64,000 bases of DNA. It comes from a bacterium (lineage in GTDB: Bacteria > Vulcanimicrobiota > Xenobia > Xenobiales > JADMJV01). The position numbers were made by a program, and so were the translations under genes. The stretch spans positions 1 through 64,000 of the forward strand of contig JAFEBA010000022.1 of NCBI GenBank assembly GCA_018266105.1. Direction: 5' to 3'. Positions 1 through 64,000 of the stretch are shown here, one piece after another. Positions within the stretch are counted from its first letter, which is position 1. Every line of letters begins with the position of its first letter. Below the pieces are notes generated by a model. That model was given only the letters and a program-made list of their open reading frames with translations, made no database searches and was not told the DNA's origin.

Positions 1-1694
1 TCGGTCTTGCCGTAGCCCACATCGCCGCAGACCAGCCGGTCCATAGGCCGAGGGCGCTCCAAGTCGTCTTTGACCTCAGCGATGACGCGTAGCTGGTCTT
101 CCGTTTCGGTCCAGGGGAAAGCCTCTTCCATCTCCTGTTGCCAGGGGGTGTCGGGCGGATAGGGATTGGAGCGTGCCGTCTCTCGCTCGGCATAGAGCTT
201 GATCAGCTCCTGAGCCATCCTTTCAGCGTCTTCCTTAACCTTGGCCCGGGCTTTGGTCCATTCACCGCTGCCCACGCGCGAGAGGCGGGCCAGCTCGGAA
301 TCGATGCCCTGGTAGCGCTGCACCAGGTCGAACTGCTCGACCGGCACGAAGACGCCGTCGCCCTTGGCGTATTCGATGTGCAGAAAGTCTCGGGCATTGC
401 CCTGCACGACCAGCGATTTGACGCCCAGATAGCGACCGATGCCGTGTTGCAGATGGACCACCAGTTGATGAGATTCCAGTTCTTCCAGGCGGATCAAAGA
501 GCCGCGTTCGGCTTTCTCGGTCGGCCGGCGACGGCGCACGGCACCGGTGATTTCCTTGTCTGAGAAGACTTCCAGGCAGTCGTCCAGGCGGAAGCCTTCC
601 GAAAGCGAGCCGTGTACAACCTGGGCCTTGAGGTTGTGCTCGGCCAGCAATTCTTTCAGGCGGCTGGCCTGCATGCTGACCAGCAGCACCGGGGTTTGAA
701 CCTTGGGCAGGTGCTTGAGCAGCCCGTCCACGCGGTCGGAGAATCCCACCTGGGCCTGGGATTGGTATTCCAGGTTGTGCTCGGGTCTGGCGATGGTATC
801 CCAGCTCGGATTGGTCCAGCTGCTGTAATAGAGGGGTTGGAATGCGGAAAGCAGAGCCAGGACGTCTCCCCACTGTCCGCCCCAGCCTTCGTGAGTCCAT
901 TCCATGGCGTTGAGGCGCAGTTGAGAGGGCTCTTCCAGCACCACCAGAGTGCCTCGTGGAAGAAAGTCACAAAGTCGTTTGCCCTGGCGCTCGGTTTCCT
1001 TGGCCGGCAAGATTTCCACTTTGGGAATTTGCAGCAGGCTGCGCTGGCTATCGCGGTCAAAGATGCGAATGGACTCAACGTCGTCGCCAAAGAATTCAAT
1101 TCGAACCGGATCTCCGGTGACTGGAAATACGTCTAGAATACCGCCGCGCAGTGAGAATTCGGCCCGTCTTTCCACCATGTTGGTGCGCGAATAGCCCTCG
1201 GCGGCGAGCATTTCCACCACCGTGTCGCGATCGACGGATTCGCCTACGTGAATCTCAAATCGACCGCGTTTCAGCTCGTCCGGGCTAAGAGTCGTCTGCA
1301 GCATGGCGCGAATTGAGGTGACGATCAGCGGACTGGCCAGCTTATCCAGTTGATCCAGGATGGCCAGCCGGGCCGGGTCAATGATCGCTTCCTGGCTTTC
1401 ATCCTGTTCCGGAAAATGGGTAATGGATTTGGGGTCGCTGACGGTGGCGCGCAGATCCTGGGTGAGGCGTTCCGCGCTTTCCGAGCCGGGGGTGAGCCAG
1501 ACCACGGGGAGCTGGTGCTGGGCGCGGCAGGCGAGCGCCAACAGGAGCCGAGAGGAGCCGACCAGGCCGGTGCAGCTGAGAGGCTGCCGGCCGTGTAAAC
1601 GTTGGATTAGTTGTTGTGTGAGTGGGAGTTTCTCAAAAAGAGAGAGGGCCGACTGCCATTCCGGCAAGAGAATCTGTTGACTTGTCTGGAGCAT
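1..1694 (-). CDS. mfd: Transcription-repair coupling factor Mfd (5' part, apparent frameshift)
   Basis: ATP-dependent translocase that removes RNA polymerase stalled at DNA lesions and recruits UvrA. The reading frame runs off the left edge just after the helicase Walker A motif (GDVGYGKTE). Upstream of it are a UvrB-like region with RGGILDVFP, then the CarD-like RNA-polymerase interaction domain with VVHLQHGIGRYLG and IEYAKGDGVFVPVEQ. The frame containing all this has no ATG; it opens after a stop near 1705. An ATG at 1694, preceded by GAGAAG, starts a second frame (MLQTSQQILLPEWQSALSF) that hits TGA at a run of five T (1635-1639 on the given strand). Removing one T joins the two frames smoothly, so I annotate one gene with a one-base shift. 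Otherwise a TTG at 1541 would be the start. It is divergent from the GGDEF gene, with only about 50 bases between them. Confidence 0.93.
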   Translation of the reverse strand, partial: MLQTSQQILLPEWQSALSLFEKLPLTQQLIQRLHGRQPLSCTGLVGSSRLLLALACRAQHQLPVVWLTPGSESAERLTQDLRATVSDPKSITHFPEQDESQEAIIDPARLAILDQLDKLASPLIVTSIRAMLQTTLSPDELKRGRFEIHVGESVDRDTVVEMLAAEGYSRTNMVERRAEFSLRGGILDVFPVTGDPVRIEFFGDDVESIRIFDRDSQRSLLQIPKVEILPAKETERQGKRLCDFLPRGTLVVLEEPSQLRLNAMEWTHEGWGGQWGDVLALLSAFQPLYYSSWTNPSWDTIARPEHNLEYQSQAQVGFSDRVDGLLKHLPKVQTPVLLVSMQASRLKELLAEHNLKAQVVHGSLSEGFRLDDCLEVFSDKEITGAVRRRRPTEKAERGSLIRLEELESHQLVVHLQHGIGRYLGVKSLVVQGNARDFLHIEYAKGDGVFVPVEQFDLVQRYQGIDSELARLSRVGSGEWTKARAKVKEDAERMAQELIKLYAERETARSNPYPPDTPWQQEMEEAFPWTETEDQLRVIAEVKDDLERPRPMDRLVCGDVGYGKT

Positions 1695-1747
1695 ATTTCT
1701 TCTCATACCCAAGGTGTAGGGCCAGAAACTAGAGAACATCGAGCGCG

Positions 1748-3601
1748 ATGCAGGATGGCACCGACCGTTTACGGCTGTTCTTGATCGGTACTCGCCTGGG
1801 GGGAGTCGTGCTGGGCTTGAGTTTGACCCAAATGCACAAGGTCGCTCCCGCCATGCCCGAGCCGTTGAAAAATTACGTCGGAATCTTGACTGCAGCCATC
1901 ATCTTTTACCAGCTGCTCGGTTGCGTGTTGAGTCACCTGGCCCGGGGGGCGGTGGCGGGTGTGCTGGTCTTGCTGGATACCGTCATCGGCTTTGCTTTGG
2001 GTCGGATTTTCGGCGCTCCCTATTTGCTGCTGGGCTTTACGCTGCCTGTCCTGGAAGCCGCCTGCTTCTTCTCGGCTTCGGCCGGACTGTTCCTGGCTAT
2101 GATTGGCGGCGTTTTCTATGCGGCCGTGCTCTGTTTGCCGCTGCTCTCCAGCATGCGAGACCAGTCCGATACCACCGCCCAGGCCAGTCTGCAACTGATC
2201 GGTGTGGAAGGCGTTTTCTCTCTGATTTTGCTGTATCTCTGCTCGTTAACGCTGGGGGAGACCCGTCAGCGGGCCCAGTTCGTGGAGGAGATGCACCAGG
2301 AGAAAGACCTGCTCTATCAAGAGATGCAGAAGAAGACCCAGGATATCGGTAAGATTTACGCCGAGGTGGGTCAGCGTGAGACGGTGGCCACTGAACTGGA
2401 GTCTCGACTCAAGCGCATGGAGCGCGAGAAGATCGAGCTGGAGGATCAGTTGTTGCAGGCGGTGGAGGACCTGGACCGTCTGAAAATGGCCAGCGAGCAC
2501 ATTGGCCAGGCTTCCGAGCAGCGCGAAGGGCAGATGGCCGGTGAGCTTCAGCGCTACAAGGCTCAGACCGAGCGCGAAATGTTTTTATTGCAGAAGCGTC
2601 TGGAGCGCGAATCCCGTCTGTTGCTGGTGCTACGCGACCTGACCGGCACCCTGGCTCTAAGCGACACTCTGCTGGCCTTGACCAATCAGTTGCAGACGGT
2701 GTTGCCTTCGCAGTCTTGTGTCATTTTTCTGGTAGACGAGGTCGAGGGCCGGCGCGAGCTTTATCCGGAGGTCGCCGCCTCGCCTTATACCGATGCATTT
2801 CGCAATCGCATTCTCCAGATGGGGGAGGAAGCGCCCGGCTGGTGCGTGGCCCGCGTGCGGCCTCTGCGTATTGAAAACGGCTCGGTGGCGGTGGAGGGGA
2901 TGACCCTGTCCACGCTGACGCCTTATGAAAAGAGTGCCCTCATCTGCCCCCTGAAGGCCGGTCAGGATGTCTTGGGCGCGATCTACCTGGGCCGCACCGA
3001 TGCCAATGAGTTCTCGCCTGAAGAGCAAGATTTACTGCTGCGGATTTGCGATCTGGCCGGCTCGGCCCTCAGCAACTCATTGGAATATCAGCGCCACATT
3101 CAGCGCGGCCTGCACGATCCGGTGACTCACCTGTATAATTCGCTCTATCTGGAGGAGCGGTTGAAGGAAGAGGTGATGCGTGGTCGACGCTACACCTACC
3201 CGGTCAGTCTGATTCTGTTGGACCTGGACGGTTTCGTGGCGGCCATGGAAAAGGTTGGCGAAGCCGGCGCTCACAAGATTTTGACGGACGTAGCCGAGAT
3301 CGTGCGAGCCGCCACCCGTGAAACAGACGTGCCCTGCCGTATCGAGAATGACGATTTCGGAATTTTGTGCGTGCACACCGACCGCGACCGTGCCAAGGCG
3401 GTGGGGGAGCGCATTCGGGCCGCAGTAGCCTCGACCATGTTCGGACCGCCGGCCATCCCCATCAAGCTCTCCGCTTCAGTAGGCGTGGCCGGCGTGCCTC
3501 ACGATGCCACCAACGAAGAGATGCTGCAAAAGCGCGCCATGGATGCTCTGGATACCGCCCGCACCGGCGGGGGCAATCGCGTCTGTTTCTGGGATGGTTA
3601 G
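1748..3601 (+). CDS. Membrane-anchored coiled-coil/GAF/degenerate GGDEF protein
   Basis: Predicted sensory protein of 617 residues. About four hydrophobic segments fill residues 10-165, a long charged coiled coil spans about 175-280, a GAF-like domain about 285-440, and a GGDEF-family domain the C-terminus. The signature that should read GGDEF/GGEEF is ENDDF (residues 533-537, context CRIENDDFGIL), and the metal-binding segment reads LDLDGF. Active diguanylate cyclases need the two glycines to bind GTP, so I infer this domain is enzymatically dead and acts as a sensor or scaffold. The GAF domain probably binds a small ligand or mediates dimerisation. It stands alone, divergent from mfd and convergent with pth, with no obvious promoter in the short gap. 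Family assignment is firm; loss of activity is inference. Confidence 0.85.
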   Translation: MQDGTDRLRLFLIGTRLGGVVLGLSLTQMHKVAPAMPEPLKNYVGILTAAIIFYQLLGCVLSHLARGAVAGVLVLLDTVIGFALGRIFGAPYLLLGFTLPVLEAACFFSASAGLFLAMIGGVFYAAVLCLPLLSSMRDQSDTTAQASLQLIGVEGVFSLILLYLCSLTLGETRQRAQFVEEMHQEKDLLYQEMQKKTQDIGKIYAEVGQRETVATELESRLKRMEREKIELEDQLLQAVEDLDRLKMASEHIGQASEQREGQMAGELQRYKAQTEREMFLLQKRLERESRLLLVLRDLTGTLALSDTLLALTNQLQTVLPSQSCVIFLVDEVEGRRELYPEVAASPYTDAFRNRILQMGEEAPGWCVARVRPLRIENGSVAVEGMTLSTLTPYEKSALICPLKAGQDVLGAIYLGRTDANEFSPEEQDLLLRICDLAGSALSNSLEYQRHIQRGLHDPVTHLYNSLYLEERLKEEVMRGRRYTYPVSLILLDLDGFVAAMEKVGEAGAHKILTDVAEIVRAATRETDVPCRIENDDFGILCVHTDRDRAKAVGERIRAAVASTMFGPPAIPIKLSASVGVAGVPHDATNEEMLQKRAMDALDTARTGGGNRVCFWDG

Positions 3602-3641
3602 CGAGTCCGCCTTCATCTGATTCTGCGCACGAGTGAAGCGG

Positions 3642-4208
3642 CTAACGGTTGAACTTATTCATGGCCGGGTTGAGGCCCTGATCGAGCCAGGCTTCCACGC
3701 AATCCGCGGCCCTTTCCAGCATCTGTTCGAGCGCTTCTTGTTCTTCTTTTTGGAACTTCCCCAGCACGAAATCGGCCGGATCCCATTGCTCTGGAACCGG
3801 GCCGATGCCCAGCCTCAGGCGCGGGAAGGCCTGCGTACCTAGCTCAGCGATCATCGACTTCAGGCCGTTGTGGCCGCCCGCGCTGCCGTCTGCGCGCAGG
3901 CGCAGTTGTCCCAGTTTGAGTGCGAACTCATCCACAATGCAGAGCACATTCTGCGGTTCGATGGGTGTTTGGCGGCGCAAGGCGCTCACAGCCTGGCCGG
4001 ACAGGTTCATGTAGGTCTGGGGTTTGAGCAGGTGGATTTCGTCCTGGCCTCGCCGCTCTTTGAGGTATTCCATGTTGCCTTTGCTCTTCCAGGAGGCCGC
4101 GCCCCAACGCTTGCGCAGCAGGTCCAGCACCATGAAGCCGACGTTGTGACGAGTATCCTGGTAGCGTGAACCGGGGTTGCCCAATCCTACCAATGCACGA
4201 TGTCCCAT
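3642..4208 (-). CDS. pth: Peptidyl-tRNA hydrolase
   Basis: Cytosolic esterase that recycles tRNA by cleaving the peptide from peptidyl-tRNA dropped by stalled ribosomes. At 188 residues it matches the usual Pth length. It carries GLGNPG near the N-terminus, the catalytic histidine in TRHNVGF, the substrate-binding YMNLSG, and RLRADGSAGGHNGL. The catalytic aspartate lies in CIVDEFALKLG; most family members have DDLDLP there, so this loop is somewhat divergent. The ATG is preceded by AAGGACTC at good spacing. It lies downstream of rplY on the same strand, a common pairing, but an intrinsic terminator sits between them, so pth may depend on readthrough or its own promoter. Confidence 0.96.
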   Translation of the reverse strand: MGHRALVGLGNPGSRYQDTRHNVGFMVLDLLRKRWGAASWKSKGNMEYLKERRGQDEIHLLKPQTYMNLSGQAVSALRRQTPIEPQNVLCIVDEFALKLGQLRLRADGSAGGHNGLKSMIAELGTQAFPRLRLGIGPVPEQWDPADFVLGKFQKEEQEALEQMLERAADCVEAWLDQGLNPAMNKFNR

Positions 4209-4258
4209 TGTGAGTCCTTATTGGCTGCGGCGACCAGCCTGGATCGCCGGAAATGAAG

Positions 4259-4284
4259 AAGGCCCCTCAGAGGGGGCCTTCAAC
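4259..4284 (-). terminator. Intrinsic terminator after rplY
   Basis: On the minus strand an 8-bp stem (AAGGCCCC / GGGGCCTT, loop of about 6) is followed by TTCTTCATTT. It lies between the rplY stop and the pth start. There is no T tract in the other direction, so it should act mainly on leftward transcripts, attenuating transcription from rplY into pth. Confidence 0.75.
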
Positions 4285-4299
4285 TGGCTTCGGGGACGT

Positions 4300-4887
4300 T
4301 CAGTCCTTGGCGGCCATGGCGCTGCCGCGGGCAGCGAAGATGTTGACGACGGGAGAGTCGGGGTTGTCCACCAGTTCCACGCCTTCAGGCAGCTTCACTT
4401 CACCTACGGTGATGGTCTGTCCCAGGCGCAGATTGGAAATGTCGGCCGTGAAGCCACTGGGAATGTCGGCGGGCTTGGTGCGCACGCGAATGCCGCGAAC
4501 CATCTGCTCGACGATGCCGCCCTTAGAGCGGATGGTCTGTTCACCTTCCAGGTGCAGGCGCACGGAAACAATCACGCTCTCGTTGAGGTCGAGTTTGCGA
4601 AGGTCCAGATGCACCACGCGCTGCTGGTAGACATCGCGTTGCATATCCTTGATCAGGCACAGGTGCTTGGTTTCGCCCGGTGCACCGTCCACGGTCAGGG
4701 CGATGATGCGGTTGAGGCCGTGATTCTGGACCAGAGAAAGCACGTTTTTCTCGTCCAGCTCCAGGGCAATCGGCTCCATGGAAGGGCCGTAGAGGATACC
4801 AGGAACCTGGCCGGCGGCGCGCAGTTTGCGGGCCACCCCTTTGCCGGTGCCTTTACGAAATTTCGAAGCGAGTTCGACTTGGGCCAT
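4300..4887 (-). CDS. rplY: 50S ribosomal protein L25 (general stress protein Ctc type)
   Basis: Binds 5S rRNA in the large ribosomal subunit. The 195-residue protein has the long two-domain (Ctc/TL5) form: an N-terminal 5S-binding beta barrel (about 1-95; AQVELASKFRKGTGKG, GQVPGILYG) and a C-terminal beta domain (about 96-180, with PADIPSGFTADISNLRLGQ). The chosen ATG has GGAGG eight bases upstream. A GTG three codons earlier overlaps that Shine-Dalgarno sequence and is unlikely. A near-consensus sigma70-type promoter lies about 60 bases upstream, back to back with the tRNA promoter. pth follows after a terminator. Confidence 0.96.
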   Translation of the reverse strand: MAQVELASKFRKGTGKGVARKLRAAGQVPGILYGPSMEPIALELDEKNVLSLVQNHGLNRIIALTVDGAPGETKHLCLIKDMQRDVYQQRVVHLDLRKLDLNESVIVSVRLHLEGEQTIRSKGGIVEQMVRGIRVRTKPADIPSGFTADISNLRLGQTITVGEVKLPEGVELVDNPDSPVVNIFAARGSAMAAKD

Positions 4888-4949
4888 TGCGGCCACCTCC
4901 TAGATATGGCTTGCGAAACCTGAGAGCCTCGCATGCGGTAAGCCGCAGG

Positions 4950-4978
4950 ATTCTATGGTGTTCGCTTACTTTTGTCAA
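4950..4978 (-). promoter_or_regulatory. sigma70-type promoter of rplY
   Basis: On the minus strand TTGACA (4973-4978) and TAGAAT (4950-4955) are separated by exactly 17 bases. The -35 is consensus and the -10 has one or two mismatches. It points toward rplY, leaving a leader of about 55 bases. Confidence 0.8.
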
Positions 4979-4982
4979 CAGG

Positions 4983-5011
4983 TTTACAGACTTAGCCAGC
5001 TGTATTATACT
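4983..5011 (+). promoter_or_regulatory. sigma70-type promoter of the tRNA array
   Basis: TTTACA (4983-4988) and TATACT (5006-5011) are separated by exactly 17 bases, and the first tRNA starts about 10 bases after the -10. Its -35 lies only 4 bases from the -35 of the divergent rplY promoter, so polymerases would compete for the site. Confidence 0.8.
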
Positions 5012-5021
5012 CCAGCGGTTC

Positions 5022-5097
5022 GCGGGAGTAGCTCAGTTGGTAGAGCATCAGCTTCCCAAGCTGAGGGTCGCGAGTTCGAACCTCGTCTCCCGCTCCA
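5022..5097 (+). tRNA. tRNA-Gly (anticodon CCC)
   Basis: The acceptor stem GCGGGAG pairs with CTCCCGC. The D loop has AGCTCAGTTGGTAGAGC, the anticodon loop is TTCCCAA with CCC at positions 34-36, and the T loop is GTTCGAACC. The 3' CCA is encoded (5095-5097). It is the first member of a three-tRNA transcript. Confidence 0.95.
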
Positions 5098-5110
5098 GTT
5101 AAACATATAT

Positions 5111-5184
5111 GGCGATGTGGCCGAGTGGTTAGGCAACGGTCTGCAAAACCGTCCACAGCAGTTCGATTCTGCTCGTCGCCTCCA
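5111..5184 (+). tRNA. tRNA-Cys (anticodon GCA)
   Basis: The acceptor GGCGATG pairs with CGTCGCC (one wobble). The anticodon loop contains CTGCAAA, giving GCA. The T arm is AGTTCGATTCT and the discriminator base is T, as expected for cysteine. The CCA is encoded. It is the second tRNA of the array, 13 bases after tRNA-Gly. Confidence 0.94.
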
Positions 5185-5192
5185 TAGAGTTT

Positions 5193-5269
<77 letters not shown>

Positions 5270-5273
5270 AACA

Positions 5274-5306
5274 AAGCCTCGGTTAACCCCGGGGCTTCTT
5301 TCTTTT
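5274..5306 (+). terminator. Intrinsic terminator of the tRNA array
   Basis: The 9-bp stem AAGCCTCGG / CCGGGGCTT (one G-T pair), loop TTAACC, is followed by a T-rich tail CTTTCTTTT. It starts five bases after tRNA-Val. Confidence 0.85.
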
Positions 5307-5332
5307 CGTGCTGGGGTGACGCTTCTTTGCGT

Positions 5333-5776
5333 TCACTCAGCTGGCGGTTGCCACAGTTCGACCTTGTTGCCGTCCGCGTCCAGGATGTGCACGAAATCTC
5401 CGTAAGGGGTCACCTCGATGGCGTCCAGCACTTTGACCCGGTTGGCTTTCAGGTGCTCGACCAGTTCTTTCAGGTGCTCGACCCGGTAGTTGATCATGAA
5501 GTGGGATTTGGAAGGCTGTAAGTATTTGTTTCCGGCCCGCATCACTGACCACTGAGTCACGCCTGATTTGGCGTCCAGAGTTTTCCACTCAAACATGTGG
5601 CCGTGATCGTCCATTTTGATGCCCAGTTGTTTTTCATACCAGGACTTGAGGGCTTCGGGGTTTTGGGATTCAAAGAAGACTCCACCGATGCCGGTGACGC
5701 GGGCGGAGTTTTCGGCCGAGGAATGGGCCAGGAAGCCCAGCCCAAAAGCGAGTGTGAAGAAGAGACAGTTGCGCAT
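5333..5776 (-). CDS. Exported VOC (glyoxalase/bleomycin-resistance fold) protein
   Basis: The 147-residue protein has a signal peptide (MRNCLFFTLAFGLGFLAHSSA) and then one vicinal-oxygen-chelate domain. Visible family features are VTGIGGVFFESQNPEALKSW, a YEKQLGI start of the second strand, the central HFMINYRVEHLKELVEHL, and the typical end FVHILDADGNKVELWQP with the conserved metal-ligand glutamate position. VOC members include glyoxalases, isomerases and ring-cleavage dioxygenases; the sequence does not decide the substrate. Export is unusual for this fold and suggests a periplasmic or lipid-related substrate. It is convergent with the tRNA array and has its own transcript. Confidence 0.82.
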   Translation of the reverse strand: MRNCLFFTLAFGLGFLAHSSAENSARVTGIGGVFFESQNPEALKSWYEKQLGIKMDDHGHMFEWKTLDAKSGVTQWSVMRAGNKYLQPSKSHFMINYRVEHLKELVEHLKANRVKVLDAIEVTPYGDFVHILDADGNKVELWQPPAE

Positions 5777-5894
5777 AAATTCAGGTCTACCCAGATTGCG
5801 CTCAAGTCAGCCGAGATCAGCCTCCACCAAGTGCCCAACCTGGAAATCTTGAGGAGGCTTTCAAAGGACCCCCCGGCCCCACCGCGTAGGCGCT

Positions 5895-7388
5895 ATGATG
5901 AGCAACCAACGCGCCAGTGGAGTGCTTCTCCACGTCACCAGTCTGCCCGGCCGCTACGGAGTGGGCAGTCTCAATCGTTCGGCTTACGCCTGGGTGGATT
6001 TCCTGGCGGATTCAGGTCAGAGCATCTGGCAGGTGCTGCCACTGGGGCCGACCTCCTACGGCGACAGCCCCTACCAGAGCCTCTCCACCTACGCCGGCAA
6101 CCCTTACTTGATCGGTCTGGAGCCTTTGCTGGAGGAGGGCCTGCTGGAGCAGGCCGACCTGGAGGGCGCGCCCGAGCTGCCGGAGGGCAAGACCGACTAC
6201 TGCGCCCTGTATGAATGGAAACTGCCGCTCTTACACAAGATGGCCCGCCGCCAGGTCAAGTCGGCCCCGGCTGAGTTTAGCAAGTGGTGCAAGTCTCAGA
6301 AATGGCTGGAGGATTATGCGCTCTTCCTGGCCCTCAAGCACGAGCAGAACAATCAGGCCTGGAACCAGTGGCCCAAGGCCATTCGCCAGCGTCAGGACGA
6401 GGCTTTAAAGCAGGCTCGGGAGACTCACCAGGCCGCTATTCAGCAAGAGATGTTCATCCAGTGGCTGTTCTTCAAGCAGTGGAAGCAGTTGCGCGACTAT
6501 GCGGCCCGGCGCGAGGTGCAGATCTTTGGCGATATTCCCATCTTTGTGGCCATGGACAGCTCGGATAGTTGGGCCCACGCCCATCTTTTCCAGTTCGACA
6601 AAGACCTTCAGCCGCTGGCCGTGGCCGGTGTGCCGCCGGATTATTTCTCACCCACCGGTCAGCTCTGGGGCAATCCCCTCTACGACTGGAAAGCCCATAA
6701 AGAAGAGGGTTACCAATGGTGGATTGACCGCGTCAAAGCCGCTTTCGGAATGTATGACATTCTGCGGGTTGACCACTTCCGCGGCTTTGCCGGCTATTGG
6801 CGGGTGCCCGCCGACGCCAAGACGGCGGAGACCGGCAAGTGGGTCAAGGGGCCCGGGGCTGATCTTTTCAAGGCTCTGGAAGCCGCCTTGGGCAAGCGCA
6901 ACATCGTGGCCGAGGATCTGGGTGACATCACCCCGGACGTGACCGCTTTGCGGGATAAGTTTGAGTTCCCCGGAATGAAGATTTTGCAGTTCGCCTTCGG
7001 CTCTGACCCGGGCAACCCGTTCCTGCCGCATAACTTCGAGTCGACTCGTTTTGTGGCCTATACTGGCACCCACGACAACGATACGGTGCGAGGTTGGTTC
7101 GAAAGCGGAACGGAATCCGAGCGCGACTACTGCCGTGAATACTTCGGGAGCCCCGAGGAAGCCGTAAGTTCCACACTGATCCGGGCGACCATGCAGAGTA
7201 CAGCTCAGTGGGCCATCATCCCGCTCCAGGATTTGCTGGACCTGGGCACGGAGGCCCGCATGAACTTCCCCGGCCGGGCCCACGACAACTGGCAGTGGCG
7301 CCTAAAGCCGAACGAGCTCAAGCCAGAGCACCGCGACCAGCTGCTGAAATGGACCCGAATGTATCACCGACTCCAAATTTCAGTCTAG
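5895..7388 (+). CDS. malQ: 4-alpha-glucanotransferase (amylomaltase)
   Basis: GH77 enzyme that transfers maltooligosaccharide segments between alpha-1,4-glucans in cytosolic glycogen or maltodextrin metabolism. The 497 residues match the short (Thermus-type) amylomaltase length. It begins RASGVLLHVTSLPGRYGVG and has the GH77 signature GDSPYQSLSTYAGNPYLI. The catalytic nucleophile is Asp293 (LRVDHFRGF), the acid/base Glu340 (VAEDLG) and the transition-state stabiliser Asp394 (THDND). Two adjacent ATGs are possible starts; the Shine-Dalgarno sequence is weak (TAGGCG). No glycogen operon surrounds it. Confidence 0.95.
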   Translation: MMSNQRASGVLLHVTSLPGRYGVGSLNRSAYAWVDFLADSGQSIWQVLPLGPTSYGDSPYQSLSTYAGNPYLIGLEPLLEEGLLEQADLEGAPELPEGKTDYCALYEWKLPLLHKMARRQVKSAPAEFSKWCKSQKWLEDYALFLALKHEQNNQAWNQWPKAIRQRQDEALKQARETHQAAIQQEMFIQWLFFKQWKQLRDYAARREVQIFGDIPIFVAMDSSDSWAHAHLFQFDKDLQPLAVAGVPPDYFSPTGQLWGNPLYDWKAHKEEGYQWWIDRVKAAFGMYDILRVDHFRGFAGYWRVPADAKTAETGKWVKGPGADLFKALEAALGKRNIVAEDLGDITPDVTALRDKFEFPGMKILQFAFGSDPGNPFLPHNFESTRFVAYTGTHDNDTVRGWFESGTESERDYCREYFGSPEEAVSSTLIRATMQSTAQWAIIPLQDLLDLGTEARMNFPGRAHDNWQWRLKPNELKPEHRDQLLKWTRMYHRLQISV

Positions 7389-7421
7389 CCAGCCACAGTG
7401 CCTGAATAGCCAACGATTCGT

Positions 7422-8021
<600 letters not shown>

Positions 8022-8117
8022 AGCGAGGCTAATGCTGCACCCGTGCCGAAAAGTTCCTCTGTGAACCTGGACGTTTTGGGTTTGTTTCAGAGTCCCCCGC
8101 GCTTGAGGGGAAAAAGA

Positions 8118-8861
8118 GTGGCCGACAACCCGACTCTGCCGGCCACCGCACGCCTGAAATATCCCCTCAGCACCCATCTTTATCGGGTGGCCCTGACCTG
8201 TCTGCTCACTGCTCTGGGAATTCTCAGCCTGGATCATCCCTGGCCCTACCTGTGGCTGGGCGCGGTGGTGGCGGTGGCGGCTCTGTACTGGCGTGGGCTC
8301 TCCCTGTGCTACGGTCCCGAGGCCCTTGAGCTATACTGGAGGCTTCACAAGCTGGCCCGAGTTTGTTGGAGCCAGCTGTTTTTGATCGATGTCTCCCGCC
8401 GTGGTCTTCTGACCTTGTGTGAGCGAGATCGAATTCTGATGACGGTGGACCCCGAACTGGACCAGTTTGATGCGCTGTGCGCGGTCATTTTGCAGCGCGC
8501 TCCCGCGGATGTGCACATCACCGACTCGGCTGCCGAATTGCTGCTCAAACAGGCCCGACTCAGCGATGAGGATCTGATCAAATTCTACGGCCCCCACTTC
8601 CTGGCCGAACCCAGGGTGCACGCCGTGCTTTGGGATCCCCGCCTGGACCCCTACGAAAGCTGGCTGCAGACGGCTCGCCTCTTGCGCAAGCGACTGGTGA
8701 GCGCGCGAGGTCATTTTGTACCCTTCACCATTGAACTCAATCGCCTGGGTAAGACCCAGGTAACCACCCGACCTCCCACAAAGGACGGCCTGGCCTGGGC
8801 CAGAGTGGAGTCAGGCAGAATCCTGGTGAACTATGAGAACAACGGAGAGCGCGTCTATTGA
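8118..8861 (+). CDS. Uncharacterised membrane protein upstream of YdeP-like oxidoreductase
   Basis: I do not recognise this 247-residue protein. Two adjacent hydrophobic segments near residues 25-70 (VALTCLLTALGILSL, YLWLGAVVAVAALYW) form a likely membrane hairpin. They are followed by a soluble region with ELYWRLHKLARVCWSQLFLI and RILMTVDPELDQFDALCAVI, a layout reminiscent of bacterial PH-type membrane proteins but without a firm match. I chose the GTG at 8118 because GAGGGG lies seven bases upstream; an in-frame GTG at 8043 has no such site. Its stop overlaps the TTG start of the next gene, so the two are probably translated together. Confidence 0.7.
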   Translation: MADNPTLPATARLKYPLSTHLYRVALTCLLTALGILSLDHPWPYLWLGAVVAVAALYWRGLSLCYGPEALELYWRLHKLARVCWSQLFLIDVSRRGLLTLCERDRILMTVDPELDQFDALCAVILQRAPADVHITDSAAELLLKQARLSDEDLIKFYGPHFLAEPRVHAVLWDPRLDPYESWLQTARLLRKRLVSARGHFVPFTIELNRLGKTQVTTRPPTKDGLAWARVESGRILVNYENNGERVY

Positions 8862-11089
8862 ATCAGCGCCGGGTCGCGGCCCAACCCCCTGATAACGAGT
8901 CCAGTTCTTATCAACTGAGTGGCCCGGAGAGCACCGCGGCCGGGCTGCCCGCAGTGGTGTCCAGTCTGCGTCACGCCATCGGCCAGGCCGGGCCCAAGAA
9001 GGCCCTGACCCTGCTGCGCACCCTGAATCAGAAGGGTGGAGTCGACTGCATGAGTTGCGCCTGGCCCGACCCGGAGCATCGATCCATTGCCGAGTTTTGC
9101 GAGAATGGCGCCAAGGCCGTTGCCGATGAAGGAACCCTCAAGCGAGCTCACCCCGAACAGTATACGGTTGAGGAATTGAGCGCCCAGTCCGACTACTGGC
9201 TGAACCAGCAGGGCCGTCTGGTCCAACCTCTGGTCTTGCTCGCCGGTTCTTCGCGCTACCAGCCGATTAGCTGGGAAGAGGCGATCTCAAAAATTGCTAA
9301 TCATTTGAAAAGCTGCCATCCGGATCGCAATATTTTCTACACCAGCGGCCGCACCAGCAACGAGGCGGCCTTTCTCTATCAATTGATGGCCCGCCGGCAC
9401 GGCACCAACAACCTGCCGGACTGCGCCAATCTGTGCCACGAGTCCTCAGGGGTGGGCTTGAACTCGACCCTGGGCGTGTCCAAGGGGACGGTCACGCTCT
9501 ACGACTTCTACCAGGCCGAGGTGATCGTGGTGGTGGGCCAAAACCCAGGCACCAATCACCCCAGGATGCTCTCAGCCCTGCAGCGCGCCAAGCAGAACGG
9601 GGCCAGAATCGTATCCATCAATCCTCTGCCCGAGGCCGGATTGAGCCGCTTTAAGAACCCTCAGGACTTTATGAACCCGCTCAAGGCCTTGAGCAAGTCC
9701 ACTCTCATGGCGGATCTGCATCTACCGGTGGCCATCAACGGCGACGTAGCTCTCTTTCAGTGGATTTGCCGACGGTTGATCGAGGAGAATAAACAGGAGA
9801 ACGCCTTTATCGAAGCCTACACGGCCGGCTACGCGGCCTTTCGCCACGCCGTGAAGGATGCCACTCTGGAGGGGACGGGCCTCTGCGAGCGCCAGGTGCA
9901 GCCGCTTGTGGAATGGCTGTCGCAGACGCGTCGAATTGTGTTTTGTTGGGCCATGGGCCTGACCCAGCACGTGAATGCGGTCGACAACATCAAGGCCATC
10001 GTCAACACCTGCTTGCTTCGGGGAGCCATCGGTCACCCGGGCGCGGGAGTCTGCCCGGTCCGCGGCCACAGCAATGTCCAGGGGGACCGCACCATGGGTA
10101 TTACTACCTATCCAAAGCAGGCTTTCCTGGACCGACTGGGTCAGCACTTTAAGTTTCATCCACCTCAGAAACCAGGGCTGGACGTGGTCAAGAGCATTCA
10201 GGCCATGCTGGAGGGCAAGGTCGACAATTTGATCTGCCTGGGTGGCAATTTCCTCTCGGCCTGTCCGGATACTGAATTGACGGCACAGGCCTTGAAGAAT
10301 ACCAGACTGACCGTGCAGATTTCGACCAAGCTCAACCGCTCGCACCTGGTGACGGGCGAGGAAGCTCTGATTCTGCCCTGTTTGGGACGCACCGAAGAAG
10401 ACGGTCATCAGTTCGTGACGGTGGAAGACTCCATGAGCGTGGTTCATCGCAGTCAGGGCAAGCAGGTGCCGGCCAGTCCCCAATTGAGGTCAGAAGTGGC
10501 GATTGTCTGCGATCTGGCCAGCCAGTTGGTGGACACCGACTGGTCGCTCTATAAGCGCAGCTACGATAAGATTCGCAGCGAAATTGAAGCCGTCGTGCCG
10601 GGGTTTTCCGACTACAATCGGCGAGTGCGCCACCCTTCCGGTTTCGCCTTACCGATTTTGCCTCGCCAGGGGGTCTTTCCCACGCCCGATGGCAAGGCGC
10701 ACTTTACGCCTCTGACCTGCCCGGATTTGCGATTGCCCGAGGGGCACTTCTACATGATGACCATCCGCTCGCACGACCAGTTCAATACCACGGTTTACGG
10801 CAACGACGACCGTTATCGAGGCATTCATAACAAGCGTCGGGTCATCCTGATGAATCCAGAGGACGCATCTTTACTCCGGCTGCGCACGGGAGATGTGGTG
10901 GATCTTTTGTGTGAGCACCGGCGGGCCGACAATTTCACGGTGGTCACATACCCGATCCCGCCCGGTTGCACGGCCACCTACTTTCCCGAGGCCAATGCCC
11001 TGGTGCCGCTTGAAAAGACGGCCCACGGCAGCAATACGCCCGCCTACAAGTCAGTTGTCATTCGCCTCGAGGCGCGCAAGCAGGGCTAA
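8858..11089 (+). CDS. YdeP/FdhF-like molybdopterin-dependent oxidoreductase
   Basis: Large alpha-subunit-type molybdopterin oxidoreductase of 743 residues. The diagnostic YdeP-type N-terminus is present (GGVDCMSCAWPDPEHR, then AEFCENGAKAVADE). Further blocks are YQPISWEEAISKIANHL, the cofactor region NIFYTSGRTSNEAAFLYQ, VVVGQNPGTNHPRMLSAL, and a C-terminal molydopterin-dinucleotide-binding domain (NDDRYRGIHNKRRVILMNP). The electron donor and substrate of this family are not established; E. coli YdeP is linked to acid resistance. The only nearby start is TTG, overlapping the previous stop (TTGA) with GGAG nine bases upstream. It overlaps the convergent zinc-ribbon gene by 39 bases. No FdhD or cofactor gene is present here. 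Confidence 0.9.
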   Translation: MNQRRVAAQPPDNESSSYQLSGPESTAAGLPAVVSSLRHAIGQAGPKKALTLLRTLNQKGGVDCMSCAWPDPEHRSIAEFCENGAKAVADEGTLKRAHPEQYTVEELSAQSDYWLNQQGRLVQPLVLLAGSSRYQPISWEEAISKIANHLKSCHPDRNIFYTSGRTSNEAAFLYQLMARRHGTNNLPDCANLCHESSGVGLNSTLGVSKGTVTLYDFYQAEVIVVVGQNPGTNHPRMLSALQRAKQNGARIVSINPLPEAGLSRFKNPQDFMNPLKALSKSTLMADLHLPVAINGDVALFQWICRRLIEENKQENAFIEAYTAGYAAFRHAVKDATLEGTGLCERQVQPLVEWLSQTRRIVFCWAMGLTQHVNAVDNIKAIVNTCLLRGAIGHPGAGVCPVRGHSNVQGDRTMGITTYPKQAFLDRLGQHFKFHPPQKPGLDVVKSIQAMLEGKVDNLICLGGNFLSACPDTELTAQALKNTRLTVQISTKLNRSHLVTGEEALILPCLGRTEEDGHQFVTVEDSMSVVHRSQGKQVPASPQLRSEVAIVCDLASQLVDTDWSLYKRSYDKIRSEIEAVVPGFSDYNRRVRHPSGFALPILPRQGVFPTPDGKAHFTPLTCPDLRLPEGHFYMMTIRSHDQFNTTVYGNDDRYRGIHNKRRVILMNPEDASLLRLRTGDVVDLLCEHRRADNFTVVTYPIPPGCTATYFPEANALVPLEKTAHGSNTPAYKSVVIRLEARKQG

Positions 11090-11830
11090 GAGGTCGTCTG
11101 AGGCGGACAGAAATTTGTCCAGGCCGGATGCCACGTGCCCTTCGCCGCAACGCATCTCGTCCAGGGCTTCCAGGCTGCGTTCCAGGGCTTCCACGGTTTC
11201 TTCATGGAAGGGCCCGCTATAGTTCTCCTGGTGGCCCACCAGACGCTCTTCGATCTCGTCCATGAGGACATAGAGTTCCTCAAAACTCAGTTCGGCTTCC
11301 ACGGCTCGCACCAACTTGAGGGCGTTTTCGGTCATGGGCCGGTTCTTTTGAGTCAGGCCTTCATCCTGAACGACCGACAGGGTGCTTCCGGTTTGGGCTT
11401 CGGCCAGATGCCGGTTGCAGTGGCTGCAACGCTCGCTGCCCCGCTCGTTGACGGTGTTGCAAAAGGGGCAGTTGACCCGCGATTGCGCTTCCACCCGCTC
11501 CATCAGCTTGAGGTGGGCGGCCATGAGAAAGTTGTTGGCTCTTTGGGCCATGGCCAGGCCACCAACCATGTCGCCTTCAAAGCACTTGGCCACCGCCTCC
11601 AGTTGTTGCTCAAAACCCTCGAAAATTGCCGAGAAGATGGGGTCGTCCCAGGAAGAATGCCCGTGAAAGACCTGACCCTCCAGGCGGTTCAACTCGAACT
11701 GGACTCGGTCCGAGTAGGCCTGCAGGGTCAACTCTAGATCTTCTTGAGAGGCCTGACCCGCCTGAACCGCCTGCCAGCAGTTGCGTAGAGCGGCCAGGGC
11801 CGGCGAATCGTGGTCTGTGTGTGTTGCCAA
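11051..11830 (-). CDS. Zinc-ribbon helical protein
   Basis: The 259-residue soluble protein is predicted almost entirely helical apart from a central four-cysteine zinc ribbon (about 120-140, CPFCNTVNERGSERCSHC). The flanking helical regions (FELNRLEGQVFHGHSSWDDP before, ALKLVRAVEAELSFEELYVL after) resemble nothing I can name. No signal peptide is seen, so it is probably cytosolic. It is convergent with, and slightly overlaps, the oxidoreductase gene. The EF-hand gene ends only 30 bases after its start side, so this gene may share a leftward transcript with that gene. No function is assigned. Confidence 0.72.
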   Translation of the reverse strand: MATHTDHDSPALAALRNCWQAVQAGQASQEDLELTLQAYSDRVQFELNRLEGQVFHGHSSWDDPIFSAIFEGFEQQLEAVAKCFEGDMVGGLAMAQRANNFLMAAHLKLMERVEAQSRVNCPFCNTVNERGSERCSHCNRHLAEAQTGSTLSVVQDEGLTQKNRPMTENALKLVRAVEAELSFEELYVLMDEIEERLVGHQENYSGPFHEETVEALERSLEALDEMRCGEGHVASGLDKFLSASDDLLALLARLEANDN

Positions 11831-11860
11831 CGGCTCCCCTTTGTGCCAGCGTCAGGTCGA

Positions 11861-12352
11861 CTAGTAGCCGAACCACCCACCGCTTGCGTAGCCACCGCCA
11901 CCGAAGACGTTGCCGGCCTGGTAGTTCCAGGCATTGGCGCCGCTGTAGACATTGCCACCGACATTGCTGTTGGTGTAGCCCCAGATGTTGGCCTGGGTGT
12001 TGCCCTGGTAGTAGTTGCCCCAGACGTCGTTGGCATAGCGGTTGTTGTTGTAGTTTCCGAAGATGTCTGCGTAGGTGGAGCTGCCCCGGCTGGTGCCGTT
12101 GGTGTCGAAGCCCCAGTAGTTGTTCTGGCTGGAGACGCCGTTGGAGAAACCATTGTAGCCGTCGAGGTAGGCGCCACGGCCGGTGTTGAAGCCGACTTCG
12201 CCGGCGCTGTAACCGCCGCCCCAGCCGTTGCCGTAGCCTTGATACTGGCGCACGCCCAGGCCGAAGTCCAGCTTGCCGTCACCGTTAGTGTCGCCAAGTT
12301 GCAGGTTCAGTCCTTGACCATATTGGGTGGGCAGAAAGATGTTCAACGCCAT
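11861..12352 (-). CDS. Gly/Asn/Tyr-rich protein with one EF-hand/dockerin-type calcium loop
   Basis: The 163-residue protein is of very unusual composition. After a short start (MALNIFLPTQYGQGLNLQL) comes a canonical calcium loop DTNGDGKLDFG. The remaining 130 residues are low complexity, dominated by G, N, Y, S and W (for example FGNYNNNRYANDVWGNYYQG), ending in GGGGYASGGWFGY. There is no classical signal peptide. The ATG has GGAG nine to ten bases upstream. Such sequences are typical of extracellular, adhesive or phase-separating proteins, but that is inference from composition. It lies just downstream of the AAA/TPR operon on the same strand. Confidence 0.7.
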   Translation of the reverse strand: MALNIFLPTQYGQGLNLQLGDTNGDGKLDFGLGVRQYQGYGNGWGGGYSAGEVGFNTGRGAYLDGYNGFSNGVSSQNNYWGFDTNGTSRGSSTYADIFGNYNNNRYANDVWGNYYQGNTQANIWGYTNSNVGGNVYSGANAWNYQAGNVFGGGGYASGGWFGY

Positions 12353-12423
12353 TGTTTTGCTCCTCTGACTACTTATCTGTATCCTCTGACTCGCCTATTA
12401 TGGCACACCATCCTGAAAAAAAT

Positions 12424-13719
12424 CTAACCGTCCGACTGCACCTTTTCGATCTGGCTGGCCACGATCTGGTTGGCCATCAGCAGCAAGAAGTAGAAGCGAA
12501 TGCAGTCCACCCCCGATCCACCGGTCAGCGGGCTGTCGTAGAAGCCCCAGATGGCCAGGTTGCCCAGCACGAACAGAGTCAGGGCGAAGCCAGCCATCAG
12601 CTTGCGCGGCCAGCCGGCCGAGCAGGAATACATGTTGGTCAGCGGGATCACCATGGTAAAGTAGATCAGACAGGCCACCAGTTGCCAGACGCGACCGTCC
12701 AGCTTGTAGAGCCCCCAGGTGCTCAATCCCACCAGCATCGAGCTGGCCACGAAGTTGCTTTCCATGATCTCGTCGGCGCGCAAGATTTTGCGGCCGTATT
12801 TGCTGAAGCGCAGCAGCGAGTTGCCCAGGGGCCGGGCCACGAAACTGAGGTAACTGAAGATCGACCAGATCCAGAGCAGGCCCGCGATAAGCGGACGCAA
12901 GGCGGGGTGACGTTTGGCCATTTCGCGCAGGAATTTCTCAGTGAAGTGCTCGGCCATGACCATTAACCAGCGGATGTTGTTGGGCAGACTGGAGAGCCAG
13001 AGCAGATAGCGGATGATCAGGCCGTAGAAGGGATACTGCATGCGCAAGGCATCCAGAAATCCATCTCGGGCCAGCTCGTTTTCCGGGTCATTGCGCAGAG
13101 CCGAACTGAAGGCTTCCAGGGCCTCTTCGCGGCGCCCCTGGCGCAAGGCTGCATAACCCATGAAGGCCATTGCGTCGGAATCTTCGGGCTTGTCGGCCAG
13201 CATTTCCACCAGCAGTGCTCGGGCCTCATCGGCTCGACCCATGTTGATCAAAGCCCAGCTGCGCGCATGCAGACAGTTTTCATCGCGCGGATTGAAGGTC
13301 AGGCCCTGAGCGGTGAGGTCGATGGCTTCCTGCCATTTTTTCTGGTCGCAGGAGATGAAGGCCGACAGCCCCAGGATGTCGGAGCGGCCGGGATCGATGC
13401 GCAGGGCCTCGCGGATGGCGGTGCGGGCCTCGGCCACCATTCGTCGCATACGAAACACCTGGGCCAGGGCGGTGTGGGCGAAAACGCTATCTGGGTCCAG
13501 CTTAATGGCTTGCTGGACCACTTCGGTGGCCGCTTTCTTGCGACCCTGACGCAGCAGGCACAGACCCAGGTAGGCCATGCATAGGGCGTCATCCGGGAAT
13601 TCTTTCATGTGCTCGGCAAACTGGCCTTGAGCTTCCTTGTAATGCTGGGCCTGGTAGAGCATGACTCCCCGTCGGAAAGCTGAGGATTCGCCTCCCAGAT
13701 CTCCCTCGACTTCTTTCAT
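12424..13719 (-). CDS. TPR protein with C-terminal multi-span membrane domain
   Basis: The 431-residue protein has about five to six TPR units in residues 10-205 (for example EALRIDPGRSDILGLSAF and GRREEALEAFSSALRNDP). About six hydrophobic segments follow (LIAGLLWIWSIFSYLSFVA, VWQLVACLIYFTMVIPLT, LMAGFALTLFVLGNLAIWGF and others). The TPR part should face the cytosol and bind a protein partner. The ATG overlaps the stop of the AAA+ ATPase by ATGA, so the two are almost certainly co-translated. I infer that it anchors the ATPase, or its substrates, at the membrane. Last gene of the SET/AAA/TPR operon. Confidence 0.85.
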   Translation of the reverse strand: MKEVEGDLGGESSAFRRGVMLYQAQHYKEAQGQFAEHMKEFPDDALCMAYLGLCLLRQGRKKAATEVVQQAIKLDPDSVFAHTALAQVFRMRRMVAEARTAIREALRIDPGRSDILGLSAFISCDQKKWQEAIDLTAQGLTFNPRDENCLHARSWALINMGRADEARALLVEMLADKPEDSDAMAFMGYAALRQGRREEALEAFSSALRNDPENELARDGFLDALRMQYPFYGLIIRYLLWLSSLPNNIRWLMVMAEHFTEKFLREMAKRHPALRPLIAGLLWIWSIFSYLSFVARPLGNSLLRFSKYGRKILRADEIMESNFVASSMLVGLSTWGLYKLDGRVWQLVACLIYFTMVIPLTNMYSCSAGWPRKLMAGFALTLFVLGNLAIWGFYDSPLTGGSGVDCIRFYFLLLMANQIVASQIEKVQSDG

Positions 13720-14942
13720 CGAATCCTCGCCTTCTCCAGGTACTGGTCCAGGTCGTCATACATGCCGTCCTGGTTCGCAAAATTGACGTAGTTCTTAGCC
13801 CGGCGCAGCCACTCCATGGTGGAAGCTCGCGTCTCTTTCAGGGCGGACTGAAAGTCATTGTTGTTGATATCGCGCATGTTTCCGGTCTGGAGAGCCTCGG
13901 ACAAGGCGCGCTCGGTCGCCAGTTCCACCACGTGGGCCAGGTCGGCCCCGGAGAAGTGCTCCGTTTTGGAAGCGATGTCAGCCAGCCGCACCGTGCCGTC
14001 CAACTTGCGCCCCTTGCAGTGAATTCCCAGCACCTGCTCCCGGGCCGGACGGTCGGGCGGCGGCACGAACAGGACCTTGTCGAAGCGTCCCGGGCGGCGC
14101 AGGGCCGAATCCACATTCCAGGGCATGTTGGTGGCGCCCAGGATCATGACTTTGTCGTTCTTATTGACCATGCCGTCCATCTCCACCAGGAACTGGGAGA
14201 CAATGGCCCGGGTGGAGTGGGATTGCATGTCGCTGCGCTTGCCACCCAGGGCGTCTACTTCATCAATGAAGATGACGGAAGGGGCGTTGTTACGGGCGGT
14301 GGCGAACAGATTGGCAAGCTGCTTCTCGCTTTCTCCCAGCCACATGCTGAGCACTTCGTTCAGCGACAGAATATAGAAATTGGCCCCCAGTTCGCCGGCC
14401 GTGGCCCGAGCCAGGTGGGTTTTGCCGCAACCGGGCGGGCCATAAAGCAACAGGCCGCCGCCGATTTTCTTGCCGTAAGCGGCGTAAATCTCGGGCTTCT
14501 GCAACGGATACAGGATAGACAAGCGGATTTTCTCTTTGAGAGCGTCCATGCCACCGATATCCGCGAAGGTGATGCGCTGGCGATTGTCGTTCTCGAATTC
14601 TTCCTTGGCTTCATCGACCTGATTGCCGGTCACGACCACCCGAGCGACCTGCCCGTTCAACTGGGATTCCAGCTTGGGGTCGGCCAGGGTGTGGTCGAGT
14701 TTGACGGCGTCCTGGTAGAGGGCCCGAGCCGCGTCCAGGGCACCGGCCGAAAGCGACAGATAGGCTGCCGAGAGTTGAACCATGCCCTTGTTGGCTCCGA
14801 TTTTCAAGGGAGCGGATTGCTCCACAGCCTCTTCAAAGCGCTGAGCCTTGAGCAGTTCGCGCACCACCTGCACCCGCAGGGGCTCATTCTCGGGGCTGAC
14901 TTTTAAGGCCGTCAACAGGGCGGAAATCAGTTCATTACTCAC
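13716..14942 (-). CDS. AAA+ ATPase of the Cdc48/Vps4-like class with N-terminal helical repeats
   Basis: Residues 1-140 are TPR-like helical repeats (LLKAQRFEEAVEQSAPLKIG; LSLSAGALDAARALYQDAVK). One AAA domain follows: ITFADIGGMDALKEKI entry motif, Walker A GPPGCGKTHLA, pore-loop region MWLGESEKQLANLF, Walker B VIFIDEVDALGG, sensor ILGATNMPW, and arginine-finger segment RRPGRFDKVLF. This classical-clade architecture is typical of protein remodelling or unfolding ATPases acting as hexamers. I use the GTG whose first bases overlap the SET gene stop (GTGAGTAA); the frame continues further upstream but only as a shadow of the SET gene. The next gene starts within its stop codon. Substrates are unknown. 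Confidence 0.88.
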   Translation of the reverse strand: MSNELISALLTALKVSPENEPLRVQVVRELLKAQRFEEAVEQSAPLKIGANKGMVQLSAAYLSLSAGALDAARALYQDAVKLDHTLADPKLESQLNGQVARVVVTGNQVDEAKEEFENDNRQRITFADIGGMDALKEKIRLSILYPLQKPEIYAAYGKKIGGGLLLYGPPGCGKTHLARATAGELGANFYILSLNEVLSMWLGESEKQLANLFATARNNAPSVIFIDEVDALGGKRSDMQSHSTRAIVSQFLVEMDGMVNKNDKVMILGATNMPWNVDSALRRPGRFDKVLFVPPPDRPAREQVLGIHCKGRKLDGTVRLADIASKTEHFSGADLAHVVELATERALSEALQTGNMRDINNNDFQSALKETRASTMEWLRRAKNYVNFANQDGMYDDLDQYLEKARIR

Positions 14943-15408
14943 GGTCGCTGCCTTCCCCCCAGGCCGAAAAAGTCCCTTCGCCGCGCGGCTGAGGGATTTG
15001 CCCCCAAAACTCACGGGCCAGCATGTAGCCGCAGCAGACTCTTGCTTTGCAGCGGCAGGGAAAGCGCTCATAGTCGCTCAGGTCGAAGCCATAGTTGAAG
15101 CAGAGTTCCTCTCCGGGTGGGATGGTGCGCTCGGCGACCAGCCAGATGGTTTCCCGGTCAATTTCGGCACGGCAGTTGGGTTCGCAGCTATGATTGAGGT
15201 AGCGAGCCGTGTTCTCCAGGCTGGAACCGTCGATATCCCAGGCGTAGTTGAGACGAAAGATGTAGTTGTTCCCATTGGCTTTGCGGCGCTGGCTTTCAGC
15301 CTTGCTGATGCGCTCGCCCTGATAGGGGAGCACCCGGGTCCCGGCCGGGATGGTCTCGGTGGCAAACAGGCCCTGGCCGGCCCAGCCGGAGGGACCGACC
15401 CGGATCAA
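14935..15408 (-). CDS. SET-domain protein (putative protein lysine methyltransferase)
   Basis: The 157-residue protein is a minimal SET domain with a post-SET cysteine cluster. It shows SGWAGQGLFATETIPAGT at the N-terminus, the catalytic/S-adenosylmethionine motif YLNHSCEPNCRAEI, then ELCFNYGFDLSDYE with the conserved tyrosine, and a post-SET CRCKARVCCG that with the NHSC cysteine would bind zinc. By family, it transfers methyl from SAM to lysine side chains. The start is TTG, overlapping the previous stop (TTGA); no ATG fits. It sits between a small exported protein and the AAA+ ATPase, so a member of that operon or a ribosomal/DNA-binding protein is a plausible substrate (inference). Confidence 0.86.
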   Translation of the reverse strand: MIRVGPSGWAGQGLFATETIPAGTRVLPYQGERISKAESQRRKANGNNYIFRLNYAWDIDGSSLENTARYLNHSCEPNCRAEIDRETIWLVAERTIPPGEELCFNYGFDLSDYERFPCRCKARVCCGYMLAREFWGQIPQPRGEGTFSAWGEGSDRE

Positions 15409-15758
15409 CTATCTAATGTGGTGGTGATTTTCTCCACCACTCGTTTGCCAGCGCGGATGACCGTGAAGGTTCCGGCCTTCTGGTCAAGGACGTATTTTAC
15501 GTCCTTGCCCTCACCCACCAATTGGTCCTTGTTTGGCCTGGAAATGGTGTAGTAATGAGTGCCGCCACCCTCGACCACCAATCCGAAGAAGGGCTTATCC
15601 GAGCCTTTAAGGCGAAGCAGGGCTTCGCTGGCGGTGTGGCCGTGATCGGTTTGAATGGTGAAACCCTCCCGATGGTCCACTTTGAGGACCTGAGAGGCGG
15701 GAATTTCCTCCGCCGCCAGAGCGGAGCTGAGCAGTAAAAGCGGGATGATCCTATTCAT
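15405..15758 (-). CDS. Small exported protein, first gene of the SET/AAA/TPR operon
   Basis: The 117-residue protein has a clear signal peptide (MNRIIPLLLLSSALAAEE). The mature part is beta-rich (VLKVDHREGFTIQTDHG, then FGLVVEGGGTHYYTISRPN). No known domain is recognised. Its stop overlaps the TTG start of the SET gene, so an exported protein is translationally tied to cytosolic enzymes. This may be simple packing or may reflect an envelope-sensing role. Confidence 0.72.
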   Translation of the reverse strand: MNRIIPLLLLSSALAAEEIPASQVLKVDHREGFTIQTDHGHTASEALLRLKGSDKPFFGLVVEGGGTHYYTISRPNKDQLVGEGKDVKYVLDQKAGTFTVIRAGKRVVEKITTTLDS

Positions 15759-15764
15759 TCCTTC

Positions 15765-16250
15765 CTATTCCAGCCCTGGCCGGGGGCCTCCCTGCTGGTC
15801 ATAGAGCGTTCGATAGCTGCGCAGTCGCCCGCAGGCTTGGGCGAACTCGCGTTGAGTATATCGATTTAATTCTCGACCGGCCGCCAGGTCACGCAGGATA
15901 TCCAGGCTGGAGTGGAGGGCGTGATGAATCTGCTCCGCCATTTCGGCTAACATCAGTTGCATGAGTCGATTGAGCCCGAGAATGGCGTAGATGCCCTGGC
16001 TGGCTCGCTGGTAGACTCGCCGCTTGCCCTCGTGAATCCGCATGAGGTCGTCCAGTTCCCAAAGTTCCTGAACTGGACGTGGCTCACCTCGAAGCTGCCG
16101 CAGTTGCTGCAGGTGAAGCGCGGCCTTCTGGTGGTTAAGGCAGGCTTTCTCGAACTTCTGGCTCAACCTGACCACATCCTGAGCCATCAGCACTCGTTCC
16201 TGATGAATTCGCAGGCCAAAATCACGCAACCGCAGCCACTGTTCGATCAC
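15765..16250 (-). CDS. Uncharacterised helical protein
   Basis: About 161 residues, strongly helical and charged (FEKACLNHQKAALHLQQLRQ; MLAEMAEQIHHALHSSLDIL), with no signal peptide or recognised domain. The GTG start is a choice: the frame continues upstream through the neighbouring gene, where the residues are Arg/Gly-rich and clearly the shadow of that gene. The upstream gene stops 12 bases earlier, so they form an operon. It could be a coiled-coil partner of the membrane protein encoded upstream. Confidence 0.6.
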   Translation of the reverse strand: MIEQWLRLRDFGLRIHQERVLMAQDVVRLSQKFEKACLNHQKAALHLQQLRQLRGEPRPVQELWELDDLMRIHEGKRRVYQRASQGIYAILGLNRLMQLMLAEMAEQIHHALHSSLDILRDLAAGRELNRYTQREFAQACGRLRSYRTLYDQQGGPRPGLE

Positions 16251-16261
16251 TCTGGTTGAGT

Positions 16262-16858
16262 CTAGCCCCCGTAAGCCCTTTGCTGCACGCAAAAGCCGAA
16301 GCCGCCCAGGCTCCCCAGCGCCAGACCTAAGAGAGCGCCGGTGCCAGCGGGAAGCCCGGTCAGAGCGGCCGTGCACAGGCCGCTCACGGTTCCCAAGACT
16401 GCGCTGCCGGCCAGGGTCAGCTGACACTCCCGATGGCTGAAGATCTCGGCCGCCAGTTCCAGGCCCTGGGGTGGGCCGGGGCGCAAGCAGAAATCCTGGA
16501 TTTCCCCGCTCTTGAGGTCGCGAGCGTAGCTGGCGCGATAGTCAAAGAATTGAGGGTCGGTGGGGTGGTGCGAGCGCAGAGACACTTTTTCCAAGTCGCC
16601 CTGGCGCCGCACCCGAATGGTGATTTCGTTCGAGTAGAAGGGGTGCTCGTGGGCGTCCACCACCAGTCTGGCTTGAAGCGCGCCCTGGTCGTCAAAGTGG
16701 GCTTCGGCCTCAATCAGTCGGTCTTCGTCCAGGGAAGGGGTCCCGCTCAGGCTCACCTGGTTGGGGCGGTGGTCACGGTCTTCGGGGCTGCCGTCGGCCT
16801 GGCGCGCCTGGGCCAGCCAGGCGTTGACTCGAGCCGGCATTTGTTTCTGGACGTTCAT
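16262..16858 (-). CDS. Uncharacterised protein with C-terminal glycine-rich membrane segment
   Basis: The 198-residue protein has a soluble N-terminal part (about 1-145) rich in beta strands (ALQARLVVDAHEHPFYSNEI, ITIRVRRQGDLEKVSL). A glycine/alanine/leucine-rich hydrophobic stretch follows (about 148-190, VLGTVSGLCTAALTGLPAGT and LLGLALGSLGGFGFCV). Such Gly-rich hydrophobic hairpins occur in membrane-inserting proteins. Nothing more can be assigned. It is divergent from the STM4015 gene with under 100 bases between starts, which must hold any promoters for both directions. Confidence 0.65.
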   Translation of the reverse strand: MNVQKQMPARVNAWLAQARQADGSPEDRDHRPNQVSLSGTPSLDEDRLIEAEAHFDDQGALQARLVVDAHEHPFYSNEITIRVRRQGDLEKVSLRSHHPTDPQFFDYRASYARDLKSGEIQDFCLRPGPPQGLELAAEIFSHRECQLTLAGSAVLGTVSGLCTAALTGLPAGTGALLGLALGSLGGFGFCVQQRAYGG

Positions 16859-16955
16859 ATTGGCCGCACTCTAGTGAGAGCGTGTGACCGCTGCATTGCC
16901 GAAAGGTAAACATACCGAGGAGGGCTGGAGCGAAACCAGCACAAAGTTTCCGCCC

Positions 16956-18131
16956 ATGAAACGCTCACTGATTTATATGGATGCTAAGTCCAGTAAGTTC
17001 TGGAACATTGCTTTGGAGGGCAGTTCCCATACCGTCACCTACGGGCGCATCGGGTCGGCCGGCCAGAGCGCCACCAAGAGCTTTGCCAGTGAGGAACTGG
17101 CCCGCAAAGACGCTGAGAAGCTGGTCAAGGAAAAGTTGGGCAAGGGTTATGTGGACGCGGGAGAGCAGCCGCCGCAGATCGGGCAGCTGCTGCCTGTGGC
17201 CTTCCCGAGCGTCATTCATAAAGACGAGATCCAGCGCAATGCCGGAACCTTTGTGGGGCAGCGTGTGGTCAACTACGATCCCGAGAAGGAGGCCCGCAGC
17301 GACGTGGCCTACCGTTTCCGAAGCGACTACGAGGAAGACAACTGGCAAGAGCATCTTGAGCATTTCGCTCAGACTGCCGCAGCTGCTCAGGCCAGCGCTC
17401 TGGTCATCGGCTGCTGGCAGGGAGACGATACGGGAACCGACTCCACTTGCGTGATTGAAACGCTGGCACGCTTGAAAGATCGGTTCCCCAGGCTGGTGGC
17501 GCTCTACCTGGGCGATATCACCTACGAGGAATGCGAAATGTCCTGGATTCAGCAGAGCGACCTGTCCCCTTTGCTGCAAGCTTACCCCCAGCTGCAGTTG
17601 CTGCGAACCCGCGGTGGCGAAGGTCTGGCGATCAAGCACCCGGTGCATGCCGGATTGCGGGCTTTGGCCTTGGAGTCAGGTGGGTTGCGGGCCGAGGTGG
17701 TGCATTCGCTGAGTCAGGCCGAGATGCCCAATCTGGAGTATCTGGAACTCTGGTTGGGCACCGAAGACTACGGAGCCAGCGTCACCGTCGAGGATTTGCA
17801 GCCCATCTTCAACGGTCAGCTTTTCCCCAAGCTCAAATATCTGGGACTGCGCAACAGCGATCAAGCCGACGCGATCGCCCGGGCCGTGGTCAAAGCCCCG
17901 ATTTTGCAGCAGTTGGACACTCTGGACCTGTCTTTGGGGACGCTCTCGGATGAGGGGGCTCAGGCCTTGCTGACCATCCAGGCTCCGCTCAAACGTCTTT
18001 GCCTTCACCATCACTACATCAGTGCCGAACTGGTGCGCAAGCTCAAGGAACTGCCCCTCAGCCTGGACGCCACCAATCCGTCCAATATGGACGAAGACGA
18101 AGAATACCGGTATGTCGCCGTCGGGGAATAG
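16956..18131 (+). CDS. STM4015-family WGR/leucine-rich-repeat protein
   Basis: The 391-residue protein has two parts. Residues 1-65 form a WGR domain (KFWNIALEG, VTYGRIGSAGQSATKSF), a fold associated with nucleic-acid binding in PARPs and bacterial proteins. The rest is LRR-like (FPRLVALYLGDITYEECE, MPNLEYLELWLG, LFPKLKYLGLRN, LDTLDLSLGTLSDEGAQALL), as in Salmonella STM4015. I recognise it through both this layout and its partners, which follow in the order STM4014, 4013, 4012, 4011. A GTG at 16884 would add 24 residues; the ATG is preferred because the WGR begins right after it, although no clear Shine-Dalgarno is visible. It overlaps the next gene by 20 bases. Confidence 0.83.
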   Translation: MKRSLIYMDAKSSKFWNIALEGSSHTVTYGRIGSAGQSATKSFASEELARKDAEKLVKEKLGKGYVDAGEQPPQIGQLLPVAFPSVIHKDEIQRNAGTFVGQRVVNYDPEKEARSDVAYRFRSDYEEDNWQEHLEHFAQTAAAAQASALVIGCWQGDDTGTDSTCVIETLARLKDRFPRLVALYLGDITYEECEMSWIQQSDLSPLLQAYPQLQLLRTRGGEGLAIKHPVHAGLRALALESGGLRAEVVHSLSQAEMPNLEYLELWLGTEDYGASVTVEDLQPIFNGQLFPKLKYLGLRNSDQADAIARAVVKAPILQQLDTLDLSLGTLSDEGAQALLTIQAPLKRLCLHHHYISAELVRKLKELPLSLDATNPSNMDEDEEYRYVAVGE

Positions 18132-19122
18132 GCTCGGTCTGCTGGGTAATCTGGAGAATCGTCGCGTGCTCGAGTATGTGAGGGTGGCCGAACGTTTGGG
18201 GCGTCGCCCAGCCTGCTTTGCGTGGAAGGACTGGTTGCGTGATCCGCGTCCGCTGCCGGTGGAGCGGTTGCGGATCGAGTCTCCGGGGGAAGACGCCGAG
18301 GTGGCCGCCTTATTGATTCAGGCCGGCGGTGGTCCCTCGGGGGTCGAGCTGGAGCACGGCGAAATCGCCTTTCTGGCCGAATATCATCGGGGCTTTTGCT
18401 GGGCCCTGGAGCGGCTAGGCCAGCCCAGTCAGAATGCCGCCGCCGAGATTGCCACCATGTTTGATAAGTGGGAATGCCACCAGCGCTTCGTGGCGGCCGG
18501 CTTGCCGCGGCCGGCCAGCCGGCTGGCCACTCGGGAAATGCTGAGCGGGCGATCGGGACGTTTGTTTCTCAAGCCGCTTCACGGTAGCTCCGCTTCCGGG
18601 GTATGCGCTCTGCGCTGGCAGGGAGACCGGCGCCAGCTGATCGCGCCCATCCAGCTGGCTGGCGGTAAGCTTTATAACAGTCTGAAGGTGCGAACCTACG
18701 AGCAGGATGAGCACATCGACCTGATTCTGGACCGACTCATTCCGCAGGGGATGATCGCTGAAGAATGGATTCCTAAGTTGAGCCTGAGGGGTGGGGCGAC
18801 CGACTTGCGCGTGCTGGTGGTGGGCGGCGAGGCACGGCACCGGGTGGTACGCCAGAGCAACTCGCCGATGACCAATCTTCATCTGGGCAATCGCCGCGGC
18901 TGCGAAGAAGAGCTGGCTGAATGGCTGGGGCCCGCCCTGCGATTGGCGGAGCGCGCCGCCGCTTGCTTCCCCCGATGTCTTTACGCTGGCGTGGACATTC
19001 TCTTGGATCTCAAAGGGCGGCCTCTGGTAGGGGAGATCAACGCCTTCGGCGACCTGCTACCCAACCTTCGCCATCGGGGCGAATGCCCTTACGAGGCCAT
19101 CTTGCTGCGGGAAGTGGCGTGA
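18112..19122 (+). CDS. STM4014-family ATP-grasp-like protein
   Basis: The 336-residue protein has the layout of an ATP-grasp ligase. The N-terminal domain opens with NRLGLLGNLENRRVLEYVR. The ATP-binding lid follows (MFDKWECHQRFVAAGLPRPAS, then RLFLKPLHGSSASGV), and the C-terminal magnesium-binding end is CLYAGVDILLDLKGRPLVGE followed by INAFGD. ATP-grasp enzymes join a carboxylate to an amine or thiol through an acyl-phosphate; the substrate here is unknown. The ATG lies inside the end of STM4015, and the stop overlaps the GTG of STM4013 (GTGA). Confidence 0.83.
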   Translation: MSPSGNRLGLLGNLENRRVLEYVRVAERLGRRPACFAWKDWLRDPRPLPVERLRIESPGEDAEVAALLIQAGGGPSGVELEHGEIAFLAEYHRGFCWALERLGQPSQNAAAEIATMFDKWECHQRFVAAGLPRPASRLATREMLSGRSGRLFLKPLHGSSASGVCALRWQGDRRQLIAPIQLAGGKLYNSLKVRTYEQDEHIDLILDRLIPQGMIAEEWIPKLSLRGGATDLRVLVVGGEARHRVVRQSNSPMTNLHLGNRRGCEEELAEWLGPALRLAERAAACFPRCLYAGVDILLDLKGRPLVGEINAFGDLLPNLRHRGECPYEAILLREVA

Positions 19123-19889
19123 AGGAATGGGTGGCGCAAGGCGCCGACATTCTGCTGATCACTCTCGATACTCTGCGTTACGATGCCGCCCAAACGGCCT
19201 GGAATCAGGGGCGACTGCTCGTGCTTGGGACTCATCTCGGGCCCGCCGGTTGGCAACGCCGACATTCACCCGCCAGCTTTACTTACGCTGCCCACCAGGC
19301 TTTTCTGGCCGGCTTCCTGCCCACTCCAGTCGAGCCCGGCCGCCACGCCCGGTTGTTTGCGGCCGAGTTCCGCGGCAGCCTGACCACAACTTCTGATACC
19401 TTCGTGTTTGAGCAGGCCAGCCTGCCCCAGGCCCTCGGAGCCCGAGGCTATAAAACGGTCTGCATAGGCGGCACCGGCTTCTTCAACAAGCAGAATGCAC
19501 TTTCGCGGGTCATCCCGGACCTCTTCGAAGAGAGCCACTGGCGCCCCGAGTTGGGAGTTACCGAGCCACGCTCGCCTCAACACCAGGTGGCTCAGGCTCT
19601 GGCCTGCCGCGACGCTCGTCCCAACTTCACTCTGCTCAATATCTCGGCCATCCATCAGCCCAATCATTTCTATAGCGGGGCCAGCCAGGACAATTTGGAG
19701 AGCCACACCGCCGCCCTGGTGGCGGTGGACCAGGCTCTGGCGCCGCTGTTGCAGGTGTCCAGGCCCACTTTTGTTATCGCTTGTTCCGATCATGGCACAG
19801 CTTACGGGGAGGACGGCTACTGGGGCCACCGGGTCGGCCACGAGCAGGTCTGGACCGTGCCCTACGCCGAGTTTGGGCTTCGTCCGTGA
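19119..19889 (+). CDS. STM4013-family sulfatase/alkaline-phosphatase-fold hydrolase
   Basis: The 256-residue metal-dependent hydrolase is of the alkaline phosphatase superfamily. The first metal-binding segment ILLITLDTLRYDAAQ supplies Asp17 and a Thr in nucleophile position. The C-terminal DHGTAYGEDGYWGHRVGHE supplies Asp, His and His ligands. It is shorter than true sulfatases (over 450 residues) and lacks the CxPxR formylglycine motif. I therefore expect phosphoester or phosphonate-like chemistry, but this is inference. The GTG start overlaps the STM4014 stop; upstream frame is a shadow. Its own stop overlaps the GTG of STM4012. Confidence 0.82.
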   Translation: MKEWVAQGADILLITLDTLRYDAAQTAWNQGRLLVLGTHLGPAGWQRRHSPASFTYAAHQAFLAGFLPTPVEPGRHARLFAAEFRGSLTTTSDTFVFEQASLPQALGARGYKTVCIGGTGFFNKQNALSRVIPDLFEESHWRPELGVTEPRSPQHQVAQALACRDARPNFTLLNISAIHQPNHFYSGASQDNLESHTAALVAVDQALAPLLQVSRPTFVIACSDHGTAYGEDGYWGHRVGHEQVWTVPYAEFGLRP

Positions 19890-21151
19890 ATCTGCGCCAA
19901 CGGATGCAGGCTGAGAGCTATGACGGCTACACCTATGCTTATCCGCATAAGACCGCATACCGGCCGCTTGATCCACCGATTCCTTTGGCTCGGGCCTGGG
20001 CTGAGGAGCCCAAGGACCGGCTCTTCCTCTACACCCATCTACCTTTTTGCGAAATGCGCTGCGGCTTTTGCAATCTTTTCACCACCATCCGGCCGGCCCA
20101 GGAGCGAGTGGAGGCCACCCTGGCCGCCATCGCGCGTCAATCGGCCGCGACCGCGCGGGCCCTTCAGCCGGGACGCGTCGCTCAGGCTGCTTTTGGTGGC
20201 GGCACCCCCAGTTACCTCAGTCATGCCCAACTGGAGCGGCTCTTCGACGGGTTGGCTCGTGACTGGCCGGTCGATTTTTCCAACATTCCGGTGTCCTTTG
20301 AAACTTCGCCGGGTACCGTCGACGCGGCCAAGCTGGCCTTACTGCGCCGCCTGGGCGTGGACAGGCTCAGTCTGGGGGTACAGAGTTTTCGCCCCGAGGA
20401 TCTGGCCGACCTCAAGCGACCTCAGCCCGAAGGTCAGCTGGAACGCGCCTGCGCCAGCGTGGCTGAGGCCGGCTTTGAGGTCTTCAATATTGACCTGATT
20501 TATGGTAACGCGGCTCAAGACGAGGCCGGTTGGGAATTCAGCCTGCGCCAGGCTCTGCGCTGGCGGCCCCAGGAGCTCTACCTGTATCCTCTTTACGTGG
20601 GCAAGCTGACCAATCTGGATCGTTTGGGTCGCAGGCCGGGGGAACGGCGCCGGTCGCTCTACCGGTTGGCGCGCCAACTGTTGCTGTCGGAAGGCTACCA
20701 GCAAGTATCCATGCGCCTGTTCAGGTTGCCCGGACTGCGCCTGGATACCGACTACTGCTGTCAGGAAGACGGAATGGTGGGACTGGGGCCGGGTGCTCGT
20801 TCCTACACTCGAGCCCTCCACTATAGTAGCGAGTACGCCGTCGGGCAGCCCGGTGTGCGAGCCATCATCGAAGCTTTCTGTCAGCGTACGGACTTCAGCC
20901 TGGCTGACTACGGATTCGCGCTCGACCTCCATGAACAGAATTTGCGCAGGCTGCTCAAAACCTTGTTGCGAGGATTACCACTCGATTTCGACCCGCAACT
21001 TCCGCAGTTGGTTGAACTGACCGAACTGGGCCTGGCCCAATCCTCTCCCTTCCGTCTCACCCCCGAGGGGCTGGCCTGGAGCGACACCATCGGGCCCTGG
21101 CTTTATTCTCAGCCGGTCCAGTCGGCCATGCGAGAGTATGAGTTGAGATGA
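19886..21151 (+). CDS. STM4012-family HemN-like radical SAM protein
   Basis: The 421-residue protein has the radical SAM cluster motif CEMRCGFC (Cys55, Cys59, Cys62), preceded by the HemN-type LFLYTHLPF. Typical HemN-family blocks follow: AAFGGGTPSYLS, RLSLGVQSF, FNIDLIYGNAAQDEAGW and GLGPGARSY. Coproporphyrinogen dehydrogenase-like enzymes use SAM to make a 5'-deoxyadenosyl radical; STM4012 proteins form a separate branch of unknown substrate. It starts with GTG overlapping the STM4013 stop (GTGA) and ends overlapping the ATG of STM4011 (ATGA). It is not a haem gene by context. Confidence 0.86.
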   Translation: MNLRQRMQAESYDGYTYAYPHKTAYRPLDPPIPLARAWAEEPKDRLFLYTHLPFCEMRCGFCNLFTTIRPAQERVEATLAAIARQSAATARALQPGRVAQAAFGGGTPSYLSHAQLERLFDGLARDWPVDFSNIPVSFETSPGTVDAAKLALLRRLGVDRLSLGVQSFRPEDLADLKRPQPEGQLERACASVAEAGFEVFNIDLIYGNAAQDEAGWEFSLRQALRWRPQELYLYPLYVGKLTNLDRLGRRPGERRRSLYRLARQLLLSEGYQQVSMRLFRLPGLRLDTDYCCQEDGMVGLGPGARSYTRALHYSSEYAVGQPGVRAIIEAFCQRTDFSLADYGFALDLHEQNLRRLLKTLLRGLPLDFDPQLPQLVELTELGLAQSSPFRLTPEGLAWSDTIGPWLYSQPVQSAMREYELR

Positions 21152-22005
21152 ACTGGTGCATTTACTATCGCGGCTCGCTCTCGAGTTGCAACTATACTTG
21201 CGCCTACTGTCCCTTTGCCAAAACTCGCAACACTCGCGCCCAGCTGGCCCGCGATCGCAGTCAACTGAGGCGTTTCTGCGCCTGGACCCGCGCTCAATCC
21301 AATCGGATCCGAGTGCTGTTTACCCCTTGGGGGGAGGCCCTGGGTCACGGCTACTACCGAAGGGCCCTGGTGGAGCTTTCCCAGCAGGCCAACATCGATC
21401 GGGTGGCCATCCAGACCAATCTGAGCGCTCCTCTGGACGACCTTCAGGAGGCTTCGTCGAGGCTTTCGCTGTGGGCCACATATCATCCGGGCCAGACCAG
21501 TCAGGCTCGTTTTCTGGGCCAGTGCGCACGGCTGGAGGAGATGAATTTAAGCTATTGCGTAGGGGTGGTGGGCCTGAAGGAGCACTTTCCCGAGATTTCC
21601 CGCCTGCGTCAGGAGCTACCGGCTCAACGCTATCTTTGGGTCAATGCCTATAAGCGTGAAACTGGATACTACAGTGCTCAAGACATTCACTTTTTGAAAA
21701 GCATCGATGCCTACTTTGCCTACAATCTGCATCGCTACCCCAGCTTCAACAGCGCTTGCCGAGCCGGAGAGAGCAGCTTTGCAGTGGACGGCGATGGAAA
21801 TTTGCGGCGCTGTCACTTTGTGGGCCAGGTGCTGGCCAATATTTATGAACCCGACTTTGAAAGCCAGTTGGGGCCGCGTTCCTGCCCCAATGCCAGTTGT
21901 GGTTGCTACATCGGCTACGTTCAGCGACCCCAACTGAGGCTGGAAAAGATTTTTGGCGATGGGCTGCTGGAACGGGTGCCTACTTCTTTTTCTTGGTCCG
22001 GTTGA
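21148..22005 (+). CDS. STM4011-family radical SAM protein with auxiliary cysteine cluster
   Basis: The 285-residue protein has the radical SAM motif CNYTCAYC (Cys14, Cys18, Cys21) almost at the N-terminus, as in STM4011. The C-terminal part has more cysteines in a SPASM-like arrangement (ACRAGESSFAVDGDGNLRRC, then CPNASCGC), suggesting at least one auxiliary iron-sulfur cluster. Such enzymes often modify peptides. Start ATG overlaps the STM4012 stop. Last gene of the five-gene cluster; its 3' end overlaps a convergent gene by 26 bases. Confidence 0.86.
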   Translation: MNWCIYYRGSLSSCNYTCAYCPFAKTRNTRAQLARDRSQLRRFCAWTRAQSNRIRVLFTPWGEALGHGYYRRALVELSQQANIDRVAIQTNLSAPLDDLQEASSRLSLWATYHPGQTSQARFLGQCARLEEMNLSYCVGVVGLKEHFPEISRLRQELPAQRYLWVNAYKRETGYYSAQDIHFLKSIDAYFAYNLHRYPSFNSACRAGESSFAVDGDGNLRRCHFVGQVLANIYEPDFESQLGPRSCPNASCGCYIGYVQRPQLRLEKIFGDGLLERVPTSFSWSG

Positions 22006-22363
22006 GTTCGGCGGCGGCCCGCACCAGGGCCTGGAAGGCTTCTTCATCCAGCGTTTGATGCTGGTGGATATCGATGGCTCGACGCACATTGCCCTCCAGG
22101 CTGGAATTAAAGAGCCTGGCTGGATCGGAGAGTTGGGCGCCCTTGGCGAAGGTCAGTTTTACGTAGTTTTTGTAGGTTTCTCCAGTGCAGAGGATACCCG
22201 AGCTCTCCCAGACCGGCACGCCACGCCATTTCCACGTTTCTTCAACCTCAGGAATGGCCTTGTGAATGAGCTGGCGGACTCGAGCCAGGGTTTCCCCACG
22301 CCAGTCTGCCAGTTCTTTGATTCGGCCGTCGATCAGCTCTGCAGGGGATTGTGTTTCGCTCAT
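21980..22363 (-). CDS. DUF1801 (YdhG-like) family protein
   Basis: The 127-residue protein has the DUF1801 pattern: an N-terminal helix (LIDGRIKELADWRGETLARV), the family block VEETWKWRGVPVW, then ETYKNYVKLTFAKGAQL and a C-terminal helical part ending in a lysine run. The fold is related to YdhG/phosphatidylethanolamine-type iron-binding domains; no biochemical role is known. I start at the ATG before SETQSPAEL; the frame extends upstream without family similarity. Convergent overlap with STM4011 suggests it is not part of that cluster. Confidence 0.8.
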   Translation of the reverse strand: MSETQSPAELIDGRIKELADWRGETLARVRQLIHKAIPEVEETWKWRGVPVWESSGILCTGETYKNYVKLTFAKGAQLSDPARLFNSSLEGNVRRAIDIHQHQTLDEEAFQALVRAAAELNRTKKKK

Positions 22364-22458
22364 CTTCTCGCATTCGCAGGTTGGTCGGCTCAGCCTGCCA
22401 GGAGGGCTCTCAAGCTGACCAAGCAAGAGTAGAAGCGCCCGGTCCAGAAGGGATGACC

Positions 22459-23193
22459 ATGAGCCCTCTTTTGGAACTGCTACAACTGGGCAAGGTGCAT
22501 GAGGCCCGCCAACAAGCTTCCGCGCGCCTGCTCATCTCGCCCAATGACCCCGAGGCTTTGCTGACGCTGGCTCGGATTGCCGCCGCGGACGCCGATACGG
22601 AGGGCGCGGAGAAGCTGCTGCAGCGGGCCGAAGCGGCCGGGGAGACGGCCGAGACGCGCTTGACGCGGGCCTGTTTGGACGCTGCCCGACAGGATCACGC
22701 CCGGGCCGTCGAGGGATTTCACCAGATTCTGTCCGAGCAACCCGAACGAGTGGACGCGTTGGCTGGTCTGGCCTCGGCCCTGGCCTATCAAGAGCAGTAC
22801 GCTGTGGCTTTGCCTTACTGGGAAAAATTGACCCGCCTGGCCCCTGAAGAAGCCCGCTACCACTACCACCTGGGCCGCAACTATCTGGAGCTACAGCGTC
22901 TGGATGAGGCGGTGGATAGTCTCTCTCGCGCCTTAACCGAGGACCCCCAGCATGTGGACAGCTTTCTGGTGCTGAGTCGCACGCTGGAAAAGGCCGGCCA
23001 ACTGGAGGACGCTCAGGAGTTGCTGGAAATGGGCCTTCAGCTGATGCCTCAGCAGACCCATTTGCAAAATGAATTGAGCAATTTACGCCTGCGGCACGGC
23101 GACCGGGAAAGCCTGCCCGGGCGCTGCAAGGCCGCAAGCCTGGCGCGTGTGCGCGGAAAGCTAAAGGCGGCCCTGGACCTGGTTAACGGATAG
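22459..23193 (+). CDS. TPR-repeat protein
   Basis: The 244-residue cytosolic protein consists of about six tandem TPR units across nearly its whole length (GKVHEARQQASARLLISPND; QEQYAVALPYWEKLTRLAPE; QRLDEAVDSLSRALTEDPQH; GQLEDAQELLEMGLQLMPQQ). It is a likely protein-binding scaffold with no catalytic domain. Two ATGs lie six bases apart; AGAAGGG has correct spacing only for the second, which I use. It reads rightward alone and overlaps the convergent LolA-like gene by 33 bases. Confidence 0.82.
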   Translation: MSPLLELLQLGKVHEARQQASARLLISPNDPEALLTLARIAAADADTEGAEKLLQRAEAAGETAETRLTRACLDAARQDHARAVEGFHQILSEQPERVDALAGLASALAYQEQYAVALPYWEKLTRLAPEEARYHYHLGRNYLELQRLDEAVDSLSRALTEDPQHVDSFLVLSRTLEKAGQLEDAQELLEMGLQLMPQQTHLQNELSNLRLRHGDRESLPGRCKAASLARVRGKLKAALDLVNG

Positions 23194-23841
23194 GGAGACC
23201 TTCTTCCCGGCCGGTCCAAAGAGTGAGTTCGGCAAATTTTGGTTGAAGGCGTAGTGGCTGTAGCGGGCCTCGCCATTGGCGGTGGCGGCCATGGAAGGGA
23301 AGTCGGCCGAGGCTTTTAGACTCTCGAAAACGGTGAAATTGCCCACCCGAGTGTATTCGAAATCGAGCGTGAGCACACCCTCGTTGCGGTAATTGGTTAC
23401 CGCCTGGGCCACCGTGTAGTTTTCCTTGTCCACCAGGTAGTCCACCGATTTGATGTTATCGCCGTTCCACTTGGGTTCCAGATGGCAGCGAAACACGGGT
23501 CGTCCGTTGAGAACCGCCTCTCCCTGCGTGGTTGAATTGAAGCGCTCCATTTGAGGGTAGTTAAAACCGAAGATCGAAGGATATTTACGCAGTTCCTTGG
23601 GACCTCCGTTCAGGTCCAGTTTATGCTTATCGGCCTGCTTAAAGTAATAGGTTCCCTGCAGCTTGGGTTTGTAGTGAATGGGACCCATGTCGGCCTGCAT
23701 GTTAATGTCGATCTGAGCCGTGAAGTCTTGCAAACCCGGGTTCAGAGTGCGAGCCCGTGCGAAGATCCGCTCGGTCTGCTCGTCGGCTGAGGCCAGGCCG
23801 GTGAGGGCCAGCAGCAATCCAATTCCTAAACACCATTTCAT
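23161..23841 (-). CDS. Exported LolA-like outer-membrane lipoprotein-sorting family protein
   Basis: The 226-residue protein has a signal peptide (MKWCLGIGLLLALTGLASA). A mature domain of the LolA/LppX superfamily type follows: ERIFARARTLNPGLQDFTAQ, a beta-rich middle with KLQGTYYFKQADKHKLDL, and VDYLVDKENYTVAQAVTNYR. The family forms half-barrels carrying lipids or lipoproteins across the periplasm; this supports an outer membrane in this organism. The true substrate is not known. A TTG two codons earlier is possible but the ATG is preferred. Confidence 0.72.
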   Translation of the reverse strand: MKWCLGIGLLLALTGLASADEQTERIFARARTLNPGLQDFTAQIDINMQADMGPIHYKPKLQGTYYFKQADKHKLDLNGGPKELRKYPSIFGFNYPQMERFNSTTQGEAVLNGRPVFRCHLEPKWNGDNIKSVDYLVDKENYTVAQAVTNYRNEGVLTLDFEYTRVGNFTVFESLKASADFPSMAATANGEARYSHYAFNQNLPNSLFGPAGKKVSLSVNQVQGRL

Positions 23842-23938
23842 TCTCAATGAACCTCCTCGAGCAGTCTATCCAAAGCACCCCTGCCCGGCATGACATCTTC
23901 TGACAAAGCCGCGGGCACCCTTCGTTGAAGCCCGGCCT

Positions 23939-24679
23939 TCACCACACCCCCAACTCCTTGAGATGGTCGATGGCCAGGCCTCGAGCCACCAGTCCACCGG
24001 GTCCCTGGCACTGACCCTGAAAATCCAGCACGACCAGAAACTCGCCCTGCCGACACTGCAGCACGCCCACGTAGCGGCCCAGGTCGGTCCCCTCCCAGGT
24101 TCCGCTGCCGGTTTTGCCCGAGAGTCGGCTCTGGCCCGAAGTCTGCACCACCAGAATCTTTTTCGTCAAGCGTTGAGACTCGGGCGAGACCGGCAATTTT
24201 TCCCGCCACAGGTCGGACATAAAACGGGCCTGCTCCCGGGCATCGATCAGCAGGGTGCTGCACAGCCAGGCCTGCTCGATACCCCCGGAAAAATCTTGAT
24301 TTCCGTATTTAAATTTGGCCAGATAGTCTTTGACCCGAGCCATGCCCAGTTGTTTGGTCAGAATCTGTGTGACCCAAACCACCGAGCGATCCATCCAGGT
24401 TGAGGCGGTTTGGTCCTGGTTCACCTCGGGGCGGCTATCCTTGACTCCATTCCATTTGAAGACTCGCTGCGGGCTGAGAATCTTCGCGTCAAAGGCCATG
24501 ATGGCGGCCGGCACTTTGAAGGTCGAGCAGGGTGGCAGGCGGCGATTTTTGCCGACTTCTTCCACGATCTTGTTGGTTTTGAGGTCAATCAGCAAAAAGC
24601 AACCTTTGCGCCCGCCCAAAACATCTGCCGCCGCCAGTCCGGTCAGAAGCCACAAATAGAAAATAATTCGAGTCATCAT
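23939..24679 (-). CDS. OXA-type class D beta-lactamase
   Basis: Exported serine beta-lactamase of 246 residues. All class D landmarks are visible: signal peptide (MMTRIIFYLWLLTGLAAA), STFK (Ser52 nucleophile, Lys55 to be carbamylated), SVV (99-101), YGN (125-127), the tryptophan of GIEQAWL (Trp138) and GKTGSG (Lys189). Length and spacing match OXA enzymes, so hydrolytic activity is plausible; a regulatory BlaR-type sensor is excluded because no long membrane domain is attached. The start is one of two adjacent ATGs. There is no mobile element nearby, and base composition matches the neighbours, so it looks like a resident chromosomal gene. Confidence 0.93.
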   Translation of the reverse strand: MMTRIIFYLWLLTGLAAADVLGGRKGCFLLIDLKTNKIVEEVGKNRRLPPCSTFKVPAAIMAFDAKILSPQRVFKWNGVKDSRPEVNQDQTASTWMDRSVVWVTQILTKQLGMARVKDYLAKFKYGNQDFSGGIEQAWLCSTLLIDAREQARFMSDLWREKLPVSPESQRLTKKILVVQTSGQSRLSGKTGSGTWEGTDLGRYVGVLQCRQGEFLVVLDFQGQCQGPGGLVARGLAIDHLKELGVW

Positions 24680-24781
24680 TCTGGCGTTCGGATTTTGGTT
24701 CGAAGTTCCTCGAGCACGGTTGGTCTCGACCTCGGAGGTCCTGTTCGAAGGGTGTCGCGCGCACAAACCGAAGGCCCCGCC

Positions 24782-25123
24782 ATGCAATCGCAAGTCGCTC
24801 AAATGCTCTTTCGTCTGGCCTGGGCGGATGGCCAGGTGAAGGCCAGTGAAGTGGATATCATCGCCGATCTTTTAGAGAAGCGCGGGGTTGGACTGGCTCA
24901 GCGTCTGGCCTGGATGGATCAAGGTTTGAGTCAACCTCCCAGCAGCATTTCCATGGAGGCGGTTATGAGCGAACACGAGCGTTTGGAATGCATGGAAGCG
25001 TTGGTCAAGCTCTGTTTTGCGGACGGGCAATCCCAGCCGGCCGAATTGAGTTTGCTGGGTGATCTGGCCGTGCGCTGGGGCATTTCGGCCAATCAGTTGG
25101 AGATGTTGAGGCGAAAGGCATAA
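24782..25123 (+). CDS. TerB-like small helical protein
   Basis: The 113-residue protein matches the tellurite-resistance TerB fold: two repeated helix-acidic units, LFRLAWADGQVKASEVDIIA and LVKLCFADGQSQPAELSLLG. In TerB these acidic DG-E motifs bind divalent metal. The family occurs in stress and phage-defence contexts, but no other ter gene follows here. One base separates its stop from the GTG of the PilZ gene, so the two form an operon. Confidence 0.82.
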   Translation: MQSQVAQMLFRLAWADGQVKASEVDIIADLLEKRGVGLAQRLAWMDQGLSQPPSSISMEAVMSEHERLECMEALVKLCFADGQSQPAELSLLGDLAVRWGISANQLEMLRRKA

Positions 25124-25124
25124 C

Positions 25125-26096
25125 GTGTTCTCTCGAATTGGCCTGGTTGAAGCTCTGGATTTGCGCAACGGCAATCTGACACTGCGCTCACGACAACGAT
25201 TGGCACCGGGTACGCGGACCAAGGTTCGGGTGCAATTGCCCCCTGGGACTGGAAAAGTGGTCACGGTTCCTATTGTCATTGAGTCGGAGCAGGCCCTGGC
25301 GGGCGGAGTCTTTCTTTATCGGGCGCTGGTGGATACCGAGCTTCCCGCCCAACTGGAATTTCACGGCCACGATCCCATCTTGCGCCAGGGTCGGCGCATC
25401 AACGTCAATATTCGAGCCCGCGCCAAAGAACTGCCCGGGTTTCAAGGCACCGTCACCGATCTCAGCCGAGGTGGGGCGCAACTAAAGCTGGCGGGTCGTA
25501 TCAAAGAGAAGTTGAGGTTTGTGCTCAATCTCGACCTCGAGGGCTTCCGTCTGGATACGCTGGCGATACCGGTGGAAGTGGCGCGCGCCGGTGAGGACGA
25601 ATGCGGTGTGCGGTTCTTGCCCAAGGATGGGCAGCAGCAAAAAGATATTGAAGACCTGTCTCGTTTCGTTGAGGAACGCGCCACCTCCGGGTTAGAAAAG
25701 CTGCTCAATCAGGCTCGGTTGGCCGAGGCGCCGCGGGGGCCAGTTGCTCCGCCGGTTCCTAAAGTGGTTTCAGCGACCGCACCACAGGCTGCCCTGCCCA
25801 GCGTGTTGGAGCTCCCGGTCAAAGCACGCCTGGATGGTTATTCGCGCAATTTGTCTTCGGGTTCACTGTATGTGCGTCTGGTTGCAGCCGACGAAACCAT
25901 TCATACGTTGGAGTTCCCCAGCTGCCGCTGGATGGAGGACCGGGAAACGGCGCGCTGCGCCGAAGTGGCCCGTTTGCGTTCGGCTCAGGCGGACGACGAG
26001 GACAATCTGGGTCCGGGTCAGTGGCGTCGTTACGGGCTGCTGGCTGACGATGGCGAGGTCCTGTTGGAGTTGATCTCTCGAGCCTGCAAGGCTTAG
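25125..26096 (+). CDS. PilZ-domain protein
   Basis: The 323-residue protein has a PilZ domain in residues about 88-180. The c-di-GMP-binding motif is present: Arg90/Arg91 and Arg97 in RRINVNIRARA, and DLSRGG (Asp112-Gly117, matching D/NxSxxG). An N-terminal beta domain (about 1-80) may be a YcgR-like extension. The C-terminal 110 residues are unassigned, with a proline-rich linker. It probably acts as a c-di-GMP-responsive effector for motility or secretion. Start is GTG, one base after the TerB-like gene. It is the only apparent c-di-GMP receptor in the window; the GGDEF protein nearby is degenerate. Confidence 0.85.
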   Translation: MFSRIGLVEALDLRNGNLTLRSRQRLAPGTRTKVRVQLPPGTGKVVTVPIVIESEQALAGGVFLYRALVDTELPAQLEFHGHDPILRQGRRINVNIRARAKELPGFQGTVTDLSRGGAQLKLAGRIKEKLRFVLNLDLEGFRLDTLAIPVEVARAGEDECGVRFLPKDGQQQKDIEDLSRFVEERATSGLEKLLNQARLAEAPRGPVAPPVPKVVSATAPQAALPSVLELPVKARLDGYSRNLSSGSLYVRLVAADETIHTLEFPSCRWMEDRETARCAEVARLRSAQADDEDNLGPGQWRRYGLLADDGEVLLELISRACKA

Positions 26097-26108
26097 GTTG
26101 GGGCAGAA

Positions 26109-26366
26109 TTGTCTGAAGCCAACTTTCGTTTGGAGCAACTGGCCATTGAGGCTGCCCGAGAACACGGCTTCAACTTTCCTCGTCCGATTGTGGGGCGCCA
26201 ATTAAGCGCGCCCATTATGCATTGGGAATTGGTGGCCGCGCCCGAGAACGGCAAAGAAGTCTGCGTGCTGCTCGACATTCACGGTGATGTTTTGAACGTG
26301 GAATGGCGTGCCAGCAAGCCTCCCGAGCCGCGGCCCTGGTGGAAAAAGGTTCTGGGAGGAGGCTAG
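26109..26366 (+). CDS. Small hypothetical protein
   Basis: The 85-residue soluble protein (LEQLAIEAAREHGFNFPRPI, then KEVCVLLDIHGDVLNVEWRA) has no recognised domain. The only suitable start is TTG, 12 bases after the PilZ stop with GGGG nearby, so it could be the third gene of that operon. Its stop shares CTAG with the stop of the convergent gene. Moderate confidence that it is real. Confidence 0.55.
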   Translation: MSEANFRLEQLAIEAAREHGFNFPRPIVGRQLSAPIMHWELVAAPENGKEVCVLLDIHGDVLNVEWRASKPPEPRPWWKKVLGGG

Positions 26367-26956
26367 TCCACCCAGACCAGCACGCCCTCGTTGGAGATGG
26401 AGGCCTGACGGTAAAAGGCCGTCAACTGGTCGAGCAGGCCCTGGATGAAGGGCCCGAAGGTCTCGGGCTTCCAATCCTCTGAGTTCTTGTAGACTTGCGC
26501 CTGACGCATTTTGTCCAGATCAAAATTGGCCTTGAAGTTGGTCTGCATCAGGTAGGTGAGAATCTTTTTGACCGTTTCGGGAGGCGTCAGGCGCAGGGGC
26601 ACTCCTTGCGAGCAGAACAGATGGGGGGCCAGTTCATTCTCGCCATTGATGGCTTTGCGTCCCAGGTCGGGTTGGGCAAAGTTCTCGCTCCTTCGAGCTG
26701 GTGAAATGTAGTATTCAAGGATGTCCCAGCTCGTACCCAGGCTCAGGTTGCGAGCGTGAAGGCCGGGATGAGCCTTGAGCATGGCGTTCATGTCCTGGCA
26801 AAACTCGGCGTCCTGGCCCTCCCACATCGGATGTGGCTGTTCGGCCTTAAACCGATATTTGGAGACCAGAAACTGGCCGTATTCTTCATCGGCGATCGAG
26901 CGCTTGAGCACCTGGCAGTGGGCCGGTACGCATTGGTAAAACGCTTCAAGCGACAT
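26363..26956 (-). CDS. DUF1877 (YfbM-like) family protein
   Basis: The 197-residue protein begins MSLEAFYQCVPAHCQVLK, like the YfbM family start. It has the family layout of an early acidic region, then SWDILEYYISPARR, a central GGENEL-equivalent AINGENELAPHLFCSQGVPL, and a C-terminal helical end with FIQGLLDQLTAFYRQA. The fold is known from E. coli YfbM, but the biochemical role is not. The ATG avoids an upstream extension without family similarity. Single-gene unit. Confidence 0.75.
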   Translation of the reverse strand: MSLEAFYQCVPAHCQVLKRSIADEEYGQFLVSKYRFKAEQPHPMWEGQDAEFCQDMNAMLKAHPGLHARNLSLGTSWDILEYYISPARRSENFAQPDLGRKAINGENELAPHLFCSQGVPLRLTPPETVKKILTYLMQTNFKANFDLDKMRQAQVYKNSEDWKPETFGPFIQGLLDQLTAFYRQASISNEGVLVWVD

Positions 26957-27143
26957 GGCCGCATTTTCGGCAGTTGGGGCTGGATGGCCTGGCATTCAGA
27001 AATCTTGGCGGGTTGTGTCCGGGTTACGATGGTGGCGGCGGGAATTTGGTAACAAGGTTTACTTTTCGTTAACTTGGGCCATCCCCGTGGCCTTCGCTTG
27101 TGAAGCACAATGGTCCAAGAAAGCTTTGCAAGGAGTCGCCGCT

Positions 27144-28205
27144 GTGATTAATCCGCTGATGTTAGGTCCGAACCAACTTGGACCGATGGGGGGAGCCAAT
27201 CCGCTCGCAGGTGGGCCGGTGGGAGTTGCCCCCGGAGTGCCGGGAGTGGGCGGGCCGGGCGACCTGGCCGGACTCTCCAATGAGGCGATGATGGGCGGAA
27301 TGGGCAATGGCGGAGACATTGGCGCCATGATGCAGGCTCTGGGCGGCATGAACGGGCAACAGATCGACCCCAAGCAGATCCAGATCATGCAGCTCCAGCA
27401 GCAGATTGAGCAGACCCAGGGGGCCTTGCAACAGGCCCAGGCCACAGGCAATCAGCCCCTGGCGGAACAACTTCAGCAGCAGCTGCAGCAATTGCAACAG
27501 CAGCTCCAGCAGTTGATGGGTGGAGATCCCAACCAGCAGCAACCTGGCGCTGGCGGTGATCCGGGCGGTGGCGGCGGCGCCCCGGCTGGTGGCGGCGGAG
27601 CCCCGGCTGGCGGCGGAGGAGCCCCGGCTGGCGGAGGAGGAGCCCCCGCTGGCGGCGGTGGCCCGGTGGGTGGAGGCGGCCCGGTGGGCCGCGGCAACGG
27701 TGCCGGCGACGCCGGTCCGGCCGCACCCAGTGGACCGGTGACCAAGCCTCAGGGCGAGGGCAACCGGGCCGCGGCTGATTACGCTCGCCAGTTCATTGGA
27801 CGCGACTCCTACACTTTGAAAGGGGTGATGGACCATTTCACGGCTGCTGGCGGCAAAACCAACAACTGCGCGGACTTTGTGAGTTCGGCCCTGGAAAGCA
27901 CGGGCGGCCTGAAAGGCCACTACGTTGGCGTGAAGGCGTTGGAGCAGGCCCTCATCAAGCAGGGTTACCATCGAGTGTCTGGTGCCGATGCGCAACCGGG
28001 CGATGTCTGGATGAATTCCTCCCGTGGCCATACCGAGCTGGTAGGGACCAAAGGCGCCAAAACCCTGATCGGCTCCAACAACATTCGACCCGGTTTCCAG
28101 CGGGTTTCGGAAAAACCCAACAATCCTAACAGTGGCGTTTACTACCACAAGGATCAGCCGGCCAAGTCTTCCACCCCGGCCCACTCCACTCCCAGCAAGA
28201 AGTAG
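27144..28205 (+). CDS. CHAP/NlpC-like amidase-domain protein with Gln-rich coiled coil and Gly-Ala-Pro repeats
   Basis: The 353-residue protein has no classic signal peptide. The N-terminal 75 residues are Gly/Pro/Met-rich. Next comes a glutamine-rich coiled coil (IMQLQQQIEQTQGALQQAQ; LQQQLQQLQQQLQQLMGG), then four GGGGAPAG repeats and two GGGGPVG repeats. The C-terminal domain has a CHAP/NlpC-type cysteine-histidine arrangement (NNCADFVSSAL; SRGHTELVG; IGSNN) expected for peptidoglycan or peptide amidases. GTG with AAGGAG nine bases upstream is the best start. Repeats and Gln-rich coil suggest a surface or secreted protein exported by a non-Sec route. A strong terminator hairpin follows. Confidence 0.8.
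   Translation: MINPLMLGPNQLGPMGGANPLAGGPVGVAPGVPGVGGPGDLAGLSNEAMMGGMGNGGDIGAMMQALGGMNGQQIDPKQIQIMQLQQQIEQTQGALQQAQATGNQPLAEQLQQQLQQLQQQLQQLMGGDPNQQQPGAGGDPGGGGGAPAGGGGAPAGGGGAPAGGGGAPAGGGGPVGGGGPVGRGNGAGDAGPAAPSGPVTKPQGEGNRAAADYARQFIGRDSYTLKGVMDHFTAAGGKTNNCADFVSSALESTGGLKGHYVGVKALEQALIKQGYHRVSGADAQPGDVWMNSSRGHTELVGTKGAKTLIGSNNIRPGFQRVSEKPNNPNSGVYYHKDQPAKSSTPAHSTPSKK
27565..27690 (+). repeat. Tandem repeat encoding GGGGAPAG units
   Basis: A near-24-base unit (GGCGGCGGAGCCCCGGCTGG and variants) is repeated about four times, then two shorter GGCCCGGTGGG variants. All are in frame with the CHAP-like gene and encode a flexible linker. Such DNA repeats can change copy number. Confidence 0.75.
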
Positions 28206-28206
28206 T

Positions 28207-29649
28207 CTACAGGATCTTCTCAAAAAGCCGGGCGAAGCGCACGGCAAATCGGAACAGTAAGCCCGAGGGGCAATCCTCGGGCTTCATTCTTTGGCATCGT
28301 TCGAAATCTAATTCCAGCATCTTTTCCACGGTCTTGGCAAAGCGCTGCCCAAAGACCACCAGATTGCCTTCGAAGTTCAGGTCCATGGAGCGCGCGTCCA
28401 TGTTGGAACTCCCCACCCAGCAGAGCTCGTCGTCGATGAGCATGACTTTCTGGTGCGTGTATCCCGTTTTAAAACGGTGGATTTCGATTCCGCATTGAAG
28501 TGCCTCGGGGAGGTAGACAAAGGCGGCCAGGTAAGCCAGCAGAATGTCGCGCTTGAATGGCATGATGACCTTGACTTCAACGCCTCTGAGTACGGCCGTC
28601 TGCAGAGCCGAAAGTACCGGCTCGGTCGGTAGGAAATAGGGAGTCGCAAGCCAGATGCGTCTTCTGGCGCTAGCAATGGAGTTGAGAAAAATGGCCGTGC
28701 CGGTATCGGTCTGGTCGGCCGGTCCGGCGGCCACGTAAACAGCCGCGTCCGGGCCGTTGTGGTCCGGATTGGGGGTCCAGTCGATCTCGGGAATGTCCCG
28801 GCCCCCAGAGGCCCAGTAGAAGTCCCGGCAGAAAACAGCCTGTATGCCCAGGACTGCTGGTCCAGTGAGGCTGACGTTGGTGTCGCGCCAGTAACCATAG
28901 AAATCGCTGAGCCCCAGGGCGTCGTCGCCGATATTCAGACCGCCCACCTGGGCCAGGCGACCGTCCACCACCAAAATTTTGCGGTGATTGCGGAAGTTGA
29001 TCTGCAGTCTGCCCTTGGTCCAACCCCCGGGTGCGAAGGCCACCACTTCGACCCCCGCTTCACTCATCTCGGCAAAAAAGGAACGGCTGATGCCCAGGCA
29101 GCCAAATTCGTCGTAAATTAGATAGACTTTGACCCCTGCCTGAGCGCGCTCCATCAAGGCCTGTTTGAATTTGTTGCCGATGCCGTCATCCAGGATGATG
29201 AAATACTCGGCCAGGATATAGGTCCGGGCGGAGGCGATGGCTTCCAACATGGCCGGGTAGGCCTGCTCACCGTCGATCAGAAGATCGACCTGGTTGCCGT
29301 GGGTCAATGGAAAGTCGGCCAGGCGTTCAAAGCCGATTCGGGCCTGGTCCAACTCTGGAGTCAGAGGTGCTACGGTGGGACCGGCCTCGCGTACCTGCTC
29401 CAGCCACTCGTTACGACGAGCCTGCTGGTGCTTCTTGAAGCGACGGACATAGCCGGTGAATTTGTCTTTCCCGAAGGCCCAATAAGCGGGCAGAGCCAGG
29501 TAAGGGAAAAAGACCAGCGACAGGCCCCAGGCGATGGCACCTTCCGAAGTACGGCACTTGAGCACGGCGTGCAGGGCCGAGAGGATGCCCAATCCGTGGA
29601 GAAAAGGAATCAGCATCAGGCCTTGTTGAGCGGTGGTCAATTCGAACAT
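28207..29649 (-). CDS. cls: Cardiolipin synthase
   Basis: Membrane enzyme that makes cardiolipin from phosphatidylglycerol. The 480 residues include two N-terminal membrane segments (LMLIPFLHGLGILSALHAVL; GAIAWGLSLVFFPYLALPAY). Two phospholipase D HKD motifs follow: NHRKILVVDG in NFRNHRKILVVDGRLAQVGG, and HQKVMLIDDELCWVGSSNMD. The N-terminal RRFKKHQQAR region is typical. The stop lies 2 bases from the convergent CHAP gene's stop, and a rightward terminator hairpin is embedded in its last codons. DUF1328 gene and a terminator lie upstream. Confidence 0.94.
   Translation of the reverse strand: MFELTTAQQGLMLIPFLHGLGILSALHAVLKCRTSEGAIAWGLSLVFFPYLALPAYWAFGKDKFTGYVRRFKKHQQARRNEWLEQVREAGPTVAPLTPELDQARIGFERLADFPLTHGNQVDLLIDGEQAYPAMLEAIASARTYILAEYFIILDDGIGNKFKQALMERAQAGVKVYLIYDEFGCLGISRSFFAEMSEAGVEVVAFAPGGWTKGRLQINFRNHRKILVVDGRLAQVGGLNIGDDALGLSDFYGYWRDTNVSLTGPAVLGIQAVFCRDFYWASGGRDIPEIDWTPNPDHNGPDAAVYVAAGPADQTDTGTAIFLNSIASARRRIWLATPYFLPTEPVLSALQTAVLRGVEVKVIMPFKRDILLAYLAAFVYLPEALQCGIEIHRFKTGYTHQKVMLIDDELCWVGSSNMDARSMDLNFEGNLVVFGQRFAKTVEKMLELDFERCQRMKPEDCPSGLLFRFAVRFARLFEKIL
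28259..28290 (+). terminator. Terminator hairpin embedded in the 3' end of cls
   Basis: A perfect 10-bp stem AAGCCCGAGG / CCTCGGGCTT with loop GGCAAT is followed by CATTCTTTGG. On the plus strand it lies about 55 bases after the CHAP gene stop; on the minus strand it lies within cls codons. Position suggests it ends rightward transcripts of the CHAP gene. Confidence 0.65.
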
Positions 29650-29670
29650 GGATGTGGCTTGGACAAAGAA

Positions 29671-29702
29671 AAACAGGCCCCTGCGCCGGCAGAGGCCTGT
29701 TT
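29671..29702 (-). terminator. Intrinsic terminator after the DUF1328 gene
   Basis: On the minus strand the 9-bp stem AAACAGGCC / GGCCTGTTT is followed by TTTCTTTGTCC. It lies between the DUF1328 gene and cls. Confidence 0.8.
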
Positions 29703-29724
29703 AAGCGTCCAATTCGTGTGGCTG

Positions 29725-29907
29725 TCAGGCTCGCGAGAACAATCCGCCGAAAAAGAGCAGTCCCAAGATGGCCACAATCAGGAACACGCCGATCAGCGTC
29801 TTGCCGATTCCTGCCGAGAAGGCGGCCACGCCGCCAAAGCCAAACATCCATGCCACCAGGGCAATCAAGAAGAACAATAGAGCCATTCGAAGCATATCTG
29901 TATCCAT
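29725..29907 (-). CDS. DUF1328 (YtjA-like) small membrane protein
   Basis: The 60-residue protein has two predicted membrane segments (MALLFFLIALVAWMFGFGGV; LIGVFLIVAILGLLFFG) joined by AAFSAGIGKT, the typical DUF1328 layout. Members are often stress-induced inner-membrane proteins of unknown function. Start ATG is the one before DTDMLRMALLFF; another ATG four codons later is possible. A strong terminator follows. Confidence 0.88.
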   Translation of the reverse strand: MDTDMLRMALLFFLIALVAWMFGFGGVAAFSAGIGKTLIGVFLIVAILGLLFFGGLFSRA

Positions 29908-30012
29908 CCGATCTTTTTGAGTCTTTGCTTGAATATAGAATACGCTCCGCACCCACCTCTGCTCAGTGGACGGGATACTGAGCGGTGGTGATCTGGATCC
30001 TGAGCCAGATAG

Positions 30013-30543
30013 TTAGAATTCGTAAGGGTTGGCGGGACGGGGTGGGGGACTGGGGGCGGTGCTTGGGTAAACGTAGCGGATGGGTTGAGGGCCTCCGGTC
30101 AGCCGCTGTTTCAGGTTGACGGTGCGGCTGCGAAAGCGAATGGAGGCAAAAAACGGCTCGATTTCAGCAGGCTTACCCTGGTCGTCACTGCAGGCGCGGA
30201 TTTCATAGCAGACCCCGGAGGTGACGAAGAACTGGCTCTGCGTTCTTTGCAAGGGCAGGCTCTCCACCAGCTGGAGACCCTGGGCCCGTTGACGGTTGAC
30301 GAATTCGCACTCTACACCTCGGTAGCTGGAGTGCTGGTAGAGCTGGCCGAGCATGGCGATGGCTTCCTCGGGCGGCGTGGTCCAGCTGATGATCGACAGC
30401 TGGAGGTGAGGTAAAGCCAGACTGGCGACGTGCCCGGTCTTGGAGAAAGCCCCCGGAAATTCCGCCTCGCAAATCCCGTCTCGGTAGGGACGAGCCCAGG
30501 CGGTGAGGGTCAGCAAGGCAACCCCAAGGAGAGCTTTCTTCAT
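30013..30543 (-). CDS. Exported protein of unknown function
   Basis: The 176-residue protein has a signal peptide (MKKALLGVALLTLTAWARPY). The mature domain is small and beta-rich, with three cysteines and GICEAEFPGAFSKTGHVASL, SYRGVECEFVNRQRAQGL and ACSDDQGKPAEIEPFFASIR. The last block resembles the end of the PsbP/DUF-type exported domains with a final FxASxR motif, but this is weak. The C-terminus is a proline-rich tail. The gene lies downstream of another small exported protein, with a terminator between them. Confidence 0.65.
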   Translation of the reverse strand: MKKALLGVALLTLTAWARPYRDGICEAEFPGAFSKTGHVASLALPHLQLSIISWTTPPEEAIAMLGQLYQHSSYRGVECEFVNRQRAQGLQLVESLPLQRTQSQFFVTSGVCYEIRACSDDQGKPAEIEPFFASIRFRSRTVNLKQRLTGGPQPIRYVYPSTAPSPPPRPANPYEF

Positions 30544-30592
30544 CCCGAGCAGTTCTGGAAAGAAAGATGATGACCTTGGACTTGCAGAAAGC

Positions 30593-30625
30593 AAAGCCCC
30601 CATCCCCTTGACGGGATGAGGGCTC
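30593..30625 (-). terminator. Intrinsic terminator after the small exported protein gene
   Basis: On the minus strand AGCCCTCATCCC pairs with GGGATGGGGGCT (12-bp stem with one mismatch region), followed by TTGCTTTC. It separates two exported-protein genes. Confidence 0.7.
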
Positions 30626-30649
30626 TGGCGGCCTGGAGGGGAGCCGATG

Positions 30650-31000
30650 TTAGTGCGAGTCCAGATTTTGCACGGGCAGGCCGGGCTCGTTGTCCCAGCG
30701 CAGCAAATAAGCTTTGGAGATGTCGTCGCGGTCTGACTTGTATCCCTTCAGCTCAACGCCGTTGAGGGTCAGGTCGCGTTCGCTAGCGCGCACGTCGTGC
30801 AGGGCGTCACGAGCTCGATCCCAGTCCTTGGACGCAACCGCGTCTTTGTACTCGCGCTCGTGCTCGGCCAGCTCCTGACGGATTTCCTTGCGCCGCGCCA
30901 GCAGATCGTCTACGCGGCTGGCGTAGGCCGACTGAACCAGGGGCAGGGCCATCAGCGAGGCCAACAGCAGGGGCTTAAGCATCTTCTTCATCATTGTCAT
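30650..31000 (-). CDS. Small exported coiled-coil protein
   Basis: The 116-residue protein has a signal peptide (MMKKMLKPLLLASLMALPLV, ending SAYAS). The charged helical mature part (DDLLARRKEIRQELAEHERE; ASKDWDRARDALHDVRASER) is likely a helical hairpin. No known domain is seen. Several ATGs are closely spaced at the start; the first is used. A terminator follows the stop. Confidence 0.68.
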   Translation of the reverse strand: MTMMKKMLKPLLLASLMALPLVQSAYASRVDDLLARRKEIRQELAEHEREYKDAVASKDWDRARDALHDVRASERDLTLNGVELKGYKSDRDDISKAYLLRWDNEPGLPVQNLDSH

Positions 31001-31110
31001 CCATCCAATTCGTTGCGTGTGACATCACTCTAGCCTGGCCATCCCCTGCCTGGCCCGGGACGGTCGTCCTCCGCGAGATGGTTTACTGTCCTCTTCACGA
31101 ATCAGCGGAA

Positions 31111-32019
31111 ATGTCAGAACGTCCGAGCGGCATTTTTTCCGATGTGCACTGCGAAGAGGGCAAAGTCCGCGCCACTCTGCTGCACGACCCCAGTGTGGAA
31201 GGCCTGGACACAGCCATCTATATGGACGGCTCGGGCAGCATGCTGGACGAGTACGGCGAGCCCCACCTCCTCAATAAGCTTTGGTGCTGGCTGACGCGCC
31301 AGCAGGTCAAGCGCGGCCCCAACCAGGTTGAGCCCCAGATCAAGCGGATGCTGCAGTATCTGGCCAGCAAGGACCGGAACGGCTGCCTGAAAGTTGCCTA
31401 TTGGGCATGCGGCAATGGCAAAAAGATTGAATCGGTCGGAGAACTCACCGCCGCCGATGTCGAGACGCACCATTTCAATGGACCTACCGAGTTTGGATCG
31501 GGCACCTACCTGGAGCCCGCCCTTCGAGACTTCGTGGAATATATGCGCCAGCAGGCCAAGGAGGGCTCAAAGCGAGGCTGCGCCATCATCGTGACCGATG
31601 GCCAGCTCAGCGATCTTGAGGGGGTCAAGCATTATAATGAGCAGATTGCAGGCGAGATCAACGCCGGCAGCCTACCGCCTCTGAATTTCGTGTTCGTGGG
31701 CGTGGGCCCGGGAGTCAATGAAGAGGAAATGGAGACCATCAGTCATGCCGAATATGGCGGTATCGACCATATGTGGTGTCATCGCATTGCGGAGGAAATG
31801 TCGGACCTGGCTCAGATGGTGGCGGTGCTGGTGGACAAGAGCATGAGCATCGAATCCTCCGGTCGACTGCTGGATGAGCAGGGCAAGGTGTTGGCCGTCT
31901 ACGAGGGGCAGATCCCGGCCGTTTTGGAATTTTCGGTCCCCGAGGGAGCTCGGAAATTCGCCCTGGAAATCAACGGGGTCAAATATGAGCAGGCCATTCC
32001 TGAGGAAGAGCACCACTAA
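31111..32019 (+). CDS. VWA-domain protein (TerF-like)
   Basis: The 302-residue protein has a von Willebrand A domain with a complete metal-ion-dependent adhesion site: DGSGS (Asp39, Ser41, Ser43) and IIVTDGQLSD. It ends with a small beta domain (VLAVYEGQIPAVLEFSVPEG). No signal peptide is seen, so it is probably cytosolic. The domain layout is like TerF/YfbK-type VWA proteins, which act in stress and secretion contexts. It is not adjacent to an AAA partner. A weak Shine-Dalgarno precedes the ATG; upstream frame is not similar to the family. Confidence 0.78.
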   Translation: MSERPSGIFSDVHCEEGKVRATLLHDPSVEGLDTAIYMDGSGSMLDEYGEPHLLNKLWCWLTRQQVKRGPNQVEPQIKRMLQYLASKDRNGCLKVAYWACGNGKKIESVGELTAADVETHHFNGPTEFGSGTYLEPALRDFVEYMRQQAKEGSKRGCAIIVTDGQLSDLEGVKHYNEQIAGEINAGSLPPLNFVFVGVGPGVNEEEMETISHAEYGGIDHMWCHRIAEEMSDLAQMVAVLVDKSMSIESSGRLLDEQGKVLAVYEGQIPAVLEFSVPEGARKFALEINGVKYEQAIPEEEHH

Positions 32020-32028
32020 GGGCAACCC

Positions 32029-33456
32029 CTACAGATTGGATTTCCTGAGCGGCAACGCCTCGACCGTTTCCCCGTAGCCCCCCTTTTTGCCGACCAAAAA
32101 GAGGGAGGCCAGCAGGGCGTAGAGCAGCATGGGCAGGATTGTGGCCGGGCCGGAGGCAGTTAACCAACGGACCGGTCCGTGGGCTTCATAAGTGACCGGA
32201 TTGAGCAACCAGATGTAGAGCCCCATTCCGAAGAAGGCACAGAAGAGGGCGGGCAGGTTGAAGCCGTTCCAAAACCAGTAATGACCGGCCGGATCATCTT
32301 CGAAGACCTGGGATACATTGATGCGCCCGCGCCGCAGCCAGAAGTAGTCCACCAGCAAGACGGCTGAGATGGGTGCGAACATGGTGGCGTTATAGGCCAG
32401 AAAGGCCGATCCCCCGTCGTAGAGTTTACTCGGCGTGACCACGTAGGCCATAACCGGGATGAAGCCCAGCAGAGTCAACTTGCCCCAGGGGAGAGCCCGG
32501 AACATCCCCACATGGCGCAAGGCCAGGGCTGCCGTATACATCATCATGGCTGAGGCCGAGACGTTGGCGATGGCCACCAGCAGCAGCGAAAGCACGCCAA
32601 ACAGGGGGCCGCCCACCTTGATCATCCACACGGTGGGGTCGTAGGAGCGAAAAACCAGGCCGGCCAACAGACCGGTGCAGCAGACCACGCCCATGCCAAA
32701 GCCCATGGTCAGCACCTGGGGGTAGAGGCTGTTGCGCTGGGTATCGGTATTGCGCGTCAGAAATCCGATGCCGGGCCACCACGAGAAGCCGGCGCCCAGT
32801 CCGTACTCGAAGGAAAGAATGTAGTTCAGACCAGGGTCCTGAGGAGCAATGGGAGGCTGAGCGCAGATGGTGGCCCAGTCAGCGCTCTTGAAAATCGCCC
32901 AGTAGAGGAAGCCGGTGACGATCAGCAGGCCAGGAAAGACGATGCTGTTAAAGACGTTGAGCACGTGCACGCCTTTGTTGATGACCCAGTAGCCGACTAT
33001 GAGCCCGGCCAGCACGCACATGCGCACCAGATTTTCTCCACCGTCAAATCCGAGCCCTAAGGCAACATTGGTCACGCCCTTGCCGAACATCACCAAAATC
33101 ATACCGGTCCAACCGATCTGGTTAATGATGTAGAAGAGTAGAATGAGACGGGCGCCGCGCTGGCCGTAGCAGCTTTTGGTGTAGTCGATTTGCTCCAGGC
33201 CGTAGCGGTTGCAGGCCAGGGCCGAGGCGGCCGCCGACATGATGACGCCGATGGTGCAACCGCAGACCAGGGTAACGATGCCCTGGACCGCTCCCACCAC
33301 GTTGGCGGAATAGCCGCCGATCAGAAAACACCAGGCGGCCACCGCATAGGTAAAGCCGGTGGAGATAATGCCGCGAGTGGAGTACTCACGTTCTTCTTTG
33401 AGCAGCGGCAGACGTCCGAAGAGGGCTTCCTCACGGATACGCTCCTCAATCGTCAT
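32029..33456 (-). CDS. NCS1-family permease (cytosine/purine/allantoin transporter type)
   Basis: Integral membrane transporter of 475 residues with about 12 hydrophobic segments. The N-terminal hydrophilic stretch is followed by EREYSTRGIISTGFTYAVAA, a typical NCS1 first helix. Further matches are LIVGYWVINKGVHVLNVFN and FSWWPGIGFLTRNTDTQRNS. NCS1 proteins use cation gradients to import nucleobases, hydantoins or related N-compounds; this sequence does not fix the substrate. The ATG follows the small membrane protein gene by 2 bases, so it is the last gene of the aldehyde dehydrogenase/saccharopine dehydrogenase-like operon. Confidence 0.88.
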   Translation of the reverse strand: MTIEERIREEALFGRLPLLKEEREYSTRGIISTGFTYAVAAWCFLIGGYSANVVGAVQGIVTLVCGCTIGVIMSAAASALACNRYGLEQIDYTKSCYGQRGARLILLFYIINQIGWTGMILVMFGKGVTNVALGLGFDGGENLVRMCVLAGLIVGYWVINKGVHVLNVFNSIVFPGLLIVTGFLYWAIFKSADWATICAQPPIAPQDPGLNYILSFEYGLGAGFSWWPGIGFLTRNTDTQRNSLYPQVLTMGFGMGVVCCTGLLAGLVFRSYDPTVWMIKVGGPLFGVLSLLLVAIANVSASAMMMYTAALALRHVGMFRALPWGKLTLLGFIPVMAYVVTPSKLYDGGSAFLAYNATMFAPISAVLLVDYFWLRRGRINVSQVFEDDPAGHYWFWNGFNLPALFCAFFGMGLYIWLLNPVTYEAHGPVRWLTASGPATILPMLLYALLASLFLVGKKGGYGETVEALPLRKSNL

Positions 33457-33458
33457 GC

Positions 33459-33629
33459 TCACGCTGCCCACCACACCAGCAGGCCGGGAATGAACAGACC
33501 GATAAGCAAAAAGACGACCCATTCGATCTTGGAAATGTGGCCGAAGTCCTTGTTCGTATAGGAGGATACGGCGTCGATTCGTTTGACGAGCTCTACTTGC
33601 AGTGCCTGCTCGAAGAGCTCATCACTCAT
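33459..33629 (-). CDS. 56-residue single-span membrane protein in the permease operon
   Basis: A short frame encodes MSDELFEQALQVELVKRIDA at the start, then KDFGHISKIEWVVFLLIGLF and a short hydrophobic end (IPGLLVWWAA). The one membrane span is near residues 37-54, giving a soluble N-terminus. Its ATG overlaps the stop of the dehydrogenase gene (ATGAGTGA) and its stop lies two bases before the permease ATG, so it is fully embedded in the operon. I infer a small auxiliary subunit of the permease, as known for other transporter families, but no family was recognised. Confidence 0.75.
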   Translation of the reverse strand: MSDELFEQALQVELVKRIDAVSSYTNKDFGHISKIEWVVFLLIGLFIPGLLVWWAA

Positions 33630-34791
33630 AGATGCGGCGCACCACCATTTTGCGTTTGGCCATTTCCTGGAAATACGGTTCCACCGGGACGCACAGCTCG
33701 GGTGGCAGAACCCCGCGGCCGGTAATTTCGCCCCGGGCCAGCATCTGAATGCCCACCGAAGGTGGGCAGCCGGTGTCCACGTCCGAACCCATGCCCCATT
33801 CGGGAATTCCGGTCACGTAAAGGTCCATATTCACTCCGACCTTCTTGCCGTCTTTGACTCCGCGCACCAGCGAGCGCACCACTTCGACCTGGTTGGGCGG
33901 GCGCGTATCCGGGGCCGGTTTGGGTTGGCGGTTGAGTACGGCCAGCAGAAGATCCTGGGGCACCACTGTCTGGCCTTTGACACTGACCGGCTCCAGCGAA
34001 TTGACCCCGATTTCGCGCAGAAACCGCAATTTGGAAGTGAAGTCGCCGTGGAAAGCGATGGCGAAGGTGCATTCCTTGAGGCCCTTGGGCGCGTAGGAGG
34101 TGGACAGGGTGGCCACTTCCGAGTGGATCGTAAAGGCCGGGGACTGCACCCCCACGGGTGCGCCGAAGTCAACCGGAATTTCGCCGCTCATCGGCTCCAC
34201 GAAGGTCATCTGGCCGCCCGTGAAGACGGCAGCCGGCTTGGAAGCTTCTTCGAGAATGGTCTGGATCGAATAGGATGAGGCCAGACCTCCGTCGGATCCC
34301 GCGGCATTAAGGTCGATGCCGGCCACCTGGCAATGGATTTCGTGCACTTCGTCCATTTCGTCGGCGGCCATGCGGGCCAGCAGATTGGTGGTGCCGGGAG
34401 CGGCACCCATGCCAATCAGGGCCAGCAGGTCCTTGTCCAGGAAACGTTGATGCAGCTCTAGCTGCTTGTTGGTCATGTGGAAAAGGCCGCCTAAATCAGT
34501 ATAATGACAGCCGGCCTCCAGGGCCGCCTCCATGACCTCGAGGTTGAGCTGGTATTGAACCGAGTTGATGACGGCGAAGCAGCCCTTCAGGAGGTCCACG
34601 CTGGCGGCCCGGTCGCGCACGTCGGCGAAGGCGGCTGTTACACGGGGCGAACCGTAGGATCGGGCTACGGCCTGGGCCGCTTCCTGGTTGTAGTCGGCAA
34701 CCACGATTTCAAAGTCGCTGGTCTCGACCAGATCTTTGAGCGTGATGGCGCCCATGGCGCCGGCTCCCCCGAGCAGAACGACCTTTTTCAT
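33622..34791 (-). CDS. Saccharopine dehydrogenase-family oxidoreductase (possible lysine 6-dehydrogenase)
   Basis: The 389-residue NAD(P)-dependent enzyme has an N-terminal Rossmann motif (KKVVLLGGAGAMGAITLKDL) followed by the family's active region (AVINSVQYQLNLEVMEAALE, then HYTDLGGLFHM) and MGAAPGTTNLLAR. Relatives include saccharopine dehydrogenase and L-lysine 6-dehydrogenase. The start overlaps the aldehyde dehydrogenase stop (ATGA), and the stop overlaps the small membrane gene. With an aldehyde dehydrogenase next door, oxidation of an amine to an aldehyde/imine and then to an acid is a reasonable scheme; lysine to aminoadipate is one candidate. Confidence 0.86.
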   Translation of the reverse strand: MKKVVLLGGAGAMGAITLKDLVETSDFEIVVADYNQEAAQAVARSYGSPRVTAAFADVRDRAASVDLLKGCFAVINSVQYQLNLEVMEAALEAGCHYTDLGGLFHMTNKQLELHQRFLDKDLLALIGMGAAPGTTNLLARMAADEMDEVHEIHCQVAGIDLNAAGSDGGLASSYSIQTILEEASKPAAVFTGGQMTFVEPMSGEIPVDFGAPVGVQSPAFTIHSEVATLSTSYAPKGLKECTFAIAFHGDFTSKLRFLREIGVNSLEPVSVKGQTVVPQDLLLAVLNRQPKPAPDTRPPNQVEVVRSLVRGVKDGKKVGVNMDLYVTGIPEWGMGSDVDTGCPPSVGIQMLARGEITGRGVLPPELCVPVEPYFQEMAKRKMVVRRIYE

Positions 34792-36269
34792 TGGGGAATC
34801 TCCCCGGCCCGGGTGGCGTTAGGGAACCAGTAGGACTTGCGCGAGGGCATGTAATCCAGGTGCACATGCTTGGTTTCGCGGAAGGCGTCCAGGCCTTCCT
34901 CGCCCAGCTCGCGTCCCATACCACTCTTGCGCATGCCGCCAAACGGGGCGGCGTCGTTGTCGGTGAGCGGATCGTTAATCCAGAAGGTGCCAGCCTTAAT
35001 CTCGTTCATGGCCTTGAATGCGTAGCTCATATTCTTGGTGTAAATATTGGCGCCCAGGCCATACTCTGAAGTGGCGGCCAGCTGGATGGCTTCCTCGGCG
35101 TCTTCCACGGCCAGAATGGAGGCCACCGGTCCAAAGAGCTCTTCGGACACCGAGACCAGCCCGGTTTTGACTTCCGTCAGCACGGTGGGAGCCCAAAAAT
35201 AACCCGGACCCACATCCAGGCGCTTACCGCCGGCCAGCAGCCTGGCTCCGCCGGCAATGGTGCGCTCGACCTGGCTCTGAACCTTGTCCAGAGCCCGTTG
35301 GGAGATCAACGGACCGATGTCGGTTTTGGGATCCATGCCGTTGCCGACCACCAGCGAATTCGTGTAGTCCAGGAATTTCTCCAGAAATCTTTCGGCCACG
35401 TCCTTGACTACGTAGATGCGCTTGGCCGAGGTACAAACCTGGCCGGCATTGAGAAAGCGAGCCCAGGCCACACCCTGGGCGGCCACGTCCAGGTCGGCGT
35501 CCTCGAAGACGATAAAGGGGTCGATGCCGCCTAATTCCAGGTTGACGCGTTTGAGCTGGCGGGCGCAGCGTACGGCGATGTCGGTGCCCACAGCGGTGGA
35601 CCCGGTAAAGGCCACGCACGCCACTTTGGGATGTTCCACCAGGCGCTCACCCACCTCGGCCCCGGTTCCCAGCACCAGGTTGAGCACGCCGGGCGGCAGG
35701 CAGCCGAAGACCTTTTCACACAGGCGCAGGCTGGCCAGTGGGGTCAGTTCGGAAGGCTTGATCACGACGGTGTTTCCTGCTGCCAGAGCGGGAGCGATTT
35801 TCCAGCACATCAACAGCAGTGGATAGTTAAAGGGAACGATGCAGGAGACCACTCCCAGCGGTTCCTTAATGGTGAAGTTGATTTGATTCTCCGCCACCGG
35901 CGGCACCGAGTTTCCGTAGGAGTTGCGCCCGACCTCGGCATAGTAATCAAAGCAAGCGGCGCACCACTCGACTTCATCCATGTTTTCAATGCGCGGTTTG
36001 CCGCCTTCCAGAGTCAAGAGTCTGGACAGTTCGGCCACGTCGGCCCGCATCTGGCGAGCGATTTCGTGCATCAGCAGGGCCTTTTCCAGGCCCGGCAGGT
36101 TGCGCCAGTGGTGGAAGGCTTCAGCCGCGGCCTGAATGGCCGCGTCGGCGTCAGCCGAGGTTCCCTCCACCACCGTGTCTACTTTCTCAAGCGTTGCCGG
36201 GTTGACAATATCGCGCTGACCGCCCCCTTGGGACGCGGTCCATTGCCCATTGATCCAATGACTCTTCAC
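34788..36269 (-). CDS. NAD(P)-dependent aldehyde dehydrogenase
   Basis: The 493-residue aldehyde dehydrogenase superfamily enzyme oxidises an aldehyde to a carboxylate. Seen motifs are VPFNYP with Asn148, KPSE with Lys171, FTGSTAVG, the general base Glu245 in LELGG, and the catalytic Cys279 in NAGQVCTS. Residue 249 is Ile where most members have Lys/Ala. I use the GTG preceded by GGAGG at five bases; the upstream frame is a shadow. The Shine-Dalgarno sits in a hairpin (see the regulatory entry). First gene of the four-gene catabolic operon, although it is only 40 bases after the HEAT-repeat gene. Confidence 0.93.
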   Translation of the reverse strand: MKSHWINGQWTASQGGGQRDIVNPATLEKVDTVVEGTSADADAAIQAAAEAFHHWRNLPGLEKALLMHEIARQMRADVAELSRLLTLEGGKPRIENMDEVEWCAACFDYYAEVGRNSYGNSVPPVAENQINFTIKEPLGVVSCIVPFNYPLLLMCWKIAPALAAGNTVVIKPSELTPLASLRLCEKVFGCLPPGVLNLVLGTGAEVGERLVEHPKVACVAFTGSTAVGTDIAVRCARQLKRVNLELGGIDPFIVFEDADLDVAAQGVAWARFLNAGQVCTSAKRIYVVKDVAERFLEKFLDYTNSLVVGNGMDPKTDIGPLISQRALDKVQSQVERTIAGGARLLAGGKRLDVGPGYFWAPTVLTEVKTGLVSVSEELFGPVASILAVEDAEEAIQLAATSEYGLGANIYTKNMSYAFKAMNEIKAGTFWINDPLTDNDAAPFGGMRKSGMGRELGEEGLDAFRETKHVHLDYMPSRKSYWFPNATRAGEIPQ

Positions 36270-36271
36270 GT

Positions 36272-36287
36272 GCACCTCCGCAGGTGC
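36272..36287 (-). promoter_or_regulatory. Hairpin overlapping the aldehyde dehydrogenase ribosome-binding site
   Basis: The perfect 6-bp stem GCACCT / AGGTGC with loop GCGG contains most of the GGAGG Shine-Dalgarno (36275-36279) of the aldehyde dehydrogenase gene, ending three bases before its GTG. If formed in mRNA it would hide the ribosome-binding site. Whether it is regulated is unknown. Confidence 0.5.
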
Positions 36288-36309
36288 CCGGCTTTCGGCC
36301 CCCGCCTTT

Positions 36310-37569
36310 CTATTTCCCCCGGCTGGCCATGCGCCCCTCGAGGGTGCGCACGGCCGACTCCAGAGCGCAGCGGGCTTCTGGTTTGCTCTCGCAAGCCAAA
36401 GCCAGCTTGAGCTGGGCCAGGCTGGGTTCCAGACAATTGGTTTCACCCAGGCGGGCATTCTTGTCTCCCAGTCCGGCCACGGATTGTGCGGCTCGCATTC
36501 GGATCAAGGGGTCCTTGTCAGTCAGGCCCTGGCGGGCGATTTGCAAGGCCCGGGAATTGAAGCGAAAGGCGCGCAGGCTTCCCATTGCTGTGGCTCGGAG
36601 TTGCGGGGGCTGGCCTGTATCCTGGGCCAGTTGGCAGACCAAGGGGCAAATGCTCTTGTCCTCCAGGCCGTCCAGCACCAGAGCGCGTAGTCCCAGCAGG
36701 GCCACGGCTCGGACTTGATCGGGTTCTTGGGAATTTTTGACCATCGCGCTCAGCAGGGCCACCGAGCGCGGATCCTGAGTTGCCACCACCGCCACCAGCG
36801 AGGCTTCCCTGAGAGTGCCTGTGCTGGACTTGAGCAATTTCACCAGTTCAGGATAAGCCTGGTTGCCCCCCAGTTTGCCGTAGACGATCAGGGCGCTGCA
36901 GCGCACGCCTTCCTCACAGTTGACATCCAGGCCGTCCTGGCGAGCCTGCTGGCTGATGCGCTGACGGCCCTCCAGTACGGCCGCCAGATTCTCCTTTTCC
37001 AGCTTTTTCTCTCCATAGCAAGACAAATGGCGAAGGCGGATGGCGTCGTAAGCTCCGGCTCGAATCTCAGGGCTGTGAGTTCGATCCAACAGCCAGTCCA
37101 GGAAAGCCTTGTTTGCCAGCATAGACTGGTCGCGCAACAGCGTACTGGCCATGACCAACTGACTGGCCGGCGTGAGCCGGGCGTCGCGCAGCAAAGCCAG
37201 CAGTTCCTCGTCATCCAGCAAGGGCAGAAGGGCTTTGGCGGCATTATTACTGACGCTGGCGTCGGAATCGGCCAGCATGGGCGTCAGCACAGGAACCAGG
37301 GCGACGTCCTGGCGTTCCCCAAGCAGCCGGGCGCACTGGGCCCTGACTCTGGATCGAGGATGTTTGGTGCCCGCCACGATGGCGGAGGTGACGGTGTCGT
37401 CCTCGTTCTGGCGAAGCTCGGCAAAACAGTTGACGGCATCTGAACCGCTCAATCCTTCCACCAGGGCTTGAGGAGATTTGGGACCCGGCCCGGCCAGGAC
37501 TCCCCGGCCCAACCAGCCCAGCCCGCCGAGCAGAATCGCCAATAGAGCACCGATCAGCATTCGTTTCAT
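36310..37569 (-). CDS. Membrane-anchored HEAT-repeat protein, last gene of the secretion-like operon
   Basis: The 419-residue protein has one N-terminal membrane segment (MLIGALLAILLGGLGWLG). A long run of HEAT-like helical repeats follows (SRVRAQCARLLGERQDVALV; DASVSNNAAKALLPLLDDEE; LREASLVAVVATQDPRSVAL; DPLIRMRAAQSVAGLGDKNA). It should project from the membrane into the periplasm or cytosol as a protein-binding surface. The ATG overlaps the stop of the last GspF-like gene (ATGA). I infer a structural or pilotin-like role in the secretion apparatus. Confidence 0.82.
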   Translation of the reverse strand: MKRMLIGALLAILLGGLGWLGRGVLAGPGPKSPQALVEGLSGSDAVNCFAELRQNEDDTVTSAIVAGTKHPRSRVRAQCARLLGERQDVALVPVLTPMLADSDASVSNNAAKALLPLLDDEELLALLRDARLTPASQLVMASTLLRDQSMLANKAFLDWLLDRTHSPEIRAGAYDAIRLRHLSCYGEKKLEKENLAAVLEGRQRISQQARQDGLDVNCEEGVRCSALIVYGKLGGNQAYPELVKLLKSSTGTLREASLVAVVATQDPRSVALLSAMVKNSQEPDQVRAVALLGLRALVLDGLEDKSICPLVCQLAQDTGQPPQLRATAMGSLRAFRFNSRALQIARQGLTDKDPLIRMRAAQSVAGLGDKNARLGETNCLEPSLAQLKLALACESKPEARCALESAVRTLEGRMASRGK

Positions 37570-38396
37570 TGGGCGGCCTCCAAACACAAAGCCTGATAGT
37601 TCAGCCAGAATACAGCCATGGTGGCCAGGATCAAGAGGCCGACCAGGCCCAGGGCGGCCGGCTGGAGCCAGGCCAAGGTCCGAGAAATGTCTTCCTTCAG
37701 GTTTTCTTCCAGAGTGCGTGAGGTATCGGCCAGGGCTTTGGGTAGAGCCAGATGGTCGGCGGCCGCTTCGGCCGCCCAGCCGATCAGAGGGTCCCACTGA
37801 CATGACCGCAGGGCCTGGGCCAGGGAATCACCAGCCAGCAGTCGATTTTCCAGGGCTTCTGCTTGCTGGCGCACCATCCGGTCGGAGACGGCTTTGGCGG
37901 CCCAGTGACAGGCACGGGGCAGGTCCATCTCCAGGTCCAGCATCTGGGCCAGGTGACTGCACCACAACAATTGTTCAAAGCGGCTCCGACCCTTCTGTCC
38001 CAGCCAGGACCAGGCCAGATCCTGGTTGCGGGTGGACAGGTAGGCCCAAAGGGTCAGACCGAAAAGGAAAGCCAGGGCCAGTTTGATCAGGGCGGGAGAA
38101 TGCAGCACCTGCATGCCAGCCCCCAGACCCAGTAGCAACAGGGCCAGATAGACCAGCACCAGCCGGGGATAGCTGAGCAGGCGCCCGGCTTCACTGCGAA
38201 GGCGCTGCATTTCGTCGCAGTAGTTCGCCAGTCGCTGCAGCAGCAGATGGGGTTGGGTGCTACCCTGAGCCGCTTCCAGCCAGGCTTGATACTGGGTGGC
38301 CAGGGGAAGCGGCAGGGAAGAATCATCCCAGGGCTGGCCGGACTGGGCCAGCGCGGCCAGACTTCGAATCTGCTGGGCCAAAGAATGCTGACTCAA
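37566..38396 (-). CDS. GspF/PilC-like inner-membrane protein (third of three)
   Basis: The 276-residue protein has two T2SSF-like helical domains (about 1-60 and 150-240) around a membrane hairpin (LVLVYLALLLLGLGAGM; LALAFLFGLTLWAYL) with a final span (AALGLVGLLILATMAVFWLN). That is the layout of platform proteins of type II secretion and type IV pilus systems. It is shorter than classical GspF (about 400). The TTG start overlaps the stop of the preceding gene (TTGA); there is no better start. Confidence 0.78.
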   Translation of the reverse strand: MSQHSLAQQIRSLAALAQSGQPWDDSSLPLPLATQYQAWLEAAQGSTQPHLLLQRLANYCDEMQRLRSEAGRLLSYPRLVLVYLALLLLGLGAGMQVLHSPALIKLALAFLFGLTLWAYLSTRNQDLAWSWLGQKGRSRFEQLLWCSHLAQMLDLEMDLPRACHWAAKAVSDRMVRQQAEALENRLLAGDSLAQALRSCQWDPLIGWAAEAAADHLALPKALADTSRTLEENLKEDISRTLAWLQPAALGLVGLLILATMAVFWLNYQALCLEAAQ

Positions 38397-39319
38397 AGGT
38401 TCCCCACATTTCGCAGGGGAAGCAAGACGCACAGGCTGCACCAAAGAGCCATACCCCCCGCTACCAGATAGCCGCCAAAGGTCAGCAGACTGCCTGCCCA
38501 CTCCCGGTAAAATTCCAATTTCCGCTCGATCAGAGCGACCAGGGCCAGCACTTGGGAGGGGCGGAATTGTTGTTTCTCAGCCTGCAGCAGAGCCCAGCCC
38601 GCCAGCGGAGGCAGGCCGCTCCGGGCCCGGTCCAGGCTTGAACCCGAGCGCAGTTCTTCGGCAAGCTTCTCAAGGCCCTGTCTTAAGGGTTGGAGCACGC
38701 AGGCGCGACTGGCCAGCTCGATCGACTCCGGCAGGCCGGGCTGCAGGCGGTGAGCCAGTTCCAGCCAGCGAAAAAAGGCCACCGAATCTTGCATGGAAGC
38801 CAGGAATCCCAGCACCGGGACGTGCTGGCGCAGAGCTGGACGACGGAGCAGAGCCGCCAACAGCAACGGCAGGCAAAGTAAGCCCGGCAAACACCCCAAG
38901 AATAGATTGGAGGCCGTCAGCATTACTCGAATCAGACCGATGGATTCGCCCATTACGGAGGATTCAGCTCGGCTCACCAGGCTCACAAACAGCCCCAGGG
39001 CCAGAGCCGCCAGGTAAAGTAGCAAGGGATAGATGCTGACGTTGCGCCAGAATCGAAGCCGCCTCTGGCGATCGTCCAGCAGGTCAGCGCAGAGGCGAAG
39101 GTTGGCCGGAAAGTCGTCCCGTTCGGGAATCAATGCAGCCATAGGTTCCGGCAGTCCTCGGGCGATCTCGGACCAGCCGGCGCCGGCCTCGGCCTGGCTG
39201 GCGGCCTTCAGCCAGAGCTGGTTCTGGCTGCCGAGCCGCTGCAAGCACCAGGCCAGCGATTGCCCTTGGTCCAACAGTAAGGCCAGACTCCGGAGCTCAC
39301 GCGCTAGACCCGGCATCAT
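38393..39319 (-). CDS. GspF/PilC-like inner-membrane protein (second of three)
   Basis: The 308-residue protein has an N-terminal T2SSF-like helical domain (ELRSLALLLDQGQSLAWCLQ), then two spans (NVSIYPLLLYLAALALGLFV; FLGCLPGLLCLPLLLAALL). A second T2SSF-like domain (FFRWLELAHRLQPGLPESIE) and a C-terminal span follow. It is homologous in layout to the genes on either side, so the operon has three tandem platform-like proteins. The ATG overlaps the previous stop (ATGA). Confidence 0.8.
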   Translation of the reverse strand: MMPGLARELRSLALLLDQGQSLAWCLQRLGSQNQLWLKAASQAEAGAGWSEIARGLPEPMAALIPERDDFPANLRLCADLLDDRQRRLRFWRNVSIYPLLLYLAALALGLFVSLVSRAESSVMGESIGLIRVMLTASNLFLGCLPGLLCLPLLLAALLRRPALRQHVPVLGFLASMQDSVAFFRWLELAHRLQPGLPESIELASRACVLQPLRQGLEKLAEELRSGSSLDRARSGLPPLAGWALLQAEKQQFRPSQVLALVALIERKLEFYREWAGSLLTFGGYLVAGGMALWCSLCVLLPLRNVGNL

Positions 39320-40692
39320 AGACCCTCCTGCAGAATCGACAGGTAGAGAGACTCAAGCGGGATGTAGGCGCCCAAGGCGCAGGCGAAGACCAGCAAGCCG
39401 GTGAGGATTTGAAAAGCCTGGAGGTAGCGCCGCTCCAGGCGCAGGCGCTCCTCCGCCAGACGTCCCTCCAGATAGCCTTGAGCGGCTTCTAGACTGGCTT
39501 CGAGTTGGGAATGGGCTTCGCCGTAGGCTACCAGCGCGACCACTTCCGGGCTGAAGGCTGAACTGAGGATTTGGGCCAGCTGATCGCCGGCCAAGGCCCG
39601 TTGCGGGTCCAGGCTATTCTTAAAACGCGAGTGGGAGCAGGCCACTCTGGCCAGTTCCACCAGTTCCCCACTATCGCAGTTCAAGCGGATGCCGGCCAGC
39701 AGGGCGGTGATAGGCATCAGTTGCTCTTCCTGGCGGGCCAGTGGCCAGATCCAGGGAAGGCTTTGCAAGCGGTCGCGCAGCGCCAGCCAGCCTCCCTTGG
39801 CTCGAAGCCAGGGGGCACTCAGGCTAAAAATGCCCAGAGCCAGGAACACAGCCAGCAGGATGGTAAAGGGCAATGTGGAGTGGGAGCCGGGTCGCCCCAT
39901 GTCCCCCAAAGTGACCTGTTTTGTGAGCAAGGCCAGCAAGACAATAATCGGCAAGCTCAGTAAGGGGCGCAGCAGATGGGCTCGACGGGGTTGATTGGCT
40001 TCCAGCCGGGCCAGCACCTTGAGGCACTCTGGCAGGCGGCCACTGCGTTCTCCGGCCGCCAGCAGTCGGCTCCAGATGGGTGGAAAGTAGCTCTGGCTGG
40101 CGACGGCCGTGGAGAACTGGGCTCCGCAACGCAGATCGAAGGCCAACCAGTCCAGCACCACCGGTAGAGCGCCAATCCGGGTTGAAGAAATGCTCAGGGC
40201 GTCTGATCGCAGTTGCTCCAAAAGCTCCGATAGTGGGATTTCCGCCTCCAGGCCGGAGGCCAGTTGCTCCGCCAGCAGGCGTCGCTCCGATCCGGGGCCG
40301 GGGTGAACCAGGTTCCAGAGCACAAGTACCGGCAGCAGCGGTAAGGGGATCAACGCAAGCACCGCCGCCCATTCGGAGTCGAGCAGAGCCAGTAGCAAAC
40401 AGATCGCCCACCAGGAGGCGAACAGGCGATAAAATTTGCTCCACTGGGTGGGGGCCTGCAAGAGGGATTGAGAACCCTGGCGCGGTCGAGTCGGCAAGGA
40501 TGACCTTTTAATCAGGGGAACCAAGGTGCCGGTCACAACTCCGGGCAGTTGCACCAGGAAAGCCGCAGCCAGCGTAAAGAGCATGGCGGAAGACCAGCTG
40601 TCACCTTGCTCCCCCTGGAGCAGTGAAATCACTCCCAACAGTCCCGCCAGACACAACAAGGAAAAACTGGTCAGACGCAGCCAGCGGGTCAC
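39316..40692 (-). CDS. GspF/PilC-like inner-membrane protein (first of three)
   Basis: The 458-residue protein starts with two membrane spans (SFSLLCLAGLLGVISLL; AMLFTLAAAFLVQLPGVV) and two more further on (ICLLLALLDSEWAAVLALIP). A T2SSF domain follows (EQLASGLEAEIPLSELLEQL; IWSRLLAAGERSGRLPECLK with the family's GExSG-like core). A hairpin and a second T2SSF domain complete it (SPEVVALVAYGEAHSQLEAS). Of the three paralogues it most resembles a full-length GspF with an extra N-terminal membrane region. GTG start overlaps the previous stop (GTGA). Confidence 0.83.
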   Translation of the reverse strand: MTRWLRLTSFSLLCLAGLLGVISLLQGEQGDSWSSAMLFTLAAAFLVQLPGVVTGTLVPLIKRSSLPTRPRQGSQSLLQAPTQWSKFYRLFASWWAICLLLALLDSEWAAVLALIPLPLLPVLVLWNLVHPGPGSERRLLAEQLASGLEAEIPLSELLEQLRSDALSISSTRIGALPVVLDWLAFDLRCGAQFSTAVASQSYFPPIWSRLLAAGERSGRLPECLKVLARLEANQPRRAHLLRPLLSLPIIVLLALLTKQVTLGDMGRPGSHSTLPFTILLAVFLALGIFSLSAPWLRAKGGWLALRDRLQSLPWIWPLARQEEQLMPITALLAGIRLNCDSGELVELARVACSHSRFKNSLDPQRALAGDQLAQILSSAFSPEVVALVAYGEAHSQLEASLEAAQGYLEGRLAEERLRLERRYLQAFQILTGLLVFACALGAYIPLESLYLSILQEGL

Positions 40693-41024
40693 GGAAAGTG
40701 GCTCCGTTGTTCAAATTCTATTTTCCCGCTGCGGCCCCGGCAAACAATGCTGACCGAGAGGCCCGAACGACGCAGATGCAAGTCGAAACTCCCGTCCATT
40801 TCCGGCGAATGGAAAACTTCGTTGCCCTTCCAAAGTCCTTGAGATAGCTGGGCTCGAGCAAAGCGACAGCCGGAAGCGGCCAGGGTCCGGGCGCGCAGTC
40901 CATTCACCTGCAGTTGCACCTGGTCGCGAGCCTGGTCCAGGCGCAAGGCCGCCGCCAGCGCCAGCGCAAAAAAGAGGGCGGTCAGGCTGAGAGTCCAGAG
41001 CAAAGAAATCCCTCGGCTTTTCAT
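40689..41024 (-). CDS. Pseudopilin-like protein (GspK/PilX-like)
   Basis: The 111-residue protein starts MKSRGISLLWTLSLTALFFA, a prepilin-like hydrophobic helix with a short positively charged leader ending in Gly; residue +5 is not the usual Glu, as in GspK-type minor pseudopilins. The soluble domain is small (LAASGCRFARAQLSQGLWKG). It is likely to sit at the tip of a pseudopilus. Overlaps its neighbours by ATGA and GTGA. Confidence 0.72.
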   Translation of the reverse strand: MKSRGISLLWTLSLTALFFALALAAALRLDQARDQVQLQVNGLRARTLAASGCRFARAQLSQGLWKGNEVFHSPEMDGSFDLHLRRSGLSVSIVCRGRSGKIEFEQRSHFP

Positions 41025-41422
41025 CGCTCCTCCGCGGCCGGCTGATCGAACTCGAATCGGCCGTTCTCAAACTCAAAGAGCAGATGAAGCCGTCCGTCTC
41101 GGCGCACAGCCGCAAAATCTACCAGACCTTCGCTCAGCAGCGGCCTGCCCTGGCATAGCAAGCTGCCCTCTCGGTAGATCACCAGGACCTGGCCGTGCTG
41201 CGTGAGGCCCCGCTGGTCCGGCAAAATACGGGCCTCGGCCCGGCCAAGATTGAAGATGCGAAAGGCTGCCCGTCGGCACTCTTGCAGGCGGTCTGCATTT
41301 CGCATGGTCTGAGCGTGGTGACGAAGGGTGGTTCGAATCAGGCCTACGAATCCAGTCGAAATGACCGTGATCAAGCTCAACACGATGGCGAGCTCCAACA
41401 AGGTAAAGGCGCGTTTACTCAA
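41021..41422 (-). CDS. Pseudopilin (prepilin N-terminal methylation motif)
   Basis: The 133-residue protein starts MSKRAFTLLELAIVLSLITV, a canonical type IV prepilin-like signal with Glu at +5 after the peptidase cleavage site. A hydrophobic assembly helix is followed by a small globular domain (VDFAAVRRDGRLHLLFEFEN). It probably forms part of the pseudopilus shaft and needs a prepilin peptidase not present in this window. Confidence 0.85.
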   Translation of the reverse strand: MSKRAFTLLELAIVLSLITVISTGFVGLIRTTLRHHAQTMRNADRLQECRRAAFRIFNLGRAEARILPDQRGLTQHGQVLVIYREGSLLCQGRPLLSEGLVDFAAVRRDGRLHLLFEFENGRFEFDQPAAEER

Positions 41423-42159
41423 GGCGCCACCCGCAAAGTAGAGACCGTCACTCGGCCGTGGCCTGCATAGTTTTCCTGAAGCCGCAGTAGCTTGAGGTTG
41501 GAAGGGGCTTCCTGAGGACGCAATCGATCATCCACAAAGGTTCCGCTCAGAAGGTTGCTCCGTTGAGCGCCGCGATAGTCGATCATCAAGACTTTGCCAG
41601 CAGCCGAAGGGCCCAGCTGCAAGTCACCTTTGGGTCCGAGGTTCCAGTCCGTAAAGGGCCTCAAGCTCTCTCCCTGCGCCGTCAGGATCGCTTCGATTCG
41701 AACGGCCGGACCATTGTCCAGCCTGAGTTGGCCACTGGGACCGACCCGATGAGTCTCTCCCCGGTCGCTGAGAAAGCAGGTGTAATTGAGGCTGAGCAGT
41801 TGCCCGGCCAGCTGGCTGCCCACCTTGATGCGGCCGCTGGTTTTTTCCAGTTTTTCAATCTTCAAATCCGCCAGCGACCCCTCTAGAGGCTTGAGCTGGA
41901 GAGAATGGGGATCAAAGTCTGGCTGCCCAAGCTGTAACCAACCCTGAGAGTCCGGTTTTAGCACCTGCGGTGGGAGCTGGTCAAAGGGAACCGCTTGCAG
42001 GCGTTGTAGCTGCTTTTCCGCTTGCCTGGTCGCCATGAGCATCTCTTTCTGGCGACGCAGGGCCTGGGAGCTGCCCATCAGCTCCATCTGGGCACCGAGT
42101 AGAAGCGCCAGCAGAGCAATGCCGATCATCATTTCAATCATTGTGAAAGCTCTCTTCAC
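41419..42159 (-). CDS. Pseudopilin (prepilin N-terminal methylation motif)
   Basis: The 246-residue protein begins VKRAFTMIEMMIGIALLALL, a prepilin-like signal with Glu at +5, followed by a longer globular domain with RQAEKQLQRLQAVPFDQLPP and a beta-rich end. The GTG start overlaps the kinase stop (GTGA); the frame upstream is a shadow of the kinase. The long soluble domain suggests a GspJ-like minor pseudopilin. Confidence 0.84.
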   Translation of the reverse strand: MKRAFTMIEMMIGIALLALLLGAQMELMGSSQALRRQKEMLMATRQAEKQLQRLQAVPFDQLPPQVLKPDSQGWLQLGQPDFDPHSLQLKPLEGSLADLKIEKLEKTSGRIKVGSQLAGQLLSLNYTCFLSDRGETHRVGPSGQLRLDNGPAVRIEAILTAQGESLRPFTDWNLGPKGDLQLGPSAAGKVLMIDYRGAQRSNLLSGTFVDDRLRPQEAPSNLKLLRLQENYAGHGRVTVSTLRVAP

Positions 42160-45100
42160 AACTTGCTCCACTGGTCGGGATCGAGAAATTGTAAGCGCCC
42201 TCGGCTGTCCAGGCGAGCCCCGGTCCAGCTTTGAATCTGGCCTGTGACCCTGGCCGGGGTCACCTGTTCTCGGGAGAGAGTCCAATGCTCTAGTTTGCCG
42301 TTCTTGCGCAGAAAAAAGGAACCTGAATCGGCGATCTTCATCTCCTCGATTGGTCCTTGCGGGCCTCTCAAGGCGGTCGGTAGCTCCGCCTCTTTGGGCT
42401 GGCCGGCCAGCAGCCAGAGGTGCAGGTGTTGCTCCGAGTCTAGGCTGAGAGCCGCGCGGGAGTCCCTGGAAAGGGCGACTTTCTTGACCGGCAAGCGGTG
42501 TTTCAGGGTGGCAAGCAGTTTTGGCTCGGCATAACCGGTGTCAAAGTTGCTCCACAACTGGCACTCGCCCTGACTGGTCGCACACAGCAGCTCCTGGTCT
42601 CCGGCGATGTCCGCCAGCTCGAAAGGAGCCTGCCACTCGGCCATGATGGCCAGTTCCTGGGCCAGCATGGTCCAGGTTCGTCGGTGGACCACCAGCATTC
42701 GCGGGCCGTTCCAGATGTAGTGCTGAATCGGATGCAGCCAGCGGTGGTCCAGGCTTTCCAGGCCCCGGCGGGTGACAGCCACGTAGCCAGTGCCCAGTGT
42801 CACCAGCTCGAGGACCGGGGCGCTGCATTCTCTGGACTCGATTTCACCCTGGTCGTTGACCCAGCTGACTCGTTTGCCTTCGGCCAACCACCTGGAATTC
42901 AGAGCCGATAGGGTCGGCCCCCGAGGACTGACATCCAGTTCCTGCTTCTCATTCCAGCTCCAACCCGCGCCGGTTGGTGACTCGACGGACTGAATCGAGC
43001 GGCCCGATTGGACATCCAGCACGTGGGCCTGGGTGCCCTGCTGCACAGCCACTCGACCGTCTTTGAGCAGCATTCGGGTGGAGTTTACACTCCAGGCCAG
43101 CTTCCAGCCGGGCGCCTGCTGGTTGTCGAAGACTCGCAGGTTGCCGTCGCTGCTGACCAGCCTCTGGCCGTCCGCCGAGAAGGTAAACTGCTGAACCTGC
43201 TGGCTGTGCTCCAGCACGGAACTGGCCGCCTGGTGGCTGCGAACATCAAATACTTGCAGGCGCCGCCCCGAATTCACGGCCAGAAAGCCTCCGTCGGCGG
43301 AAAAGCTGGTCTTCGACCAACCCGTTAGCCAGCCGTCGCAGACAGGTTGGTCGCCGCAGTAAGCGATCTGGTGAGCCGGCCCCAGGCTTCGGATGGTTTG
43401 TCCGGTCAGGTCGCTTTCGACGGCCTGACCTGTCTTGTCGATTCGTAAGATTCGCTTCCCGTTCGGACTCAGGCAGCCTTGCTGGCCTGAGGCAGTGCGG
43501 GAGAGCCTGAGTGGAGAGGCATCCCAAAGAGAAATTTCCCGGCCGCTAAGCAGCAGTTTTTTTCCGTCCTGGGACCAGGAGACCCGGCTTGGAGTGCCCT
43601 GAATTTGAAAAGAAGCTCCGCCGGGAAAGAGCTTGCAGTGTCCATCCTGGCTGGCCGCCAGGAGCCGCGAGCCGTCCGGGCTGTAGCCAAGTAGGCGGCA
43701 AACGCGTCGGGCCGGGGGTAGGCCCGTCAGCAACGAGCCTGGCTCAGCCAACCAGTGGGATTCGGCCGAAATCCAGTTGCCGTCCGCCTGTTTGCGCCAC
43801 AGCATTACCTGTCCACTGCTGCCAGCCGCGGCGAGTTCTTTGCCGTCTGGTCTCACCGCCAGACAGGTCACCTCGGGCAGCAGGGCCAGTTGCTGGCGGT
43901 GCTGGTCTTGCCAGACCAGAATCTGGCCGTTCTGACCGGCCAAAGCCACCACCTGAGCGTCGGCGCTGGCCTCCAGGGACGAGGTTGGAGCGGGCGGACC
44001 CCATTCATACCGGGTCAGTGGATAGTGGTAAGTGGCCAGCTCGTCGCCCAGGGTCTTGGACTCAGGGTCATGCTGAAGAGCTTGAGCCCACCAGAGCATG
44101 GCTTCAAAGCGATTTCCCCTGCTGTCAGCCACGGATCCCAGCGTGGATTCCAGTTGGCCAAAGCGAGCCAGCTCGCCGTTCAGGGCGGTTTTAGAGTCCT
44201 CCACTTGTTTTTCGGTGGCCCTCAGTTTTTCTTCGCGCTGGCTGAGCTGCGCTTGCTGTTTGTCGAGCTGGCGCCAGGCCAGACTGATGGTGCCCATGAG
44301 CAGCAGCACGGCCGTGACTCCAACCGCGAACGGTCGGGGATTGCGTTTGACGAACAGCCTGCCTCGATAGAGGGGGGACCAGGGGAGTTTGATGTTGAGG
44401 GGCAGTTGCTGTTGTCGTCTGGACAGATCCGTCAGGACTTCGTCAGCGCTGGCATAGCGAAATTCTGAGAGCGGTTCCAGGCAGCCTTCGATAATGGCGG
44501 CCAGTTCGGAGTCAACCTGCGGGGCCAGTTCTCTCAGAGGGCAGAGGGGGTTCTGAGAAACCTCAAAAGCAAACTGCAGACGCTGCTTCATCGTATAGGA
44601 CTCAAGGGCCGAGCGGGTGCGATTTTGCAGTCTTGGAACCTGGCCGGTGAGCAAACGGTAGGCGGTTGCCCCCAGGGCATAGATGTCCCAGGCGGCCGAG
44701 GGATCCGCATTGCCTTTGTCCAGGGCCCGCAGTATCTGCTCCGGCGGCATGTAGCCCAAAGTGCCGAGATTATAGCCCCCGGACTGGGTGGCGAAGGATT
44801 GCCCGAAATCTGCCAGACGCAGGCGACCCTGGCCGTCCAGCAAGAGGTTGGCCGGCTTGAGGTCGCCGTGCAAAATACCCTTCGAGTGAATGTAGCTCAG
44901 CCCTCGACAGATCTCTTCCAGCCAGATGACCAACTGATCCGGGGTGGCCTGGATTTCTCCCAGTGAACCGCTGAGCAGCGGCATCACAAAGAAAGGCGGC
45001 GTATTCTCGAGATTGGCATCCAGCAGCGTCACCACATTGGGATGTTCGGCCACCTCCATCAGGCGCTGCACCTCGGCCCGGAAGAGTTCCCAGTCCATGG

Positions 45101-45314
45101 CCTGGTGGCGCGAAAAGATCTTCACCGCCACCTTCTGACCCGTGCTTTGCTGCACGCCCGCCCAGGCTTCGCCAAAGGTTCCCGCGCCCAGTCGACTTTG
45201 CAGGCTGTAACCGGGTAGTTTGGGCGGCTCAGTGGCGCCGGAAAGGGCCTTGGACTGACTGATCAGTTCCGCCCCCTGGGCCATGGTCGCGTCCAGTGTC
45301 AACTCTTCTTCCAT
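42156..45314 (-). CDS. Transmembrane Ser/Thr protein kinase with WD40-type propeller
   Basis: The 1052-residue protein has three parts. The cytosolic eukaryotic-like kinase (about 36-300) has a P-loop GAGTFG (43-48), Lys65, catalytic loop HGDLKPANLLLD (Asp151) and DFG (Asp169). The usual HRD is HGD, so this is a non-RD kinase. A membrane span (about 328-347, FAVGVTAVLLLMGTISLAW) follows, then a coiled coil. The last ~650 residues are WD40-like repeats (LAVRPDGKELAAAGSSGQVM; LGYSPDGSRLLAASQDG). Probably it senses through the propeller and phosphorylates operon partners. It lies between the ATPase and the pseudopilins; 4 bases separate it from the ATPase gene. Confidence 0.92.
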   Translation of the reverse strand: MEEELTLDATMAQGAELISQSKALSGATEPPKLPGYSLQSRLGAGTFGEAWAGVQQSTGQKVAVKIFSRHQAMDWELFRAEVQRLMEVAEHPNVVTLLDANLENTPPFFVMPLLSGSLGEIQATPDQLVIWLEEICRGLSYIHSKGILHGDLKPANLLLDGQGRLRLADFGQSFATQSGGYNLGTLGYMPPEQILRALDKGNADPSAAWDIYALGATAYRLLTGQVPRLQNRTRSALESYTMKQRLQFAFEVSQNPLCPLRELAPQVDSELAAIIEGCLEPLSEFRYASADEVLTDLSRRQQQLPLNIKLPWSPLYRGRLFVKRNPRPFAVGVTAVLLLMGTISLAWRQLDKQQAQLSQREEKLRATEKQVEDSKTALNGELARFGQLESTLGSVADSRGNRFEAMLWWAQALQHDPESKTLGDELATYHYPLTRYEWGPPAPTSSLEASADAQVVALAGQNGQILVWQDQHRQQLALLPEVTCLAVRPDGKELAAAGSSGQVMLWRKQADGNWISAESHWLAEPGSLLTGLPPARRVCRLLGYSPDGSRLLAASQDGHCKLFPGGASFQIQGTPSRVSWSQDGKKLLLSGREISLWDASPLRLSRTASGQQGCLSPNGKRILRIDKTGQAVESDLTGQTIRSLGPAHQIAYCGDQPVCDGWLTGWSKTSFSADGGFLAVNSGRRLQVFDVRSHQAASSVLEHSQQVQQFTFSADGQRLVSSDGNLRVFDNQQAPGWKLAWSVNSTRMLLKDGRVAVQQGTQAHVLDVQSGRSIQSVESPTGAGWSWNEKQELDVSPRGPTLSALNSRWLAEGKRVSWVNDQGEIESRECSAPVLELVTLGTGYVAVTRRGLESLDHRWLHPIQHYIWNGPRMLVVHRRTWTMLAQELAIMAEWQAPFELADIAGDQELLCATSQGECQLWSNFDTGYAEPKLLATLKHRLPVKKVALSRDSRAALSLDSEQHLHLWLLAGQPKEAELPTALRGPQGPIEEMKIADSGSFFLRKNGKLEHWTLSREQVTPARVTGQIQSWTGARLDSRGRLQFLDPDQWSKL

Positions 45315-45318
45315 CAGC

Positions 45319-46452
45319 CTAAAATCCCGGAATCACTCGCATTGCTTCGTTGCGGGTGGTCTGGTGGCGCTGCACTCGGAGTCGGGCCCGCTCGATCAAG
45401 CTAAATTTGGGTGGGGGTAGGGGAGCCTGGCTGAGCACGGCCTGACGAAACTGCTGGTCGACGGTCAAAAGCTCGGGCACGGCCGCACGCCCGCGAAAGC
45501 CGCTCTGGCGGCAGACCGGGCAGCCCACCGGCTCGCCCTGGTTTTGACAGTTTGCGCAGAGCTGACGCAGCAGGCGCTGGTAGACGACCCCGCTCAGGCT
45601 GGCGGCCAACTGATACGGTTGCACCCCCATTTCCAGCAGGCGCGGCACGACCCCCAAACTGTCCCGAGCGTGGAGCGTCGAGAAGACCAGGTGGCCGCTC
45701 AGACTGGCTTGCACGACCGCGGCGGCCGTCTCGGGATCGCGGATTTCGCCCACCAGAATCAGGTCGGGGTCCTGGCGTAAGATCGAGCGCAGGCCGGTGG
45801 CGAAGGTCATACCCACGCCGCTCTGGATGGAGGTCTGATTGAAATCGGCCACCACCACTTCCACCGGGTCTTCCAGGGTAACGACGTTCAGGCGTGCGCC
45901 CGGAGTGGGCTCCAGGCGTTGTTGGTGTTGTCCCTGCAGCCAGCGCATCACCGCCAGCAGGGTGGTGGATTTGCCGCTCCCGGCTGGTCCGGTGGCCAGC
46001 ACCAATCCCTGAGGTTGGTCCACCATTCTCTGCAGTTCTTCCAGTTCTTCGGGCCAGAAGCCAAGCTCTTCCAATGAACGCAGTTGGTGGTCGGGCCGCA
46101 ACAGACGGAGCACGGCCACTTCTCCAAACTGAGCCGGGGCCACGGCCACTCGAACTTCCTGATCGTTTACGCGCCATTTGCCGTCCTGTGGAGTGGCGTG
46201 TTTATAGGAGGCCAATCTGGCGCCGTTTTTCAAACCCACCAGCAATCGGCCATAGAGTTCGGAGGGCAACTCAAAAGAACAACTCAATACCCCTTCGCGG
46301 CGCAGCAGAACTTCAACCGAGCCCGGGGCCGGACGCAAATGCAGGTCGCTGGCTTCGGCTTCGGCTGCGTAGCGGACCAGCCATTCAATGGCCGGGCGGG
46401 CGTCGAAAGTCTGAGGCGGCTCCAACAGGGGAGCCAGTTCGCTGGGAATCAT
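45319..46452 (-). CDS. GspE/PilB/PilT-family secretion ATPase
   Basis: The 377-residue hexameric AAA-type ATPase drives pseudopilus assembly or retraction. Seen are Walker A GPAGSGKS (155-162), Asp box TLEDPVE, Walker B DPDLILVGEIRD (228-239) and His box STLHARD (258-264). Four cysteines (299, 302, 311, 314) in the C-terminal domain fit the GspE-type zinc finger. The N-terminal region has ASDLHLRPAPGSVEVLLR. It lacks the N1 domain of GspE, so it is shorter. First gene of the operon; a possible inverted repeat lies just upstream. Confidence 0.92.
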   Translation of the reverse strand: MIPSELAPLLEPPQTFDARPAIEWLVRYAAEAEASDLHLRPAPGSVEVLLRREGVLSCSFELPSELYGRLLVGLKNGARLASYKHATPQDGKWRVNDQEVRVAVAPAQFGEVAVLRLLRPDHQLRSLEELGFWPEELEELQRMVDQPQGLVLATGPAGSGKSTTLLAVMRWLQGQHQQRLEPTPGARLNVVTLEDPVEVVVADFNQTSIQSGVGMTFATGLRSILRQDPDLILVGEIRDPETAAAVVQASLSGHLVFSTLHARDSLGVVPRLLEMGVQPYQLAASLSGVVYQRLLRQLCANCQNQGEPVGCPVCRQSGFRGRAAVPELLTVDQQFRQAVLSQAPLPPPKFSLIERARLRVQRHQTTRNEAMRVIPGF

Positions 46453-46461
46453 ATGGGAAAG

Positions 46462-46489
46462 CTGTGAGCGGCTTGCTTCACAGTTTTTT
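46462..46489 (+). promoter_or_regulatory. Inverted repeat with T6 tail between divergent genes
   Basis: CTGTGA (46462-46467) and TCACAG (46478-46483) are followed by TTTTTT on the plus strand. This would be a terminator-like hairpin, but no rightward gene precedes it. It could be an operator shared by the divergent secretion operon and deiminase gene. Low confidence. Confidence 0.3.
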
Positions 46490-46511
46490 CAGGCTCCTGT
46501 TCTAGGTTTGA

Positions 46512-47912
46512 GTGGTGATCACGTCGCTTTTTCGGCCCGCCCCTGGACTGTCCAGTTCTACGATTCATACCTATACCAGGGGTCCTGAGGGCGTGAGGCA
46601 GATTGCCTTCGACAGCCTGCAGCCTCATACCCCGCCGACTTTGCCGGTTGATGAGGTGAGCGCCAAAGAAGTCAAAACCATGCAGAAGGCTCTGGCCCGT
46701 GAGCGCAATCAGGAAATCGCCCGGCCCCATCAGGGCAAGCACGCCCCTGCGGTGGCCAAAGACGCCAGCATCGACCCTTCCGCCTTTCATATGGTCTATG
46801 ACTCGGCCGATCGCGCCAGTCTTGGATACATCGCCCAGATGGCGGCTATTGGACAGGTGGAGGATTTCCACGTGGTGGCCAGCTGTTATGACAGTCGAGA
46901 ACGTGCCAGGCTGGAAAAGCAAGTGAAGAGCAATCTCACCACGGTCGAAAATCCCGGATATCAGGACGTTTGGGCGGAAGACCACGGCGAGTACACAGAG
47001 GATGGGGTCATGGTGATTCCAGCCATGCTCAAAAGTGATTACCCAATTGGCGATGTGATCGAAGCCGATCGCCTGCGGCGTTTCCAGGGTGATGGCGAGA
47101 TGGCTGACTTTAGCCAGCACGGAGCCGTCAACGAACGCTGGACCCAGCAGGAAGCCCTGGCCGCGGCGATGGCGACCGGCGCCAAGGGTTACAAAATGGC
47201 CGTCAGCTACGTTGAGGGCGGCAATATGATGGGGGGCAAACGCCCGGATGGCACCGCCTACGCCCTGGTCGGCAAGGACAGCCTGGCCGTCACCAAAGAC
47301 ATTTTACGTCAGGCCGGCCACTCCCGTCGCAACGGGCTCTCCCAAATCGCCAGCGACTACGGCTACAAGAAAGACGAGGTTTTTGCGGTCGAGCAGCCGG
47401 GCGAATTTCATCTGGATATGGCCATGGCGCTGGCCGGCCCAGGGCAGGTCTTGCTCAATGATTCCAAAGCGGTGGCCGACTTGCAGAAGGGTTGGGTCAC
47501 TGAACACTATCATCATCGATTTTTTCAGTGGGGGAAGAAGAAGCAACTGGCGGCCATCGACGCGCGCGCGGAAAAGTTGGCGGCCTATGAGGCCCTGGTC
47601 GAAAAGGACTTGCGGAAGGCGGGGCTGGAGGTTTATCGAGTTCCGGGTTGCTTCCCGGCCACCAAGGCCAATTCGGAGATGAATTTCTTCAACTTGCGCC
47701 AGGGCCGAAACGATGATGGGGAAACCTTCGCGATCGCGCTGGGTGGAGACGAGCGGGCCGAGCAGGCTTTTGCTCACACATTGCTCTCGGAAATCCCGAC
47801 CGGCTACCAGCGCATTCACTTCTTGGACCGCGAATTGACCCCGATCACGCTGGATATGTCGGGTGGAATCAAGTGCCGCACCAAGCCGCGTCAGGATTTC
47901 GGACAAAATTAA
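46512..47912 (+). CDS. Pentein-superfamily protein (amidinotransferase/deiminase-like)
   Basis: The 466-residue protein has a Ser/Thr/Pro-rich N-terminal tail of about 80 residues without a signal peptide. The pentein (guanidine-modifying) fold follows: WAEDHGEY (Trp154-Asp157), EGGNMM (Glu235), the catalytic histidine in FHLDMAMAL (His300) and the catalytic cysteine near the C-terminus (GGIKC, Cys455). Enzymes of this fold act on arginine or agmatine side chains. Peptidyl-arginine deiminase-like activity is possible, but substrate residues cannot be judged. Starts with GTG (two GTGs in a row). It is a single gene divergent from the secretion operon. Confidence 0.8.
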   Translation: MVITSLFRPAPGLSSSTIHTYTRGPEGVRQIAFDSLQPHTPPTLPVDEVSAKEVKTMQKALARERNQEIARPHQGKHAPAVAKDASIDPSAFHMVYDSADRASLGYIAQMAAIGQVEDFHVVASCYDSRERARLEKQVKSNLTTVENPGYQDVWAEDHGEYTEDGVMVIPAMLKSDYPIGDVIEADRLRRFQGDGEMADFSQHGAVNERWTQQEALAAAMATGAKGYKMAVSYVEGGNMMGGKRPDGTAYALVGKDSLAVTKDILRQAGHSRRNGLSQIASDYGYKKDEVFAVEQPGEFHLDMAMALAGPGQVLLNDSKAVADLQKGWVTEHYHHRFFQWGKKKQLAAIDARAEKLAAYEALVEKDLRKAGLEVYRVPGCFPATKANSEMNFFNLRQGRNDDGETFAIALGGDERAEQAFAHTLLSEIPTGYQRIHFLDRELTPITLDMSGGIKCRTKPRQDFGQN

Positions 47913-47914
47913 AA

Positions 47915-48065
47915 AGGACCGCCGCGGTCGGGGGGGGTCACCCGCGGGAGGTCCTGAACAGACTATAGCTGGATCCCGCTCAAATGAGGAGCGGGCATCT
48001 CCCTCTCGGCTCAGGCGGGTAAACCCCCGCCCGGGCAGGATCGCGATCCCGATCATTTTTAACAA
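47915..48065 (+). other. Structured intergenic segment with successive hairpins
   Basis: Four inverted repeats lie in the 174 bases before the MASE1 kinase: AGGACC/GGTCCT enclosing CCGCGG/CCGCGG (47915-47955), CCCGCTC/GAGCGGG (47975-47995), GGCGGG/CCCGCC around TAAACC (48014-48031), and the palindrome GGATCGCGATCC (48038-48049) before ATTTTT. The first could be a terminator of the preceding gene, but has no T tail; the last has a T run. No known riboswitch is recognised. It could be an mRNA leader of the sensor gene. Confidence 0.45.
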
Positions 48066-48086
48066 GGGATCCCTACAATTCGGGGG

Positions 48087-50432
48087 GTGGAGAGGACGCC
48101 GGTCAGCACCCACCTGCTAAGGATTGTGGTTATCGCGCTGGGCTATCTGGCCCTGGCCCGTCTCGGGCTCGTCTTCGCTTTGCCCCCTGAAAAAAAGGCA
48201 ACCGCCATCTGGCCGCCGTCAGGGGTGGCTCTGGCCTCCATCTGGTTTTGGGGAGCGCGGGTCTGGCCGGGTGTCTGGCTGGGGGCTCTGCTGGCCAATC
48301 TGTGGGACCACGTGAGCTGGGCGAATGCCGCCGTTTCAGCCGGAATCGCTTGCGGCTCCACGCTGCAGGCTCTGGCGGCTGGTATGGCACTGCAGCGCTT
48401 GAATGGTCCGGAACCTCTGGGCTCCGGCAACCGGGCTCTGCGCTTCATCTGGTCGAGTATGGCGGCCTGCTTAATTGCCTCCAGTGTAGGTTGCTTCAGC
48501 CTTTGGTGGTCAGGAGCTCTGAACGGGATGGCGGTTCCTCGTGCCTGGCAGACGTGGTGGCTGGGCGATTGGGTGGGCATCCTGATCTTCGGTTCATTCT
48601 TGCTGGTTTGGGGCAGCAGTCGGGCCCGGTCGGTTCATCCCGTTGCGGGGGCCAAATTCGAGCTTCCCCTCGTTTTGGGGCTATCCATTCCCGTTTTGTA
48701 TGGCTTCGGCGTGCTGGGACCTTCTCGGCCCCACTCCCCGCTGGCCTACCTGGTCCTGCCGGCCCTGGTTCTGGTGACCTTTCGCTTCAGGCTTCTGGGG
48801 GCAACCGCCGCTCTGGTGCTTGTTTCTTTGCTTGCCACCGGCGGTGCAGCCCAGGCCGGCGGTCCGTTCTGGGAAACCGATCTTTACCTCTCGCTGGGAT
48901 TAATGCAGGTCTATCTGGCCGCAGTCGGCACGACGATTTTGTTTCTGGCGGCGGTTTTGGAGGAGAACGCTCTGGCCAGAGAGGTGCTGCAGTCCCATAG
49001 CCGCTCTCTGGCCGATGATGTGCATCGACGCGGTTTAGAGTTGGAGCGCTCGGCGGACCGGTTTAGAGCCATTTTTCACTCCCAGTTTCAGTTTATCGGG
49101 CTTCTGGATCCGACCGGGATCGTTCTGGAGGCCAATCGGACTGCTCTGGCGGCCTCTGGAGTGGAGGAGAGCGAAGTGTTGGGACGTTACTTCTGGGACA
49201 CCGGATGGTGGTCCCATGACCCCGAGCAGCAAGAAAGGCTGCGCACTGCAGTCCAGCGAGTCGCCTCCGGCAGTCCTGACCGATTTGAAGCCTCGCACCC
49301 GAGCCCGGATGGCAGTTTGATCTGGGTCGATTTTTCTTTGACCCCATTCCGGGACTCGAAGGGTGAAGTCATTTACTTGATTCCGGAGGGTCGCGATATT
49401 ACTCAACTCAAGCAGGTTGAAGAGAACCTGAGGATTCAAGAGCGACACGTCCAGGGAGCCTTCAAGCACGCTCCCATCGGGAAGGCGCTGGTTTCTCCAG
49501 ATGGACGCTGGATGAAGGTCAACGCTTCGTTGTGTGCCCTGCTCGGCTATGAAGAGCAGGAGTTGCTGCAACTCACATTCCAGAGCATCACCCACCCCGA
49601 GGATCTGGACGCCGACCTTGGCTTTGTGCAGCAGATGCTGGACGGCGACATCTCCACTTACCGGATGGAAAAGCGCTACCTGCACAAGCAGGGTCATCAG
49701 ATTCCGGTTTTATTGGCGGTCTCTCTGGTGCGCGACAGTCAGAACCGCCCGCTTTACTTCATTTCTCAAATTCTGGATATTTCGCAGCAAAAGAGCTACG
49801 AGAGCCAGTTGCAGGCCGCTTTACGCGAGAAAGAGTTGATGCTTAAGGAGATTCACCATCGGGTTAAAAACAATCTGCAACTGGTCTCATCCATGCTGGA
49901 TCTGCAGGCCAGTCACCAGAGTGATCCGTCTGTCCGCGCCAGTTTCGAAGAGAGTCGGGCCCGGCTTCGTTCCATGGCTCTTATTCACGAGCGACTCTAC
50001 CGTTCTGAGAATCTGGAGAAAGTGGATTTTGTCAGTTACATGGAAGGCCTGGTCAGCTACCTTTGTCAGACCTATCAGGTGACCCAGGGGGAGGTTCAGA
50101 TTGAAACGCGGATTGGCTGGCAGTCTTTGCCTCTGGATCAGGCCGTTCCCTGCGGCCTGATGCTGAATGAACTGATCTCCAACAGCCTTAAACACGCCTT
50201 CCGGAAGCCGGTGGCTGAGCCCGTGATTCGAGTTTGCCTGGACTACAGTCAGGATGGCTCGCGCCGTCTGCTGGTGGCGGACAATGGTCCGGGTTTGCCC
50301 GAGGGTTTCGAAGCTTCACAGGCGGACTCGTTTGGCATGCAACTGATCTTCACATTAGCCGAACAATTGGGCGGGACCCCGGCAATTCAAGCTGGACCCG
50401 GATTTGAATTTGTGCTAACTTTGTCCGATTAG
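48087..50432 (+). CDS. MASE1-PAS-PAS sensor histidine kinase (HisKA_2 type)
   Basis: The 781-residue membrane kinase has an N-terminal MASE1 domain with about eight spans and the signature ALPPEKKATAIWPPSGVALA. Two PAS domains follow (about 330-450 FRAIFHSQFQFIGLLDPTGI and 455-570 KHAPIGKALVSPDGRWMKVN). The HisKA_2 dimerisation domain is EIHHRVKNNLQLVSSMLDLQ, with the phosphorylated histidine at 590/591, and an HATPase domain ends it (DNGPGLPEGF). Start is GTG. Two bases separate its stop from the next gene, which encodes a REC-containing kinase, so the pair should act together. Confidence 0.92.
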   Translation: MERTPVSTHLLRIVVIALGYLALARLGLVFALPPEKKATAIWPPSGVALASIWFWGARVWPGVWLGALLANLWDHVSWANAAVSAGIACGSTLQALAAGMALQRLNGPEPLGSGNRALRFIWSSMAACLIASSVGCFSLWWSGALNGMAVPRAWQTWWLGDWVGILIFGSFLLVWGSSRARSVHPVAGAKFELPLVLGLSIPVLYGFGVLGPSRPHSPLAYLVLPALVLVTFRFRLLGATAALVLVSLLATGGAAQAGGPFWETDLYLSLGLMQVYLAAVGTTILFLAAVLEENALAREVLQSHSRSLADDVHRRGLELERSADRFRAIFHSQFQFIGLLDPTGIVLEANRTALAASGVEESEVLGRYFWDTGWWSHDPEQQERLRTAVQRVASGSPDRFEASHPSPDGSLIWVDFSLTPFRDSKGEVIYLIPEGRDITQLKQVEENLRIQERHVQGAFKHAPIGKALVSPDGRWMKVNASLCALLGYEEQELLQLTFQSITHPEDLDADLGFVQQMLDGDISTYRMEKRYLHKQGHQIPVLLAVSLVRDSQNRPLYFISQILDISQQKSYESQLQAALREKELMLKEIHHRVKNNLQLVSSMLDLQASHQSDPSVRASFEESRARLRSMALIHERLYRSENLEKVDFVSYMEGLVSYLCQTYQVTQGEVQIETRIGWQSLPLDQAVPCGLMLNELISNSLKHAFRKPVAEPVIRVCLDYSQDGSRRLLVADNGPGLPEGFEASQADSFGMQLIFTLAEQLGGTPAIQAGPGFEFVLTLSD

Positions 50433-50434
50433 CC

Positions 50435-52000
50435 ATGTCTGAACAGCCCGGACCACATTCCTCGGTTCGCATCCTGCTCGTGGAAGATGAGCGGCTGATC
50501 GCTAAAGGAATTGAGCGTTGCATCCAGCGTTTGGGGTATTCCGTAGCGGGCTCGGTGGGCTCGGGCGAGCAGGCTCTGGCCGTGGCTCAGGAGTTGTCTC
50601 CCTCGCTGATCCTGCTGGATATCAATCTGGGTAAGGGCATGGATGGCATCCAAACGGCTCTCGAATTGCGCAAGTTCCTGGATGTTCCGATTGTCTTTCT
50701 GACCGCCCATTCGGACGACTCCACCTTGGAGCGGGCCAAGCAGGCTCAGCCTTCCGGATTCGTGCTCAAACCCTATGACGACAAAGACTTGCGCACCGCT
50801 ATTGAAATCGGGCTTTTTCGCTATCAGGCCGAGCGCGAAGTGCTGCTCAGCCAGCGCTGGTTGGGTTCGACTCTGGCCAGCATTGGAGACGGCGTGCTGG
50901 CTACCGATCTGGCCGGTCGGGTCTGCCTGCTCAATACTGTGGCCGAGCAGATTACCGGCTGGTCGCAGGCCGAAGCCATGGGAAGACCCGTATCGGAAGT
51001 CCTGCCCTTGTCTCTTTCTGAAACCGGCGAAGAGGTGGAGAATCCCATTCTGGGGTGTCTGAATTCGGGCCAGACTGTGCACTTGCCGTTACACGTCAGT
51101 CTGCGGCGGCGGGATGGAGAATCTGTTCCTATCGAGGATAGCGCCTCACCCATTCGCGATCAGAATGGAGTTGCTTGCGGCGCCATTATGGTTTTTCGCG
51201 ATGTTTCGGACCGCCGTGAACTGGAGCGGAACCTCCAGCAGGAGCGACTGAGCCTGCGGCAGGCCAATCAGCAGCTCGAGCAACTGAATCAGCATAAGGA
51301 TTTTCTGTTGGGTATGGTGGCCCACGACTTGCGTAACCCGTTGTCGGTGATTCTGGGCTACTCTCATTTTGTGCAGAAGCGCCTCGCCGAGGTGGCCGAT
51401 CAAAAGGTGCTGCGCTTTTTGAGTCATATTCAGACCTCGGCTCAGGCCATGCTCGATCTGGTGGAGGAACTCCTGGACGTAACCGCGTTGGAATCAGGCA
51501 AGTTGACGCTTCATCTGGTTCCCGCCAATCTGGCCGAGGTTACTGAAAGAGTGGTCGAGGCCAATCAGGAACTCTTCGAGAACAAGAATATTGGACTGAA
51601 GCTGGTCCAAGAATCGCCGACGCCTCTGGTCGTAAGTGTGGATCTGGCCAAACTTGAACAGGTTTTGATCAATTTGCTGACCAACGCGGTGAAGTATTCG
51701 GAACCGGGCACGACCGTTACCGTTCGCCTGCAACGGGCTGAGCGTGAGGCCCGGCTCTGGGTGGAGGACCAGGGACAAGGAATTGAAGCCGAGGAGTTGC
51801 CGACGCTGTTCAAACCTTTTGGACGGACCAGCAATCGCCCCACCGCGGGGGAAAAGAGCACCGGTTTGGGTCTGGCCATCGCCCAGAAGATCATTCAGGG
51901 GCATTCCGGCCGTCTAGAGGTCGAAAGTGTGCGCGGTCAGGGAAGCCAGTTTTGCATCACCCTGCCTTTGCTGGCCTCTGCCGCGGAGGGTTTGCCGTAG
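50435..52000 (+). CDS. REC-PAS-HisKA-HATPase hybrid regulator
   Basis: The 521-residue cytosolic protein starts with a receiver domain (Asp62 in LLDINLG, Lys112 in LKPYD), followed by a PAS domain (about 140-260). A HisKA dimerisation domain follows with His297 in MVAHDLRNPLSVILGYSHF, and an HATPase domain with DQGQGIEAEEL and KSTGLGLAIAQKIIQGHSG. There is no DNA-binding or c-di-GMP output domain, so its signal must pass to a separate regulator. Likely receives phosphate from the MASE1 kinase encoded immediately upstream. Confidence 0.92.
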   Translation: MSEQPGPHSSVRILLVEDERLIAKGIERCIQRLGYSVAGSVGSGEQALAVAQELSPSLILLDINLGKGMDGIQTALELRKFLDVPIVFLTAHSDDSTLERAKQAQPSGFVLKPYDDKDLRTAIEIGLFRYQAEREVLLSQRWLGSTLASIGDGVLATDLAGRVCLLNTVAEQITGWSQAEAMGRPVSEVLPLSLSETGEEVENPILGCLNSGQTVHLPLHVSLRRRDGESVPIEDSASPIRDQNGVACGAIMVFRDVSDRRELERNLQQERLSLRQANQQLEQLNQHKDFLLGMVAHDLRNPLSVILGYSHFVQKRLAEVADQKVLRFLSHIQTSAQAMLDLVEELLDVTALESGKLTLHLVPANLAEVTERVVEANQELFENKNIGLKLVQESPTPLVVSVDLAKLEQVLINLLTNAVKYSEPGTTVTVRLQRAEREARLWVEDQGQGIEAEELPTLFKPFGRTSNRPTAGEKSTGLGLAIAQKIIQGHSGRLEVESVRGQGSQFCITLPLLASAAEGLP

Positions 52001-52047
52001 GCTGGCAAGAAGCCCGGGGCTCCAATACCTCGGGAGGTTTAAGAGAC

Positions 52048-53187
52048 GTGAAGATGTGGCCGATGGTGGTCTTATTGGTGGGGGCGGCAGCGCTGGCGGC
52101 CCCTCAGGTGGTGACGGTGGGCGGCGGAAAATCGCCGGCGCTCGCGACCGACAGCGAAGAACGCGTGCATCTGGTCTATCAGGGCCTGCAGGCCGGCGAG
52201 AATATCTACTATCGCCAGAGCAGTGACGGTGGACGCAGTTGGAATGAGGAAGTCAACGTCTCCAACACCCCCGGACTGTCCTCTGCGCCCTGTGTGGCTG
52301 CGCGCGGCAACGAGGTCGCGGTGGCCTGGCTGGAGGATTGCCGGGACCATTCCAGCAACGACATCTATGTCAGCGTTTCCAGTGATGGGGGCCACAGCTT
52401 TGGACCCGCCTTCGACGTGTCTCACACCCCCGGCCGTTCCGCTTACCCGGCCCTTGCCATCGGACCCAACGGTTCGATTCACGTGGCCTGGTCGGACACC
52501 AGCGGCGGGGGCTCCCGTCCTGATATCTTCCATAGTTCCAGTGATAATTTGGGCAAATCCTGGACCAAGGCAGTGCAGGTGACTCGCGGCCACGGAGCGC
52601 TGGGGGCACCAGCCATTGCGGTTGGCGCCGGTGACCTGGTGCATATCGCATGGAGTGATCAATGCCGGGGGGCCCGTGTTCCTGATATCCATCTGGTGCG
52701 AGGAATGCAGGATACTTGGTCACCGGAGCACGATTTGAGCCCCACTTCGGAAGAATCGACTCATCCATCCGTGGCGCTGCGTCCAGACGGACGTCCCTGT
52801 CTGGCCTGGCTGGAAGATTGTGCCACCCACCAGGGCAACGATGTCTATTTTGCGGCCGGTGATGGTCAGGGGCGTTTTGGCAGGATGCTGGACGTCTCGC
52901 ATACCCCGGGCGTTTCCAGCGCACCTAATCTCACCATTGATTCGAACGGAAAGATGTACGTAACCTGGGTGGACACCACCAGCGGCCGGAAAGCGCCCGA
53001 CATCTGGCAGTCGGTCAGCCAGGATGGGCGCGGTTTTTCTCGTTCTCGAAATCTCTCGCATACCCCGGGCGTGTGCCGTGAGCCGCGCGCGGCCGGACTG
53101 AGCAACAGTGCGGTGGTGGCTTGGGAAGAGAAGGTCGGTGGACGCAGCCTGATAAAGGTTCTGCCGGGTCTGGTCAAGTCCGAGTAA
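52048..53187 (+). CDS. Exported sialidase-like Asp-box propeller protein
   Basis: The 379-residue protein has a signal peptide (VKMWPMVVLLVGAAALAAP). The mature part repeats the Asp-box motif (SSDGGRSWN, SSDGGHSFG, SSDNLGKSW, SQDGRGFS) typical of sialidase/BNR beta-propellers. A recurring SHTPGVSSAP-like segment appears four times. No sialidase catalytic Arg triad or Tyr/Glu pair could be identified, so it may bind ligands rather than cleave. GTG with GGGAGG at ten bases is the best start. A terminator follows. Confidence 0.78.
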   Translation: MKMWPMVVLLVGAAALAAPQVVTVGGGKSPALATDSEERVHLVYQGLQAGENIYYRQSSDGGRSWNEEVNVSNTPGLSSAPCVAARGNEVAVAWLEDCRDHSSNDIYVSVSSDGGHSFGPAFDVSHTPGRSAYPALAIGPNGSIHVAWSDTSGGGSRPDIFHSSSDNLGKSWTKAVQVTRGHGALGAPAIAVGAGDLVHIAWSDQCRGARVPDIHLVRGMQDTWSPEHDLSPTSEESTHPSVALRPDGRPCLAWLEDCATHQGNDVYFAAGDGQGRFGRMLDVSHTPGVSSAPNLTIDSNGKMYVTWVDTTSGRKAPDIWQSVSQDGRGFSRSRNLSHTPGVCREPRAAGLSNSAVVAWEEKVGGRSLIKVLPGLVKSE

Positions 53188-53212
53188 TTTTCGCAGGCTC
53201 GAGATGCCCAGG

Positions 53213-53246
53213 AAGCCGCGGCCCGTGTCCGCGGCTTCTTGCTTTC
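53213..53246 (+). terminator. Intrinsic terminator after the propeller gene
   Basis: The 9-bp perfect stem AAGCCGCGG / CCGCGGCTT, loop CCCGTGT, is followed by CTTGCTTTC. It lies 26 bases after the stop. Confidence 0.8.
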
Positions 53247-53299
53247 TCAGCGACTGACTGTTCATCTGATGTTTACCTGGCCCGTGGCTTTTGACGCTC

Positions 53300-53349
53300 G
53301 TTTGATGAACGGGGGTTGGGGGGGGCTTAGTTTGATGGTGTCAACCATC
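53300..53349 (+). promoter_or_regulatory. Upstream region of the AAA/VWA cluster: direct repeats and G-rich tract
   Basis: Two direct repeats GTTTGATG (53300-53307, 53330-53337) are spaced 30 bases apart. Between them is GGGGGTTGGGGGGGG. An inverted repeat GATGG/CCATC (53334-53349) follows. This is the only long gene-free stretch in front of the cluster, so regulation is likely here, but no standard promoter was found. Confidence 0.35.
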
Positions 53350-53368
53350 CAAACAAATGAGGACCCCG

Positions 53369-55507
53369 ATGAACACCATTTCTCCCGCCCCGATTTTCCT
53401 GTCTCAACCCCTTTTCACAGCTTCCCCGCTGCGACCGAACCTCTCGAAGCCGGACCTTGCCACCGATATGGTTTCCATTGGGACCACAGCTTTCGTAGCC
53501 GAACCTCAGCCCCAGCCGGTGGTCACGGCCGCACAGGCGGACGATTCGGTCTGGATTCCGGGTTCAACCCATCGCCTGGTAGAGACGCCCAGCACGCTGG
53601 CCCTTATGTCCAAGGTGGTTGAAGCGATCGTGCTGAACGATGCGGTGCTGCTGACCGGAGGCACAGGTGCTGGAAAAACGGCCGTCATTAAGCACCTGGC
53701 GGCCGTGAATCCGGCTGCGCCAGATGCCAGTGGTTATCCGCTCCGCCGCGTGAATTTGGACGGCAACAGCGACGAGGTTTCTTTGTTTGGCGGTTACAAG
53801 CCAGGACCTGAGGGCGGTTTTCGCTGGGTGGATGGGGTTGTCACTGAAGCCATTCGCAAAGGCCAATGGCTCTTGCTTGATGAGATCAATCTGGCCGACC
53901 CGGCCGTTTTAGAACGAATCAACCCTCTGTTGGATGGCGATGGCTACCTGGTTCTGACCGAGAAGGAAGACCAGGAAAAAGTTCAGGTTTCTCCGGACTG
54001 TCGTATCTTCGCCACCATGAATCCGGCCAGTTACGCCGGTCGAAAAGAGCTATCGGCGGCCATGTTCAACCGCTTTCGACGTAAAGTCTGGGTGGATGCG
54101 CTCCCGCCAGGAGAGAATTGCGAGGTCCTGGCTGCCCGCCTGCCTCAGTTCGGGCGGGAAGACCTGATGGCCCTGTGCAATTTCCACGCCGCCATCAGCA
54201 AGGCCAGCGAGGAGCGGACTCTGGGCAAGAAGGGCGGGCCTTACCCCTTTACCCTGCGCGATTTGCTGAAGGTGGCCAGGCGGGTGGAGAGTTCCCAGAA
54301 GCGTCATCCCGAAATGAATGTGCGCCAACACATGTGGTTGGCCTGTCGTGATCTTTACCAAGCTCGCTTTATGCAGGACGAGGATCGTCAGGCGGTAGAG
54401 TTGCTTTTGAAAGCCACGCTTGGGGCGGCCAATCAGCCTTCCCAGAGCAGCCCGGGTCGGATTCAGCGTTCCGGTTCCCAGGTGGCTTTTGGCGAATCCA
54501 GTCTGCCCAGGCGCGTCAGTCGAAGTCCCTTCGTGCCCGACTTGGGTAAGGCCGCGATGCCGGAAACCTCAGCCAACTGTGGACGAATGGAGCAACTGGC
54601 TCGAGCCGTCGAGCACGACGAACCGGTACTGCTGGTCGGCCCCACGGCTGCTGGCAAGACCTCTCGCATTCGCTGGGCCGCGGCCGAAACTGGCAATGAG
54701 TTTCGGCGCGTGAATCTCTCCAACTACACCGATACCCAGCAGTTGATCGGTGGATACTTTCCGGCCATTGACCCTCAGACCAAAAAGCCCGTGGCCGGCA
54801 AGTTCGAATGGCGAGATGGGGTGGTGGTGGAGGCCATGAAGAAGGGTCAGTGGCTGGTGCTGGACGAGGTAAACCTGGCCGACCCGGCCGTGTTGGAAAA
54901 GCTCAATTCCTTGCTGGATCCAGACCGGGCTCTGGTGTTGGACGAGCACGAGGGCGAGAAGGTGGTGGCTCATCCCGACTTCCGGGTTTTCGCCACGATG
55001 AACCCCCCCACGGCTGAGTATGGTGGCCGCAAAGAACTTTCTCCAGCCATGCGCAATCGCTTCACTGAAATCTGGACGCCGGCCGTCACCGATGCCCAGG
55101 AGGAAGCCGAGATTGTCAGCGCCTGGCTGGAGCCGCTGCAGTTGATTGAGCCGAACGGACGAACAGTAGATAAACAGTCCCTGGCCAATCAACTGGTGGC
55201 TTTTCACGACCAGGTGAGGGCGATGGCAGAGCGTGGACCCGACGGTCGCGCGCCTGAGTTGACCACGGCCAAGAAGGATGGCTACCAGGCATACACTTTG
55301 CGTGATCTGAAGGGCCTGGTTGACTACATCGGAGGCCTGTTGGGACAGAAGGGTCCGGATCCGGCCGGTGGAACCGGCCTGGTTGAGCGCGACCTAGGTT
55401 ACGTCTTCCGCGGCGGCGCCATGGCTTACTATGGTGAGGGTCTACGCAATCCTGAGGACCGCGAGAAGATCGCCCGGTTGGCTTCCGAAAAAGCCAACCA
55501 GTTGTGA
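53369..55507 (+). CDS. Double-AAA midasin/MoxR-like ATPase
   Basis: The 712-residue protein holds two AAA_5-type ATPase modules after a disordered N-terminal tail (about 80 residues). Module 1 has Walker A GGTGAGKT (97-104), LFGGYK, Walker B LLLDEIN and sensor ATMNPAS. Module 2 has Walker A GPTAAGKT (424-431), LIGGYFPA, Walker B LVLDEVN and ATMNPPT. Both resemble the dynein/midasin AAA units that partner with MIDAS-containing VWA proteins. The ATG at 53369 has GAGGA upstream; the earlier ATG does not. Six bases separate it from the VWA gene, its expected partner. Confidence 0.9.
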   Translation: MNTISPAPIFLSQPLFTASPLRPNLSKPDLATDMVSIGTTAFVAEPQPQPVVTAAQADDSVWIPGSTHRLVETPSTLALMSKVVEAIVLNDAVLLTGGTGAGKTAVIKHLAAVNPAAPDASGYPLRRVNLDGNSDEVSLFGGYKPGPEGGFRWVDGVVTEAIRKGQWLLLDEINLADPAVLERINPLLDGDGYLVLTEKEDQEKVQVSPDCRIFATMNPASYAGRKELSAAMFNRFRRKVWVDALPPGENCEVLAARLPQFGREDLMALCNFHAAISKASEERTLGKKGGPYPFTLRDLLKVARRVESSQKRHPEMNVRQHMWLACRDLYQARFMQDEDRQAVELLLKATLGAANQPSQSSPGRIQRSGSQVAFGESSLPRRVSRSPFVPDLGKAAMPETSANCGRMEQLARAVEHDEPVLLVGPTAAGKTSRIRWAAAETGNEFRRVNLSNYTDTQQLIGGYFPAIDPQTKKPVAGKFEWRDGVVVEAMKKGQWLVLDEVNLADPAVLEKLNSLLDPDRALVLDEHEGEKVVAHPDFRVFATMNPPTAEYGGRKELSPAMRNRFTEIWTPAVTDAQEEAEIVSAWLEPLQLIEPNGRTVDKQSLANQLVAFHDQVRAMAERGPDGRAPELTTAKKDGYQAYTLRDLKGLVDYIGGLLGQKGPDPAGGTGLVERDLGYVFRGGAMAYYGEGLRNPEDREKIARLASEKANQL

Positions 55508-55513
55508 GGCGAT

Positions 55514-57058
55514 ATGCGGATTGGAACGCACTTTTCACAGCCGGTAACGAGGAGCACTCCTCGTCCCTCAGCCAGCCCGTCCGCGCTGCCCGTGGACGCC
55601 TTTCGGGCCGGGACCGAGCCGGTTCTGGCCGGGGTCGAGCCCCAGGTTGACCCGATTCTTCAGGCCGAACTGAGCCAGCGTCTGCACAGCTTACAGGTGA
55701 TGGCCAGCGCATTTGCTCAGGGCAAAATAGAGGTTCAACCGGGTCGCCAGTGGTCACAACAGATTTCCGAAGATGGCCGCCAGACCATCACCTATCGGCC
55801 CGAAGACCTTAGCCGCTACAGTGCCGACTACGGTGTCGGCAAAGTACTGGCGGAGGCGGCGAGGGCTCGCTACGGAGGGCCGAGCGGCAATTCCGAAATG
55901 ACCCGTCCAAGCGGATACGGAGTGCTCGAGGACGCAGTCGAGGCTGCTCGGACCGGCAACTTGATGGCCTCTCGATTTCCGGGCACGCGCGACTTCATGG
56001 CTGAGGCCGCGCGCACCGACCTGAAACATTTTGAGCAGCACTACCAGGAACGGCTGACCGAGAAGCTGCTGGAGAAGTCCAAAGGCACCTTGACGCGAGA
56101 ACAAGCTCAGGCTGCTGCCGGCCGTTTGGGCCGTTTGCCGCGTCATCTTCAGTATTCAAAAGGGGTTCTGGACGAGTGGCAAAACCCTGGGCACCTTGAT
56201 TCCGACCTCGATCCCTCGGTGCGCCAGGCATTGCAACGCACTCTTGGTGATCTCCACCAGGCAACCGATGCTCCCCGCGAGCTGCTGCAGCAGGACCTGC
56301 GACCGCAGGAGGGAGCGCGCCAGTCTCAGCAGGCCAGGCAAATTGTTCGAGAGCAATTATGGCCTCAGTTCCAACAGCTGGTGGAGGGGGAGATCGACGA
56401 TTTGAGCGAGGCCCTTCAAGGCCAGCCAGCGGGCGCTCCCTCCCAGGACCTGGCTCGGGCGGGCCAACATTTGCAGCAGGCTGGCAAAGAACTCCAGAAG
56501 ACCGGGAGCAGCCCGTTACAGAAAGCCGGCCAGCAGCTTCAGCAGGCTGGAAGTCAGCTGACCAGGCCCTCGGATGAGACGGGTGAGGCTCTGAATCACG
56601 CTGCCGAGCATTTGCAGGAATGGGGCCAGCAGAATCCCGGTCCAGCCCAAGATCTGGCCGGGCAGGCCGCCGAGCGGTTGGAGCAAGGCGCCAAGGAATT
56701 GAGTCAAACCGATCCCGCCCAGGCAGCCTCGCATCTCCAGCAGGCCGGTCGGGACTTGCAATCTCTGGCTCAGCAGATGCAGCAGCAAGGCGCTCAAGGG
56801 GCTCAACAGATGGCCGAAGCCGGAGCTCAGATGGAGCAGGCAGGGCAGGCGATGGAGCAGGCTTCTCAAGGCCAGGGCGCGGGTCAGGGCCAGGGCGCGG
56901 GTCAGGGCCAGGGCGCCGGGTCAGGGCCAGGGCGCGGGGCAGGGCCAGGGCACCGGGCAGGGCCAGGGCGCCGGTCAGGGTCAAGGCGCCGGTCAGGGCC
57001 AGGGTGCCGGGCAGGGTCAGGGCGCCGGTCAGGGCCAGGATCTGCCGCAGATGAGTGA
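55514..57058 (+). CDS. N-terminal part of the midasin-like VWA partner (ends in frame-shifted repeat)
   Basis: The first 400 residues are helical with a repeating QQAG pattern (LARAGQHLQQAGKELQ; KAGQQLQQAGSQL; HLQQAGRDLQSLAQQMQQQ). Then comes the GQGAGQ repeat. After two or three units the frame changes to Arg/Gly/Pro-rich residues (GAGPGHRAGPGRRSGSRRRS) until a stop. One fewer G at 56918-56920 would keep the repeat in frame and join directly to the next VWA frame. I therefore read these two entries as one original 845-residue gene. Whether the shift is biological or an assembly error is open. If real, the short protein ends with an odd basic tail. Confidence 0.8.
   Translation: MRIGTHFSQPVTRSTPRPSASPSALPVDAFRAGTEPVLAGVEPQVDPILQAELSQRLHSLQVMASAFAQGKIEVQPGRQWSQQISEDGRQTITYRPEDLSRYSADYGVGKVLAEAARARYGGPSGNSEMTRPSGYGVLEDAVEAARTGNLMASRFPGTRDFMAEAARTDLKHFEQHYQERLTEKLLEKSKGTLTREQAQAAAGRLGRLPRHLQYSKGVLDEWQNPGHLDSDLDPSVRQALQRTLGDLHQATDAPRELLQQDLRPQEGARQSQQARQIVREQLWPQFQQLVEGEIDDLSEALQGQPAGAPSQDLARAGQHLQQAGKELQKTGSSPLQKAGQQLQQAGSQLTRPSDETGEALNHAAEHLQEWGQQNPGPAQDLAGQAAERLEQGAKELSQTDPAQAASHLQQAGRDLQSLAQQMQQQGAQGAQQMAEAGAQMEQAGQAMEQASQGQGAGQGQGAGQGQGAGSGPGRGAGPGHRAGPGRRSGSRRRSGPGCRAGSGRRSGPGSAADE
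56873..57040 (+). repeat. Tandem GQGAGQ-coding repeat with internal one-base shift
   Basis: About nine units of an 18-base repeat (GGCCAGGGCGCGGGTCAG and variants) encode GQGAGQ. The first two or three units are in the frame of the N-terminal part; the later units are in the frame of the VWA gene. The change is at the run GGG (56918-56920). Confidence 0.85.
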
Positions 57059-58049
57059 GACTGAAGCGCGCCAGCTTGCTCGGGAAGCTCTGGAGGAGGT
57101 TCATCAGGAGTTGAACCAGCAGCTTCGAGAACGCAATCATCTCTCTCCCCAAGCGGCCGGCCCGGCTCTGAGCCAGGCCGGCCGAGAGCAAGGAACCCAG
57201 AGTGGCTCAACTTCTGAGCTGAATCTGCCTGCTTTAGAGCAACTTGTGCGCCAGAAGCAGGAGCTTGAGTCTCACCTGGAGGCCATTAAGTCTGATTACG
57301 ACCGAATCCATGCGCCCGTAGCGGTGATGGCCGACGAGCTGGCCGGTGAGCTGAAGAACTATTTGCGTGAGACCACTCGTCCCAAATATGCTCGGCCCTT
57401 GCGCGACTCCGGGGCGAAACTGGACATGCGGGCGGCAATGGCCTCCCAGGCGACCTACGAGCGGACGGGCACCTATGATCCAGAGGTCTGGATCAATCGG
57501 ACTCATCCCAATAAGCGCGGTCAAAAGTTTCTCTTCTTGCTGGATGAATCGGGTTCAATGGGCGGGGAAAAGTGGCAGGCCGCTCTCAAGGCTCTGGTCA
57601 TGGGAATGGAAGCTCTGGAAAGCCTGGATATTGACTTTGGAGTGATGGGATTCTCGGATCGCCCGGTGATCCACAAGCAGATTCAAGAGAACTTCGATCT
57701 CAGCAATCGCAAGACCATCTTGAGTTCCATTCAGGGTTCTCCCAAGAACGGCACCAATGACGCTGATGCTCTGGAGATGGGTATGGAGAACCTGCTGCTG
57801 GCCTCAGAACCGGAAGATGAACTCTTTATCATCGTGATTACGGACGGAATCGGTAAATCTGAACAGGTCAAGCGACTCCAGCAGCGTGCCCGCGAACAAC
57901 AGATTCACATTCTTGGGGTTGGCGTGGGCGAGGGAATGCAGCCGGTGGCGGACGTTTATGAAGATCACGCGCTGGTTCCAGATCTGGCTCAACTGCCCTA
58001 TGAACTCTCCGAGATCATCCGTCAGAAAATCGAAAGAGACGAGGATTAG
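57051..58049 (+). CDS. VWA-domain protein (C-terminal part of the midasin-like partner)
   Basis: The 332-residue frame has a helical N-terminus, then a VWA domain with complete MIDAS: DESGS (Asp165, Ser167, Ser169), GTNDAD and VITDGIGKS. Such MIDAS domains bind the AAA ring in midasin, CobT and NorD systems. Its ATG overlaps the previous stop (ATGAGTGA), so it could be translated separately by coupling, as elsewhere in this window. The in-frame GQGAGQ repeat continuing upstream instead suggests it was once fused to the preceding gene. A gene four bases later continues the operon. Confidence 0.85.
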   Translation: MSETEARQLAREALEEVHQELNQQLRERNHLSPQAAGPALSQAGREQGTQSGSTSELNLPALEQLVRQKQELESHLEAIKSDYDRIHAPVAVMADELAGELKNYLRETTRPKYARPLRDSGAKLDMRAAMASQATYERTGTYDPEVWINRTHPNKRGQKFLFLLDESGSMGGEKWQAALKALVMGMEALESLDIDFGVMGFSDRPVIHKQIQENFDLSNRKTILSSIQGSPKNGTNDADALEMGMENLLLASEPEDELFIIVITDGIGKSEQVKRLQQRAREQQIHILGVGVGEGMQPVADVYEDHALVPDLAQLPYELSEIIRQKIERDED

Positions 58050-58052
58050 TCG

Positions 58053-58466
58053 ATGTTCGAACGCGTGCTGAAGTGGGTTGCTCACATCGCGCTTCTGGGC
58101 AGGCCCGGCGCCCTGCTCGGAGACCTGCCGGATTTGTTGCTGCTAAGCCTGGTGGCTCAGGCGCTGCCGGACTATCGTGTGGAGATTCTGGACGGACGAA
58201 GTGTCTTGAGCGAGGAGCAGATTGCCAGAGCCCTTGAGCGTTGCCAGCAGGAGCCCTCGATGCTCCTGCTCAGACTCACCCCCCAGTCTGGGAATACAAT
58301 CTTCAAATGGCTACCAGACCTTCTTGGAGAGGGCAGATTGCCGTCAGGCCAGATGCTGTCGAAGGCCTTTCGCTGTCTCATCCATGCCCCTCTGGGCGAC
58401 TTTCCGGGTTCTCATATGGCACCCTTAAAACTTTGCGTTCAGGCGGTTGGAAATGAATACAATTAG
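58053..58466 (+). CDS. Small protein of unknown function in the AAA/VWA operon
   Basis: The 137-residue protein has mixed hydrophobic and charged character (VAHIALLGRPGALLGDLPDL, then LLRLTPQSGNTIFKWLPDLL). No signal peptide or known domain. The ATG is three bases after the VWA stop, and its end overlaps the propeller gene by 14 bases, so it belongs to the operon. Its role is not inferable. Confidence 0.65.
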   Translation: MFERVLKWVAHIALLGRPGALLGDLPDLLLLSLVAQALPDYRVEILDGRSVLSEEQIARALERCQQEPSMLLLRLTPQSGNTIFKWLPDLLGEGRLPSGQMLSKAFRCLIHAPLGDFPGSHMAPLKLCVQAVGNEYN

Positions 58467-60111
58467 TGCTAATAAAGTCTACCGAGGTTCCCTGCCCGAT
58501 CGGGTTTTTAAGGAGATGGCCGAGGTCTCCAATTTGCCCCTGCGACCGGGAGAAACCAGTCAGATTGATTACCGGGCCAATGACTATCGAAAGGGAATCC
58601 GCTTTAACGGGGATGTGGACCGGGTGACGGGCGCGTCTCTGGAGCTGAACACCCGCACTACGCTCACGGGGAACAGTCGCTACAACCTGGACGTGACAGC
58701 GCCCGACGGCAGTCAGCAAAGTCTGCCCACCAGTCTGGATCAAGTGCGCGACGTGGCACTGGATTACCGCAATCGCCAGGCTGCGGTGCTTATGCCGGCG
58801 GGCGATCAATGGCAGATCCAGCGATTTGATCTGGATCAGGAGACTGGCTTTTTCTCCTCGGCCCGCGGCCAGGTGTTGGCCGAATTTGGGGGACAGGGCG
58901 AACTACTTGACTACGCCGCGGATGGCAGCTTGCTGATCAGTCAGGGCAATGAAATCAAGAAGGTCGAGGCGGGCGCCTTGCTTCCGTATCTGAGCTTCCC
59001 GGCCAGAGTGCGTAATTTTGGCGTTCTCAGTGACGGTGGACTGTGCGTGCAGCTGGAAAATGGAAACTGCAGCCGGAGCGACTACTACTATGTGAAGCCT
59101 GACGGCAGCGAGGCCCTCAGAGTCTCTCAGGCCGACCTGGGGCTTATGGAGGAATCCCGATTCTATCAGCCGGCTGGTTTCATCAAAAAAATGAGCCCAC
59201 AGCAACGAGAGCAGTTCGCGGAATCAGTGCCGGTCGGCAAAGCCTGGTGGGACCGCTGGGGCATCGAGGACGTCAGCAGTCCTGACGGCCAGTATTCGGC
59301 GGGTTTTACTAAAGAAGGTATCTACGGGCGACAGGGTCTGACCGATCTGGGCCAGCTTTTTGCTTGCCGTGAAGACAGTGCCGGTGGTTTGTTTGCAAGC
59401 TTTGGTGTAGATCAGGGGACGGCCACCTGGACTGCTGGCGGGCGTATGTTCGGAGTGCTTTCGGGAGAAAGTGGCGACAGTCTGTCAGCGGCACGTGACG
59501 CCTGGGTGTGGGATCCGGCCAGCCGACAGGGCATGGTGATTCCTTCCGTGTTGAAGATGCAGGCCCAGCCGGACGGGCGGTTTTTACTCAATTTGCCCGG
59601 TCAGAAAAAGCAACTGGTGAGTCCGGAGGAGCTGGGTGGCATTGCCCAACAGTCCTGGTTTCAAGAGCTGGCCGGTCAGCCCAGAATCCTTCGCGACTAT
59701 CGTCAAGTGGTCAGTCAGTCCTCAGACGGAACCAGGCTCACCCTGATTAAGGATGCCAGGGAACATGATCGCCTGGTGGCAACCGCTGACAGCCGTTACT
59801 TGATTTCGATCGACAAACAGGGGCGGAGCGGCCAGCTCTGGGATGCCACCAGCGGCCTGCAGATCAAGCTGCCGCCTCTGCAGCATTGCTACTGGGACGA
59901 AGAACGAGATATCTTGGGAATCGTCCACGAAGATGGGCACTACGAGGCCTACAATAGCGAGCAAATCCATAACTCCAGCTGGTTCCGAAAGTCCATACAG
60001 GAGTACCTCGGAGTCTCCTCTCCTGCTCAACCAGCCCCTCCGGTTCAGGTCAGCTCGGGGGCCGTCAGCATCGGTGGGCTGGCTATGCCCAAGAAGGCCA
60101 GGAAGTCTTGA
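58453..60111 (+). CDS. Beta-propeller-like protein of the AAA/VWA operon
   Basis: The 552-residue protein is dominated by WD40/Kelch-like beta repeats (LDQVRDVALDYRNRQAAVLM, then LLDYAADGSLLISQGNEIKK and FGVLSDGGLCVQLENGN). No signal peptide. The ATG overlaps the preceding gene; a TTG two codons earlier is possible. Being in one operon with the AAA and VWA proteins, it may be the substrate-binding or scaffold part of that system. This is inference. Confidence 0.78.
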   Translation: MNTISANKVYRGSLPDRVFKEMAEVSNLPLRPGETSQIDYRANDYRKGIRFNGDVDRVTGASLELNTRTTLTGNSRYNLDVTAPDGSQQSLPTSLDQVRDVALDYRNRQAAVLMPAGDQWQIQRFDLDQETGFFSSARGQVLAEFGGQGELLDYAADGSLLISQGNEIKKVEAGALLPYLSFPARVRNFGVLSDGGLCVQLENGNCSRSDYYYVKPDGSEALRVSQADLGLMEESRFYQPAGFIKKMSPQQREQFAESVPVGKAWWDRWGIEDVSSPDGQYSAGFTKEGIYGRQGLTDLGQLFACREDSAGGLFASFGVDQGTATWTAGGRMFGVLSGESGDSLSAARDAWVWDPASRQGMVIPSVLKMQAQPDGRFLLNLPGQKKQLVSPEELGGIAQQSWFQELAGQPRILRDYRQVVSQSSDGTRLTLIKDAREHDRLVATADSRYLISIDKQGRSGQLWDATSGLQIKLPPLQHCYWDEERDILGIVHEDGHYEAYNSEQIHNSSWFRKSIQEYLGVSSPAQPAPPVQVSSGAVSIGGLAMPKKARKS

Positions 60112-60160
60112 GCACGGCAGGCTACAAGGCGGCTGACCCGCCCGAGCCGAAAGGCCACCT

Positions 60161-61318
60161 GTGCAAGGCATTGCCACCTACCGACGGGCTGTGGCCCTGC
60201 TTGCGGGCCTCTATTTTGCGCGGATGGCCTGGGAAGTCCCGGGCTTTCATTCGAATTCCGGTCTTTTAGATCACGGTTGGGCTGAAGCAACCTTTCCATA
60301 CCTCTGGCAGCCGCTTTTTAGACCAGGTCAGTCCGATGGTTTTATGCGTTGCCTGCTGAGCGCATCCTGTGCGTTGAGTCTGTCCCTGGGGCTGGGAATC
60401 TTCCCTCGCCTCTGTGCCGGATTGCTCTACCTGATCCTTTGCTGTAGCTACCGCTGGAACTTTCTGGTGGCCTCGGTTGACGATGAGCTGTTGCATCTAA
60501 GTCTGTTCTGGCTTCTGGTCCTTCTCCATCATCCTGAAGGGCCGGGTCGACGGATGCTGGCACTGAATTTCAGTCTGCTTTACCTGGTGGCCGGGTTGAG
60601 CAAGTGGCTGAGCCCGATGTGGCGCGGCGGGATGGCTTTAGAGGCTGTCATGCAGCTTCCGGGTTCGCGCTTTGGCGAGGCTCTGGCCGGCCTGGATTGG
60701 CGTGGACTCAACTGGCTGGCTCTACTGGTGGAACCTTTGTTTGCGCTGATCCCCTGGTTGCGGCCCGGTCCAGCTCGTCGGTTGCTGCTTGGTCTGTGGA
60801 TTGCTTTTCACACTTTGCTGGTGCTGACTTTTGATGTGGGCATCGCCAATCTGTGCTGCCTGGCCAGCGGTCTGGTCGTGCTCGACCCCAGCCATGACGG
60901 TTGCTGGACCTGGCCGGACCGGTTTGCGGGATTGGTCTTGTTTTTGCTGTTAGGCTCTCAGCTGGGCTCGTTGCTACAGCCTTCCTGGCGGTCTGGCTCG
61001 GTTGCCGGGGGAGAGGAGGGAGTGGGCTGGCAGCGCCACTGCAATGTGGCCCTCTGGTGTTTTGGTCTGGCTCAACAGTACCGCTTGTTGGACTGGATCG
61101 ATGAGCGAAACTATCAGGCCCGGGTGACGGTGGCGGGCAAGGGGCAGAGCTGGCCCGCACCGGGGCACTTGCGTCAGGGACTGGCTTTGAGCTACCTGAC
61201 CCCGGCCCCCTGGCTCCGGCCTCCCACCGGCCAGGCCACTGCTCTGCGCCGTTCCACCTGGATGCGTTGGGAGCATTGGTGCGGTGGGCCTCTGCAACTG
61301 CAGTGGAGACGCATCTAG
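60161..61318 (+). CDS. HTTM/GGCX-like multi-span membrane protein
   Basis: The 385-residue protein has about 8-9 hydrophobic segments (LCAGLLYLILCCSYRW; LSLFWLLVLLHHPEG; LLLGLWIAFHTLLVLTFDVG). It contains the HTTM-type sequence FSLLYLVAGLSKWLSPMWRG, typical of vitamin-K-dependent gamma-carboxylase-like domains. In bacteria these stand-alone domains have unknown roles. The GTG start is 49 bases after the propeller gene stop. One base separates it from the asparagine synthetase-like gene, so they form an operon. Confidence 0.75.
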   Translation: MQGIATYRRAVALLAGLYFARMAWEVPGFHSNSGLLDHGWAEATFPYLWQPLFRPGQSDGFMRCLLSASCALSLSLGLGIFPRLCAGLLYLILCCSYRWNFLVASVDDELLHLSLFWLLVLLHHPEGPGRRMLALNFSLLYLVAGLSKWLSPMWRGGMALEAVMQLPGSRFGEALAGLDWRGLNWLALLVEPLFALIPWLRPGPARRLLLGLWIAFHTLLVLTFDVGIANLCCLASGLVVLDPSHDGCWTWPDRFAGLVLFLLLGSQLGSLLQPSWRSGSVAGGEEGVGWQRHCNVALWCFGLAQQYRLLDWIDERNYQARVTVAGKGQSWPAPGHLRQGLALSYLTPAPWLRPPTGQATALRRSTWMRWEHWCGGPLQLQWRRI

Positions 61319-61319
61319 G

Positions 61320-63095
61320 ATGTGTGGAATCGTGGCTCTTTATGATGACCAGCAGCCGCCTGCGCGTCAGGCGGTGGAGCGAGCTCTGGGCGCGATGAGT
61401 TCCCGGGGACCAGATGGCCAGGGTATTTGGGCCCCTCTGGATGGACCTTGCGCTTTGGGGCACCGTCGCCTGGCGGTGATCGATCTGGAGGGCGGGCGTC
61501 AACCTCTGCATTCCGGACGGCTGTGGCTTGTGGCCAACGGGGAGTTTTACGACTATGAACGGACCCTTGATTGGCTTCGCGGCCGGGGGCATCGGCCGGC
61601 CACCGGATCAGACAGTGAGGTGGTACTCCTGCTCTACCAGGAGATGGGCCTGGAGTGCCTTTCCTGGTTGCGTGGAGAGTTCGCCTTCGCCCTCTGGGAC
61701 GGCGCGGCCGAGCGACTTTTGCTGGTGCGCGATCGGTTTGGCATCAAGCCCCTTTTTTACGCCCGTCAAAACCGCCGCTTGTGGGCGGCTTCAGAGATTA
61801 AGGGCCTCTTTGCCGCCGGCTGGGACTGCGCCTGGGATGAGGAGGGCGTCAATCAGAGTCTGCATCAGTGCCTCCATCAGGATCGGACCATGTTTCGAGG
61901 TGTGCGTCAGTTGCCAGCCGGCCACTATCTCCTGGCTGACCGTAGGGGCGTGCAGATCGTCCGCTACTGGGACCAGAGATACCCCCGGCCGCGCACAATT
62001 TCCCAGCCCCAGGCTTTGGAAGAGATCAGTCGACCCTGGCATGAGGCGGTGCGGCTCAGAACGCGGGCGGATGTCCCGCTGGCCTGTTATCTGAGCGGCG
62101 GGGTCGATTCCTCGGCCGTTCTTAGCCTCGCCCAACAGTATGCAACACAACCCCTGCATGCATTCACGTTGGCCTTCGACCAGGAAGGTTTTGATGAAAG
62201 CTCCCTGGCCCGGGGGCTGTGCGATCGCGTCGGAGCTGTCTTCCATCAGGTGTCAGCCAGCAGGGAGGATCTGTCGCAGGCTTTCGAGGCTACCGTAATT
62301 GCCGCCGAAGCTCCTATTTATAACGGTCACGCACCCGCCCGCTGGTTGCTCAGCCAGGCTGTCCATCGGGCGGGCTTCAAGGTGGTGCTGGGTGGCGAAG
62401 GAGCCGACGAACTCTTCGCCGGTTACCGATTCGCAGCTCGAACCGGCAGTTCTGGGGGCTGGTGGGCTCTGCTGCGTCGCCTGCTTTCACCTGGCTCGGC
62501 GGAACTGCGAGAGATCTCCCCAACTCTGGCGGTGCTTCTCAAAGCTTTGCCGCTCCCAGCCCCGATGTTTGAGTATTTATTCGAGCAGATCCGTTGTTTG
62601 AGATCCCTGGCTAAGGTTTCTGGGCGCGACCCCTATCGAGACTTCCTGGTCCAAGTTCTGTCTCCAGGCTTGTTCGGGCGGGAGCCGGTCAAAGTGCTGC
62701 TCTACGTCTGGATGAAGTCACTCTTCGTCAACTACATCCTGGCCGCCGAACGCCTGGATATGGCCCACGGTGTGGAGTTACGTCTGCCATTCCTTGACCA
62801 TGTCCTTTTTGAGGCCGTCAAAGGCCTCTCAAGCCAAGTCCTGGGACCCGATAAGCAATTACTGCGGCAGTTGGCGGCCGCTCGACTGACTTCCGAAGTC
62901 CTGGCCACTCCCAAGCGTCCCTTCATCAGCCCCCCCTTAGGTGATCGATTGCGCCCCTGGCTCCAGGCCCCGGAAGTTGCCGAGATTCCCTTTCTTCATA
63001 CAAAGAGAGTGCGTCATCTCGGAGCGGTCTCGGACGGACTGCTCTTTTATCTGGCCTCGCTGGTGGTGCTGCAAAGACACTACCGGCCGAGTTGA
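61320..63095 (+). CDS. asnB: Glutamine-dependent asparagine synthetase-like enzyme
   Basis: The 591-residue amidotransferase has a class II N-terminal glutaminase domain (nucleophile Cys2 in MCGIVALY; RGPDGQG; NGEFYDY) and a C-terminal synthetase domain with ATP pyrophosphatase motif CYLSGGVDSSAVL, then GGEGADELFAGY. Asparagine synthetases make asparagine from aspartate; close relatives with the same motifs make other amides in peptide or exopolysaccharide biosynthesis. Its pairing with an HTTM membrane protein fits a specialised role, so the symbol is by family only. The start is the ATG that puts Cys at position 2. Confidence 0.88.
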   Translation: MCGIVALYDDQQPPARQAVERALGAMSSRGPDGQGIWAPLDGPCALGHRRLAVIDLEGGRQPLHSGRLWLVANGEFYDYERTLDWLRGRGHRPATGSDSEVVLLLYQEMGLECLSWLRGEFAFALWDGAAERLLLVRDRFGIKPLFYARQNRRLWAASEIKGLFAAGWDCAWDEEGVNQSLHQCLHQDRTMFRGVRQLPAGHYLLADRRGVQIVRYWDQRYPRPRTISQPQALEEISRPWHEAVRLRTRADVPLACYLSGGVDSSAVLSLAQQYATQPLHAFTLAFDQEGFDESSLARGLCDRVGAVFHQVSASREDLSQAFEATVIAAEAPIYNGHAPARWLLSQAVHRAGFKVVLGGEGADELFAGYRFAARTGSSGGWWALLRRLLSPGSAELREISPTLAVLLKALPLPAPMFEYLFEQIRCLRSLAKVSGRDPYRDFLVQVLSPGLFGREPVKVLLYVWMKSLFVNYILAAERLDMAHGVELRLPFLDHVLFEAVKGLSSQVLGPDKQLLRQLAAARLTSEVLATPKRPFISPPLGDRLRPWLQAPEVAEIPFLHTKRVRHLGAVSDGLLFYLASLVVLQRHYRPS

Positions 63096-63176
63096 CGGTC
63101 AAGATGTTGCCAGATTGTAAACATAGGGGGTAAACCCTCCGTTAGGCTCGGGTCAGATCGGGCCGATGACCCGTGT

Positions 63177-64000
63177 ATGCGCAAATTTCTTATGGCTACC
63201 GGTCTGCTCTGTGCGGGCTGCGGATCCTCCGGCGATTTCGTCGCGACCAACTCTCAGGGTGTCCCTGAGTCAAGACCGGCTACGATCCTGGTCAAAATGA
63301 GCAATCAGCCGACCAGCGACCAGGCTCAGCAAGCCGCCGAAATTCTGGACGATTCAGGCGCCGTGGCTCAGGCCCAATTGCCCAACAACGTGCAACAACT
63401 TCAGGTCGCTCCTTCCCACGAAGGAGCTGAACAGGCGCTTTGCGACCAGTTGATGGCCAGCGGCGCGGTCGAATTCGCGGAACCAGACTACAAGCTGGAG
63501 CCGGTTTTTATTCCCAACGATAGCTATTATGGTCAGCAGTGGCATCTTCCTAAGATTTCGGCTCCCGCCGCCTGGGATCTGGTGCGGGGAAAATCGACCG
63601 TCACGGTGGCGGTTTGCGACACCGGCGTGCTGGCCACTCATCCTGACTTGAGTGCAAACTTGCTGGCCGGCTACAACGCTGTGGATGGAAGCACCAACAC
63701 GGCTCCCGTGCACCCGCACGGCACCATGGTGTCGGGTTGCATTTCGGGCATCGGGAATAACTCTCAAGGTGTGGCGGGCGTCGCCTTTGGCGTTAAGATT
63801 TTGCCCGTGCGCGTTACCAATGACGCCAGTGGCTCCGCCTACCTCTCTGATATGGCCAACGGTGTTCGCTGGGCGGCGGACCACGGAGCGCGGGTGATCA
63901 ACCTGAGCTATGGCGGAGCCCAGTATGCCACGATCGATCAAGCCGCTCAGTACGCTCGCAGCAAGAACGCCTTGCTGTTCATGGCGGCTGGCAACGACGG
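63177..64000 (+). CDS. Subtilisin-like serine protease, lipoprotein-type (5' part)
   Basis: The first 274 residues of an S8 peptidase run off the right edge. It starts with a lipoprotein-type signal (KFLMATGLLCAGC, Cys15). An inhibitor-like propeptide follows (about 35-110, with ATILVKMSN...AEPDYKLEPV). The catalytic Asp148 is in VCDTGV, the catalytic His181 in HPHGTMVSG and the oxyanion Asn273 in AAGND. The catalytic serine lies beyond the window. It is probably a surface protease. The gap of 81 bases upstream contains GGGGGTAAACCCTCC and GGGTCA/TGACCC inverted repeats. Confidence 0.9.
   Translation, partial: MRKFLMATGLLCAGCGSSGDFVATNSQGVPESRPATILVKMSNQPTSDQAQQAAEILDDSGAVAQAQLPNNVQQLQVAPSHEGAEQALCDQLMASGAVEFAEPDYKLEPVFIPNDSYYGQQWHLPKISAPAAWDLVRGKSTVTVAVCDTGVLATHPDLSANLLAGYNAVDGSTNTAPVHPHGTMVSGCISGIGNNSQGVAGVAFGVKILPVRVTNDASGSAYLSDMANGVRWAADHGARVINLSYGGAQYATIDQAAQYARSKNALLFMAAGND

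Follow-up and report, generated by a model that had tools for sequence, protein, structure and literature searches.

The operon at positions 36310 to 46452 of the window (the whole stretch of 64,000 nucleotides analysed here) is real and conserved, and it encodes a variant of the type IV filament machines, one in which the platform is probably heteromeric. Its conserved core is seven genes, which encode a GspE-type ATPase, three pilin-like proteins (PP1, PP2 and PP3) and three consecutive GspF-like platform proteins (F1, F2 and F3). A Ser/Thr protein kinase and a HEAT-repeat protein are additions.

The operon and its relatives

The operon occupies the minus strand, with its first gene starting at 46452 and its last one ending at 36310. 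The nine genes of the original prediction are all in place and intact (Table 1), and the Pfam domains agree with the identities that it gave to the kinase–WD40 protein, the three pseudopilins, the three GspF-like proteins and the HEAT-repeat protein. It also gave 4-base overlaps at every junction except that between ATPase and kinase, and so it is: seven of the eight junctions overlap by 4 bp, and the remaining one is a 4-bp gap at 45315-45318 (ATPase stop at 45319, kinase start at 45314). The overlaps rest on the start codons GTG at 42159 for PP1, TTG at 38396 for F3 and ATG at 37569 for the HEAT-repeat protein, which has an N-terminal hydrophobic anchor or signal.

Table 1. Genes of the operon in the order of transcription, with coordinates in the window.
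Product	Coordinates	Strand	Supporting match
ATPase, GspE/PilB/ComGA-like extension type, 377 aa	45319..46452	-	T2SSE 9.5e-85
Ser/Thr protein kinase + WD40, 1052 aa	42156..45314	-	Pkinase 2.8e-41, WD40 4.9e-15
Pilin-like protein 1 (PP1), 246 aa, Glu5	41419..42159	-	N_methyl 8.9e-5
Pilin-like protein 2 (PP2), 133 aa, Glu5	41021..41422	-	N_methyl 7e-4, just below cut-off
Pilin-like protein 3 (PP3), 111 aa, GspK-like, without Glu5	40689..41024	-	GspK 1.3e-4, below cut-off
Platform F1, 458 aa	39316..40692	-	T2SSF 48.5 bits
Platform F2, 308 aa	38393..39319	-	T2SSF 35.6 bits
Platform F3, 276 aa, TTG start	37566..38396	-	T2SSF 62.6 bits
HEAT-repeat protein, 419 aa	36310..37569	-	HEAT_2 1.3e-20

As had been claimed, domain searches find no secretin, GspC, GspL, GspM or prepilin peptidase among the nine genes, nor do they find PilN or PilO there. 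Searching the whole window genome (G000; 8.4 Mb in 151 contigs) recovers three secretins and one prepilin peptidase, all outside the operon. The peptidase, of the A24 family and on contig C74, is the only one recognised in the genome and presumably serves the cassette system. The operon has no recognised major pilin and no clear GspG major pseudopilin, so a major pilin may come in trans. An anti-phage defence operon was also considered and rejected, the PADLOC matches being generic kinase, AAA and HEAT only.

Related cassettes come in two gene orders. Type A is PP1-PP2-PP3-F1-F2-F3-ATPase, without the kinase, and is found in four genomes of the same genus (G001, G002, G003 and G004), in four of another family of the order (G010, G011, G012 and G013, the last two being partial, on fragments or at contig ends) and in one of another family of the class (G016). 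Type B is ATPase-kinase-PP1-PP2-PP3-F1-F2-F3-HEAT. It is found in the window genome, where it is the single cassette, and in G002, where it lies on two contigs and keeps the HEAT protein at 47-48%. The type B copy of G004 runs from the kinase through F3, with neither ATPase nor HEAT found beside it. The presence of both versions in G002 and in G004 shows that type B branched off as a paralogue.

Searches with a PP1 profile lead to further cassettes in other families of the phylum, with three platforms in G020, four in G026 and two each in G023 and G027. This phylum, which the window genome shares with the two- to four-platform relatives, is probably Eremiobacterota; the phylum holding Ca. Xenobia is Vulcanimicrobiota at NCBI. 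The assignment follows from G012, a relative in the same order, one whole 5-kb contig of which is identical to bacterium UBP9_UBA1432. PMC6664022 assigns UBP9 to Candidatus Eremiobacterota and describes outer-membrane genes in that lineage. Scanning a genome collection with an ATPase profile, by an approach that relied on two short peptide patterns, gave a single close relative, UBA1432, the rest of the matches listed being ordinary GspE.

The kinase and HEAT-repeat additions

The kinase domain spans residues 36-293 and is followed by one transmembrane segment at about 329-347, with the WD40 repeats on the opposite side; from this predicted topology, the WD40 part would be outside the cytoplasm. 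The motifs GAGTFG, VAVK, HGDLKPAN, DFG and PPE are intact in G000, G002 and G004, and the single transmembrane segment is intact in all three type B copies. These copies are located directly before PP1 and are 44-57% identical over about 740 aa, that of G000 being ~250 residues longer than the others. A pseudogene or a non-conserved insertion is thereby set aside, since three genomes have the gene in intact form. Most cassettes have no kinase, and none of those in other genera of the order has one. Since type A and all the other genera do without it, it is not part of the core mechanism, and since it is confined to one derived branch, we regard it as an accessory.

The original prediction went further and proposed that assembly of the apparatus is phospho-regulated. 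An intact kinase gene and a modest enrichment of kinases next to GspF genes speak weakly for this, and the many cassettes without a kinase speak against it; regulation of the machine by the kinase is plausible. It may instead be a hitchhiker, one of about 120 kinases and unrelated to control, a possibility that we take seriously without expecting it to hold and that is compatible with our reading of the platform. There are 125 kinase matches in the window genome, the frequent absence of the kinase from cassettes fits a hitchhiker, and the operon itself offers neither a phosphorylation substrate nor a phosphatase or FHA partner. Against a hitchhiker, the gene is intact and in the same place in three genomes. 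Kinases also adjoin 14 of the 51 GspF proteins of the window genome versus 6.4 expected (P about 0.003, from a simple placement test with approximate lengths for some contigs and the window itself included), and 0.7 kb upstream of the G020 cassette lies a gene whose product combines a kinase domain with HEAT and TPR domains.

In the threonine phosphorylation pathway of the T6SS (PpkA, Fha), a membrane Ser/Thr kinase is encoded with the secretion machine. The type B cassette is alike in this gene arrangement; it differs in having no Fha or phosphatase, and the machines are unrelated. That pathway is reported to regulate the T6SS positively (PMC5995506). No relevant report of type IV pili being controlled by a Ser/Thr kinase came up in a literature search.

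Relationship to known filament systems

The ATPase has a Walker A motif GPAGSGKSTT, a Walker B motif ILVGEIRD and a compact CxxC...CxxC, and at its length there is no room for an N1 domain. It aligns to PilF, GspE and PilB structures with E values down to 2e-64. It had been described as GspE/PilT-type; the GspE half of that label holds (307 bits to the GspE model), and the PilT half does not (146 bits). A PilT-type retraction ATPase is ruled out, since its score is only about half of those obtained with the GspE and PilB models. In an IQ-TREE phylogeny of 69 ATPases, all 14 of the cassette ATPases form one clade (UFBoot 100), and the ordinary GspE and PilB proteins that this genome and others of the phylum encode fall outside it. 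Together with the T2SSE match, the tree identifies the GspE/PilB-family extension ATPase that characterizes the type IV filament superfamily.

The superfamily also has class III prepilin-like subunits, and here PP1 and PP2 score over cut-off (PP2 at 20.3 bits against 16.3 for TIGR02532), with PP3 below. The AF2 model of PP1 (pLDDT 87) has a long N-terminal helix (7-54) followed by a large beta-rich part. This fold has no significant match in the PDB (best E 0.046), so we assign PP1 no function. In profile searches, its family is spread across the phylum and is diagnostic of the cassette. PP2 is conserved in the cassettes. PP3 has no N_methyl match, and its position and sequence are conserved across the cassettes.

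The cassette resembles type II secretion in its GspE-type ATPase, GspF fold, GspK-like tip pilin and diderm host lineage. It differs in having three GspF proteins versus one, in the secretion genes listed above as missing from the operon and in its short ATPase, which falls short of the GspE equivalog threshold (cut-off 630 bits). The Com pilus of monoderms (ComGA, ComGB, ComGC-G) is likewise encoded by a minimal operon that has an ATPase, a platform and small pilins but no alignment complex; its ATPase is also short, and its platform has a Gln-Pro (PMC10790770) like that of type B F3. However, Com has a single platform and different pilins, the host lineage of the cassette has an outer membrane, and the ATPase is under the ComGA cut-off (215 of 300 bits). 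The Tad or type IVc pilus (TadA, TadB, TadC) shares the feature of more than one platform gene, and a heteromeric platform of three TadB-TadC (CpaG-CpaH) pairs has been proposed (PMC12019362). In the account of Denise et al. (PMC6668835), TadB and TadC are gene-fission halves with one T2SSF domain each, and only Tad and some archaeal systems have paired platforms, likewise through gene fission. In contrast, the cassette platforms each have two domains and arose by duplication, and the ATPase scores only 39 bits to the TadA-family model (threshold 373). Searches of an open-access subset of the literature for systems with several platform proteins gave only Tad-type pairs. The type IVa pilus (PilB, PilC, PilM-Q) has a homologous ATPase and platform, but it is a separate locus with its own PilM, PilN, PilO and secretin. 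The window genome has such a T4aP-like locus apart from the operon, with peptidase, PilQ and a single PilC in which YP and EP are intact.

Three platform proteins and how they may work together

All three membrane proteins score above the curated Pfam cut-off for T2SSF of 25.2 bits, which bears out their prediction as GspF-like, and each has two T2SSF stretches. For that reason none is a Tad-like half, and a split platform of the Tad kind is ruled out. The T2SSF and PilC matches and the hydrophobic segments give the two-domain platform with three core transmembrane segments that is typical of the superfamily. Profiles of F1, F2 and F3 match M. xanthus PilC (3jc8) at 1e-47, 2e-27 and 5e-30, respectively, and those of F1 and F2 cover PilC along its length. 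F1 has extra N-terminal hydrophobic helices. Its AF2 model (pLDDT 76) has only GspF, PilC and TcpE among its top twelve structure matches, which indicates that it still has the GspF fold.

Three platforms at one locus are unusual. We counted platforms within 5 kb and on the same strand at 80 GspE loci from many phyla: 41 have none, a number inflated because many of the contigs are short, 38 have one, one has two overlapping ORFs, and none has three. In a FastTree phylogeny of 111 platforms with midpoint rooting, F1, F2 and F3 each have a clade of their own, with supports of 0.998, 0.999 and 0.989. Each clade contains its G016 member, and next to these clades come the platforms from the multi-platform cassettes of other families. 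Therefore, the duplication is old, and its products have been co-inherited since. Every platform tested is under purifying selection (dN/dS 0.09-0.28), which with the deep conservation rules out F1 or F2 as decaying duplicates.

The three have lost different parts of the pore motif. In PulF, the pore constriction is formed by Tyr168-Pro in TMS1 and Glu370-Pro in TMS3, which are conserved in GspF/PilC (PMC10790770), and both pairs are present in 15/15 GspF sampled outside the phylum. F1 has neither pair in any genome (0/10 for the sequences of the tree and 0/16 for a wider set, of which two cover one site only). F2 and F3 have the motif in part: F2 has YP in 11/11 and EP in 4/11, only in G010-G013, and F3 has YP or HP in 10/10 and EP in 0/10, with QP in type B and AP or GP in type A. 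In the window, this leaves F1 without both pairs, F2 with YP only and F3 with YP and Gln-Pro. Among the 50 other platforms of the window genome, 36 have both pairs and 45 have Glu-Pro. The Tyr position of F1 is an Arg in 8/8 type A proteins in an ungapped register anchored on TYxxPT, but the register of TMS1 is uncertain by a few residues. Because two alignment settings disagree, the Arg is a lead only. As a separate observation, the window genome has about 51 GspF proteins, mostly without a nearby ATPase.

The reading that we lean towards, by a modest degree, is a type IV filament machine whose platform would be an obligate hetero-oligomer of F1, F2 and F3, in the simplest case 1:1:1. It draws on the gene sequences: each F protein is monophyletic, co-inherited, in fixed order, under purifying selection and with its own remnant of the pore motif, which supports indirectly the hetero-oligomeric platform first predicted. 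The stoichiometry is probably 1:1:1. We consider this the best reading because models and cross-links of single-type platforms give trimers on an ATPase hexamer, although platform trimers of known systems are themselves largely model-based. For PulF, the trimer comes from cross-linking and modelling, with a 6:3 model of PulE hexamer and PulF (PMC10790770). Members of the wider family have two (G023, G027), three (G020) or four (G026) platforms, so a strict 1:1:1 cannot apply to all of them.

The F proteins may instead be interchangeable, each forming a homotrimer and alternating on one ATPase according to pilin or stage. There are three pilins and three platforms in both operon types, no ATPase adjoins the G004 copy of type B, and sharing of an ATPase is plausible because the lineage has many platforms per ATPase elsewhere. 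However, an F1 homotrimer would be without both pore pairs at all three positions, the pilins stay at three while the platforms vary from two to four, and strict co-inheritance with overlapping genes suggests matched amounts. We therefore think this alternative unlikely. Less likely still is that F3 alone is the working homotrimer, with F1 and F2 as pseudo-platforms in a regulatory or structural role, perhaps in place of the GspL/M or PilN/O ring that the operon does not encode. The window F3 alone keeps YP with a polar-Pro pair, its counterpart in G020, G026, G023 and G027 keeps YP and EP where F1 is degenerate, and the extra helices of F1 would suit such a role. But in G010-G013 it is F2, not F3, that keeps the full pair, which would require a switch of the working subunit, and F1 and F2 still match PilC over its length.

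With a heteromeric platform, one F1, one F2 and one F3 would be seated on six copies of the GspE-type ATPase. Driven by ATP, this hexamer would turn or push three non-identical platform jaws, after the three-jaw model of Pelicic (PMC10191384), and the jaws would assemble PP1, PP2 and PP3, the last as the GspK-like tip protein, into a short pseudopilus or a tip. The pilins would be processed beforehand by the single recognised prepilin peptidase of the genome, and a secretin or major pilin would perhaps be used in trans. In type B, the added membrane kinase and HEAT protein would probably gate the machine on a transmembrane signal, which is the least supported step. A more far-reaching reading, to which we give only tentative credence, is a distinct and so far undescribed family of filament machines with an obligate F1-F2-F3 heterotrimer, a split pore motif, jaws that may each take a different pilin and, in one branch, kinase gating of the motor, and possibly with Arg in place of the pore Tyr in type A F1. 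With the ion-pore motif divided among the subunits, a three-fold symmetric motor would have been turned asymmetric.

How the platform couples ATP to growth is open for all type IV filaments, including whether it is a trimer and whether it is an ion channel. Three genes for three trimer positions would make each position separately mutable, with the pore motif already removed by evolution from defined subunits. A stable 1:1:1 complex would speak directly for the trimer model, and if it functioned with part of the pore motif missing, it would be necessary to revise the view that assembly is powered by an ion channel in the platform.

Genes beside the cassettes

Three genes lie directly downstream of the window's operon, on the same strand. 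The first encodes an aldehyde dehydrogenase, whose start is likely near 36275, and it shares a 4-bp overlap with the next gene, by appearance a saccharopine-dehydrogenase-type enzyme; a permease-like gene is third. The kinase-containing (type B) cassette of G002, in the same genus, also adjoins an aldehyde dehydrogenase, with 89% identity to that of the window. Close to the ATPase end of the kinase-less (type A) cassettes of the genus (4/4), there is a protein of ~400 aa, and the two copies scanned have no Pfam match.

Coordinates of features (L, fetched stretch; C, contig)
Feature	Location	Strand
Three genes downstream of operon	window 33622-36275	operon's (minus)
~400-aa protein	L155:6462-7658	
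~400-aa protein	L156:5184-6359	
~400-aa protein	L038:14548-15750	
~400-aa protein	L039:14015-15265	
Kinase/HEAT/TPR protein, G020	L159:2779-4818	
PP1-like gene, G026 C9	L202:9314-10093	
Orphan secretin gene and neighbors, G000 C67	L044:4288-10279	

Relatives from other families

The G020 cassette has, 0.7 kb upstream, a gene whose one product combines kinase, HEAT and TPR domains, whereas kinase and HEAT are two distinct genes in the window's operon. G026 has another, isolated gene resembling that of the diagnostic pilin-like protein 1 (PP1), with neither platform nor ATPase around it in the fetched stretch.

Secretin and GspF genes across the genome

An orphan secretin gene in the window's genome (G000) has as its neighbors a Ser/Thr kinase and an ABC transporter with an FHA domain. 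Genome-wide, G000 encodes ~51 full GspF proteins, or 102 T2SSF domains (examples in L174, L208, L213 and L043), and 44 of these proteins have no GspE-family ATPase inside 6 kb. Many of the genes are solitary; others adjoin genes for Ser/Thr kinases, two-component systems or pilin-like proteins. The relatives of 7-8 Mb show this expansion too, with 58-94 strong domain matches per genome.
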